Positions 1-64,000 of a stretch of 64,000 nt of DNA are shown here, one piece after another; within the stretch, counting starts at the first letter, position 1; every line of letters starts with the position of its first letter. The notes under the pieces are model-generated. The model was not told where the DNA came from, did no database searches, and saw only the letters and a list, made by a program, of their open reading frames with translations. Location: the NCBI GenBank assembly GCA_949358305.1, contig OX442315.1, forward strand, positions 25,198,427 through 25,262,426. The letters run 5' to 3'. Source of the DNA: Strigamia acuminata. Its lineage: Eukaryota > Arthropoda > Chilopoda > Geophilomorpha > Linotaeniidae. The position numbers and the translations under genes are program-made.

Positions 1-1732
1 TCTGCATCACGGAAATTGAACTACACGCCAAATCCTTGCACTTTCCAACATGGTGCTCGTAACCAAGGCTTATTAAAAACCCTTCCGAGTCAGAAATAAA
101 AAATGTAAACACAAGTCAGATTAACATAGGAAGATTCGAGCTCACATTTCCTATGTTAAGCTGTATGTAGCATTAAGCTTTGAATTCTTCTCCCAGCTTT
201 AACATCACCTAGTGAGACATTTTTTAAAAACAAAACAAAAAACAAAAATCCTTCCTGAAACAGCTTGCAGGATCACCTCACCCCTTGTGGCGTTTAATTA
301 TTAAATTTAAACTATTAAACTTTAAAATGATCATATAAAATTTTCATTATGTTTTTATGCAAATTCTTGAAGGAATAAAAACTTCCTTTTTTTTAAACAT
401 ATTGACGCGTGCAACTTCTAACTTGTTAATTAGACACAACACGTGCAAGGTGCATTTGATTTAACACCAAAACCCATTAAACACATTTGTTTTACCCAGA
501 AAAAAAAATATTTATAGTTAAAAATTCTGTGCAATTTGGTTTAAAAAAAAATATTTTTTTTAATGCTTTAATAAACGCTAAGTAAATGTTGGCAAATTGT
601 GAAGTGGTAAAACGTGTTTTAAGTGCAAATTTTCTTTCACTAAACTCGAGTGTGAGGCCTTAAATCGATATTTTTTACTTAGGCAGAAGTTGAGTGGTTA
701 TTAATTTCAAACCACAGTGGAAAAAAAATAATAATAATAACCCTCATCTCTTCAAACACAGCCCAAACGAAGAGATCTTTATTAAATTTAACCAATTTTA
801 TATTAAAACGTCAAAGAATAAAATTGAAACATGTTTCATTTGATTTAAAATTTATTTTCTTCGTGTAACTTGAAGATGAAAGTCAAAACCCAAACCCGAT
901 CCGGCGATCCCGAATCCAAAAACAGATTTTATTTATATTCCCGTATTGATCTGTACATTGAATACGAAAAATCAGCAAACTGGAAAAATATAAATTTTTT
1001 TAAAAACATTATACGATTTACCTCAGAATAATTTCACAGACGACAAACCCAAAAGGTGCCATGAAGCTAGTGGTGCATATAATTGGAAACAAGTTGGCGT
1101 CAAAAGGAAATCAATTTTTCCCCTATTTCTTTCTCTTTTCATGAATGAATTACAACTTCACAAATGTCTTCCATTTCACGACACATTACGCAATCACCTT
1201 TACCTACCACTTTACACTACTCCACTCTTTATAATTTCCGCTCATCAAATCATTAACTAAATTTTCCATTTTAAACACCGACTTCTTTGTACTCTAACTA
1301 CTCAATTTCAGCCATTGATTAAAAACCATTTCCAGACTAAATATAATTTCTAAACACAAAGCCGGGGTCACACTCGTGTTCCCACCAGCAGTAATGCGCA
1401 AGATGTGGTTCGCCTTCGCACTAGGCAGTCGATCATGAGTGCTGTTCCATAGACAAAAAAACTCTGGGATACAGAAAATGAAAGAATTGATCTTACAACA
1501 AAGAGAGCGAAACTTTATTGCTGCTTCAAATTTATAAATTGGATACTTCTTTATACGAAATTTAGAGTTATTTAAATGCGTTTGCTGCCTCTGGTTGTAT
1601 TGTGTTTTATGTGGATGGCATGTCAATTAAGCATTTGTCCACATTGTCTCCGTATGTCCACATTGCAATCTTAAATCTTCGCCAGATGCTGCTGCTAATA
1701 ACCAAGCAGCAAATTCTGTCAAGACCTAGCAG

Positions 1733-2056
1733 CAGGGCCGGATCCAGAAAACGTACAAAGAGCAGGCCATTTTGGTTCAATGTTTCACACACAATTATTG
1801 GATGTTTTTGGTCAAAATTTGGATGTTTTTGGTCAAAATTTGGATGTTTTTGGTCAAAATTTGGATGTTTTTGGTCAAAATTTGGATGTTTTTGGTCAAA
1901 ATTTGGATGTTTTTGGTCAAAATTTGGATGTTTTTAGCTCACAAAAAATGAATTATTTAATCCAAAAAATTTTTCTTTTTAAAAATGAAAGTTTTCCCTT
2001 GCTCAAGTGGGTGCATTGCCATGAACCCTACGACCGCCATCTAGATCCGCCCCTTG
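1733..2056. mobile_element. Non-autonomous hAT-like element (MITE)
   Basis: A 324-base segment flanked by the 7-base direct repeat CTAGCAG (1726-1732 and 2057-2063). Its ends are imperfect inverted repeats: the left end begins CAGGGCCGGATCCAGA, and the right end read in reverse complement begins CAAGGGGCGGATCTAGA. Ends of the form CA(n)GGG(n)CGGATC are typical of hAT-superfamily transposons, which usually give 8-base duplications, so one flanking base may have mutated. There is no transposase; the inside is mostly a 21-base tandem array. It sits in the presumed first intron of syntrophin. Confidence 0.7.
1800..1936. repeat. 21-base tandem array inside the hAT-like element
   Basis: Six near-identical copies and a partial seventh of a 21-base unit starting GGATGTTTTTGGTCAAAA. 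Because 21 is a multiple of three, one forward frame reads a seven-residue repeat (GCFWSKF) and looks like a repetitive protein. This is a by-product of the unit length rather than a gene. Near identity of the copies suggests recent expansion. Confidence 0.9.
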
Positions 2057-4639
2057 CTAGCAGTATAATTAAAGGGGCATATCTCAACAGTTTTGAATAA
2101 ACTAAATCAACCTTTTTCTAAAAAATCGAATTTCTTTTATCGAAAATGCCAAAAATTTACACAAATAAACGTACATGATAACCAGCATCTTTAAAATATA
2201 TTCTAGCAATCTAGCATTTACATACAAAACTCCTTTTAAATCCCAAACGGCCAGAGATGAATTGGTCAGCCTCCTCATTTGGGATTAAAGGAATGTCCTA
2301 TGTAAATTCTAAAAACAACCTACACAGAAAAACATTTTCAAAATTAATAACCATCTATTGATCAATGAAAATCCATGGAAATATAAAGAGAGACCCCTCT
2401 GCTGCTTCTTTTTTCCTCCAAAACTAACCAAAAAATTCCTTATTTCAATCCTCTTTGGGCTGCTTAAGGACAGCCACCGTAAAACTAAGTTAAAACCAAA
2501 TTCCTAAAACCCCTTAATTAACCATCAAAAGCCTGAAATTTTTTTTTTACAAAAATAAAACTTATAAACCTAAACCAGCACTCACGTTTCTTGCTGAATT
2601 GTTACATAAACAATGAACCCCAAACAAACAAACAAACAAACAATTTTCAATTTTTCGTCTCGCATCTCGCACTAATACTTTAAATCATGGATAAAATATT
2701 AACGCAGAACTGTCACTAGACAGATCGAATCAAAGGTCGACCAAAGGTGATCGCACGTCAATCATCGTTCCTTTCTCATCCAGCGCTATCACTCCCTGCA
2801 TAGCAACAAAGAAGACGAAATAATATTGTCCCGATCAAATTACCATACCACAGTATCGATAATATTTTCCTATTTTCAAATTCCAAACATGAATATTTTA
2901 ATTGGAGACAAACAGACCCTTAAGTCTGAGTATTCCACCGTTTCCGTCAGATTTCACTTGGAAAAATAATAAACATTAGCAAGCAACGACTACATTATTT
3001 ACAGCCTTTGACGTGACTTCATTATGCACAGCTGATTAAGACGACAGTAATAATTCAAGTTGGTAATAATTCTGCGTGACAGCAACGAATTCAAATCAAA
3101 AGACAAAAAAAAAATAAAAAAAAAACAGAATGATGTCATGAATTATCGATCCCAAACGTTAGATTTAAACCATGACACAGAAAAATAACGAAAATAATAA
3201 AAACACAGAGCAAAATGGAAAATTTATCCTCTGAAAAGGTAAAAACGAACCCCCTCGAAGGTCACGTTAGAGACTCATCAACAAATGGAGTCGAAATGGA
3301 ATGGTCTTCACGGATATAATAAATGGGGCGCGAATAAACCCCGTCTTTTCTTTATTCCAAAAACACGAGAGAGAAAAGGGAATAAATATAAACTGACCAC
3401 ATGCTGCACGATTTTGTTCGAGTTGACCCTTTTCCTGCCGCTGTAGTTGAGATTTTCGATCGCTTCTCACCACTGAGAGTTTATTTACTCTTTTGTTGTG
3501 AAATTGTTTTGCTATAATATTTAATTAGGTAAATGTAATTTCATTTCTTGGCTCTGGTCACTGACGATAATAGAAAGGCAACCTTCAACACGGTCCAATC
3601 AGCAGATGTGCACAAAGTAATCAGTTTTACCCGTAAGCCATTTATGGCTAAAATCCAGCCACAGGTTTGTTTATTCTATCAACAGTAAGTTGAAAATGTT
3701 GTTATTGAATACAGAAGCAGTTTTAACATGTATTTGGCATCCAGGTGGTTGTACTCCGGCAGCAACTTGCCTCGATCCTTCAATGATGTGATATAATGAG
3801 CTGATTAAGTCGAAACACACCAGTTGTTTATCTGTAATACATACTAGTCAGTTGGGATTTCAAAATTCAACATTATACACGTGTTGTAACATCGCATGTT
3901 GTGATTTCGATGTTGTAATTTTATGAAATCGAGTTGGGAAATAAACGAGAAATAAAAAATAAGAAAAATAAAGAACACACCCCTATCTGGCCCGTACATG
4001 TTTGTTGACTTGGTCGAGGCTGAAAGATCAATTACTGCAGCGACCAATTATTACTTTTACGATATAATACATTAGTTGTAGCAATATATAACGATTTTTA
4101 TTTTCGTGCAGGAATGTTGAAATGCTTTTAAGTTTGAAATTGCCTTTGAAATTCCCAGCTCTGTGTCGTTTGGAAAATAACATCATTGATCATCATCACG
4201 GTTTCAAAAAAGAAAGGAAAAAAACAAACCATACTGCCAAATAAAAGCTTACGAACATTAATTACAACAAGATGGCATTTCTGGATTAGAGTTTAAGAAT
4301 TTTCATGCTTAATCAACTAAATAAGTATCAGCTGGTAAAAGTAACATTTCAGTCCAAGAATTGGCAACAATAGTTTCTCAATTGGAAAAATCTGCCCAAA
4401 ATATCTTCTTGTAAGAGTAGAAGTACATAAAGAGCGGGCTTATATCTTCAGATAAGGTTTTGCACTCTGCAATTCAAATAGCAATTTCGTATTTCAATTT
4501 CACGTTATTTAAACTCGCATTAACAGTAGATGACTATACAAAAATCTGCCATTACCCCTTTAAATAAAATGATAATCGGCATCCACTGTTATTATAGGAC
4601 GATCTGTATTTGTATTTTTGATATTTAGAATGGTCGAGA

Positions 4640-4985
4640 GCCCTTAGACTAAATGGTAACCAGACAATTAATCGGGTGCCTCTTAAACGAGCGTCATTTA
4701 ATCGGGGTCAATTCAACGCGTGACAATTAATCGGGGTGACAATTAATTGGGGCGACAATTAACCGGGGCGTCAATTCACCGTGTGGACAACTAACCAGAC
4801 GTCGGTTCATCGTGCGGACAATTAACCGAGTACCATTTCAACCGAATAAACAATTAATCAGGCGTACAATTAAACAAACCAAAATTAAACAGACGAAAAC
4901 AAAACAGACGAAAACTAAACAGACCAAAATTAAACGACTGAAAATGTATTAAACGACTGAAAATAGAAATAAAGGGCTGAAAATG
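4640..4985. repeat. Degenerate array of about 15-16-base units
   Basis: About twenty diverged copies of a unit close to GACAATTAATCGGGG run through this stretch, fading at the right into shorter AAACAGACGAAAA-like units. Similar words (GCAATTCAAATAGCAATT and close variants) lie on both sides near 4468-4500 and 5012-5040. The build, a word of about 16 bases repeated with drift, recalls the terminal arrays of the large element at 35-42 kb, but the words differ and no inverted partner was found in the window. Confidence 0.7.
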
Positions 4986-5392
4986 GGCTCAATTGATCAT
5001 GTGTTTCACACTTCGCATTGCCAATTCAAATAGCAATTCGCAATCCTACATTTCAGTTTCTGAGTCATTACATCATATAAACCACCCATGGCGGTTCATA
5101 AAACAAAAAATAAAATAAAATTTCAATTACTTGGCAATATGCTCCTTCGTTGTCTTCACACAAATTGCTCAATTGACACTTTTTTTTTTACTTTTATTAT
5201 AAATTCACTTTAGCAAATTGTTCAAAATATGAAACACATGGTTGTCAACAAAAAATATCAACCAGTTTCTGAATACCCTATTGTATAACTCATTGCAATT
5301 TTCTAGCTTCCAATTTGCGATGGCAATCGCTAACTAGGTGGCATAGCGCCATCTGCAAACACCAGGTAGCTTACAAGTTGCTGCTTTTACAT

Positions 5393-5410
5393 GACTGAGC
5401 ATGCTCAGTC
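5393..5410. repeat. Perfect 18-base palindrome
   Basis: GACTGAGCATGCTCAGTC reads the same on both strands. The central ten bases fit the general p53-family half-site pattern RRRCWWGYYY. A single half-site of this kind can arise by chance, so a regulatory role is only a possibility. Confidence 0.4.
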
Positions 5411-7309
5411 GTTATCATCAGCAACATCTGGCGAGGATTACTAGAGAAGTATAGGAACAGTGCTTCAGCTAAGAGATTGCCCTAATGTGTAGACACAGCC
5501 AGGCGTCCTTATATTGATTTGTATGGTCAAGTTAAGTTGGAATATTGTGATACGGGAAAACCTCAATTTGTTGAATTGTTAAGATGTTAAATTACAGTTT
5601 GATTAGTTGTAATACAAAAGGAAACACTAAAAATGCAACGAACAAACACACACATGCTTGGTCGCACCTAGGACGATTACTACAAGACTTTCCATCCGCC
5701 ATTTTTGTGTGAATCAATGGCGTCTCGTACAAACGTGATGCACACATCTGTTGTTGCAACGTTAAAACTTTATATGGATTTAAACAATGGCGTCGATTTT
5801 GTTGCACTTTGGCCATAATCACCAAACAATATTGTCTAATTTTTAATTTTTAAAGAATTAAACACTATCACAAGTAAAGTCCTGTAGTAATACACACAAC
5901 ATCAGCATAATGGCAAGTTCTTACACATAACAATGCTTGAAAATGTGTATTCTTGCAAAGAATCAAAGAATAAAATATTTCTTATGGCAACAAAAAAACG
6001 AAAAACCTTTTCATTTCTGCCAGAATTGAAAAATACTAAAACAAATCTTTATAATTGCTTTTTTTTTTTTAAGGTCAGGTCACATTCACACCTCCTTTAA
6101 ACTTCAGTATTCCATTGGCATCCATTGTCAATTACCGGGTAAAGAGTTATGTGGTGTTCAAGTTGCACTTTGCAATTTATCTTGCCAAAAAGAGAAGGGA
6201 ATAAAATCTATAAAACAAATAAGCGCAACACATCATTTTAACAAGCGTGAAAGGTGTTGAGGAGTGCAGCTCAATTCAAAAACCCTTATAAATCTTAAAC
6301 TATTGACCTGTCGTACACACATTCTACAATCACCCAAAGTCCACTATTTTTTTTTTTATAGTTTTTAAAGTCGTTTCCCCTTCAATCCCCCCACTATATC
6401 GTCAGTTTATAGACGCACATTTTTGGATTTTCAAACCCGGTCCCATACAAAACGCTTTCTCCTACCATAACAAAGCATAACATTTTTATTTCTCAACACA
6501 TTTTCTCATTTCTTCGCCTTGGAGAGAGGAATTCCGAACCGAGAGCCTCATTCAAAATGCCTTTTACGCAACCTAGTTGCTGGGGAATGCGAAAAGCAAA
6601 TTTCAACCAACGAAAAGAAATCAAAGAAAGAAAAAAAAGGAGAGAGAAAAAAAAAAAAAAAAAAAACAGAAGAAAAGAAAAATCGTCTGGAAGCCTCAAG
6701 ACTTTGCTGCACCTTCATCAGCAGCACGTGGACCAATAAACTGCAACGACGCTATCTCCATTCTCGACTTGATTTTCTTCAACTCAATTCATTACACGTT
6801 AAAGATTTTCTCATAAAATCTCTTCCTTTCATGAATGAAAAATTACGGATAAAATATAAAGTGGGTTGCACCAAACACTAATTAAAGCCACTAGAGGCCA
6901 CTCGCAAAGCTCATTCCTCGGTAAATGAACACGACGGCTAAGTTTGTAGCTGTCAAATTAGGTGTAAAAGATTTAGTAAATGTTAATCAAAACTTATTCG
7001 CCCTTAGTACACACTACCCAAGAGGAAAACTCTGCGACCATGAGAAATTTAACACATTTTCACCACTCAGTTGAAAGCAACGAGTGAAAAATTCAAAACA
7101 AAATATTTTCTCTAATCTAAAGTGTTAATAACAATTACACCCCTACCATTATGCGGTTATTTGTATACGCGGAATCCATTAACCGTTCATTACCTCTCAT
7201 CACTAATACTTCAATCATCATTAGTGCCGGCTCATTAAAATGACGCTTTTTAGTATTCAAATGTTGTTCAACCTAAGCCAATAATAGCCGGATTAAAAAG
7301 TTTGATACA

Positions 7310-7732
7310 ATGAAAAAAACAAACAAAAAAAAACATAGAAACTGTAGCAAGAAATTTATCAAGCTCGAGGGTAAGCGAATGAAAAGAAAAGGAACCCTGA
7401 AAAGCCAAACAACGAAGAGCAGAGTGCTTCTCCAAAGATTGATAAGATCCTTTTCCCAATTACGTCTACAACACGAAACTGTACCTGATGAGGATGAAAA
7501 AATTCCGATCGTTACAAAAAAGAACAATGTAGAATACCGGGAGTTACCAGAGATTAAGAAACCGCCACGTACAAGAAAAAAAATGGCCGTGTACCTTGTA
7601 AACGCAGCACATCAGTTTTATCAAACTTTACTACAACAGAATTTCTGGAAATTGTTTGTTAGCATACTTCCAACTTCTCCTAGTTGGCTATTAGCTCAAT
7701 CATCGAAAAATGGTGTCTCGTTGAGCTCATAG
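7310..7732 (+). CDS. Doubtful 140-residue basic ORF
   Basis: This is the longest ATG-started frame in the gene-poor 17.5 kb. The first third is very rich in lysine and arginine, the middle is acidic, and the end has some hydrophobic residues. It matches no family I know. Its 3' part overlaps the left arm of an inverted repeat (7631-7654 with 7749-7772), and no splice sites or neighbours support it. It is most likely a chance frame in A-rich DNA, and is listed because it is the only candidate in the area. Confidence 0.15.
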   Translation: MKKTNKKKHRNCSKKFIKLEGKRMKRKGTLKSQTTKSRVLLQRLIRSFSQLRLQHETVPDEDEKIPIVTKKNNVEYRELPEIKKPPRTRKKMAVYLVNAAHQFYQTLLQQNFWKLFVSILPTSPSWLLAQSSKNGVSLSS

Positions 7733-7772
7733 GAGACTAAAGCTCAATCAATTTCCACAAATTCTGCTGTAG
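7631..7772. repeat. Inverted repeat with 24-base arms
   Basis: The arm at 7631-7654 (starting CTACAACAGAATTT) and the arm at 7749-7772 are reverse complements with two mismatches, separated by 94 bases. Such a structure could be the remnant of a small foldback element or a stem-forming transcript. No target duplication was seen. Confidence 0.5.
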
Positions 7773-8454
7773 TTCAAGTGCCAGCTTCACACACCTAAAT
7801 TTCAATTGTAGCGCATGATAAGACGACGGTGCAGCCAAAAATAAATCCACTTTATACAGTACTGTGTTTGGGAAAGCTTTAGACAAACTCAGCACCTTGT
7901 CCTGCAAATATCGTATTTTCTCATTTCGTCAAGTGTTGCTTTTTCTCCTCCTCTAAAGTATCCCATTAAACAGGATTTAAAGTACGCACAGGTTTCTAGT
8001 CAGAAAAGAAAAAGAGAAAAGTAATAACAAACTACAAGCCAGTTTACATGATCTTAATTGTACGTCATTTCTTGGTTTGTTATTTAAAATTGCACACATT
8101 TAATGCTAATTGCAACAATTAAAAGCAAGATTACACGCATAAATTAATTTTTTTTTGGCTTCTCACTGCTATTTTTCAAAAGAAAAAAATCTAAAATGCT
8201 TCACAAAACATACCATTCTCCTCTGCAGTTGACGAAATATTTAATCTACATCTACATACGTTCTAATGATAATGAAAGTGTTATCTAATCGTGTACAAAG
8301 ACTATCGAAGACAAAACATACGGATAAAATGGTAGCGGCATCCGTATAATAGATGAAAAAAACCGGAGATAATTTCCCGACAAGTTGACAGGAAAGCCTG
8401 AAGAAACCCTTTTACAACTTCTAAGCTTCCATAGATAAAAAAAAAACAGTCTGC

Positions 8455-8520
8455 TATGACAGGAATTGAACCGGTGTTCAGATTGCGAGGCCACAGTGTC
8501 TAACAGTGTTGCTGCCCCTA
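8455..8520 (-). repeat. tRNA-like sequence, possible tRNA-derived SINE head
   Basis: On the minus strand the segment contains CACTGTGGCCTCGCAATC followed by CCGGTTCAATTCCTG. The second part matches the RNA polymerase III B-box (GGTTCRANYCC) with about one change, and the first resembles the anticodon-arm part of tRNA-derived SINEs. T-stem pairing is imperfect and the acceptor ends do not pair convincingly, so a working tRNA is unlikely. A run of T lies downstream on the minus strand, as in pol III units. Confidence 0.4.
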
Positions 8521-11500
8521 AAAGATTTCGTATTTCAGCTTGGTCGGCTTTGCCGCATTTCGCATAGGAGAAAAAAATCCAGGTAATCGAGCAAACACAA
8601 GCAACTTTAAAGGTTTAATGAAGATATTTAAACACTTCATTTATATTTTAGTTTTAATAACGTTTCTTTTCTTTTTCTATTTCGCTTTTTTAAATATTTG
8701 CTCAATGTCTTCATTTCAAGTGTTTGTGCAAAGAATATAATAAACTCTTCTCCTCTCAAAGCAGTTGGTTTCAAGTGCGCAAGTGCGCAAGTGCGTAGCG
8801 TGGAAATAAGATGGAAAGAGTCCATTTCCTTTCACGTCATATTTTCACGAAATTGTTTCATCCCACTGCACATCTCGCACCCCGCATTCGACGCAAAGAA
8901 AACCCTAAATTCTTGACAAATCATTTCAAACTTCAAACTATTTTAAATTGCACTTTTTTTTTTAATCAAAAATATTTTATCACGTCCAGCAACGTTGGAA
9001 TTTATAATACTGACCCTCAATCAGGCTTAAATAAATTCCATCCTAATAAAATAGCGAGCAATAAAAATAACATATAAAAATTCGAGTATAATATCACTTC
9101 TTGATAGCAAAACAGATGCTCGAGATGAGAACGAGGGCCTCGTAAATCTATAACGACAGTGGCATTTAATGAAATCGTAAAACCTACGCCTAACCCTCGT
9201 TCGTTGACAATACCTAGTCTACCGATAACCTTGCAGGTTTTATGCCATACTCTCAACATCTTCAATACCCCCTTCAACTTCATTTTCCTGTTGAGGTTTT
9301 AAAGAGGAACCAGCTTTAAAAGCTTCTGCTTTTAAAACCAACTAATTGATTATTTTAATCAATTTCAAACTCACATTTAGAAATTTCAATCATAATTAAC
9401 TTTTCAAGCAAACCCCCAACTCCCAACCAAAATAAATTTTTTTTTTAATTTTTTAATTTTTTTTTTTTTTGCAAAATTTATTAAAAAATTAAATTAAAAC
9501 TCAGGGAGAAGGAGAAAAATATCTTCGTAATCAGAAACAATAGACTCGATGATTTTTCTTAGCGGGAGACACGACAATCAGTCAATGACATGTCTCTCGG
9601 CTCTAGAGACCCTGATTGCACAAACTAAGACCGCACAAAAACTGCCAATGGAAGGTTAAAGATCGTACAAAACTTGATCGCAAATTTCACAATAATGTCG
9701 ACACTTTGCCACAGTCAATGCGGTCGTTCTAGCCGCAGTGAGTGTTTCAAATTGTTATTGCAATTTTGTGTAAAATAGCCTCCTTCAATCTACGACTCAA
9801 AACGGTCACTTAATACCTCATTTTTGACTTGTAACTTTTTTTTGGAACCTGAATTTATTCTCTCACATACATTCCAAGGACTAACTGCAAAGATCTTACG
9901 CTTTTCCAAAGAAAATATACATTTTTAAACGCCCTCTGTTCTCGTATTTTAAAAACTGAATAATAAATATAACAACACGTTATGATCAAAACACTAACGC
10001 ATAAACTCGCATGAATTATCCTTTTATGGGTTGAAAAATAAAAACAAGAATTGACCCCAGTACTGGCAAAAGTAAATAAACATTTTCTGGCACTCAACTG
10101 ACATCGTTTTAACAGCATTGAAGATCGCAATCAATTTTATTTTCAATTCTCCAATTCCAATTAGCAATTAAATTAACAAATAAATCTTAAAAACAAAAAA
10201 ATAAAATTACCTCACAAAACTGCCATTTTGTTTTTTTTTTCTTATTAAAAAAAAAAAAATCCATACCTTCATTTAAAATTTTCCCAACGGCATGGTATTT
10301 AAAGAAATTGGTTCCACGTGATTTAAACGCACTTAAAAATCCAAATGGTAAAATGAGAGAGGCAGGAAGTAGTCGATCGATTCGGAATCAAGGCAGACCC
10401 TGATCATGACCTCGCCACTTCCTCCTTAACTTTCTAGTCACTCATCATAAACCACACTTCACATTTCAATGCCTTTTCCTCGTGCACATTTCCTTATTCA
10501 ACACACACGACCCAAATTAAACAAATGTCACAATAACTCACTCGTACTGACCCTGTTTTGCTCATCGAATACTTTTATCTCAAAACACACAAACCGCAGC
10601 AAATAAATTCAAAAAAGACGTGCTTTGCCATTGAAAATTACCAATTTATACGACAATTTTCTATACAATTACTTAAGTGGCATTTTCTATGTTCAAATTA
10701 TTCACTTCAACCAATTAAACTTATGCCATAATCTTTTTTTTATTTTCATTTTAAATGTAATTCGTGTTTGGAAGCGTGAAACAAAGAGAACGACGAGTAT
10801 AATCCACTGCTGAAAGTGAAATATTATTTTCCCAATGGGGAATCGTTCTACCATGAAATTATGATGTCGTTTTATAAGTCATTTGCAGAGAATTCCACCA
10901 GTCCCATATCTCAAACATCAAAAGAACTTGGAATTGCTTGGAAAATTGACTACAACAAAATTAAAACTGTAGGAAATTCTTCACCAAACCAACACTAAAT
11001 GTCTAAAACCAGCCGTAAAATAAATTAAAATTCCATTGAAACAATAAGCAATACTTGTACAGTGCGGTCGGACAAGATAACTCGAAGAATCCCGTGTGAT
11101 TTTAATTAAACCGCGCTTCGATATTCAGGAGTTCCAAGGTTTCGCTCACATCTATTCATCCTTTGGCGAATTACAATTTTTTTTCTTCACTTTTAAATAA
11201 TTTCGATCAATGAAACAACTTATCTTGTCATCATCAAGTTGCAGTTTTATCAGCACCTGATAGCAGCATAACCAGCTGATTACAGCCTAAGCCTGATGAT
11301 GATGACGACCAGATAAGTCGCAAACCTTGTTTTATTAAAATCGAAAGAAATCGAGTTTGCGGTTTTAAAATTCCCAAACAGATTCACTCCCGTACAAAAA
11401 AACGCCAAAAAGCACTTAGCTCCAAACTAAAAAGTACTTTTTATTTGAATCTTATCTCGTTTTTTTCAGAAAAAAAATACAGATAAATAAAATGTAAAAA

Positions 11501-14500
11501 AAAATGCGATAAGACATCAGAAAATCCTACTTCTATTACTATAGAAGAGCTCAGTTTGCCTTATCTCCTGGCTTCTACGACTCACGTTGTGTGTATTAAA
11601 AACTTTTCCCTTAAAAAGAAAAAAGAAAAAAAAAGTTAGATCCGGTTTTTAATACGAATCACGTGTTTATGCGGTAAATTGCTCGAACTTGTTACAGAGA
11701 AGATTCTTGTTGTTATTTGACGCACAAACCAATTGCAATTCCTAGAACAGCCTTTCGGTTTGGGACCTAAAACTCAGTGAAGCATTACACCCTAATCAAG
11801 AATGGATGCAACGGACACCTGCTGGTGATATACCTGCACTTCCGGCGTTTTGTAACTCTCTTATTACCGTGTGGTGGAAGATCCGCCCCTGCATTACACT
11901 TTGCCTCACGTTCTTTGTCTTTCATTCCTTCTTTTTACTCCTATTGCCAAACATCCATTACTTCATGCAATTTCGAAACGACTGTCAATAAACATTGCAT
12001 ATAAAGGGAAAAAAAACTACTTTCTACACAAAGCAGGAAGTTAACTAGTGTGAAATTGCATCAAACCTCTAATAAATGGTAATGCGGTGAAATTGTTATT
12101 GAAAAAAATAAAATAAAATGTTTATTTTCACTTCAGTGTATTCGAAAATAGAAATAAAAATAGAAAATATTATCTGTCAAATGCAGTTACATGCCTTTCC
12201 GGAATTTAATATTGTTCTATTATATTTATATCATCTTTTTTTTTATATATTTCCACGAAATGAATACCTAACATCATTATTTAATGAAAATCAATAGATA
12301 GATCAAAATCAACCTTGATCCTCCCACTCATTGTTATCTCAATAATGATTACAATTTTGGTACAAATTGAACATTTTCACATTTCTTTTGTTCAGCGGCG
12401 AAAATCTCACAAAAGCCCTGCGTATCTCAATTTATTTAATTAAAAAAAAAATGAAAAAGTGAAAAAAATGAAAAAATAAAAAATCCTATATCATATCAAA
12501 CCAACAAGCCAAAGCAACCCCATTTTTGCTTCACTGCACAGATTTAAAACGAAAACCAAAAAACAACAACAACCAGCAAACCTGATGCCATAAGTGATAC
12601 ATCACACCACTAATTGAAACGTCATCTGCAACAGATCATCCATTAAGCGAAACAATTTATCCATCACACAATAAACCTAAAATTACCCACCACTTTTTAT
12701 CGTTTTAAACCGTGCAAACCTTCCAAAACAATTCAAAAAAACCTTTTCAAAAATTAATTTCATTTTTGTTTACAATTTTTCCTTCATATTTAATACGGTC
12801 AGTTTAACCGTTTTTTAAAAAACTTTCAAAATTGATGACGGATGACTTGAAAAACCCGATCCCTTCTCTCCTATAGCACCAGTTTTCGAGTTACACCTGT
12901 CACAAGCCTCATGGGAAGTATTACGAATAGAGATCGCAAGCAAGCAACCAGCTGCTGCCCAATTTCGCCCAGTAACGTTCACAGTTTTATTCACGCTGTC
13001 CTCGACTACAAGGTCTGATTTAAACACCTAAAGGACCAACTTTCTTACCAAACCAACTAAGTAATCAAAATGGTTTAGCCCGAGTTCGGACAAACAAAAT
13101 TGCAGTCTCAAAAACAAAAAAAAATAGCCAGACTCGCCATTTGTTTTCTTAGTGCTTCAATATTGCCAATAAATGCATTCAACCTGCGTCTTCTCTAAAG
13201 TGGATAAATACTTCACCTTTTGTACCTGCTTGATTTAACGTTCATTGCGTCAGTACTTTTATATTACATACTCGTCTCCCGTAACTCAAGTATGTCAAAA
13301 TTAATGACGTAATTTCCTTTCCAGTGGTAGTGTGTGCCACCCGTCTTACAGTCTTAAGTTATCTAAGTTAGCCAAGCAAAGTGCCTCGTTTTGGTAGTCA
13401 AATACCCAAAAGAACATTCGTTAAAAAAAACTACTTCTCCTTTTACAAATTGAACTGTTACAAGTTGACCAAACATCTGATTCCTAAGAGGAATTTATTT
13501 TGCTGGACCAACTCATTTAGTTGCATTACAATTTACAACCAATAGGCGCTCTTCTCCACTCGAGGAACCGACCATGAACGAGTGGGCAGTAAATCCCAAT
13601 TGCCTTTTGTCAAAAAAGTCACTTCAATACGCATTATTGAGAACACGACCAACTTTTGCGTCTTTAAAGCAGAATGTAGTTTGACTTTCCACAAATTGAA
13701 CGCACCTAACGCGTCTGGTCGAAATTTAGTCACCACATCACCACAACAAATATTGCACGTTTTATATTTGCGCATAATTTGAATAGATGTTAAATTGCAC
13801 ATAACTAGGTCTAAACTGATTTGCGATTACAGCCAGCGTTAAATATTCATGACGATCACAACTATCCTTTCGAGACCTCCCAACAGGCTTCGTGCAATTT
13901 TCACTTTAAATTCACAAAAGGCCGCGCCGCATTCACAAATCCATTAAACTTACCTTTTAAATGGCTACTTACTCATCCATTTAAACAAAACCCAAGCCGG
14001 AAGTGATAAACTCTCGCTCTTCGTCGCTACCTGAACATTTTATTTCCACCCTGTTTTTATTTTCCTTTCATAAACTGCCGGATTTCGTCATCATCAAACA
14101 AATTCCAACAAATATCGCCAAAACCCTGCCGAGTTTACATTAAAAAACGAAAATAAAAAAAAAATTAAGTGTGCGGATTTCGGAAACAACACTTTCCTTT
14201 GTGATACATTCAGTGTCAACACCGCATGCGGAATACTAAATATTCAGTCAGGTCAGAGGCGATTGTCTTGGACATGCGCAATTCCTTTTTTACAATGCAC
14301 TTCATGGCTCAAAGCCAAATATAAATTCCAAATAACTCTGAAATAACCCCGACTGAACATTCAAATTTATAACGGACGAAAAGAAATAGAAAAATTAGTT
14401 ACTTTTATATCCTCCAAAGATGTTTCAATCCAGTTCACGTCTGTGTATAACGTTTAATTCTTTATTAGTCACATTAAATAAACATTTCAACACTGGCATT

Positions 14501-17500
14501 TCCTTATAAATATAAATACCGGCTTATTTTATCGCCTTTTTCCCACAAAATTCCAAAAAGCACCTAAAAGAAGAATGGAAAATCAGGTCACACCATCATC
14601 TTGACCAGACCCGCGTTTCTCCCTCCTTTTGCAGTCATAGTGGGTACACACATTTTATTTCCTGGAAATTAGAAAACGAATCGAGTCTCGTTTTCGAATC
14701 GATAATGACCGTTAATTTTTCAAATTTTATGATAAAATTGCAGTCCAATTTTCTCCTTTTCAATGCTCCGAAATTAAACTCAATTACACAAACATTCCAT
14801 CGTTTTCTGTCCCGAATAAAAAGTGTTACACACCGGAAACCAAAAATCAATAAAATAACAATTTTTCATCAAATTGCAATCCCAACATGTGCATAAACAA
14901 GAAGAACGATTCAAACTCAAACGAGAAAATTTAAAACGAAAACAACTCGAACTCATGGCGGAACTAAGAGATAAACAATCATTTGGCACTTAATGGCCTC
15001 ATCAAAATAACGTTTTCTTTTGCATTAATGACACTTGTCCCCCCAGCTGTGACGAACGATGTCCGCCACCCTTTGCTACAATTTCGTTAATTGCTGATCT
15101 CCCAAAGTGAAGTGCTGTCACGTGCACACCCTCAAATTAAAACTCATCATCTTTTAGAAAACAATTCAATTAAAAAATAAACAAATCCAACGCTTAATTA
15201 ATTTGCACACACACAGCGTTATGAATCGGACTCGTCCTTTCTCTAATCTCCCATAAACAAGTCAAATTATTCCCATTCGAGCCCCGCGCATGCGCAACTC
15301 GACAATTCCTCGTGTATATTCATCCCGAACCGCACGAATAAAACAAGAAAACCACTCATTTAACTAAAAGTCGATAGCCAAGCGTTTTCTCAATGAAGGA
15401 GACGCACCAGATACCAGATATCTTCCACTAGACCTTGTATTTCACCTTTTATTTTATACCTTATAGATACAAGAGCTCATTTTTCATCCCGTATCCCTTA
15501 TCTCGCTCGGCTCAAGGCATACAGTTGTATCGATATAAAATGATTGATTACACTTGCCCATCATTGTCGGTAATGAGTGGCATAAATGCTGCCACCCTCA
15601 CAGTTAAACTATTAGAAACACCAGCTGGATTCCACTTTTATCATTTACAAAATTCGCAGCTATTTTTCCTATTTATTTATTTTTATTATCATCATCATTT
15701 TTTTCCGTTTTAAAATCGAGTAAATTTATAAAAATGTTATTTAATAGAGAAAAAAAAGGAATAAAAATTGGAGCGGGTGTTCAAACGCAGCTAAAAACAA
15801 ACCCAAACTGAATACAAAATAAACCCGTTTCGTAAAATTAAAAAAATTTAATTTTAAATAAAAATTGTTTTCTCTATTTAGGATTTAGCTAAAGGTTTGA
15901 AAATACGTGCGCTGAAATGTCAAATATTAAACGAGTTTCTGCATTGCGTTTCTCGTAATTAAGTCGTGCAAATTAATCACACCTTTTCCCCCGCTCCTTT
16001 GACGGCGACTAATTGTACAAAAACAACAAGAAATGTCCAAACTTTTGCATCTTTCCAACAAAAACCAACATTTTCCATCTCGAAACAACTAGTAAATCAA
16101 ATAATTTAAGCTTATAACCCTGGATTAAGTCAAGTGCTCCTTCAATAGTTAATTACAGCAGATTGCGGTTACTTTTTTTTTTAATTTAAAATTTCATATT
16201 TCAAATTTATGTCCTAGACTCGTGCAAAAACTCGATTGCAATTTATCAATTTATCGAGTAACTAATTAATTCATGTGTAGCTGGTTTGTTGTTTTAGTGG
16301 ACAATTACAAATGCATTACGAGATTAAGTGAGGGACAATAAAATGCCAATTCCAAACATAAATAAATGATTTCTTTCCTCGACCAGACTTGTACGGCACG
16401 AGCAAATACAATTTCGCTCTTTTGTATGCAAATGACCGCGCCGACGTCACAACAGTTAAAATTTAATTCTTAAAATTTGGCAAAGGTTCAAGATTCCAAT
16501 CTTGTAAGCGTAAACCAAGAGTACCCAGAGATAAAATTAAGGTCACTAATCCCATTTTATTATATTAAAGTTGAAAATCTCACTTTTAAAATTTTTTTTT
16601 ATCATTTTTTTTTTTTAAATTAAAATCTTTTACACAACGGGTTTTATTTATTTTGCTTAGCTGCGCGCTGTTCTATATTTAGACGTGTTTACATAAGGAA
16701 CAAGAAAGGAGGAGAGGAAAAAAAATGTTTTTAGTAATTGAATTAGAATATTTATCATAATTGAAATATCACATTAGCTTGAGAAAACGATGGCGAGCTC
16801 GATTACAATAACATTTATCCCTAGTTGACCTTAAACAAATTGAAATTTAAAGAAATAATTTTATATAGAAATTAGCAACTTTATTAAGAGATTACCATCA
16901 TCCTATCAATTTAATTATATCTCACACCCAAGGCAACCAACTTCTAGCCAATCCCGCTTATGTTTATTCACAAACTTTAGAATTTTTATTTTTACTTTAA
17001 ATACTTTTAAAATGGTAAATATTTAAGCAAAACCTCAATTGAAAGAGACTCCACTTAACAGATTTGCTGATTTTACAAATTTTTATCGATTAACTAAGAA
17101 AAGGGAATAAGTAATGAACTCGGTAAAGACAAAAAACTGCTGTTTTTTATACTATTAAAACTGTAATTTAAAATAAAATTATAAAAACATCTTTTAACAT
17201 ATTTTAAAATTAAATAAATAAACAAACAAACAAACACACACAGCACAACATTGCACCATCTGTTGCAAGATGTAATAAAACATATTTTTTCCTGTATGTT
17301 TCTGTTTAACAATTCACTAAATAAATACAAAAACTTTTTGCATAATTCACACATCACTTGATAAATGTATACAAAGTTGCAACATTTAACTCGACTTCAT
17401 TACAACAACACAACGTGTCCTATAATAGAGTAGAAGTGAAAAATCACGTGTGCACCACAAATTACCAGCAAAAGTTAGTGAATTTTGACAAAAACAAAAG

Positions 17501-17548
17501 AAGGCAACCGGTATCCCGTTTCCAAAAGCAATTTCTCAGCTCTTACCT

Positions 17549-17988
17549 TCCAAATCGACAACTTTGCCCGCTTTTTTGAGTGCCCTCACCGCCTCGTCGT
17601 GAGTGGCTTCCCTTAAATCTTCCCCGTTCACCGACAAAATAGCATCTCCAACGTACAATTGTTCCGTCTGGTCCGCGGCCATGCCTTTGAATATTTTGCT
17701 TATAAGGATGGGCATTTTGTTTTCTCTTCCACCTTTGATACTGATGCCCAACCCGTTATTATCCGACTTCAAAACTCTTACTGTTCGCTTTTGGTTCGCT
17801 ATACTCTCGGGAATATCGTGATTTTCGTGCGTAGAATCTGTCAATCCATTAATTGGTCCGTTATTTTCAAAGTTATCTTCGAGACTGATGTTTAGAAAAT
17901 CATCTTCCAAAGTTACCAGCACTTTATACCATTGCTGCCGAGCAAAAACTTCGAGCAAACCTGAACGACCGTATCCGACAATCGCCAT
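17549..17988 (-). CDS. Syntrophin, first coding exon (gene continues left)
   Basis: Syntrophins are adaptor proteins of the dystrophin complex at the cell membrane; their PDZ domain binds channels and signalling proteins. The exon encodes the start of the split PH domain ([18 protein letters not shown]) and then most of a PDZ domain, with the carboxylate-binding loop in [14 protein letters not shown] and later [19 protein letters not shown], which is diagnostic for the family. The ATG at 17986-17988 was chosen because it places the usual short leader before the PH domain; an upstream in-frame ATG at 18063 would add 25 residues of no family likeness. The exon ends after VDLEG with a GTAAG donor at about 17548, breaking the PDZ domain before its last strand. 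The remaining exons were not found. It is divergent from HAUS4. Alpha or beta class cannot be assigned. Confidence 0.85.
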
Positions 17989-18346
17989 CTTGCTTCCACA
18001 ACTTGCTGCTATGCCGGCGAGTGGCGAATCACGTGACTGCTCGCTGACAAAAAAATACATCAATTTTTTCTTGAATGTACTTATTTACACGCCGCTACGG
18101 TATAAATTTCAAACATTTCCCAAAGGTGGTAACATTAAAAACATTTTTCACAAACTTATGCTTATTTTTATTTTGATTGTTGTTATTTTATTGACGAGTT
18201 ACACGGTTGAAACGTCAAATAATCAGGAAATGAAAGTTTGAGCAATCTCCGATAGAGGACCCACAAAACAACAACAAATTTGCCCGCCAAACGCCAAATA
18301 CAACCTAAAATACGGATAACGTTTTACAACTGTCGTTTACCTAGCC
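17989..18346. promoter_or_regulatory. Shared upstream region of syntrophin and HAUS4
   Basis: Only 358 bases separate the two divergent start codons, so both promoters must lie here or overlap the neighbouring transcript, unless untranslated first exons lie further out. No clear TATA box was recognised. Confidence 0.4.
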
Positions 18347-19929
18347 ATGGCTTCTCCTTATACATCAAATTCGAAGGAGGTTGGCAGACATTGTAAGTTT
18401 AGTTTGGTAAAAATGGAGAAAATGTTAATTAACTTTAGTATTTTTTTCTTCTAGTGAAATTGAGCCTTCCATTTGTCATTCCAACTTCTGTTATTGAAGA
18501 AAGTCCTCAATTTTCCGATTTATTCTCGCAATTGGCTCGAGCAATTAGTCCGTCTGGGTGTTCGCTTAAACTTGAAAAAGAGTTTGAAAAGGTTGTTAAG
18601 TATTAAAAGAGATATTTAGCAAAATAAGGAAAATGACGTTTGATTAAATTTGTAGGCCAAAGTGGATCTGCGATTTAAAAAAGCATACTTTTTGAAGAAT
18701 TCAATATTATATCAGGAAATGGAAAACTTAACAAACGAACACAACACTGTTACTAACGATCAATTCACTGAATCTGAAATCCAGGTAAATGTTTAAAAGT
18801 TTAAAAACAAAAAAAAAAATTAAAACTTGATTAATGTTTATATTTATTAGGTGTTAGAACAAACAAATCAACTGTTACCATTAATTGACGTGGTAGGATG
18901 CCTCGAAAAGATGACGAAAACTCAACCTGTCCCAACTTCTCCTCGTGACGTAGAATGTCTTGGAAATATGTCTAAATCTCAGCCTATTTTAGAATTCACT
19001 CAGGAAGCAGTAGAAACACTGAATCCACAGGTTAAACCGATGTTTGGAATAAGTAATCAATTTTATTTCATCGCTTAATTACAGCCAGATGCTAATTTTG
19101 TAAAGCAACTTGTGAATATGACGAAAAACAAAATCGGCGAACGTTGCGCTACATTGCTGAATTTCTACCAAATGGATGATGAACACGGTTCCACACAGAT
19201 CTCCAAGTTGTTTATCATTATATTTTATTTTGTTTTCAATGTAGATCCGAGAGATATTGCCGAGTTACCTGCAAAATTGGTAGCAGATTTGGAAAAAGTA
19301 GAAAACTTATCGCAAAATTTCAAACTCCAACAAGTAAATAGAGAATGGCAATTCACTCAGTACGAAAAAGTAATAATTATTATTTAATTGCTCCTACAAA
19401 ATATAATTTCAATTTATTTTTATTCTTAACAGGCCATTACGACGTCCATTGATATTTTACAAGAATTACTTACAAAATTTCGGCTTAGCGGTTCATCCAA
19501 TCTGGTTAAAAAGCTGGCGCAATATTTGTGCCTCAAAGGAAAAGCACTTGCATCAAAACTGGAGTAAAATTTATTGCGCTTTGTAGCTAAAAATTCATTA
19601 AATTTCGTACAAATGGTTTCAGATTGTTACAAATGGAAATTTTGTGCGATACGTATACCAGCGAAAGTGTGCCTGCATTGGAAATAATTAGGTACAAACA
19701 AATACTTTTAACAAAAAAAAAAAGTATATTTTATTTTATTTTAAATTTCTTTTTCAGTGGAAACTTAAAAGAAACATTTATTGAAAAAGAGAAAACTTTA
19801 ACCAGCCTAACACACATTTTAAACACTTATCGCTCGCTGGGTGACGATTTCGATAAGTTGTTAGTCGAATACAACGGTTTAAAGGACACAATGGAAAATA
19901 AGAAGTGGGCATTAAATAAACTCAAATGA
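18347..19929 (+). CDS. HAUS4: HAUS augmin-like complex subunit 4
   Basis: HAUS4 is one of the eight subunits of augmin, which binds spindle microtubules and recruits gamma-tubulin to start new branches. Nine exons are inferred: 18347-18392, 18455-18591, 18656-18784, 18851-19030, 19085-19187, 19245-19369, 19433-19563, 19623-19691 and 19758-19929. They give 363 residues, the same length as I recall for the human protein. The strongest match is the C-terminus, with CDTYTSESV, then LNTYRSLGDDFDKLLVEY and ENKKWAL. The second exon could instead end at 18594 (one more codon). The 57-base intron at 19188-19244 is a multiple of three without a stop, so a simple translation runs through it. The end is convergent with RPRD1, 175 bases away. 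Assignment rests on remembered family sequence. Confidence 0.88.
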
Positions 19930-20104
19930 AAATAACATCCGTCGTCGGGAAAATAGCTTTGAAAAGATCAAACTGTCTATTTCCATCTGCTTTGAATTAA
20001 TCACACCATAGACGTCTAAATGCTAATTAATTATAATCTCACAAAAAAAAAGAAACAATAATTCCTTCCAGATATAGTGCTAAAACATCTAAGTTGGAAA
20101 TTTG

Positions 20105-21749
20105 TCAGTGTTGTGATTCGCCTAAATTGAACAAATCACCAGCTGAAGGCAACGGAGCCAAGCCACCCGTCACGTCCGGCAGTAACGTCAAGTCGGGAAG
20201 ATTCTGAATGTGCGATTTCAATTCTCCGCGAACTTGATTCACTTTTTGAAGCTTAGATTTGAATTCCTGAAAATATAAACTGCAATCAGACATTCACGCA
20301 AGAAAAATTGAAGAAAAAAATAATTTGTTTTTGATTTCGTTCCAAAAACCCACCAAAAACAGTGTAATTTGTTAAAATAAATAAATAAGCGATAAAAATA
20401 TGAATTTTATAATTGATATATTAAGATACAATTTAATACAATGAGTCAATGTAACAATTTGGTTTTATTCCTTTTTTTTTGGTGGATTTGATTTGATTAT
20501 ATTAGCAATTACTCCTAATTTGGCTTCAGTTTGCCCTAGAACCGCCTTTTGTCCCTGAATAAAATCTGTCAGCATGCGTGCAACTTGTTTCCGATCGTCT
20601 AATTCAGCCGATAACCTTGAATTATATTCATCCAACAGTGTACATGCTTCGTCCACTTGCTTCGATAGTTTTTCTGCTGCTTCTCTGTCTGTAATTTCAA
20701 TAGAAAAATTAACGAAATCTTGGAATTTAGCTTTAAAACAGTTCAAACCTTGTATCCGTTCTAAAAGGGAGATATCGGAGACTTCTGCAGGAAGACTAGC
20801 AATTTTCTCCCGAACAGCTGCATCGGATGATGCAGAATTTTCAAGTTCTAGTAAAGCTCGGATCAAATCTTCGGGCTTTAAAATACATTTCCATCGTTAG
20901 TAAATCAAGTTTTTAAAAACAAAAAACTTAATTACATCGGGAGGTTCACGAGGTGACACTTGCGGCGGCGTCACTTCTTTCGCTACGATAACGGGCGATT
21001 CAACTTTTAATTTTTTAGCGGATGGTTGTTTACCTACCACAAATAAATAAATACTATTTTAAAACTGTTCAATTCAACTTTTATTATCTTTCCAAACGAA
21101 CTCTTTTTGCTAGAAGTAGAATTAGAATTAGTGGTGCTGAATGATGAACGTATCTCATCAATCAAAGTTGCGTCGTAAACACCTCTTTCTTGCCAGATTA
21201 CCAGAAGACGATTGAGACCAGCTATTGTTTTCTCATCTCCATTACTGCAACAATAAAATTTTGTTTTTATTATTGATCAATCACAAGCGCAAATTCAACC
21301 GAAAATCACGCAAAATAGCGCTTTTAGCGACCATTTATCAACTTACGCGGATTTAACTACATTTTCAAATGCTTTTGCAAGATGATGGCTGAATTCTTTT
21401 GTATATTCTGGCCCTTTGCGTTTACTATTTTGTATTACGTCATTGGCAAGGTACATAAACGTTAGTTTCCGACTTGGTTTTGCTGAAATGATCAAGAAAC
21501 AGAATTAATGTGAAAGAAAAATACAATAGAAATACAGGGTCAAGTTGACTGTCCTCAAATAATGTCATGTCAACGTGAATGTTTCTTCTTTTTTTTACCT
21601 TTAAGCAGATCTTTATGCCAAACTTGAACTATAGTTTTACAGTGTTTTCTGTGATGGATAAGCCATAGCGATAATGTTTGGATACTTTGTTGTGAATTAT
21701 TTAGATCTGCCAACTTCTTTTCTAGTGCGTTTTCGGAAAAACTCGCCAT
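20105..21749 (-). CDS. RPRD1: Regulation of nuclear pre-mRNA domain protein 1 (RPRD1A/B)
   Basis: RPRD1 proteins bind the phosphorylated C-terminal tail of RNA polymerase II through an N-terminal CID domain and recruit a phosphatase; they dimerise by a coiled coil. Seven exons (transcript order): 21599-21749, 21347-21482, 21102-21244, 20936-21033, 20749-20875, 20513-20688 and 20105-20266, giving 330 residues (human RPRD1B is 326 by memory). The CID starts FSENALEKKLADLNNSQQS and contains LTFMYLANDVIQNSKRKG. The C-terminal part has ELKSHIQNLPDLTLLPDV and ends with GGLAPLPSAGDLF, as in vertebrates. The 60-base intron at 20689-20748 keeps the frame open. The third exon's donor is a weak GTTCGT chosen for phase. 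It is divergent from POLR2C with 376 bases between start codons, a pairing of two pol II factors. Confidence 0.93.
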
Positions 21750-22125
21750 TCCAATCCGAATAGAAATTAACGACGAAAAATTGGAATACGAATACACGGC
21801 CGATGGATTCTGTTTACTTCTTCGTCCTACAGCTGGCGCTCCGGCTTAATAAGGACCAATAAGGAGAAGCTAAATGTACATTCGTATTTAATTTTACTTT
21901 ATAATTTTCTTTTACAGCGTCGCATTCTTATAAAAGATTTAAACACTCCTTTGCTATATCGTTTGTTAATTTGGTGTTTTCGCATAATGTAAACGTTGCA
22001 ACTAAAAATTGCGAAAAAAAGTTTCCGTAGAAATTTACGACTAAATTTCTCACAAGACGTCGCCCATTGATAACTCCCATTGTATCACTGCGATAGGTTT
22101 TAGTTTTCTTTAATAACAACTCAAC
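21750..22125. promoter_or_regulatory. Shared upstream region of RPRD1 and POLR2C
   Basis: 376 bases lie between the two divergent start codons. No TATA box or known motif stands out; this is expected for constitutive genes. Confidence 0.4.
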
Positions 22126-23164
22126 ATGCCGTACGCTAATCAACCATCGCTTCATATCAGCGAATTAACAGAAGAAAATGTCAAGTTTTTTGTTGAAGAC
22201 ACCGACCTAAGTGTCGCGAACAGCATTCGACGTGTCTTCATTGCTGAAGTGCCGACAATGGCAATCGATTGGGTTCAATTAGAAGCAAATTCCACCGTTT
22301 TACACGACGAATTCATTGCTCATCGAATGGGTTTGGTCCCTCTCACCAGCGACGATGTTGTTGATAAAATGCAGTATTCAAGGGTAAGTGGTACAAGTAA
22401 CCATTGTCATTTCTAACAAAAATATCTAATGTCATTTTTGATTTTTTTTAGGACTGTAGTTGCGCCGATTTTTGCCAAGAGTGTTCCGTGGAATTTACTT
22501 TGGACGTAAAATGCACCGATGATCAAACTCGTCACGTGACCACCGCGGATTTAAAAAGTAGCGATCCTCGAGTCGTTCCGGTGACTTCGCGACATCGAGA
22601 GGACGAAACCAGTGAATACGGAGAAACTGATGGTTCGTAGCTAAAACTAAACGTTTTTTTTTTTTAAATTTTATTTTAATACTAAAAAATTAATTTATTT
22701 TAAATAGATATTTTAATCGTGAAGTTACGAAAAGGACAAGAACTGAAGTTGCGGGCGTACGCAAAGAAGGGATTTGGAAAAGAACACGCAAAGTGGAACC
22801 CAACGTGCGGAGTGGCGTTTGAATACGATCCAGATAATGCTTTTCGTCATACCACGTTCCCAAAGCCAAAAGAGTGGCCCAAAAGCGAATATTCGGAACT
22901 AGAGGAAGATAGTTGTAAGTTAATCGATTTTATTTTTTTAAATTTTTATTAATATTTATTTATTTTTCTTTTTTCAATTTAGTTGAAGCTCCCTACGTGG
23001 TGGATGGAAAACCAAACAAGTTTTTCTTTAATGTGGAATCCTCAGCTGCTTTACGACCGGAAAATCTCGTTCTCATGGGTTTAAATGTGTTAAAAAGAAA
23101 ACTCAGTGATTTACAGACTCAGCTTACTCATGAGATCCAAAACGACGTGCTGACCATTAGTTAA
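22126..23164 (+). CDS. POLR2C: DNA-directed RNA polymerase II subunit RPB3
   Basis: RPB3 pairs with RPB11 in the assembly platform of RNA polymerase II and is homologous to half of the bacterial alpha dimer. Four exons, 22126-22383, 22452-22632, 22708-22914 and 22983-23164, give 275 residues, the usual length. The start MPYANQPS, the alpha-like motif [14 protein letters not shown] and the core [17 protein letters not shown] are near-invariant in the family. The zinc-binding cysteines are present as C88-S-C90 and C94-Q-E-C97. The end DVLTIS is typical. The stretches [20 protein letters not shown] and FFFNVESS read like arthropod versions as I recall them. The stop is 69 bases from the stop of the convergent AlbA_2 gene, so the 3' ends probably overlap. 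Confidence 0.97.
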
Positions 23165-23233
23165 TTGGTCGATTAATTTCACACAAGCACTGATTATAAA
23201 ATGTGTTTTATTTAAAAATAGAAATTTGAGGAT

Positions 23234-24373
23234 TCAATTTGTACGAGAAAAAATGGATAAATCATTAAACTTTCGTTTTTTTTTAATTTCCTCTTGCAGT
23301 TGTTTCTTCTCTCTCAATAACCTGAAAAAAAAATAAAAACGTTTTGGAACAAATCCATTAAAATATTATTTTGTTTTATTTACTTGTTGGTAATCTCTGC
23401 ACAAAATATTTCCGTTTCGACCACCGAAATCGAATATATTTCTTGTTTGGTATACTGAATTAAAAAAAATAGTGATTAAACACGCACCGAATGCTGAAAA
23501 GAAAAATTCCTACATTATTCACACTGGCCTCGCGTCGAAAATGGCAATTATTCTCCTCGGTTTCAAAGATGGGATAGAAATATTTCATATAATCATACGT
23601 TATGTTCTCCAACGACACAGGCGGAACCGTATATTTCTCTACATGAATTTCCACAACAAACGGTGGGATGATTTTGTTCTACAAACAAAAATAAAGTCAA
23701 TTTACTAAACGATATCGACAACACACAAACTCACATGAGCCATCCTGACTTCACAATCGTAATCGCACCAACACATTTCACAACTGCGCATTAGATGTGG
23801 CCTCGCGTCAAATTCATTTTCATACGAATTCATCAACCTTTTGTTTTCTAAATTTTCTAAGTACGCTTTCAGGTTTGAACCTCTCTTTATCACCGGAACA
23901 AACTTAATTCTATATCTGTCTGAAGGTACTGGTGGATTGTAGCGTGACATTAAATCATGTATATTCAATTCAGTGTGGTCTCTCTGGAAGTCAGTGAGTT
24001 GCATTCCTCTTACAATGCCGTCGTCCGTTATTCCTAAATAGACGCAACCGCCGTCACCGGTGTTCAAAAATGCATTTATAGCTCTGTAGAAAAGAAAAAA
24101 CGAAAGAAATAATTAATAAACTGGAAATAAAAGTCGTTTTATAGAGATAACTAACTTGGAAACACATTGTCGCGACCGTCCATTTCTGGATAAAAACGAT
24201 ATTTGATTCTCAACTTGTTTGGTAATATTCGGTCTAAGGCAGTTGGCCGGCAGCTCTTCCACACATATGCTTCTGTGACCTTTGAACTCATGGTGATAAT
24301 CTTCGTCGAATGTCACCGATTCAAACATATAATAAAAGGGAAAATTCTCGAGCTCAAATTCAATTTCGGACAT
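23234..24373 (-). CDS. Schlafen-type AlbA_2 domain protein
   Basis: Five exons in transcript order, 24156-24373, 23735-24083, 23514-23678, 23384-23454 and 23234-23321, give 296 residues. An AlbA_2 (Schlafen-like) domain is shown by EDYHHEFKGH near residue 25 and NAFLNTGDGGCVYLGITDDG near residue 75. Typical AlbA_2 domains carry an acidic residue before EFK and then NTxGG and GxxDDG, with roles in nucleic-acid binding. A cysteine-rich piece (CEMCWCDYDCE) follows, then a basic coiled coil near the C-terminus (LLREKKQLQEEIKKK). There is no helicase domain, so it is not a long Schlafen. Its role is unknown; SLFNL1-like proteins are the nearest I can name. It is divergent from a coiled-coil gene (228 bases) and convergent with POLR2C. 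Confidence 0.75.
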
Positions 24374-24601
24374 TTTGAAATGGTGCGGTTAAGCGCGGTT
24401 AAGTTGGTCGCCGGTAGCAGAGTCCAAGGCCAAGGCAACTTGAATACTTTGACTCTGCCGGTAGTTTACTGCTAGTGCACTCTTGTGTGAATAAAGGTTA
24501 CTTGTTGCTTAGCAGCGAAACCCTCTCTCCAAAATTGTCTACATTCTAAATACAACTTTGTGAAATTATTTCATGGTTGATGAATGTGAAATTGCTTAGT
24601 T

Positions 24602-25418
24602 ATGTCTTCTTCTGACGAAACTTTAAGTATAAATTTGAATGCGAATTGCCCGTTTAAAACAAAAACTACATTTACTTCTAGTCCGAGTAAGTGTTTTCTT
24701 CAAAAAAATGTGTTTACATTATAAAGAAAATAATCGTGATACTCGTTTTATTAAGCGTGGAATTGTGAAAAATCAAGTTCCGAAAGAGTGTCTAATTGTA
24801 TGTTCTTAGATGGTCCGAATAACCATTTTGAAGATTTCTTTAATTTACCGACTTTCGTAGATTTAGAACAGGACGTGAGTTCTAAAATCATAAAAGACAA
24901 AAAAAAATATCAAAAAAATATTTTTTTGATTTTGTTTCAGTTTGCTTTAAATTTAAGAAATCGCCATTGTAAATTAGAACAACAACTAGGCATTCTAGAA
25001 GGAAAAGTCATTCGTTTAATGGAGGATGTCAACGACCAACTCGGTTAATTTAATGATTTAAATTGTTCTAATTTTTGTATTTTTAATCAAATTTTTAGTT
25101 CCTCATCGATCGACTCCCAAACTGAACGACGGTGATGTTTTGTGTAAAGACAACCACAAGTAAAATTTAGTTTAAATATTTATTTAATGTACGGTAAATA
25201 TCGTAATAAATCTTCCAAGATTTCTCGTGCTTCTGATACATCGCTTACTGAATGAACTGCACACAACGAAACTTCAACACCAGCAAGCGATCGACAAGAT
25301 GAACATTCGATATGAAAAACTACTTCGAACGATCAAATGGTTGCAAAGTATGCCAAACGAGCCGCAGTATTTGGAAAGAATTGGCGCTGGTGATCAATGT
25401 ATGGATTTAATGCACTGA
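24602..25418 (+). CDS. Unrecognised small coiled-coil protein
   Basis: Five exons, 24602-24686, 24810-24874, 24941-25043, 25099-25159 and 25220-25418, join in phase to 170 residues. I do not recognise the family. The N-terminal part is polar and serine/threonine rich. Two helical stretches with heptad-like spacing follow: one around RHCKLEQQLGILEGKVIRL, the other around QQAIDKMNIRYEKLLRTIKW. The protein ends QCMDLMH. All introns are 54-123 bases with GT-AG ends, which argues for a real gene. It shares a 228-base upstream region with the AlbA_2 gene. Small coiled-coil proteins of this type often belong to cilium, centrosome or kinetochore assemblies, but nothing here proves that. Confidence 0.6.
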
Positions 25419-25757
25419 AAATTTGTATTTTTCCATTTCAAATAAAAAAAAAATTCTTTCTTCCATTTTGTATTCGATTTAATAAGATCCGCCGTCATCA
25501 CAACAACTACCGCAGTCAATCGGCCTCGCTTGCCTGGTCAAAACTTCTAATTGATCTGGGTCATCGCATAAATCAGCAGCGAGGGCATTCGAACTCGTCT
25601 ATTAAAAGAATCATTTTGCTCCAATAAAAAAAATGAGAACTTTTTTCGTTTAATCAAAGTAAATTTATTCATAAAACCGCGCCAGTTTACATTCGAATTT
25701 AGAAGACTTCTCGTAAGCCTTTTCATGGTCACTTAACCCCACAACCTATCTCACAAC
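25419..25757. other. Convergent 3' spacer
   Basis: The spacer holds the 3' untranslated regions of the coiled-coil gene (+) and TPPP (-). AATAAA-type signals occur near 25440 (plus) and, read on the minus strand, near 25660. Nothing else is seen. Confidence 0.5.
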
Positions 25758-26235
25758 CTATTTCTTTTCAATACCCTTCTCTCCTGGTTTGGTTGCTTCG
25801 GCAGTGTGCTAAAAATCCAACATTAGTTTCTAACCCCATCTAACAAATACTATACCAACCGTTGGGCTGGAAGTTGGTGGCCCAGAAGCCGTCAAAGTGT
25901 CTTGCAACTCCTTGGCAGATATTCCTTTTCCTTTCGTGATGGCCTCCAAAAATTCGACGAATTCTCGTTCTGTCAATGTTCCCTTCGCTCTGCGGGAAAA
26001 CGACAGTAACTCAGCAAAAATGGTTAAAATCCACAATTTTGACTTACTTGGCAACATGTTTAAAGGCGCTTGAAGTGTCGGTGTTAGTAAACTTCTTACC
26101 CATCATGTTGGCTTGTTTCAGCCACTTATCTACGTTGGCCAACGTGATTTCGTCGCCCTTGCTCTTGGGGTCTCCGTGCTTAGCAAATTGTTGAAAAACG
26201 TTGTCGAAAGCTGTTGGTCCACCGCCTGCTGCCAT
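25758..26235 (-). CDS. TPPP: Short-type TPPP/p25-alpha protein
   Basis: TPPP proteins bundle and stabilise microtubules. Three exons in transcript order, 26048-26235, 25860-25989 and 25758-25808, give 122 residues. The p25-alpha domain is clear: FAKHGDPKSKGDEITLANVD near the N-terminus, then a TDTSSAFKHV motif and TLTEREFVEFLEAI. The last exon encodes only HTAEATKPGEKGIEKK. The Rossmann-like C-terminal half found in vertebrate TPPPs (RLTDTSKYTGSHKERF) is missing, so the protein is the short form rather than the roughly 175-residue long form. No extra exon carrying that half was found nearby. It is divergent from UBA2 with 592 bases between. Confidence 0.88.
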
Positions 26236-26827
26236 TTCTGTTGTTTGAAATTAATCTGAAAATACATTTTTTTTTTCAATTCCATTTTCAATTTTTTTTT
26301 TTACAAATAAAAATATATTATATAAATTTCGTACAAGTTGTTAATTAATTAAATAAAACGGAGAAAATCCTCAAGAGCAAGGGCAAGGATGAAAGATGAA
26401 AAGTGTATGTTTTTGTTCGGTATTTTTTTTAGCTGTAAAATTTAGACGTTCATTAGCGACGGTATTTCAGGCGTATGTGCGAACAAACTCAAATTTCGAA
26501 TGTCATACTTCACTTCTGTTTGATTTCGCGTGCTTACGAGACACGGGCATCATTACCAACAATGGTGCGTGAGATGCTGTCGCCATGGTTACTCACGGAA
26601 TCGCCTTTTAGAGAAATAAAATAAACCTCACCTTTTAGTGTTTACACCCGCTCTCATGTCCGGTTGTTGACGCGCGGTGTTTCTGTAATTTTTCGTAAAC
26701 GTAATTAGATTTTTTCAATATCTTCCTTTCCAATTTCCTTCTACATTTATGAACTAGTTTATTCCAAAACGCGGTGAAATATTTTCAACTTTCTTATTTT
26801 TATTCTTCAGGTTTCACTCGGTTGGCC
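26236..26827. promoter_or_regulatory. Shared upstream region of TPPP and UBA2
   Basis: 592 bases between divergent start codons. An intron acceptor at about 26808-26810 (tattcttcag) lies just before the UBA2 start, so UBA2 may have an untranslated first exon here. No other motif recognised. Confidence 0.4.
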
Positions 26828-29528
26828 ATGGCAGCGAATTTGAATGGAGTTTTGACCAACTCGATTCAAACAAATATAAAATCCAGCAGAGTACTTGTCG
26901 TAGGGGCTGGCGGAATTGGATGCGAGCTTTTAAAAACTCTTATCCTGACAGGATTTCGCGATATCGAAATAGTAAAATTGATTTAAAATGTAACATTTGC
27001 GGGAGTAAATATTTACAATCGTTTGGCTTTGTAGATTGATTTGGACACAATAGACGTCAGTAATTTAAATCGTCAGTTTCTTTTCCGAAAAGAGCACATT
27101 GGCTTGTCTAAAGCTAAGGTGAATAAAATATAAATTAAAAGTAATTGGCTAACTAAATTAAGTCTTCCACATTTTTGACAGGTTGCGAAGGAAATAGCCG
27201 GGCGTTTAAACGAAAATGCAAATATAAGAGCATACCACGACAGCATTACGAACTCAGATTATGGAGTTCCTTTCTATAAACAGTTTACATTGGTTATGAA
27301 TGCATTAGACAACAAAGGTACGACGTTATATTGGTTTGAAAAAATATTTTTTATCAATTAAATTTGTTTTTAGCTGCAAGAAATCATGTGAATCGTATGT
27401 GTTTGGCTGCTGACGTGCCTTTAATTGAAAGTGGCACAGCGGGTTATTTGGGACAAGTTTCTGTTATAAAAAAGGCAAGTATCTGAAGGTAATATGGAAA
27501 TATTAAATGTAAGTTGTTTGCATTGTTGTGTAGGGCATTACAGAATGCTACGAATGTGTTCCAAAGGCGCGCGAAAAGACATATCCAGGTTGCACAATTC
27601 GAAATACACCTTCAGAGCCGATACATTGCATCGTTTGGGCTAAGCATTTATTTAAGTAAGTTGTCGTAAAATAATATATTTTTTGTATGTAAATTACTGA
27701 ATGGAATTTTAGTCAGTTGTTTGGTGAGGAAGATGCCGATGAAGATGTTTCTCCAGACGCAGCTGACCCAAATGCTGGTAAATCGGATATGATTTAACGG
27801 AGAATTTTAAATGAAAATGATTGGTTTTCACTTTCAGGTATTGTAGAAAATCACAGGGAAATTACTGGTAATATCGAGCGAATATCAACCCGGATGTGGG
27901 CTGTATCCACTAATTACAATGCGAGAGAGTTGTTCAAAAAAGCAAGTCGATGGAATTAGTTTTGAGAGAAAAAAAAAAGTTTATAATTTAAATAATTTTT
28001 TTTTGGTTTAGTTATTTCACGATGACATTCACTACCTTTTGCGTATGGATAAACTGTGGAAAAGTCGAAGTCCTCCAGTTCCTCTTAATTGGAACAATCT
28101 TCCAGACGCTGGTAATTGCAAGGAAGTTTGATTTTTAAAATACAATTTTAAAATACAAGATATTTACTTATTTATTTTACAGTGGCGTGTTCGAGTAAAA
28201 TGGAGACTGATAACGAGATGAGAGATCAGCGACTTTGGAGTATCAAAGAATGCGCGGAAGTTTTTGAAAAAGCCGTTAAGGATTTGAAAGAAAGCATTGA
28301 AAATTTGAAAGATGGCAAATTTCTTGTTTGGGATAAGGATAACGACGTGATAATGGATTTTGTTGTAGCATGTGCTAATATTCGTGCTCATGTTTTTGGA
28401 ATTGCACAGAACTCTCGATTCAACATCAAATGTAAATAATGATTGTGTGCCAGAGCAAAAATCGTATTAGTCTTTTGACTTATTTCTTCTATTTTTTTTT
28501 TAGCAATGGCTGGAAATATAATTCCGGCAATCGCTACCACGAATGCCATCGTTGCAGGCTTAATAGTCATTGAAGCGATGAAGGTTGTCGAAGGAAAATT
28601 AAAAGACTGCAGAATGGTAAATTGCAACTAGGTTAAAAGAACTGACAAGTAATTAACATTTTTTTCTAAAGATTTTCTTAAATAAACGTCCACACTTGAA
28701 AAAGAAATTCATTTTGGCAACTAATGAACTTTTTACACCGAATCCCAATTGCACGGTGTGTTCGTCGAAACCCGAAGTTACTGTTAAATTGAATACTTCT
28801 TCATTTACCGTTAAAATGTTGGAAGAAAAGGTTCGAAATCTTTTATTTCCTCTTTAAAAAACGTTTACCGGTATTAAAATTTCTTTTAAATTTCAGATTG
28901 TGAAAGGTCAACTCAATATGGTTTCTCCCGACATCGAGATCGATGACGGCAAAGGCAAATCATTTTCTAATAGCAATTAATGTTTAAATTTTAAAATTTT
29001 AATTATTATTTCAGGAACAATTCTGATTTCAAGCGAGGAAGGTGAAACGACGGTTAACAATGACAAATTTTTATCCGACTTCAGCATCAAAGATGGATCG
29101 CGATTAAAATGTGATGATTTTGTTCAAAATTATCAGCTTGTGTTAAACATCTTGCACAGGTAAACGAACATTGCAATATTTGTCAATTTAAAGCTTAAAA
29201 AATGTCATCTAGCGAGCGATTGGAGGAGGACAAAGAATTTGAAGTGATCAGTAGGACGGAAGACGCACAACCGAAACCAGAATGCAGCCAAAGCAAGAAA
29301 ATCACCAACGGCACAGAAGCGACAGTACAGGAAACGATAGGTTGAAAACTCTAAATATATTTTTGTAAAACAATGCAATTATTCATGCATTATTTATTTG
29401 TAGATGACGAAGATGATTTGATGGTAGTACAAAACTTCCAAACTGATGATTCGGGACAAAAACGAGAATGGGGAGGAGATTGTGATTTAAATGAACCGTC
29501 GGCAAAACGAATGAAAATGGTCAAGTGA
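26828..29528 (+). CDS. UBA2: SUMO-activating enzyme subunit 2
   Basis: UBA2 with SAE1 forms the E1 enzyme that adenylates SUMO and carries it as a thioester to UBC9. Fifteen exons: 26828-26971, 27035-27118, 27182-27317, 27374-27474, 27534-27655, 27713-27777, 27838-27941, 28012-28111, 28183-28431, 28504-28616, 28672-28830, 28897-28954, 29015-29159, 29213-29340, 29404-29528. They give 610 residues (human 640). The ATP-binding loop is [11 protein letters not shown] near residue 24. The catalytic cysteine is C175 in [15 protein letters not shown]. Zinc cysteines appear in ECYEC (160-163) and CTVCSSKP. The ubiquitin-like domain is around [20 protein letters not shown], and a basic tail (AKRMKMVK) looks like the nuclear signal. 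Three introns begin with GC, not GT (27475, 27942, 28955), forced by reading frame. Confidence 0.96.
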
Positions 29529-29735
29529 TAATCGATTTTCGGGCGTTTGTTTCTACATGTCAAATTTTCATGATGAATGTATGTTTTTTTATAAAGGGCG
29601 GGATAAACAATGTTTTTGCATCTCATTTGTTCATTATTGTTCCGATAGCAGGTTTTTTCATGTAAACATTTAATAATAAATAGTTCATTCATTATTTTTG
29701 GAATAAATCTGAACGATTTACATCATCAAAATGCG

Positions 29736-32700
29736 TTACATCGCTTTAAGAAAATGTCTCTTCAAGAAAAATGTCTGAGCCTTCGTCTCCAAAACCGACA
29801 ATTCTTGAACAGTAGGTGCCATTTGAGCCACATGGTTTATGTAACCGCTCCCTATAAAAAATAACTGTTAAAGTGAATTTAATTCGGAAAGTTTGAACTA
29901 CTAAACCAGTATTAAGTTTTTTCTGTCCATAAACGACCTTTCCGTCAAATTCGTCTTTCGGAACTTTCAAGTCCGGGTCAACCTGTTGAATCGTGATGTT
30001 TAAATGATCTTCAATGTCCGAAAGATACTGCCAAAAAAATTTCAAAAGAAAATTTCAAATTTGATCATTTAATTACTTCATTTCCTAAAACTTACTTGCA
30101 TCTCATTGTACCAAATGCAACACCCTCCACGGTCGGTTAAATTAGTGTTCCAGCAATTTTTTCCTTTACTTGGGCAGCCGTGATACCAAACCTGAGATTT
30201 GTTCTCAAAATTTAACACATTTAAATCAAATTACAAGCAATTTACCTTTTCCGGTACAGCTGAAACTAGCGAAATTGCCAGACCCATTCTACAAAATCGA
30301 TAATTGATTACTAAATATTAAATTTGATATCAAAATCACCTTTCAGCACGACCAACACGACCGATTCGATGCACATAATTCGATTTTTCATCAGGCAACG
30401 TCACATTGATTACTAAATAATATTCCCGTGAGTTTCACTTTGACGATTAATAAATAAACTTAATAAACATTCATTGTACCATAAGGCATTCCTGTGATGT
30501 CTATGCCTCTCGCTGCAACATCCGTACAAATAAGAAACTTTACTTGTCCCCTCTGTAAAAATTAATAAAATCGGAAGTAAATTAAGACCAAACTTGCGAT
30601 AAAATTTAATTTAAAACCTTAAATTTTTCTAAATTTTCTTTTCTTTCTGGCGGTTTGCGATCACTGTGTAAACACACGCAAGAATAAGGGCTGTTTTTGT
30701 TATGAGGCCCTAAAAACAATTTATGGTTCAAGAAATGACAAAAAATCGATAAAGCTCACTTCTTACCTCCTCCAAGTTGATTGAAATAACGTTCTAGGTT
30801 ATCACAATCGAGTTTAGTACGGCAAAAGACTAAACACCGATCCATTTTGTGTTCATCGATCGCTCTTAAGATGTATTGACCTTTCAGCAGCTTTACAGCT
30901 TCCGAAAATGTTTCTGCGTTGTTGTTTCCTGGTCTGGGATTATCTTGCGCATGAACACCATCAGTCTGAAATAAACATTTAAAAATAAACAATAAAATAT
31001 CCAAAAAAAAAAAAAGTAAAAAAATTATGTGATTCAAACCTGAACGTGCTTTTTCATTGAATGCCATTCTGTATCTTTTCGCGGATCAATAATTACAACC
31101 TTATGATATAAAAAATCAAACGTTAATAGTTATTCAGAAATATAAATTTTTAAAATTTTCTGTTATACCACATGATGTACTGTTTCTGGTACTGCGTCTT
31201 CTCCTTTCAGATCAACCCAAGTTGGAAAATGCATTATACTTTCCTTAATATTTATAAATTTATGAATTTTAATTTTTAAATTTAAAAAATAAATGCTCTA
31301 ACTTACTGCTAGTTTCTTTACTTCAAACGAATGAAGCGTGGCTGAACAAACAATCATCTAAATTTTAAAAATAATAAAAAATTTCAATTTTTTTCTCGCC
31401 ATTCTGTATATTTTCATTACTTGTAGACGTTTGCCATCAGATGTAATTTTGGGTATTTGACCATGTACTCTATTTATCAAATCCTTGTACCCTTGTTGCA
31501 ACAGTCCATCCTAGTAACATAAATTATATTTAACATAAATAATTTTTAAATTTTTATTCCAACTTACAGCTTCATCCAAAACAAAAAATCGGATCTAAAA
31601 TGAGAAAAAAATATTATAAACTAAAATTATACGAAAATAGAAGCAAACTTACTTGAGTTAATGAAAGCTGACCTGTGGAAATCAAATCTTCTAATCGACC
31701 GGGTGTCCCCACCACAATATCCACCTAACAAACAACAAAAATAGTAATCCATCACAATATGCACTTTTAAATTTTAATTCAAAATACAAACCCCTTCTTT
31801 CAGCTGCGATATCTGATCCTTAGCCGCCACTCCACCTATTATCAACAATTGTCTGAAAATAAAACATATATGAATTTTAAAAAAATCATTAAATTAATAA
31901 AAAAGTAAAGTTTCTAACGTACCTAATGCTAGGATTAGACATACATTGTTTAAACATTTCAATTTGTTTATACGTCTGTTCTGCTAATTCTCTGGATGGT
32001 TCTATAATTATTGCTTGAGGAGCATTTTGCTGCGTGTTTGAGGAACCACTGGTTGAAGCTTCACTACTTGCATTATTTGATATTGTCAATTCTTTCGGGG
32101 CCTTTGAAAACGCAGTATAACCGTCCTATTTCAAAATAAAGGACATTTGTCGAGTTTTAATTAATGTACGGTATTTTAAGTATAAGATATACCTCCGGTT
32201 TATATTTAAAGTCAGTGTCACCAAAATTAAACTTCATTTCTGCGTTCTAATTTAAAAACAAAACAAATAAATTTAGAAACAAAAAAATTAAGAAAAATAA
32301 AAGAAACCTTACTTTGAGAACAACAGCTGCAAAAAAGCCAGCCTGAATGAGATTCTTTGGAATAATAAAAGCATTACCAAGATCTTTGCCATTCTTGGAG
32401 AATTTGATTTTTCCTTCGTCCAAATTCAGGTAACAACCAATCACATCTAACATCCCAAAAGACTGCAAACAAACAAGATATTTAAAAACAACATTTAAGA
32501 GGAGGTCAAGCAAATTTACCTCTCCATAATCATCAAACTGTTTATTATTTGATTTTTTTCCAGTCCCACCAAAACCAAATCCAAACTTATCAGTACCTAC
32601 AAACATCAAAACAGATCTAAATCACGTTTAAAGAACAAAATCGAATCTATACCAAGATCTAATTTAGCCATTTGCGTGGACCAGCCAACTCGACATAGTC

Positions 32701-33446
32701 CTTCATCCGTGACAGTTGCTTCGTAGAAATATTTTCCTGTGATATAAAATTAAAAATCTGTAAGTTTTAAATGATTCTAGCTTTGTATCTGTAATTACCT
32801 TTAGAAACAACTCCTTTGGTAGACCTACAGCCATGCCATTCTTTGTGTTCTCTACTTTGACACAATAAACCGTCTGGACTAACGGCCATAGCAAACCCAC
32901 GGTCAAACACACTCAATGTCCATTTGATAACAGCTAAATTTTGAATAAAAGATTATAAAATGAAAGAGATCGTTTTTCTGATCCCATCCAACCTGCTTTA
33001 GATGCCGATTTCTTTCCTTTTCCTTCTTGAATGTCTTTAATCGTTTCCCACACAATTTGGATAATGGGTAAACAAAAAGCGCCCGTCTTTCCACTCCCAG
33101 TTTCGGCTGCCTAATTTTGTTTGGTAGAAATTATTCGATTTTACAGCCAATTTTTTAGGACTGATATTTAGTGCTCACCATTAATACGTCACCGCCACCC
33201 AGAATTAGCGGTATGGCCTCTGCTTGAACATCAGTTGGGAGCCTGGAAAATTTATTACGATTTTGTATTAATTTAATGCTAGTGTTTATTTTTGGAAATT
33301 TGTGTTCATTCTTACGTCCATCCCATTTCGTCTACAGATTTTCCGATTTCGGGCAGAACGCCCATTTCTAAAAAAGCAATAGTTGTTTTAAATGATGTCA
33401 ATCTTTTAAGTTTGATCTTAAATGTATCACCTTCAAATGCACTCAT
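29736..33446 (-). CDS. DDX1: ATP-dependent RNA helicase DDX1
   Basis: DDX1 is a DEAD-box helicase with a SPRY domain inserted in its core; it acts in tRNA ligation, RNA granules and DNA-break repair. Twenty-five exons were traced, from 33431-33446 (16 bases, encoding MSAFE) to 29736-29851, totalling 733 residues (human 740). Motifs: Walker [10 protein letters not shown] at 45-53; SPRY region from about 85 to 250 with GLCRVGWST and [36 protein letters not shown] at 369-372, split over a 27-base exon at 31568-31594; SAT at 406-408; [12 protein letters not shown]. The C-terminal DDX1 region contains [15 protein letters not shown] and APTVQEL. All introns read GT-AG, mostly 45-80 bases. It is convergent with UBA2 (207 bases). 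Confidence 0.97.
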
Positions 33447-33470
33447 TAAACCGTTTGAATATATTCGTAA

Positions 33471-33811
33471 ATGTCACATATACAGAATATTGATGTCGGC
33501 AAATTCTTTGAGGTAACGTTAAAAGGAGAAATACACGGATGTGCTTTCGCGGATGTTCCGGTGATATCGAAAGGATTAAGGTAAAGTTTCTTTTTTATTC
33601 AAATAACGGTATGTTTAAATTATGTTAAATTAGATGAAGATTAGATGTTAAAATTTGTTGTTCGGATTTTGGTGGGATCTCCACCGAGACGTCTGGACTC
33701 ATTAAAAAGCAACATTCTCTCCCTTTTGCAAGTTGGTTTTCAAAATTTCTAATGGCTTGTTTGAAAGTCAATGGACAATGGAGCATAGAACTAACCACCT
33801 TAAAACATTGA
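33471..33811 (+). CDS. Doubtful two-exon ORF upstream of DDX1
   Basis: An ATG at 33471 opens a frame that reaches a good GTAAAG donor after 33580 and can join, with an acceptor before 33640, to a frame ending at 33811, giving 93 residues. The first exon reads FFEVTLKGEIHGCAF, faintly like the start of a B9-type C2 domain, but the rest does not follow the family. The start codon would lie only 24 bases from the divergent DDX1 start. It may be a short real gene, the wreck of one, or chance. Confidence 0.2.
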
Positions 33812-34523
33812 AATTTTTTGGTACTTTGTGAAAAATCTACAGATGGTCTTCACCGTGGAAATGTTTGGGCAGATTGCCTTCGGTCAGTTGTATGAAGTTT
33901 TGCAAAAAATCAATTTACGTGTTAGTCAGGAAAGATTTTGATAATTTTTAGTTGTTATTTTTTTTACTTTACTGTCTGATTCAAAAATGTCCGGTTATGA
34001 ACCGTAAACATATGTAATTCTCCGCTTTTTGCGATATGTAGGATAAATTTTATGAGGATCCAACCTTGCAATCACACTGCACCTGAGAAAACCACAGAGA
34101 CCAGTTGAGGAGGATGGCAGATTTTATTATCATAGGAACAGTACCTACTGTGTTAAAATGGAAAACTGTACAAGTAAACTGTCCGAGAAAACAATTCTAA
34201 TGTCGATGCGAGAAACACTAAATTGTCACGGGATTTCAAGCTGCAATCGTTTTCCAAGTGTATTTTCTAATTGTTTTATTTTCAGATAAACTTTTGAGCA
34301 CTTTTGCTGTTTTTTGAAAGAAAAAGAATAATTAAAATTTTGTAACAAATATTAAAAAAAATAAAAATACGTTACCGGTATTGGGTCGAAGTTTCTAATA
34401 GTTTATGGGAGGTAATGTAATGTACGGATGCTGCACTATTTCATTTTAATTGTACTAAGTTACGTTACGTGTGAAATGTGAGATACGTGTTGAAATTATT
34501 ACGTACATGAAACGTTCAGCATG
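33812..34523. other. Spacer before the LRR gene
   Basis: No supported exon. At 34331-34373 lies a stretch (TTTGTAACAAATATT followed by an A-rich run and AATACGTT) that recurs at 42967-43009 behind the LRR gene, suggesting a leftover of a duplicated gene tail or a small dispersed repeat. Confidence 0.4.
34331..34373 (+). repeat. Copy of the sequence found behind the LRR gene
   Basis: Matches 42967-43009 with a few changes and a small length difference (shared words TTTGTAACAAATATT and AAAAATAAAAATACGTT). The pair brackets the interrupted LRR gene in direct orientation. The word TTACCGGTAT also occurs near both copies. Confidence 0.55.
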
Positions 34524-34531
34524 TATAAAAG
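34524..34531 (+). promoter_or_regulatory. Possible TATA box of the LRR gene
   Basis: TATAAAAG lies about 40 bases before the ATG at 34563. If used, transcription would begin near 34550, which makes an earlier in-frame ATG at 34521 impossible as a start and supports 34563 or 34578. Confidence 0.35.
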
Positions 34532-35015
34532 AGTTGGCGTAAACATTTTTTATTCATTCTTTATGACTGATCTCACTATGCCTCTCCGGAAATCAGCAAC
34601 AAGTTTGGAAACATTGTGTTTTCAAACAGTATCTACACATTACGATACAATTCATCCTTGTTTACCGAGTCTTCCAAACATTCTCATTGCAGATATCTTG
34701 ACTTTTCTCCAAAAGGAAAGCTATTCTAATGATCTGATTCTGAATCGGAACCGGCTGCATTCTAATATTTTTATTCATTCTGGCACAAAAGAACTAGTCA
34801 TGTATTTGTACATGTTTGATCTGCCTCAAGCTAAACTTTTCGATAATCTAGCCCAAAAATCTTACAAGATTAATCGCACCACGTTTTCCAACGTTTATCA
34901 ACTCCGAAAAAGTTCCATCCGAATGCGTAATTAAGATGGTGAAACAGTTACCGCAAATACGACATCTCAGTTTCCAGGGACAACAATATTGCACAGATGA
35001 AGTTGTAACTGCAGT

Positions 35016-35024
35016 CGCTACACA
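35016..35024 (+). repeat. Target-site duplication, left copy
   Basis: CGCTACACA directly before the left end of the large element; the identical nine bases stand at 41956-41964 directly after its right end. Confidence 0.85.
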
Positions 35025-35036
35025 GGCAGGGTAGAA

Positions 35037-35280
35037 TATTTTCGACTCGGATTCCTTTCGACCGCGTTTTTTTTCGACCGGATTTTTTGCGACCGGATTT
35101 TTCTCGACCGGATTGTTTGCGACCAGGATTGTTTCCGATCAGGATTGTTTGCGACCAGGATTCTTTTCGACCGGTTGGATTGCGACCTGGAATTTTATCG
35201 ACTAGGATTCTTTGCGACCAGGATTTATCTCGACCGGGATTCACTTCGACCAGGATTCCTTTCGACTTGGTCGAAATTTA
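35037..35280 (+). repeat. Left terminal array of the large element
   Basis: About fourteen copies of a 15-17-base unit close to TCGACCAGGATTCTTT, with drift mainly in the run of T and in the base after CGACC. The same word in reverse complement forms the right end of the element. Confidence 0.88.
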
Positions 35281-35529
35281 GGTAGTTTACTTTTATAAAT
35301 GGACTTGTAACGTGTCAAATTTATTCATTTTTATATTTTCTTTCATCGGTACATATTTGAACCAAAATTTTGTTTTTAGTTTATGGCGAACGAATCTAAG
35401 GTTTGTGGAGAAGGGCTATTTCGGTAATGGCTCGTGATGTATAGCAGCACATAACTGCTCCATTTGGGTAATTTTATCCTTACTTGTTAAATTATTATTG
35501 AAATTTATGTTTACATTTTTTCTTTGTAG
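35281..35529. other. Element interior left of the captured gene pieces
   Basis: Mostly AT-rich. A possible exon follows an acceptor near 35379 with a frame reading FVEKGYFGNG before a stop; it may be an earlier exon of the adjacent TFIIIC2-like fragment but is too short to assign. Confidence 0.3.
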
Positions 35530-36356
35530 CAAGTGTCCGTTAATGATTGGCTAAATTGTACGGCTACTTGCGATTCGAATGGTGAAGTAGTGGGCACAGT
35601 TTTGACCCAACTTCTGCACGGCGTTGGTAATTAGAAAAGGATATCGAGAAAACGATTCGTAAGGAATATATTTCTAGTTAATATTGATTGAAATTAAAAT
35701 GTATATTTTTTTTAATTGCAGCCAATTTATAGAACAAATGTTTGCAATCTAAAGACGCTAGAGTCCGATCTGGGTGACAAAATAGAGACAAATTCGTCGA
35801 AAAATTCAGCAGATAATTCAGCTCAAGATGTTCGAAGTGATCAATCGACGGCCGATTCTTGCGATCCAGCCAAACGAACGCCAGAGAAGACATCTGAGTC
35901 TTATAAAGAGACGCGGTCACGGATTACGGAATAGTTTTTATGGATAACGTACCGGTAAAAATCTAGAGACTCGTTTTATTGAATTGGTGGAAGTAAATGA
36001 ATATTTTATGGTACTTTAGTTTATTTACTTCTGTTACCTCTCGAGTATTCTATTACTCCTTAGCGATTTCATGCATTTTAATTGTATTTTTTATTAGATA
36101 TCAAATAATTTAATACCCCAGGACGAAATTACGCGATTAACTCACGCAAATACAATGACCTCATCTGATCTTCGTTCGTTTGAAATTGCATCCATTAATA
36201 AAGTGAGTGGAGATTAAAAATTAATATTATTTTAATCTAATTTTAATCTAATTTTAATCCTAATTTCAGGTGGCTTGGAGTCCAAACTTCGGATCGCATT
36301 TATTAGTGGCTTCGGGTGAAAATTCAGGATTAATTAGGATCCATCGAATTCATTGA
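35530..36356 (+). pseudogene. Captured WD-repeat gene fragment, TFIIIC subunit 2-like
   Basis: At least four exons of the 3' part of one gene, with introns: from 35530 (VSVNDWLNCTATCDSNGE), from 35716 (CNLKTLESDLG onward), from about 36098 (NNLIPQDEITRL) and from 36271 (VAWSPNFGSHLLVASGENSG), ending with a stop at 36354-36356. The last exon is a WD40 strand pair. Order and style recall the C-terminal half of GTF3C2 (TFIIIC beta, tRNA-gene transcription), but this identity is from memory and not firm. In the second exon the frame runs into a stop at about 35934, while the continuation DYGIVFMDNVP lies in another frame, so a one-base loss has broken it. The 5' part of the gene is absent. Confidence 0.5.
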
Positions 36357-36606
36357 TTGCAGCAGACAAAAGTAGAAAAACTACGGGTTAAATTGCAGAC
36401 GATGTTGTAAATAAAGTGAAATAATTAAAGAAAATGTCTAATTAGCATGATTTTTAATGAAATTTCTTTGAAGGTTTAGAGTTTAACTTCGGATGTTGAT
36501 AATTTTGAAACTCGTCAATCGAATTGCAATGTCATCATTTTTATTAATAAATAAAAAATTCCAAAAAAAATTACTTTGACCAAATATTTTTATTTATTCA
36601 CACGAA

Positions 36607-37919
36607 TCACATTTCTTCAGTTTCAACAACAACAGGCGCTTCATCATCATCTTCCCTATCAAAATCCCACTTGAATGTTTTCGTTAAATATTTTTTTAAA
36701 CCTTCTACCCTTTTCTACAATTTCGTGCGGTACTTGTTGGTTCCCGTTCAAATTGGAGAAGAAAGAATGCAATGTGTTGACGAGGAAGTTTTCACGACTG
36801 ACAATATCTACAAAGAAATCGCGAGGAATTTCCTGAAGTTGGTGATGAAGTACAAAAATGAATTTTGAATATAAATCTGCGTATTTCGTAAGAGCATTGT
36901 CGCACGAGCACAGCAAGTGGATTAAATGTTTCCATTCTTCAAATGCGTCGTACACCTGTCCTAAAATAAAACAAATAAAAGCCATTTGAAGTTCTCCGAG
37001 AATGTCTTCAGGATCTGTATACGATTTGAGCATTTGATCTAAAGTATAGGTCAAATCTAAACTGTTTTGTGATTTCACAAAACATTTAAGTTACTTTTTT
37101 AAAATCAAAATTGTCTTTTTTTTCTTCTTACTTTTTTCAGGAAATTTGGAAAAACGAATTTCCGTTCCGGGTTTTTGACACATTTTCGGAAGAAAATCAT
37201 CTAGTTTTGGTCTCTTATTTGTTCTTGTTGACGATTCACTCTCATCAGTTATTAAATGGGAAACTGACGAAATTTTTTTGTTTAATGGCTGCACCCGTTC
37301 TAAAACTGTGTCTAAGAGAATAAGTTTTGTATAAAATATTTTACAAAATACGAAATTTTTTTCCTTACCAGTCATGTAGTAGGTCTGGAAAATCCATTTT
37401 TTCCAGTTGTCGTATGGATAAGCGCCTAAATGTTTGTCAAGCTCCCTTAAATTCTCTTTAAGCCTGTCTATTTCTTCATCTGAAGTGACTTCATCTTTGA
37501 TATCTATATTGAACGATACACAATTCAGGTTACAGACCAATTTAAACGTTAATTAAAATAACCTTCGAGATATTTATCCCATTTTGTAACAACTATTTCT
37601 CCTTTATTGAATTAATGAAAAAATCCAGTTCTGGGTGCCATTTGGTTGTCCCGACTAACTGCACTGAAATAAAGAAAATAAATTGTGGTCATTAGTCATT
37701 GCAAAATCCAAATCCAAATTTTTAACTTCGAAATTACCTGTAATATACAAAATGAATGCCCAGAGGAATCATCTTGACACCTTTGATATCGGTTTCCACA
37801 TTCTAAGTATTGTGATCTATTCCAAATTCAGTTTTTGGTGGTACATCTAAAAATATTAATGTCACACCTTCGCGAAATAAAGTCTTTGCAACATCAGGAT
37901 CCATATCTTGTGAAGCCAT
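36607..37919 (-). pseudogene. AAR2: Captured AAR2 gene, broken
   Basis: AAR2 assembles U5 snRNP by binding PRP8. A near-complete gene with five exons and small introns is present, from the ATG at 37917-37919. Recognisable blocks are FREGVTLIFLDVPPKTEFGI, GVKMIPLGIHF, LDKHLGAYPYDNWKKWI, KPGTEIRFSKFP, LGELQMAFICFILGQVYDAF and EIPRDFFVDIVSRENFL. It is disabled three times. A TAG at 37803-37805 stands where relatives have tryptophan. A TAA at 37612-37614 follows FFH, where a glutamine codon would fit. Near the end a run of A gives a frameshift, so the expected tail (KWDFDREDDDEAPVVVE) is in another frame before a TGA at 36607-36609. It lies wholly inside the large element, so an intact copy should exist elsewhere in the genome. 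Confidence 0.88.
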
Positions 37920-38782
37920 TGTCAATTTTACACAGGTACACGGGTTTTAGCAATGTCGCTCTCTCACTTATGATGTTTGGCCTTGGTCCAAGGTTTGGCA
38001 CGTGATTGGCACTCCTCTCCAATTCTTATCGCGTCACTCGGTCACTCACCCTACATTTAGCCAGTGACTTTGACCCATTTTTCACCCCTTTGTTTTTCAG
38101 TGAAGAAAACACAAAACTTAGGGGGCACAGAAAGGCTTGGGTGCATTGCACAACTCAAAAAACACATCAAACTCAAGTTGTGTGTTCTTACAAGGAATGA
38201 CATTTACTTTTGTGGCTCAATCAGAGGAAAAAAATGTTTGAAATTAGCAAAAATGCAAGTGCAAAATGGAGAGGTCAGGGGCAAATTGAAAAATCGTCGG
38301 TGCAGACGACAATTAAATTAAATCAAATGAATAAAACCATGCAATATTTAGCCCAATTTAGTCTCAGGAGAGAGCATAATATTTTTCCTCGTTGTTTTAT
38401 AACCGTTTGTAGTAAATTATAGTTTACTAAATTTGAATTTCGAGCTCGTTTTTGAGCTTTTTATTCTGGCGATAGATGGCGACACGGTGAAATAGCTAAT
38501 TCTAGTTTAATTAAAATAAAATAAAGTTTTTTGCGAGGAATTGCAAGAATTAGTAAGTCGGAGCACTTTGGATCGAAAACTTTAATGCATTTTGTGGCTA
38601 AATGGAAGTCGATCCGTACTTAAAAAAAACATGTAATATTTATTCGCTCTGGTGCAGTTATTTTCTTCTGTATAACGGCAAATACAAACGGCAATAAATT
38701 AATGTATAAGTTTTTGCAAGTAAAATAAGTCTTATTTCATCAAATAATCAGATTTTAACGAAGGTGATATTGTTTTGAAAAC

Positions 38783-38873
38783 AATAATTTGACGCGCTGT
38801 CTTTGAAATTGTTGGAAAACAATGTTTTTTCGCATGTTTTCCAACAATTTCAAAGATAGCGCGTCAAATTATT
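38783..38873. repeat. Near-perfect hairpin, 39-base arms
   Basis: Arms 38783-38821 and 38835-38873 are reverse complements with one mismatch around a 13-base loop. The left arm begins AATAATTTGACGCGCTG. Such a stem could be a very short foldback element or the source of small RNAs when transcribed. No target duplication was recognised at its borders. Confidence 0.85.
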
Positions 38874-39352
38874 CCGATGGGCGACTTCGCTGCGAAACAC
38901 GTGGTCGCTAAGCAACGGAGCGATGGATAATTCTTCGCTAAATTTTAACAGTATTTTACCATTCTATTTTATATTGGTTTAAAAAAAGAAACCATGCATA
39001 ATTTATTGAGCATGAAATGAGATTCACTTTGGTGGTCAAAATGGAAGCAAATAAACTATCGGTGTTTTAATTCGTTTTTAATTTTTAATGCCAAACAGAT
39101 TAGCGTAAAATGCTCCAATACATAAATATAAATCAAATAAAAATGACGTTTAGAAGTTTTTTTTTTGTTAGAAACCAATTTGGAAATTCTATTATAGGAA
39201 ATTATGCGGAATGGTGGGGGAAATGTTTGCACCTGTGTGAATCTAATAAAATCACAGAAATTTATGACTCCTAGGACGAATATTCTTCAAAAAAATTAAT
39301 ATGAAACATGAAACTTTGACAATTCAATTTGTGGCGCAAGTCGGAGAGTTTA

Positions 39353-39354
<2 letters not shown>

Positions 39355-39410
<56 letters not shown>

Positions 39411-39423
39411 GTGTGTGTGTGTG
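39355..39423. repeat. GT dinucleotide microsatellite
   Basis: About 34 GT repeats, interrupted once by GGGTGGG. Likely polymorphic in length. Confidence 0.97.
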
Positions 39424-40290
39424 ACCTGTGTGAAGAGGGGCCGGAAGTGTCTTTACCCTTGAGAGGTGTGATATAAATGGCAGCAGGTGTTCCTCCTCCA
39501 ATATTCAGTAAAGAGACACCAGTCTCCTTTAGGCAAAGTCAACCCGACAGGTGTTTGAAGGGAAATGCAAGAAAAATAAATGGAAAATATAAAAGAAAGA
39601 GAGAAAGAAAGAAAGATACGACGTTCCTCGCTTTACTTGGGGCACATAACCATGAAATTAGCTTTTTTCCTGTGGCATAAAGGTGATGAGACAAATTATA
39701 AAAAGATTTTTTTTTTCTTAAAAGTTTAATTCCACATTACCGGTATGTTTGATAAATGATTTTTTGGTTAAATGCACTGCCATGAATATGTCATGATGTT
39801 TGATTCCAAGGCTTCTCACTTCCTCATAATAACCCAGGCCTTGATGTGACCTGATAAAGAGGTCTTCATTCAGCTGATTTACACCTGTTTCATTTGTTGT
39901 TTTATTTTCATTTTATGGAAGTTGTTGAAAAAGTTTTTGGTGGTAAACTTTATCAAGTTTCTGTTTCAAACATGCATTTCGTGGGATTTAAATTAATTAA
40001 ATTTAATTTAATTTTAATTTAATTTAATTTTAATTTTCTGGAAATATTTTTTTCTTTTAAAATTTGAATTTTGAATAGAAATCAAAAAAGTCACTAATTC
40101 AAGAGACAATATAATAATTTTGTTTTCCAAAACTGGAATAATTGACAAGTCTAAATGACTCGGTAATTGAATTTTCCCTCAAATTTTCCGTCGAATTTTT
40201 CACTCGCCTTGACCTGCGCGCTCACGTGCGCGCTTGACCTGCACCCACCTGCGCCCCTCGCTTTTAATTTAATTTTTTAACTTTGGTTAT

Positions 40291-40497
40291 TGTTAAGTTA
40301 TGTTAATGTAATGTTGAGTTCATTGTTGAAGAACGTGTTATTGCTATATCATACTGTTACATTGTTGTAAAAGCGTTACCATGACAATTTTGTATTACTC
40401 CTCACTTGCTTGTATTTTACCCACGAGTAAAGACGTGTGTTTTGTTTTCCACTTTAAAAACCTCTCCTTTATTTCAACGTGATGCCCCAGCATAACA
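40291..40497 (+). mobile_element. Solo LTR of a retrotransposon
   Basis: A 207-base segment starting TGTTA and ending TAACA, the usual TG...CA inverted termini of LTRs, flanked on both sides by the 5-base duplication GTTAT (40286-40290 and 40498-40502). No internal retrotransposon genes remain, so it fits a solo LTR left by recombination between two LTRs. It is nested in the large element, so it arrived later or was captured with host DNA. Confidence 0.72.
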
Positions 40498-40697
40498 GTT
40501 ATTAAAATTTAGCAATATCTTTGGTTTATTTTTTGTATTTTTAATATTGTTTACTATTGGCTGGAATTAGGTTTTGCTTTCGTGTTAATTTCTGAATTTT
40601 GGAGTGTTTTATTACATAACTTGATCAAAACTGCCGGTAAATTTCATATTTATTATTCAGTTTTAAAGATAATGATGTGATGATAATATGCATCTTT

Positions 40698-40770
40698 CCA
40701 AGTCCCATCGAATCCCCTCCGAATCCCATCCGAATCCCCAGAATCTATCCGAATCCTACGAATCCCATCC
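40698..40770. repeat. Short GAATCC-rich repeat
   Basis: Eight or so copies of CCGAATCCCAT-like words of variable spacing. It is similar in build, though not in sequence, to the terminal arrays. Confidence 0.6.
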
Positions 40771-41282
40771 GTATAAAAAAAACAAAAACAAGTATTATCC
40801 TGTAATATTCACAGCATCGTATCACAACGTTTATTAGCAATATCAAAAAGAAAAAACAACACATTATATTTTTGATATTGTCGATCTAAACAAACTTAGT
40901 TTATTTAGCAGCTATAGAACATTTTTAATTTTATTATTAGTGGTGCTCTTTATTTATTTAGAAAAATGTAAATGTCAATGGAAAAAAAATATTTTTGTAC
41001 ATTATTTTGTAAATTACATCTGCCTTGTGGCAGCACTGTTTTTAGAATATTTTACAGTAGTTTAATTTTATAATAATGAGAAATAAAAGCATTTTCACAC
41101 GAATTTAATCGAATCCGATGTTTTTTCATTTGTCGAAAGAAAAAGTAGAAAAATAGGTTTGATTCTGCTTGTTTGCGACTCCAATGATGAAATTAAAGTT
41201 TGAAATTAATTTACACAGTTTTTATTTATTTGTTTGTTTATTAAAAAAAAAAATTGAATTGAAAATAAAGATTTTTGTCCGC

Positions 41283-41468
41283 TTATTGGTACTCTACCCT
41301 GAATCCCGATATAAAAGATAATCCAGTAGGCACGTTCTTCTGATATTTCACGTAATCTTGACCAAAAAAATTTAAAAGAATGAATTCTTCTTCGTGTATC
41401 CGCTCGTTAAAGAAATTCCATGATGCGATAGTGTAACCGATTAAACAGATCGGATTGCACAATACAAT
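41283..41468 (-). pseudogene. ICMT: Captured last exon of ICMT
   Basis: ICMT is the endoplasmic-reticulum methyltransferase that caps prenylated CAAX proteins. One 186-base exon after a TTGCAG acceptor encodes IVLCNPICLIGYTIASWNFF, then NERIHEEEFILLNFFGQDY and VPTGLSFISGF before a stop at 41283-41285. These match the C-terminal membrane and catalytic region of ICMT as I know it. The exon itself is intact, but no earlier ICMT exon precedes it before the element ends, so it is an orphan piece. A donor from another gene could in principle splice to it. Confidence 0.75.
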
Positions 41469-41727
41469 CTGCAATTAGAAATAAACTTTTAGTGAGTAAA
41501 TGCTATAAAGAAGGCTGCAAAAGTAGATTATTTGCTTCTAAAAAATGCTTATTCAAGAAACACAATTCCAGCAATTTCCATTAAAAAATATAGTGTTGGA
41601 TTGAACAATACACATTACTCCTGTCATGTATGCAATACGTGTCATCGTCACGTATTGTATACTGACATCGTCAGTTATATAATGCGTGACATTATTTGGG
41701 GTATATAAACCCCCAACCATTGGTGAA

Positions 41728-41950
41728 GTCGAAAAATGTCCGGTCGAAAAAAATCCTGGTCGAGATGAATCCTGGTCGAAAATTTTCCTGGTCGAAAATT
41801 ATCCTGTTTGAGTCGAAAAAATTCCTAGTCGAAAATTTTCCTGGTCGAAAATTTTCCTGGTCGAAAATAATCCCAGTCGAAAAAAAGCGCACTTTACCTC
41901 GAGTCGAAAAGAATCCCGGTCGCAAAGAATCCGGGTCGAAAATATTCCTC
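41728..41950 (-). repeat. Right terminal array of the large element
   Basis: About twelve copies of the element's terminal word in inverted orientation (here GGTCGAAAATTTTCCT-like). One plus-strand frame stays open through the whole array into the right half of the LRR gene, so a chimeric frame of 373 codons exists from 41696 to 42817. Confidence 0.88.
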
Positions 41951-41955
41951 CTCGC

Positions 41956-41964
41956 CGCTACACA
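41956..41964 (+). repeat. Target-site duplication, right copy
   Basis: CGCTACACA, identical to 35016-35024. The reading frame of the LRR gene resumes here. Confidence 0.85.
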
Positions 41965-42817
41965 TTGTCTACAGTTAGAATTATTCGACATATCAGACTG
42001 CAAAAATGTAACCTCTAATGCATGCTTATTTGTTTTAAGGAATCTACTCTTTCTCACTCGGTTTGAACATTCTCATTGGGAAAAATTGTTCGTTCTTTTA
42101 AGACAAGAACTTAGTTCCAATCCAACATTGACTTATTCTATTGAACGGGCATTTATATGTTTTTCCTTCAGTTGTGATTTGGTCAATGCTACCGTTATAT
42201 TTCCAAATTTACGTATATTTGGTATTACGTCGTCGCTGATGTCTCATCTTAGTTTTAGCACACACATTGCCAAAGCATTACGTGACTCATCAGGTAAGAA
42301 ATTAGTTGGCTTATACCTTGACTACATCCATCAAGTCAATGTTAGAGATATTGACTTCTGCTGTCCAAACTTACAGAGCTTGTCATTGATAGATTGTCGC
42401 TTTAAGGATGAATTAGACAATAATGAATATTTGCAAAATTCGACTCATTTTTTGTTCAAAAATTTACAAAAGTTGCGTGTAAGAGGGTCGATTGCAGGCA
42501 TTCCCGAATTACAATTGCAAATATTATTAAGCTGTCACTGTATTAAAGAGTTAGAACTTGGATACTGCAGCACGCTAACTGATGGCTTGATTACACAATT
42601 TGCAATGCCAAATCTCAGGTGTTTAAAACTTAAAAGGTGTAGGTTTATTAGTTCAAGCTCAATTATAAAATTAGTAGACAGTCAAAGCCCTTTAAATGAG
42701 CTATCCTGCGAATATTGTATAAACCTCAACCAATCGGCTTGCTGTCCAATCAGAGCGCTCATTAAAAGAAAAAATTTGGATTTGAAATTTACTGAAAAAC
42801 ATTTAACGGAAATTTGA

Positions 42818-43339
42818 ATATCGCGTTTTTTAAATAAACCGGAATATGTTGACAAGAAATTACAGAATACCATACATCTGGTTACCGGTATAATGTTCGC
42901 ATATTAACAAAATGATTGAGTTTATAATGTTTGATTTTATAATTTTATTTAATTAAAATACTTGGAATTCAACTTTGTAACAAATATTTATAAAAAATAA
43001 AAATACGTTGGTTTCTTTTAAAAATAACTTTTCCCTCAAAACACGGGTTCAAATACCGGACTTCTTATATTAGTTAATGACATTATTTTGAGCGGATATC
43101 CTGCGCCCTAACATTTCCAAAAACTTTCTGATCAAGGATTATGAATAACCACAACCTAAAAAAATATGTTATTTCATAAACATTTCCGCTGATTATATTG
43201 ATAAATAGCACCCAATTCGTTTCTAAGGATTAAGCTACCTCTGATTTTAATGGGAAGGTAAGGATGATCTAACACATAGTGACCACTAAAAGCTAGAAAA
43301 AAATAATTTCTGTTCATTTACAGCCGGTGTTCGTGCATT
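42818..43339. other. Spacer between LRR gene and transglutaminase
   Basis: It contains the second copy (42967-43009) of the repeat also found at 34331-34373. An acceptor-like CAG at 43321-43323 precedes the transglutaminase ATG and may end an untranslated exon. Nothing else seen. Confidence 0.4.
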
Positions 43340-46300
43340 ATGAATAGCAATCAAAAACAGCCGCCGCCTCGGCTCATCGGAATTGAATTGCACAAAGAGG
43401 AAAATTTGAAAAACCATCACACGGACAAATTTAACATTTTAGAAAATTTAGTTGTTCGAAGAGGTCAAGATTTTAAAGTGACTTTAATGTTTGACAATCC
43501 GTTTGAGTATGAAAATTACTTTTTCGAACTTGTTTTTAAAACTGGTTCATTTCCAAACCAAAGCAATTCAACTTTGGTAAAGCTTAACGAAGTTCACAAC
43601 AGCAAGGACTGGAAATCAAAAGATTGGTCAGTTTGGAGTGAGAGTGTAGACACGATACAGCAGCAGCAGCAGTCAACAACTATCTGGAAACAGATAACGC
43701 TAAACATTTCACCCGGCGCAGGTAAATTACTCGAATAAAAATGGACGAATTTAAGGATTTAAATCCTAAAAAAAACATTACACAGATGCGATTGTAGCTG
43801 AATGGCTTATGGAGATCCAAATTTTTGGACGAGAACCATATCGTCATAATCTTTCTCCTATAGCGACGTATCCCGTACCGAAAATATTTATTTTATTCAA
43901 TCCCTGGTCACGTCGTAAGTTTTATTTCTTAAGTTTAGATACATTTGATAAAATTAATTTCTACTTTTAGTCGATGATGATGTGTATATGAAAGATGAAA
44001 TGAAAATTAACGAGTATGTTTTGAACGACTTGGGAAAAGTGTGGAGAGGAGTAAACACCAGTTTTCGAGGAATGATTTGGAACTATGGTCAAGTAAGGAA
44101 AATAACACTGCAAAAAATAAAGGTGTAAAAGGATGTAAGCTTGCAGTTTTTTAAGGTGTACTTCCGTGTAGCTTTGTTCTTTTATACCTTTTTGTACCTC
44201 TCGATATCATCACTGATATTTTCTGATAATTTTGTAAAGTTTGAAAGTGGAATTCTGGAGGCATCGTTGAGAGTTTTAGACGTTTCACCACGACTGTTGC
44301 GTTCTCAACGAGGGAATGCAGTCACTGTCAGCAGGGAGTTAACCGCCATGGTAAAGCAAAAGAAAAATTAAATTTACAAATTTATTAACGCGATGAAAAA
44401 TATTAGGTCAATTCAAATGATGGAGATAACGGCATCGTGACTGGTAATTGGTCAGGAAACTACGAAGGCGGTAGAGCGCCCACTGAATGGCTGGGAAGTG
44501 TAGATATTTTGCGTGAATGGGTATCCACCGGTTTACCCGTCAACTATGGGCAATGTTGGGTTTTTGCTGCAGTTTTTACCACAAGTAAGCTTATGTAGTT
44601 ACCGTATGTGTTGTAATTCAAGAGAAATCACGTTTCTTTCGTGTAGTTCGAAACAAATTTCTTTTTTTTTGTTAGTAATGCGAGCAATAGGAATTCCATG
44701 TCGAACCATTACAAATTTCGAATCAGCTCACGATACTGATGCAACTGTAACTTACGACATTCATGTAGACTTAGAAGGAAATAGACTGGAAGAGGGATCC
44801 CACGATTCAATATGGTATGGATATAAGTTGCACAGCACTTAATCCGTTTTTTTCTCTTTCTCTATTTAATTTTTGTTTAGGAACTTTCACGTGTGGAATG
44901 AAGCGTGGATGGCCCGTCCTGATTTGCCAACTGGTTACGGTGGATGGCAAGTTTTAGACGCCACTCCCCAAGAACAAAGTGCAAGTATGTTTGTCTCGTC
45001 TAATTGTTCATTGTAATTAACTTACATAAAGACATCTAAAGCCAGTGGAGTATTTCAAACCGGTCCAGCCTCCGTTACAGCCGTAAGGAAAGGCGAAGTT
45101 GGGCTGCCTTACGATACCGTTTTCGTATTTGCTGAAGTAAATGCGGATAAAGTGACTTGGTTGTCGCGGAGCATAGACGAACCTTTGGAAGTTCTGAATA
45201 TCGAACCAAATTCGTAAAAAAAAGTCTATATTTTATTAAAATACAATAAATTTCAATTCTTCCGTGCTTTCGATAGAATTGGCCAATTTATAAGCACCAA
45301 AAGACCAGGAAAGATTTTGGTTGGAAATGCTGACCGAAGAGATGTAACACATCGCTACAAGGCTAGAGAAAGTATGTCCAGAAAAGTATTATTTCTATAG
45401 AAACTAAAATCAATCTATATTGATCATCAGTGTCTTTGGAAGAAAGAATGACAATAATGCGAGCTGTTGACACCGCAGGAAGTCCAGCTAGAAATATTTA
45501 CCATAAATCGGGTCGAAGAGATATCAAAGGGGTTATCAGCGTTTCAAAGACCCCGTGGATAGGTGACGAGTTTAAAATAAAAGTTCAGGTAGATTGAAAA
45601 AAATCGATTGAATAATATTGCAGAACTCCTTAATATCTGAATCGTTTTCTGTTTATAAGATTGAAAACTCTAGTCCGGAAAGACGCACTGTTGATTCAAT
45701 TGTGAAACTAGAAAGCATGTTGTACACTGGTGCAATCCACAAATTGATAAAAAATCAGCGTATTACAATGGGTCTTGAACCCTTGGAAAGTGAGTAAATT
45801 ATTCGAGATAAAAATGAATGTGTTGTTTACACGATCTACAATATTATTTATATAGCAAGGGAATTTGAAGTGACAGTTCGGCCGAGAGAATATGTTGATA
45901 AGTTAATCGATCAGGCTAGTCTGTTGGCATCGTCTCTTTTAATAGTGGAAGAAACAAAACAAGTGTTCCCAATGGAGTACTACTTCAGATTTAAGTTGCC
46001 AGACATCGATTTAGAGGTATTGATTACTGAGTATTTTTGCGCAAATAATACTTAAACCGGTATATATTTTAGACATCTGATGTTATGTGGGTTAATCAAC
46101 CGAATAAAGTTAAAGTTCAATTTTCAAATCCATTAAACATGGCCCTCACGAACGGCAAAATAATGATTGAAGGTCCTGGCTTTAATAGGCATGCAATTCA
46201 TTATGTCGAGTAAGTGTTTTAATTTTTAAACGAAAAATACTGTTAATCAAATTGAAATTTAACTTATTTATTAGATACATAGCACCACGGGCTACAGTTG

Positions 46301-46437
46301 AAGAATATATTGATATCATACCAACCCAACATGGTGGGTTGACGCTGCTGGCTAGCTTTTGTTCTACTGAATTGAGAGACGTTAGTGGCTCGAAGTCTGT
46401 AAACGCTGAAGAAACCGCAGGACGTGTTTGGAATTGA
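43340..46437 (+). CDS. Protein-glutamine gamma-glutamyltransferase (transglutaminase)
   Basis: Calcium-dependent transglutaminases link glutamine to lysine side chains between proteins, for example in clotting or cuticle hardening in arthropods. Fourteen exons give 726 residues: 43340-43721, 43786-43914, 43971-44092, 44240-44350, 44407-44584, 44676-44814, 44881-44984, 45042-45213, 45277-45371, 45431-45588, 45660-45789, 45856-46016, 46073-46209, 46275-46437. The catalytic triad is C298 in [13 protein letters not shown]357 in [10 protein letters not shown] and D380 in LDATPQE. Domains follow the usual order: N-terminal beta sandwich, core, two C-terminal barrels. There is no signal peptide, like most of the family, and the N-terminus is polar with proline and glutamine. 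A decayed copy of the last exon's end lies 150-220 bases downstream. Confidence 0.95.
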
Positions 46438-47024
46438 TAAATTTGTAGCCTCAAAAAGACCAAATCTGCATTGGATTATTAAAACCAGAAATAGATTGCT
46501 TTATTTGTATCGAACTTTGCGTAATTAAAATTATCTAAATATAAACCTTGATCGGAATTTTGAATATCGCATTTTAGTGCTCTACAGAATGTTTGAAAAA
46601 TGTTATTGGCTCAATGTTTATGCTAAAGAAACCGCAGGACGCGCTTGGAATTCATAAAATATTAAAAGTGTTGAAAGAACTCTGTTAAATCATCAAAATT
46701 TAATTTGTTAATTATCTTTCAAAACTATTTATTGTTTTTATTGATTAAATGTATGAAGAAAATGTTTAATAATTAACTTGTGTATTGTGTTTAGAATAAT
46801 TTTAATAAATTATTTATAATATAATATCATTTGCGGCTGTAAATGTTTCACTCAATACATAGGAATGTGCGATATATTACAACTGCTATAATAATTTTAG
46901 TATATTGCACTTGAAAGATTAATTTCAGCACGATCACTTAAAACTTAGTCCCATATTTTCTGAAAATGTTCCATGATTAACCTAACATTAATTAAACCAG
47001 ATGACTGCAACAATATTTATAAAC
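46438..47024. other. Convergent 3' spacer of transglutaminase and SAC1
   Basis: AT-rich, with the decayed duplicate of the transglutaminase end at 46590-46660. A 25-base stretch at about 46478-46502 (ATTATTAAAACCAGAAATAG onward) recurs near 50154-50180 with one or two changes. Confidence 0.45.
46590..46660 (+). repeat. Decayed duplicate of the transglutaminase 3' exon
   Basis: The word AAAGAAACCGCAGGACGCGC followed by TTGGAATT mirrors the end of the coding exon near 46405-46436, and upstream words (TCTACAGAAT, TTATTGGCTC) also line up with it. The frame is no longer open. Confidence 0.65.
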
Positions 47025-50000
47025 TTAATCTTTTTTCTTATGATGTGTTTCACACAATTTCGGCTCATCTACGTATTCCGGACCGTAATGGAATATAACT
47101 GCAATGCTTGCCACCACCATTGAAAACCAAAAACACAGTGACAGAAGAGTTTCCGTTGTGTATTCTATTAATAAGAAAAATTACAATAAACTGTTGCAAT
47201 TTGAACTACATTTTCTCATCATACCTGCCGGAATTAGCAATTGAAAGAAACACATTGCCAAAGCCAATAGAGCAATCATTGGCAACTAATTTCAATTACA
47301 GACATTAGTCAATAGAGAATTTGAAATTATTGTTATAACAACTTACTGCTAAATACTTCCAATCTTTCTTTTCCTGTAAAGGCGACAATTTTGTAACACT
47401 TTCATTGTCTTCAACAGTGTAGTTGCCGAGTATTAAATCAATGGCATCCTTTAAAAACAATATTTTTTAAACTATAAGCGATTATAACTTTGATGTCATG
47501 GCAATACCTGGCGAAATCCATCTGCAAAGTTATTCTTGTAATATCTTATGAGCGAATTAATTCCATCACGTGCCATGCCCAATCGAGTTCGTTTACCAGT
47601 TCTAAAGAAAAGAAATATTAATTAATGGTAAATCATGAGAAATGTCTAAAAACATCTAATTTTACCTCGTAAAGTCTGTTTTTAAAGCACCAGTTCCAGC
47701 ATACTGAATGCTACAGATATCGGCATTGTCAGCCCAAACTACACATATGTAATAAATATAAAATAATTTCATCCTAATCTCATCAAACTAAATTTATTAC
47801 CATTCTTGTATATGGCCTCGAATATAGTTTGATCTTCTAATTGTTGGTCTTCCATTAGAATTCCAAGTTTCTGAAAATAGAAACAAAATTTTATTTTATT
47901 TTTAAATACATTTATTTCTAATTGTCGTTTTGCGGTTACCAATAACTGGGATTGAAGTGATCGTCTCCCTAACAAACTTTGCACAACATTAGTCCGATCG
48001 AGACAATCCATACAATTTGTTCGAAAGACACCATCTTGTTGCATAGGTGCAGTGCCATCTTGAAGCATTAAAAAATACCTAAAAGGACGGACAATACAAT
48101 CATTTACTCGTAAAATCAATTTGATCGTTATTATGTTTATATCTATACCCAAACTCTTCTAAATCTTTAGAAACCTGTTCCATAAGAACAGATAATCGAT
48201 TCCATTGCATGTTCCTACACTCGCGATGGAAATCGAAAGCTACATATCTTAAATAAAAACAAATTTTAAATTAATAGCTGATTTACTGTTAAAATTTTAA
48301 AATGAAGTAAACTAACTTCACTAAAGCATTATTGGACGTTCTCACTACTTCAGACAACGCATTCTCTAATCTAAGTTCAAGTCCTTTTTGATTAATCTGC
48401 AATTAAATTATTAATGAATTATCAATATAATAAAATTTGTAGTCTTATGAAACGTGTTTTACCAAATTAATGATGACTTGTTTTCCATAATTGTAAATTT
48501 GACTATCGAAATGTCTCGAAAACCCATCTACCTGTAACAAAAATTAATGATCATGAAAATTAATTAAATATAAATGTTAAAATTATAAAAAACTTGCATG
48601 ATTTTGGGAGTTGCTTATGAACGGCTCAGGCATATAACGCAGGTTGGGTTTTTGAGACCAAAACAAAGGAATTGATCCACGAGTCTAAAGTTTAAATTAA
48701 AAAGGAATAATAAAAATTTTAACTTATCACTCGAAAAAAAATTACGATTAACCTGAACAAAGGAGCATTTGTTGTTATTGTATTCTATGATTTGTTCAGT
48801 TTCTACAAAATTCGCCGAATGACCATCGGAATCTAAACCTCGCATAAAAAAACGAGTTCCAGCTCGAAAGCAACTGCGGCGTGATATGAGTATCCATGTA
48901 AACGACTTGCGATTTATGGCGCAAGTTCGAATCGATATATCTGTTAAAAGTTAAAGAATTCAAAGCCAAAAAACAATTGTGATTAAATAATTATTTTTTA
49001 AAAAGATACAGCCTAAAACAATTGGCAAGCAAAATTGACTAAGCTGAAACAGAAAATAAAGATTTATAGTTTTATACCAATTAATTTTTTAATAAATTGA
49101 ATTATCGTGTTTTTATTTACTTCGGGTTGTTGGGCCCATTCACGCATGAGATGACCATTCCACACAAATCTTTGATCAGCCTAAATAACACGAGACTGAT
49201 TAATTAGGAAAAAAAATTAATTGAAGCAAATTACTCTTTCATGCAATGGCATCTGTAAAAATTCAGGTGTCGTGTTGTACAACCGTTGTACGGTATGCGT
49301 TAAATCGTACGTCGATGAAAAATAATAATGTTCCAATTGCAACATAAATTGAATCATAGATAAATATTGTTTATTATCTTGAATCTAAAAAATATAAACG
49401 AAATTTTTAGTTCCTCAATGGCACAAAAACTGTTTTTAAAATTTTACTTGCTCTTCCGTAAGATGAAGCAATGTTCTAGAGTAAGGAATAATATCAGTTT
49501 CCGTGATTCTCCAAATGGCATTTCCATTGACATCTCCAACTCGTGTTTTCTTCGTGATCACAATTAAATATGGTCCTATAAAAGTAATAATTATTGTTTT
49601 GATCAGCCTTGAATCATTTGTCCGTTTAAATAGTCACCAGCTAACAGTCGTATAATTCCAATAATTCCGCAAATTGATTTTCGTATTGCATCAACTGGAA
49701 TTTGTTCCACGTTAACTGAAAATGTAACATTATGTAATAAATTTAATTCAGTCGGCACAAAAAAAAATAACGACGACTCACCACGCAATGATACATCTTG
49801 AGTGATCCTGTCTATTACTAGGGTTTCCTTTGAATTGGCTAGAGGTTCGATGTAAAAATAATCCGATGTTATGTGTCTGCAAGAAAGCAAAAACGTTAAA
49901 ATTTTGTTCCGGAGGTACAGTATACAAAATAAATTATTCATTGACATCAATTTTCTTTGTAAGACGTTATTGACAAACCAAAAGTTTTCATATTTTTAAC

Positions 50001-50074
50001 AACGTATTAATCGATTACGTAAAAACGGTATAATTTAGTTATACTTACAAAATCAAGTCTTGATACACAGCCAT
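47025..50074 (-). CDS. SACM1L: Phosphatidylinositol-3-phosphatase SAC1
   Basis: SAC1 is an endoplasmic-reticulum/Golgi membrane enzyme that removes phosphate from PI4P and related lipids. Nineteen exons, from 50049-50074 to 47025-47164, give 590 residues (human 587). The N-terminal SAC domain starts YFYEPLANSK-like after MAVYQDL and contains [28 protein letters not shown] and [11 protein letters not shown]. The catalytic CX5R motif is C387-MDCLD-R393 followed by TN. Near the C-terminus are two hydrophobic segments ([17 protein letters not shown] and [19 protein letters not shown]), the usual membrane hairpin, and a basic tail ending HHKKKD, like the ER-retrieval KxKxx signal of relatives. The intron whose donor is at 48597 starts with GC (GCAAGT), forced by frame. 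It is convergent with the transglutaminase gene. Confidence 0.96.
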
Positions 50075-52292
50075 ATCTGCGGCCTCTAGCGCGACATCAA
50101 AAAGACAGAATCGCTAAAACCTGAAATCGTGTTACCCCCGCTACCATAGTGTGGTTATTAAAACCAGGAATAGATTGCAAAGATTGCTTAATTAAAGGTC
50201 TAAATAACTGGAAGAAACTCAAATAGTGATACCTACAGAGTCATGGTGCATTATGTGGTCCTTTTGATATTCGAACGCATATTCAAAAGCAAGTAGAGAT
50301 TTTTTCGGAAGATTTTGAAATAAAAAGTTAAAATTTGGTACTTTAGCCAACATTGCACAAATACGGAATGAATTAGATTTTAGAAACATCCAAAGAAAAG
50401 AAGAAGAAAAGAAAAAGAAAGAAAGAAGAAGAAATGATAATGTTGTAAATTCTCTAATATTTTTTACTAAAAAAAAGTCTTCTCTGCACTGGGAAAAAGG
50501 GGATAACGCAGATGCAACAAAAAAATGTCGTATTGATTGTGGAGCAATGATAAGTTTATGATATCATTGACGTGGAACTTTTCCCCGGGTATCTGTTCGA
50601 TTATTGATTCATCCATGTATGTACGGTATATTTTATTTCGCAATAAATTTGATCTTCTGTATTTTTTAAAAGTCTTTTATTCTTAATTAGTAACCTTTGA
50701 TGAAAGAATTATTAAATTCTACAATAAAATTTTATTTTTAATGTAAATTAAATTTAAAGTTGTTTATTATAGTCAGCCGTTTTGGGTTTGGTGCGTGCAC
50801 TTCCAGGCTTTGGGTTTCAGTTTCTGCAAGCAAGTGAGCTACAAATTCTGCTGCTTGCTGACAAGAGATGGCAGGGCTGTCCAATGGTATGGTAAAATTA
50901 ACACCACAGCCTACGAAATGATATGGTCACATGTAATTAATATTTTCTAATATTTTCTTAGCAAAGCCGGTTGTTGAAAAATACGTTTAATTGTAGCGTA
51001 GATACAATTTCTTTGTTTTTAATGAGGTAAGAATATTTTGGCAACCTGTAAGGTCAGGGCCCCCATTTTCGTTTTTGCCGTGGCGGGACTTAAGTAGCCA
51101 TCTTGGTTTGTGAAATCTGCATTGGGGCCGTAGAGTCCAATGATTTTGACCATTTCTGAAAAGAAAAAGACTGAATTTGTTATACAATATTTAACAAACG
51201 TTCTAATATATCGTAATTAGTGGTGGTAAAACTGCTAAATCGTGTAAAGAAGCATGAAGAGGTAAGAAAGCTCATTGCTTGGTAATGCCGACTCAATATT
51301 TGAGCCATTTGAGCTATTGCTGGGCGTAGCTACGAAATTATTTCCAAACTTGCAATTTTTTCGTAAAGAATGCTTTCAAAAGTTATTTATTAAGCTTGTT
51401 TTGTTTCCAACATTTACTCGTATAATTTTAAGTGATTATAATGAAGATAAATGGGATTACCGTGCCACTTTGCTGGTTTTTACGATTGTAATCATGAAAC
51501 TATCTTTTGTGTTTTTCATTCAAATTCAATTTTAAAGCTTGGATTTTATTTAAATTAAAAAATAGGTTGAAAAATTAAGTCAGGATCGTGATGAAACGAG
51601 CAATTCCAAAAATGTAGTTGCAGTTACGGGCAAAGAAAGCACACATTTAGCTTAGGCCTAAAAGATGCTTTGTCTTGATCGGAGGTCACTAGTTAGTCAA
51701 CGTGATATTGAAATCATTTTTCAGATTGTGATTTTATTTTGTTTTTATTCCCAACGGAAAATTCACCAAATTTGAAGGAACATATTGTAAGGAATTTAAT
51801 TAATTTTTTAATTTAAAAAAAAAAAAATCAAAAAATCAAATGTATTGTCATTTCTTGGTCAAAGATTAGTTTCAAACTACGTCATAAAAAAATAATTATT
51901 TGAAATTTTTCTTCCATTATTTTTTTTGTCGGTTGTAAAAAAAAATACGTAAGAAAAAAAGTAAGATGAATACTTGAAAGAAGAAACTAGGCCACCTAAA
52001 TTAATAAAACATGGGTCAGTTATTATTTGTATAAGGGAAACAATTTTTATTCATTCAATTATTATTTAAAACCTTCAGTCATTCCACATTCATTTTATTT
52101 ATTTGTTTATTTTTTGTTTACAGTATTTTCTAAGACGTTAATCTCTTGAGATATTCTTCCAAAACCATTCTACGCCTCCTTAGTACCATCCGCCCTTTAC
52201 TTGGACCTGCGGCAACGTCGAAGAAGATTCTGGCTCAACAAACCCAGCTCGTGCCCAAACTCATCAGAGATCTGGTCAAATTTGTACCAGAC
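50075..52292. other. Intergenic region between SAC1 and CK2 alpha
   Basis: 2.2 kb with a purine-rich run near 50396-50440 and two doubtful minus-strand exons at 50770-51156 (listed). Near 52125-52292 an acceptor (tttacag) begins what is likely the 5' untranslated part of the CK2 exon; its frame is open and in phase with the CK2 ATG from 52146 but has no ATG of its own. Confidence 0.45.
50770..51156 (-). CDS. Doubtful two-exon minus-strand coding signal
   Basis: After a CTTTTCAG acceptor at about 51158, the minus strand reads MVKIIGLYGPNADFTNQDGY before a possible GTTGCC donor near 51042. After a second acceptor at about 50912, a frame reads GVNFTIPLDSPAISCQQAAE and stays open to about 50760. 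The composition looks protein-like, but the two frames do not join in the most obvious phase and I know no such family. It may be a small gene, a remnant or chance. Confidence 0.22.
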
Positions 52293-54868
<2,576 letters not shown>

Positions 54869-56492
54869 GAACTTTGATGCGTGGACAGCAGCTGAAAGCA
54901 GCACACACAACGCATTTTCATTTGCCTCTTCACATCCTCACCAATTAACTCCGGTGCCGATTGCCGGTCTAATGTTTTTTTTTTTCTTAATACGTCTTTG
55001 CGTGGCTGAGAAACGATTTTAGGCATCTAGGATAAGAAATTGCTCCTCGTCCCCATTTAAAAAGTGTAATTTTTGGTCTACTTGTGTTTAAAAGTGGGAA
55101 AAAGATGTATTTAAAACGGTTTTTCTTTTTCTCTTGATATAATTTTCTATGTTTTTTCTACAATTATCGTTTTAATGTTAGTTTATTATTTTTTTTTAAA
55201 AAGTTGACTGGAGACATGTGAGGCAAATTTTAATTGGTTAATGAAAGTGTTTAAAGATAATTTGTTACCATGTTTGATTTAGCCAATTTGACCCGCACAC
55301 GATCCACACGAAATTAAAAACCAAATATTATTTTTTTTTTGTGGTAAACACTGAAAATAAATTTGTATCGAGCAAAAGTAATTACCTTTTTTTGTAGTGA
55401 TTGTTTTATATAAATGTAAGTAAAAAATTAAAAAAAAAATCTTAAATATTAAGGTAATTAGTCGTTTTTCTGTATTTTTATTTTCTAATCTTCTGATGGA
55501 AAATGTTAAAATTATAGGAAGAGGTATAGCCAAGGTTTTTTGTCATGTCCACGTATTAAAATTTCATTGAAAATTACATTTGGTTTTTTTCATTTGAGTA
55601 CGCAACATGTTGAATTTCGTTCGCTAAGATTTAATAATAATAATTTTTTTATTTTTAAAATCCAGTTTCAGTTGAATTTTTAACTGCACATTCTAATCAA
55701 TTACATGTCAATTTGGTATTGGGCCAATTTCTTTTTCTGTGGCTGCTTAAAACGTCTTAAATAGGTCATTATCACTTGACCCATGAAAGTCCGATTGTCA
55801 CATGTTTTACACACCCTTCAACTGTCCACCAATAAAAAAAATCCAATTCTCGATTGGCACCTGTTGGAAGGATGATGCCAGAAATCGCATCGTTATTCCT
55901 TAAATAACGTTCGGAAGAGTAAGTCGCTTTTTTGTAAGTATATTTATTAAATTAGTGGATAGTTATTTATTTTATCTGTTTGCTTATTCACTTCGTATTG
56001 AAATTGGTGTTGATGTTGCTATTCGATTACATAAAACTTGATTGGTAATAAGGGAGGCCTCAAAAGAGGATAACTGATTAGGATCTGTTAGATCTCAGTT
56101 TCATCAAAACTTTGATCGAATTAATTAAGAATATCTTGGGCAGTAATACACGCAGGATATTTAAGTTTAAGACCATTTTTCTTTCCTTCTATTGATGTTG
56201 GCACCCTGATTAACGCACAAAGTACCACAAGCTCATTTTGCAACATAGCATGAAATTTCAATTACCATTTGAAAGTAAGATAATTTAATTTTTCTTAATC
56301 TTATTGTTGAAAAACGTGATTTCAAAGTAGTTTTTGAAGGCGTTTATTAAGAATTCCGAGTTGGGGGTTTAGAAAATGGTTTGGCAAGTTGCAAAATTTT
56401 CCAAAGAGAATGAATTAGTTTTTATTGGATGAGAAATTCGACAAATGTATTAAGTTACAACTTTTTAATTTTGTTGAGTCATTCGATATAAA
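54869..56492. other. CK2 3' region and intergenic DNA before TAT
   Basis: The first part is probably the CK2 3' untranslated region (several AATAAA signals, for example near 55355). The rest is AT-rich. No exon, repeat family or RNA gene was recognised. Confidence 0.5.
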
Positions 56493-59400
56493 ATGGAAAT
56501 AACTCCAGATTCAACATCAATGATGAAACGAAGACAGACATGGAATGTGCAAGCATCGGAGTTTGCGAAAAACACTTTCAACCCCATCCGCGCTATTGTC
56601 GATTGCATGAACCTAGAACCAAATCCGGATAAACAAGTCATCGCATTATCTATTGGTAAATATTCCATTTCTTATTAAGTTTCACTCACTGGTTTCATGT
56701 TAAGAAGCAAAACAATATTTACAGATAACAAAAAAAATCTATTAAACTTAGCTAATATTTTGAAAAATTATTAAGGTGATCCAACTAAATTTGGCAACCT
56801 GAATCCACCGGTTGAACTTGTAGAAGCCACTAGAGAATCGCTTGAAAGCGGACGTTTTTGTGGTTACGCGCCTAGTGCAGGTTTGTGCAATATTAAAAGC
56901 ATTCCTTAGGTTTGGTAGGAAACGAGCTTTATTTCTTTTTTCAGGATTTGAGGACGCGAGACAAGCCGTAGCTGATTATTGTAGCACTGAATCAAGTGCA
57001 TTGGAGCCAAAGGTCAGTAAGATATTGTATAACGAATATTAAGTTAAAAAAATATCTATTTCTCGTTTTTTATTATATATTATTATTTGGTTTTATTTAA
57101 ATATGCGAAGTTTTGTAAGAAATTATGTTTCTGATTAATGATTTGGAGAAGATCCAATATTTTAGTAATTGGCAAATATCAGGCGATCGGATGACATGCT
57201 GACAAAAAGAATTTATTCTATATATCCAAGGTCAACTGACCGATCTCTGATTGGCGTCACCAAACCTGACCGTTGGTCAAAAGCTTAATAACGTTTTGAT
57301 AAGTTAATTTATTTAAAAAGTTTGTTAAACATTTTGCTTTTAATGCTTTTGTCAGTATACCGCGTATGTACGATGACTTAACTTTTGGTTAATATATATA
57401 TATATTTTGTTTTCTAGGACATTATACTTTGTAGTGGTGCATCTCACGCTATTGATTTATGTATCTCATCTTTGGCAAATCCTGGGCAAAATATACTCGT
57501 CCCAAGACCTGGCTTTTCACTTTACAGAACTTTGGCTGAAGGACTGGGCATTACCTGCAAATCATATAATCTATTGGTGAGAGAATTATTTACATACGAA
57601 AACAATTATATCCCACAATTCTTTAAGACATGGTGCAAAAAGGTTCACTGATACAAAACAATAGTATTGTCTATTATCACAGTAAAAATGTTAGACGAAA
57701 TTTATTTTTAGAATCATATTGGGAAGTACAATTATATTACAAGATTAAACTTACACCACTCAAAGCTCAGGCGTTTTTTCGAGTCCAAATATAAACTTGG
57801 ACTATGAACATTTATTCAGAATTATTGTCATTAAAGTCCAAATCTAGCGATGCCAAAGATTGTTGTAAACATTTACAAGATCATTGATGTAGTTTATGAT
57901 TTCTATAATTGAATACTTATCGTACTTCGTTTATAATTAGCCTAAAAAGAATTGGGAAATTGATTTGGAGCATATGGAATCGCTGATTGACGCTAATACT
58001 TGTGCTATTATCGTCAATAACCCTTCCAATCCTTGTGGTTCAGTATTTTCGAGGAGACATCTTTTGGAAATTCTTGAAGTTGCTGAGCGAAATTATACAG
58101 TCATAATTGCAGATGAAATTTACGATTATTTCGTAAGTATAAAATAAAAATTTAAGCATTAATTGTTCATTAAATCTGAAACCAAAATTTTTCAAACCGG
58201 CTTAAATTACGATCACTTTAAATGAAGATCAAAAGTCTGTGCGTTGAAAAAAAATATGTTCTGATAGCTTATCACTGATATATTAAGTTTTGTTTCTTTA
58301 AAAAATAAAAATAAATTGGATCTAATAAAAACAGGTGTTTTCGGGGCATACATTTTTTCCAATGGCTTCACTTACAAGTGAAGTACCTATATTGACCTGT
58401 GGCGGACTTACTAAGAGGTTTGGCTATTAACAGTATTTTTTTTTGTATACTTTAACTCGTATTTTTATGTTCGGTATTTCTTATTTAGGTATATGGTTCC
58501 TGGTTGGCGAATGGGCTGGATCCTAATTCACGACCGAAATGGTGTATTTTCCAAAGAGGTACTTTCGTTGCTTTACTACTTATTACATCGTTACGTGTTA
58601 TGTTTTGGTGATAGAATAATAACTATGAAGCATCAAGTTTATTCACTAATTTTAAGCCCGTATAGCTATAACTAGGTGGATAAATGTGTTAATTGTGGAA
58701 TTTTGGTTTTAGTGCCAAAAAAGCCAGTTTTTAGATGGAAAAATGTGGTTTTTAGATGGTAAAACGCAAAAAGAGGTAGTTTTTAGCGTCAAATAAGTTT
58801 ACACATTCCTAATAGTGTTAAATTGTATTAAACAGGTGAAAAAGTGAATAAACCTAGTGCTTTGTAGTTGTTTATGTTTATTTCCTTGTTACGACAGTTT
58901 TTTAATTATATATTAAAGCTGTCTTATCTGATAAAATTAGAAGCAAAAAATTTTGGGTGTCAAATGTCAAATGGCAAAAAAATTGCATCATTTGCATAAT
59001 TTATTAGGTCAGTAAAACATATTTCTAATCATAATTATATCAGACACACCATTTGGACTTAGCTAGAAATTGACTTTTCAAAGTGCTAAAGTATAAAAAT
59101 AAAAAACAATTAGTGAATAAAATAAATTAAAACTTTTAACAATAATTAATTTAGGTGCGAAAAGGTCTGGGAAATTTAAGTAACAGAATTATTGGTTGCA
59201 ATACACTGTGTCAAGGAGCATTACCAGATATTCTTGCAAATACTCCTGCAGAATTCTTAAGGGAAACAGTTGCTTTCGTGGAGGTTTGTTTTATGTGAAA
59301 TGTTAAGTCTATTTTATATCTTAAGGTTTTTTTCTCTATTACATTTGAAGGCAAATGCTATTTTGGCGTATAATTTGCTGTATCTAATCCCAGGTCTACG

Positions 59401-59881
59401 GCCCATCATGCCACAGGGTGCCATGTATATGATGGTATGTAAAATGTAAAAACCAAATCGCATTTTGTTTTACAAACACATTTTGTCTTATGGTAGGTGG
59501 CAATTGATATGGCAAAATTCCAACAGTTTGGCGATGAAGTTGACTTTTTAACTGCTCTAATGGCGGAACAATCGGTGTTTTGTTTGCCAGGACAAGTACG
59601 TAGTTGGCACATGAATGCGCAGTTTAAACGTAAATTTTTCTTTTAAATTTATTGTCTAGTGTTTTGATTTCCCACACTATTTTCGAATCGTGTTGACTGT
59701 TCCCGTAGCAATGCTGCGCGAAGCTGTGACGCGTATTGGAGAGTTTTGTAATCGGCATTACAGAACTTTAACATCAGTTCCTCCAGTTGAAGCAGAAAAT
59801 ATTAGTGAGAAAATGAAAATGAACGGAGAAGCGCACACAATTGCATCAAATAATGCTAGTGGTTGTCCCACAGCGTTTTAA
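56493..59881 (+). CDS. TAT: Tyrosine aminotransferase
   Basis: TAT uses pyridoxal phosphate to move the amino group of tyrosine to 2-oxoglutarate, the first step of tyrosine breakdown. Eleven exons: 56493-56655, 56776-56880, 56945-57012, 57418-57576, 57941-58132, 58335-58417, 58489-58558, 59155-59283, 59351-59434, 59497-59595, 59660-59881; 457 residues (human 454). Diagnostic blocks: [63 protein letters not shown], and the cofactor lysine K256 in [21 protein letters not shown] minus its last residue. The N-terminus is about 25 residues shorter than in human, and the C-terminal tail after the last helix is longer and polar. Three introns are 360-600 bases and show no gene inside. Confidence 0.96.
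57013..57417. other. TAT intron 3
   Basis: 405 bases, no supported feature; a GGTCAACTGACC-like near-palindrome occurs around 57228-57242. Confidence 0.4.
57577..57940. other. TAT intron 4
   Basis: 364 bases of AT-rich sequence; nothing recognised. Confidence 0.4.
58559..59154. other. TAT intron 7
   Basis: 596 bases. A short internal repetition of TTTTTAGATGG-like words occurs near 58720-58790; otherwise nothing recognised. Confidence 0.4.
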
Positions 59882-60286
59882 AATGTACTATACGCAACTT
59901 TTGAATTTATTTTTTCGATTCAGGAGTCAATATCGCCATTTTTAGTTACCGTAAATCCGTAATTAAAAACACATATGTTATTATTATTATTATATTTTTG
60001 CTGTAAAAAATTGTATATTGTTTAGAGAGTTTAAAAATAAACTTTAAAAATATATATATATTCTTTTTCTCGATGATGCAAACAATCAGGCAATTTTACA
60101 CTGCAAAGATGTAAAGTATGATTGTTAGAAATTTTGTTTTGTGTTGTGTTGCGAACTTGATACACACACATAGTAACACTTTCAAAACAATCATTTTCAT
60201 TTTATATCGCTTTATGATATTTATTTATCATAAGCTGCAGATCAATTGTATATTCTGCACAAGATAGTAAATAATTTGGCTTCAAA
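59882..60286. other. Spacer between TAT and the first CCDC113 gene
   Basis: TAT 3' untranslated region with AATAAA near 60035, followed by presumed promoter sequence. No motif stands out. Confidence 0.4.
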
Positions 60287-61893
60287 ATGCAGCGAAATTT
60301 CATCGACGTCGAAGAAGCCGATTTGCAAAATGTTTCGTGTATAGGCTTAGAACTCTTAATAGAACAATCAAGGTAAATCTTGGATAGTTTGTATTGTATT
60401 TCTATTTGCAATCCCTAAGGTTAAGCTCAACATTTCTGCAGGGTGAGCCAAGAAGAATTAATCAACGAAAACTTATTGCTGGAAAGATATTTACAAACCT
60501 TCGAGTCGAAAAGAAAATACTTAACCTCAGAAGAATCCCTATTCGAACCGACAGATGTTGCATACCACGAGCAATCTATAAGTGACTTTACGAAAAAATT
60601 TGCACCGGCACTCACCGTCCCTGACAGAGATAAGAGATTCATGAGACCTGATACAACCGCGAGTACTGAGTTGTCTGAGAGTATGTCATTATTGGCAACT
60701 TTGACCGAAGATTCGGCCAGTGTCACCTCACACGTCAAGAAACAACTTCAGTTACCGTTTGACGAAAAATGCGAAATTGCTAGTCAGCAAATAAGAGAAT
60801 TGACGGAGAAAATCACCAAATTGCATAATAATTGGTTCCGGAAAATATCGCCGTTTAAAGTATTATAATAAAAAAACCACTTTCGCAAAAATATAAAATC
60901 AACTCCAGTCAATAATTTATATAGGTAAAATTGGAAGAAGTTACAATTCGTGATCGTGAATTGCATCAAGATATTAGCGATTTTCAACGTGATGTTATAC
61001 ACGATGGAATCAATCCAGCAACTGGAAATGTTTTATTGGAAAAAGTATTACTTTATTTCAATCGCAGTACTAAATATAAGGTATATAAATATATAGCTAA
61101 CTTGCTAAGTATTAAACCGTATGTTTGTGGAGTTTAGGAAATTCAAATTGAACGCAGCCGGCTTGAATTTTTCTATTTAAAAAATTTGGAAAGCAAATTG
61201 ATAAGAGAAAGTAAGCAAAAACAAGCAATGGGCAGTTCTTTGGGAGACGTCGATTACAAAGAATTGAGAATAGAAAACGCTCAATACATTGAAAAAGTGG
61301 AAGACAAAAATCAAGTTTTGATGGTTGTTAAGCGTCATATGAATATAACTTTGCAACTGCTTAGACAATACAAAGTAATTCACGTAGAACGAAATATTTG
61401 TACATTTTTTAAAAGTGAACGAAAAATTACAGGTAAAGTTGCAACAACTAACAGCGCAAGATGAAAATTTGCGTTTGCAAATACAACTGCAAAAGGATAA
61501 CATGGCTAATATTGAACGAGAAATTGAAACATCTAGCACGGTAAAAACAATAAACTTATTATTTAACAATTCTTCAATTTATGAATCTATTAATGTAAAT
61601 ACAGGTTAAACACAAAATGAAGCGACAGGTTCATCACCTTAGATATCAATTAGAAAACTACAGAGTTCCAGATGTAATGGACTATGTCAATATACAAGCA
61701 GAGATTTTCGATCTAAGAAAACTGATCAATGTCTGGCAACGACGACTTAAAATTGCAGAAGTGAGTGCAAAGTATTTTTTTTTTATTCTATCTAAATGCT
61801 TGTTTGAATTTTTCATTTATCCAGCACTCTTATAATGCAAAATTTAAGTTGTACAAAGGTGGAAGTAAATTAATACCACAAGTTTTCTACTGA
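60287..61893 (+). CDS. CCDC113: CCDC113-like ciliary coiled-coil protein, copy A
   Basis: CCDC113 (CFAP263) is a coiled-coil protein of centriolar satellites and the ciliary axoneme, needed for motile cilia and sperm tails. Seven exons, 60287-60372, 60442-60859, 60925-61080, 61138-61374, 61433-61540, 61605-61760 and 61825-61893, give 409 residues (human about 377). Almost the whole C-terminal half is heptad-like. Family markers are DVDYKELRIENAQYIEKVED, a block with LRYQLENYRVPDVMDYV, and WQRRLKIAE, matching human DVDFQQLKIENAQFLE, FRAPQVMTYV and WERKVEIAE. The N-terminal third (acidic, with FDEKCEIASQQIRELTEK) is shared with copy B just downstream. The last exon could have a further splice after TACAAAG. 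The presence of this gene implies motile cilia or flagellated sperm. Confidence 0.85.
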
Positions 61894-62434
61894 TGACTTA
61901 CCTTGAGTATCGCATGTGTACTGCCAATTGTGACAAATATTCGACATGCATAAATCCCAGGATACAATTCTACGAAATTTAAGTAGGTGCTGTATAAAAA
62001 TTGGTATGATTGAAAACCAGAAACAATAAAAACACTTTCCATGCATTGATAACAGTGTGTACAAGTATTTCGTATTACATAACACTATAGTATTGGTAAG
62101 CTAACCGATGTGTAATTGATCAAACGAACTTTGGTTCGCAGTTCCTCAATTGATTTCAATAGTTTATGATTTTGTTTAATAAACAATAAACAAAATGAGA
62201 AGAGCTTTCGCAACAATACAACTCACACATCCTGAGGATGATCATTGTTTTAAGTTTATGGATTAGAACACAGGAATCATGTCCTGTGAGGCCATGGTTT
62301 TTAATCTTATGATTATTTTTATTATAATTTAATCAATTTAACGTACATTTATTATCAATTTATCATAAATTTATTACATATTTATTACCAATTTATCATA
62401 AATTTATCACAAATTTATCATAAATTTGTTATAA
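61894..62434. other. Spacer between the two CCDC113 copies
   Basis: 541 bases with no exon. Its right part is an AT-rich array (62330-62432) directly before the copy B start codon. Confidence 0.5.
62330..62432. repeat. AT-rich array before copy B
   Basis: About eight imperfect copies of an AATTTATCATAA-type word (unit 12-14 bases) end one or two bases before the ATG at 62435, so they lie in the promoter or 5' leader of copy B. Confidence 0.75.
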
Positions 62435-64000
62435 ATGTCTGACTTGAAAATTTCCGATGAATCGATCGATTTGTTATACTGCACCGACTTAATAAGCGAC
62501 AGTGAATTATACGACATGACATATTTAGAATTGGTTCAACTTGTGCAAGAAACAAAGTAAAGCATAAAGTTGGCGTTTGGTAATTTCTAGTAGATTTCAA
62601 ACTTGCATTTATCTGCAGAGAAGCTAGGAACGAAGTGGAGGCAGAAAATGTCTTTTTAGAAAATTATCTGCAGAATCAAATCTTACAGGAAGATCCATCG
62701 CCCAACAATCAAGAAGGCAACGTGGCGTTTTATCGTCCCATATCGGTCGAATTACTTCATAGATCTCCAATACCTTCGATCAGTTCATCTACCGCAACCT
62801 CTTTTACTGAGAAAAGAGATCTTCTTCCAATGGAACAAAAATGTGAAATAGCTGCTTGGGAAATTAATACTATTAAACAAAAATTGACTAAACTTCATGT
62901 CAATTGGTTCAATAGTGTTACTCCGTATAAAGTAGGAGTCTCTTGTGTTAGTAGATTAGTTTCAATGGGTTAGAATAAAATAGCTATTTTTTGTAGGTCG
63001 CGTCAGAGGAATTAACGCTTGAAACTCAAGATCTGCAGCTTGATTATGCCAAATTTACTCGGGATGTGATGGTAGATGGAGTTAATGCTGATACGGGTCT
63101 AGTAATGTTGGAAAAAGTACATCACTTCTTTCAACGTAGCTGTAGGGACAAAGACGGTCAAATCCAACGATGTCGTAGGGACCATTCAAATTTATTGAAA
63201 CTAGAACGCAAAATAGAGGAACAACTCAAAGTGGTATAAAATGTTTTTAAGTGTTAAGCCAAAACAAACGAGTAATCATTTGAATCTCTGCAGAAACCTG
63301 ATTTAGGCAGTATGTTAAAAGAAATTGATTATGATCAATTAAAAATAGAAAATGCATCACTTAGCGAGACAATCGAAGACAAGGATAAAGCGCTGCAGAA
63401 AATCAAATACTTCATGACTTTGATGGTACATTATTTAAACCAGTATAAGGTAATGAATTTTTTTCTTAAAAGTCTTATTACTGAAAGTTAATTGTACGTA
63501 TACACATACAGGGAAAATTAAAGCAGGCGCTTACACTCGAACAGGAAATTAAAGATCGCATTGAACAACAGAGTGAGAATATTGAGAAACTTCAGAAAGA
63601 AATTCAACTGGTTCAGGCTGTAAGCATTAATTTTTTGTTGTTGAAAATTTGGAAATATCCGCAATGTTTTTTATTTATAATGTCAGGAAGAAATCAAAAT
63701 GACTCGAGATGTCAGTAATTTAAAAAATCAATTAAATAATTATCGGTTTCCTGATGTGTCGGATTACATACACACGCAAGCTGAGATATACGAAATGAAT
63801 AAGATTTTGAAAGTTTGGAAAAGACGTGTGAACATTGCCTCAGTAAGTGCTTGTCACGGGCTGCATAAATTTATAATTTATGTTTGGGATTGTTATTTTC
63901 AGAGGTCTCACAATGCTAAATCGAAGTACTGGAGTCAATTGAAGAAAAAGGTTAAGGTAGATGACTCCCTTCCTAAAGTAAAGGCCGATGAAGTCTTACC
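62435..64000 (+). CDS. CCDC113: CCDC113-like protein, copy B (cut by window edge)
   Basis: Tandem paralogue of the preceding gene. Exons: 62435-62556, 62619-62931, 62997-63233, 63294-63449, 63512-63619, 63687-63842 and 63903 to beyond 64000. Shared blocks with copy A include EQKCEIAAWEINTIKQKLTK, LVMLEKV, EIDYDQLKIENASLSETIED, NNYRFPDVSDYIHTQAEI and WKRRVNIAS. Exons 5 and 6 have the same lengths (108 and 156 bases) as in copy A. The regions of exons 3 and 4 total 393 bases in both copies, but the intron sits 81 bases further on in copy B. The N-terminal 45 residues differ strongly. The last visible exon is lysine rich (QLKKKVKVDD) and runs off the window. Divergence suggests an old duplication with both copies kept. 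Confidence 0.83.

Follow-up and report, generated by a model that had tools for sequence, protein, structure and literature searches.

A non-autonomous transposon carrying copied pieces of host genes was found to split an F-box/LRR-like gene in the window, the whole 64,000-nucleotide stretch analyzed here (C3:25198427-25262426 in the 237.5-Mb genome of Strigamia acuminata, 157 contigs). The element is very probably a foldback-ended, cut-and-paste transposon of Pack-MULE-like type that is moved in trans, and about 15 copies of it are present in the genome, comprising 12 uninterrupted near-identical copies, two near-identical copies with an interruption, and one older copy. The insertion and its immediate surroundings contain the following features.

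34852..35024, plus strand: disrupted LRR (F-box/LRR-like) frame, portion upstream of the insert
35017..35024, plus strand: left target site duplication GCTACACA, from copy comparison
35025..41956, plus strand: complete non-autonomous TIR transposon, 6932 bp, with borders set by the 12 uninterrupted near-identical copies and the 8-bp duplications
35025..35266, plus strand: left terminal inverted repeat, starting with GGCAGGGTAGAATATTTTCGAC and continuing in about 14 units of the 16-bp word TTTTCGACCCGGATTC
41728..41956, minus strand: right terminal inverted repeat, in which arrays of the 16-bp word lead up to the terminal CTCCTCGCC
41957..41964, plus strand: right target site duplication GCTACACA, from copy comparison
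41965..42817, plus strand: disrupted LRR frame, portion downstream of the insert

The inverted terminal repeats keep constant end points across several copies, as is characteristic of a TIR (class II) DNA transposon, and they are long and built of tandem repeats of the 16-bp word (about 14 copies on the left), as in foldback elements. The preliminary description of this DNA had noted inverted ends growing into arrays of a 16-base word, which was borne out by tandem arrays at 35039-35266 on the left and, inverted, at 41728-41885 and 41903-41942 on the right. When the genome was searched with a 21-base terminal pattern at up to two mismatches, 105 matches were obtained, array-internal ones counted, versus 0 for the backwards control.

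A 9-base target duplication had also been proposed, and CGCTACACA is indeed present at both borders, yet the comparison of copies gives the 8-mer GCTACACA instead. The flanking 8-mers were identical in 10 of 13 tested copies, all ten being mutually different, and the other three had no duplication. The ninth base matched in only two of the ten copies with perfect 8-mers (the window copy and C3:3756322), and in the window copy this agreement is a coincidence, because the base preceding the duplication equals the last base of the element. The left border at 35025 was thereby retained, and the right border was moved from 41955 to 41956. Among all 15 copies, a perfect 8-bp duplication was found in 11 (including the older copy, with TTTGATAC on both sides), a match at 7 of 8 bases in one (C1:14136481), and none in three. 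Helitrons are not known to have TIRs or a target duplication. Capture by a Helitron, a class that carries several gene fragments (PMC6431247), is therefore refuted by these duplications, which accompany long TIRs, and its probability is negligible.

The left 376 bp of the element had 100% matches at 13 places (at full length in 12, over 375 bases in one); for the right 376 bp there were 13 top-score places and one near-perfect place. The preliminary description had staked its claim on the existence of second copies of the ends, which proved to be many. The 6201-bp interior query aligned end to end at 12 places, the window included, with a 4-bp gap in two of them. Ten of these 12 uninterrupted copies, again with the window among them, scored no more than 9 bits below the maximum, which we read as a difference of at most about two substitutions, and each 1870-bp arm of the 12 differed from its counterpart in the window copy by one base at most. 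The remaining copies are listed below.

C8:6715129-6725005: near-identical copy with an interruption, whose left-arm difference count is distorted by its insertion
C1:14136481-14144247: near-identical copy with an interruption
C8:11350433-11368931: older copy, 94-99% identical by block and mostly 97%, with two insertions that appear, from their frames, to be LTR retrotransposons

The near-identity of the copies is attributed to a multiplication that was very recent. Such high copy-to-copy identity would also be expected if the sequence were a segmental duplication or an assembly artefact lying by chance between minisatellites. That reading is very improbable, since the compared copies share the same two end points, their duplications vary from copy to copy, their flanks are unrelated, and a reading frame is open through the empty site. 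The flanks of the 13 tested copies showed no relationship save for one 295-bp match at 73%, which also argues against a misjoining of the LRR halves and the insert in assembly, the other ground on which the preliminary description could have fallen.

When the flanks in the window were joined with a single 8-mer, an open frame of 341 aa was obtained with the join at residue 57, compared with a mean longest frame of 140 aa for 20 sites drawn at random from the same 3 kb. The 341-aa frame matched F-box/LRR-repeat protein 17 (8uah_B) over the whole sequence with E 2.6e-6, a value that sums several weak stretches of which none is significant singly; the best of them, residues 19-88, spans the join. 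Pfam LRR matches were under their cut-offs. The frame through the empty site and the F-box/LRR-like match over the join support the earlier view that an LRR frame continues once the insert is ignored and that a transposon insertion has split the gene. Among the other 12 tested copies, seven lie within frames exceeding the local mean and five within shorter frames, and the two longest of these frames (157 and 137 aa) contained no Pfam family above cut-off. Consequently, there is no evident insertion preference for genes.

The cargo is host DNA, introns included, from at least three unlinked loci whose parental copies are 93-95% identical to it, as in a Pack-TIR. The interior of the element is composed as follows.

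35367..36528, plus strand: captured 3′ part of a putative GTF3C2 (TFIIIC subunit), with introns; parent C4:12109749-12110917, 92.9%
36524..37941, minus strand: captured AAR2, whole coding span (five exons, four introns); parent C3:28565782-28567243, 92.6%
38974..40095, plus strand: cargo block resembling C4:11048795-11050752 (84%, 91%)
40291..40497, plus strand: solo LTR (TG...CA), a later insertion with the 5-bp duplication GTTAT on both sides
40771..41560, minus strand: captured last exon and 3′ DNA of ICMT; parent C1:11046258-11047052, 94.9%

The pieces of three unrelated genes recognized at the outset were thus confirmed as GTF3C2, AAR2, and ICMT, each with a parent in the host. The name GTF3C2 is provisional, as it comes from a weak match of one parent exon to 8cli_C (E 0.012), and another exon of this parent matched nothing. 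AAR2 was identified in the cargo by PF05282 (E 9.3e-43) and in the last exon of the parent by 7pjh_A (E 2.9e-51). Two new stops have arisen in the captured AAR2, along with indels that break the frame and the loss of 28 bp across an intron-exon border. In gap-free codons, the captured gene differs from the parent by 18 synonymous and 20 nonsynonymous changes; judged by its sequence, the gene copy is decayed. The ICMT parent exon matched 5vg9_A (E 4.3e-21), and the ICMT piece in the window element reached 20.7 bits in Pfam, under the cut-off of 24. The block at 38974-40095 contained no Pfam domain in a six-frame scan and could not be given a gene name.

The solo LTR is missing from the older C8 copy, which keeps the empty site. 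Since that copy has the same cargo, capture preceded the LTR, and the order read from these sites is capture, the split from the C8 copy, insertion of the solo LTR, and a recent burst. About the same 207 bp also occur at C1:50425097 and C1:50429759, 4.7 kb apart.

Larger relatives with closely similar ends hold other host pieces, namely PAP2, Syf1/CRNKL1, and, weakly, WD40. Copies with similar ends and different cargo, for which the preliminary description had suggested a search, are therefore represented by three elements.

C5:9287396-9296561: ICMT (24.4 bits) and PAP2 (27.6 bits), both exceeding their cut-offs, and a WD40 match that does not
C11:7100153-7111769: 87-99% identical to the C5 relative in shared blocks, with an extra 478-aa frame that we read as copia-like
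C12:437723-454727: AAR2, ICMT below cut-off, and a HAT-repeat piece of Syf1/CRNKL1 (39.2 bits)

In the C5 relative, one block is 94-96% identical to C3:23425448-23428423, and the next block is 90-96% identical to C1:11047538-11048956, which adjoins the ICMT parent. The C5, C11, and C12 relatives have 8-bp duplications. Duplications were present in three of the four relatives read (AATTTGTG, ATGGGGAT, and CGTGGGAC); the fourth, L068, had no matching duplication and was rejected as a full-length relative.

As the preliminary description had stated, the window element contains no transposase: a six-frame Pfam scan with E up to 0.05 gave only AAR2 domains and ICMT, with no transposase domain, and the C12 relative likewise had no transposase domain at E up to 0.01. 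A 16.6-kb relative with similar ends (C4:7720636-7737280) contains the MULE domain PF10551 at 41.9 bits (cut-off 27.6), with a RING ORF 1.4 kb downstream of it. On C13, the RING-side DNA and the neighboring cargo are repeated in the same order, 0.9 kb apart, at 96% and 98%; the match comprises the RING part only, and the catalytic part of the C4 MULE was not matched at this locus. Other copies of the C4 MULE piece (C1:58.01, 57.75, and 36.77 Mb) had no adjacent array in a strict dimer scan that included C1, the nearest array being a 108-bp fragment 20 kb from the 36.77-Mb copy. The MULE piece in the C4 relative may itself have been picked up as cargo or have inserted into that element later.

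MULE-domain matches inside the 21 listed elements numbered one of 150 scored, versus 0.12 expected. Within 20 kb of a listed array there were eight, versus about 1.8 expected, a number that was counted post hoc and includes two (L069, C9) that are separate MULE families. This proximity count used 149 of the 150 rows (134 real positions and 15 placeholders on contigs without listed arrays), 100 array positions, and the 21 elements, other candidates being omitted and the C3 6.74-Mb element being entered with an estimated left end. The L069 and L070/L071 MULEs were rejected as autonomous partners, as their own TIRs begin with GGGACAGGAT; L069 is nested within an array as an insertion.

MULEs combine long TIRs with duplications of 8-11 bp, Spectre having 8 bp (PMC6446971), and the window element, with its 8-bp duplication and long TIRs, falls within this range. 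Rehavkus, defined by a 9-bp duplication and a PHD-finger transposase (PMC6446971), does not fit, as the duplication here is 8 bp and neither the window element nor the C12 relative gave a PHD match. A MULE is the transposase source toward which we lean modestly; that C13 repeats only the RING side without the catalytic part weakens this reading. Thus, of the affiliation with foldback and Mutator-like elements proposed at the outset, the foldback-type ends were upheld, and the Mutator link is suggestive, through the MULE domain and RING ORF in the one C4 relative. For the full-length relative with a Mutator-type transposase that the preliminary description had asked for, that similar-ended element is a candidate, and no copy combining the exact ends with an intact transposase was found.

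The same element might instead be mobilized by a P-superfamily transposase, in the manner of the foldback-like Galileo of Drosophila, which has a P transposase (PMC4079207, PMC3169594); the 8-bp duplication and internally repeated TIRs would fit such a source. P-type transposase domains are frequent in this genome (143 matches), one of them at a distance of 1.2-1.6 kb from the array fragment at C1:36754280. However, the C1 region around this position is dense in both P-type and MULE fragments, and no P domain lay within the 21 listed family elements (66 of the 143 checked by script and the remainder by eye), so that a P-type source is unlikely. Merlin and hAT elements each have duplications of about 8 bp, and this length is what an element of either type would have in common with the window element. 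The domain search for this reading covered Merlin, and none of the 18 placed Merlin matches (19 found) was within 20 kb of a listed array. We consider the Merlin or hAT reading quite improbable.

For a Pack-MULE-like element moved in trans, the transposase supplied from elsewhere would bind the 16-bp words in the ends, excise the element, and reinsert it via an 8-bp staggered cut, and the copy number would grow through refilling of excised sites or movement after replication. An ancestor took up the GTF3C2 tail, AAR2, and the ICMT end as DNA with its introns, and template switching during repair between the element ends is the probable route. The composite then gained the solo LTR and multiplied very recently, with one new copy landing in a coding exon of the LRR gene. 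A broader interpretation, which we offer tentatively and consider possible rather than probable, is that a RING-type (Ghost-like) MULE lineage with foldback minisatellite ends acts as a serial gene-shuffling system, collecting and recombining DNA of many unlinked host loci, up to whole intron-bearing genes, and that one composite has just expanded in a burst, reaching about 15 copies.

Several known systems share parts of this organization. The Tetris foldback element of Drosophila virilis has tandem repeats in its TIRs, 8-10 bp duplications, and likewise a transposase that was not found, but the available text of its description makes no mention of host genes (PMC4079207). The Tm1 Mutator/Foldback family of root-knot nematodes, described as inactive, also combines animal foldback-like TIRs containing internal repeats with non-autonomous forms, whereas its duplications are mostly 9 bp, a Phantom-type MULE transposase lies inside the same TIRs, and the non-autonomous forms are about 1 kb (PMC3169594). 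Plant Pack-MULEs are similarly non-autonomous, with gene fragments between TIRs and a transposase in trans, as would apply here; in contrast, the present element lives in an animal, ends in minisatellites, contains a full coding span, which is exceptionally rare in Pack-MULE capture, and has a cognate MULE that is only a candidate (PMC6431247).

Animal Pack-TIRs, with Ssk-FB4 of Drosophila, also hold host DNA between TIRs and occur in several copies with distinct duplications (PMC8277862). The survey of 100 animal genomes reported four multicopy cases and, across all cases, captured DNA with a median length of 224 bp, treated FB4 as a likely MULE, and, in the sections available, listed no Pack-MULE in reference genomes (PMC8277862). 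Compared with these, the window element carries about 3.4 kb from at least three host loci, including one whole coding span, and it has 8-bp duplications and 15 copies, against 9-10 bp and four copies for the Ssk-FB4 loci (PMC8277862). The most complete Ghost MULE has a MULE transposase ORF and a separate RING ORF like the C4 relative, a likeness of ORF content; the TIRs and duplications of arthropod Ghost elements were unidentified in the available part of that source (PMC6446971), and the window element has both. An animal foldback element with several captured genes did not turn up in the literature searched, as far as the accessible texts extend.

Most work on gene capture by DNA transposons concerns plants. 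In the present animal case, one entire coding span and sections of two more genes were copied, joined, and multiplied. If the Ghost-like reading is true, the family would provide the missing ends of Ghost MULEs and would be a multi-gene, multi-copy animal Pack-MULE family, of which the surveys, in the sections available, reported none. Because the genome still contains the parents, as well as an older copy of mostly 97% identity, how capture proceeded and what became of the captured genes can be tested directly in an animal.

Larger relatives of the window element, which have similar ends and other cargo, and its older copy on C8 carried the following coding features.

L061 5939-6454, minus strand: 172-aa open frame
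L062 3323-3841, plus strand: 172-aa open frame
L064 4504-6006, minus strand: 501-aa open frame in the 17-kb C12 relative
L066/L067 (C8:11350400-11368950): two LTR retrotransposons inside the older copy

The 172-aa frame was identical between the two relatives containing it, and part of it was also held by the window element; it had no Pfam match and no convincing PDB match. No Pfam match was obtained for the 501-aa frame. The two LTR retrotransposons contained long single frames of 1748 and 1386 aa, and we read them as BEL-like and gypsy-like. Within the cargo of the window element, an inverted repeat with 39-bp arms (97%) lay at window positions 38783-38873 and is perhaps a small nested element. 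Elsewhere in the window, a perfect 21-bp tandem repeat of 6.6 copies occupied positions 1798-1935.

Among the MULEs of the genome were the following.

L069 874-6862 (C1:6934180-6941130): MULE nested in an array of 16-bp words
L070 (C4:16983500-16991500): MULE family copy
L071 (C9:7228500-7237500): MULE family copy

The L069 MULE matched SWIM and C48 protease and, weakly, PHD. It was inserted into the array end of a window-element relative with an 8-bp duplication, GATTATTT, and a GGTTGAACGG-like unit was repeated within its own TIRs. Also on C1, P-type and MULE fragments were clustered at 36.74-36.81 Mb, with one array fragment among them. The C4 and C9 MULEs belong to a separate family, with ends beginning GGGACAGGATAATTTGCGGAACC. 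This family gave six equally scoring matches and has a 1075-aa open frame, its C9 copy was flanked by the 9-bp duplication TAACGGCGC, and it is apparently young.
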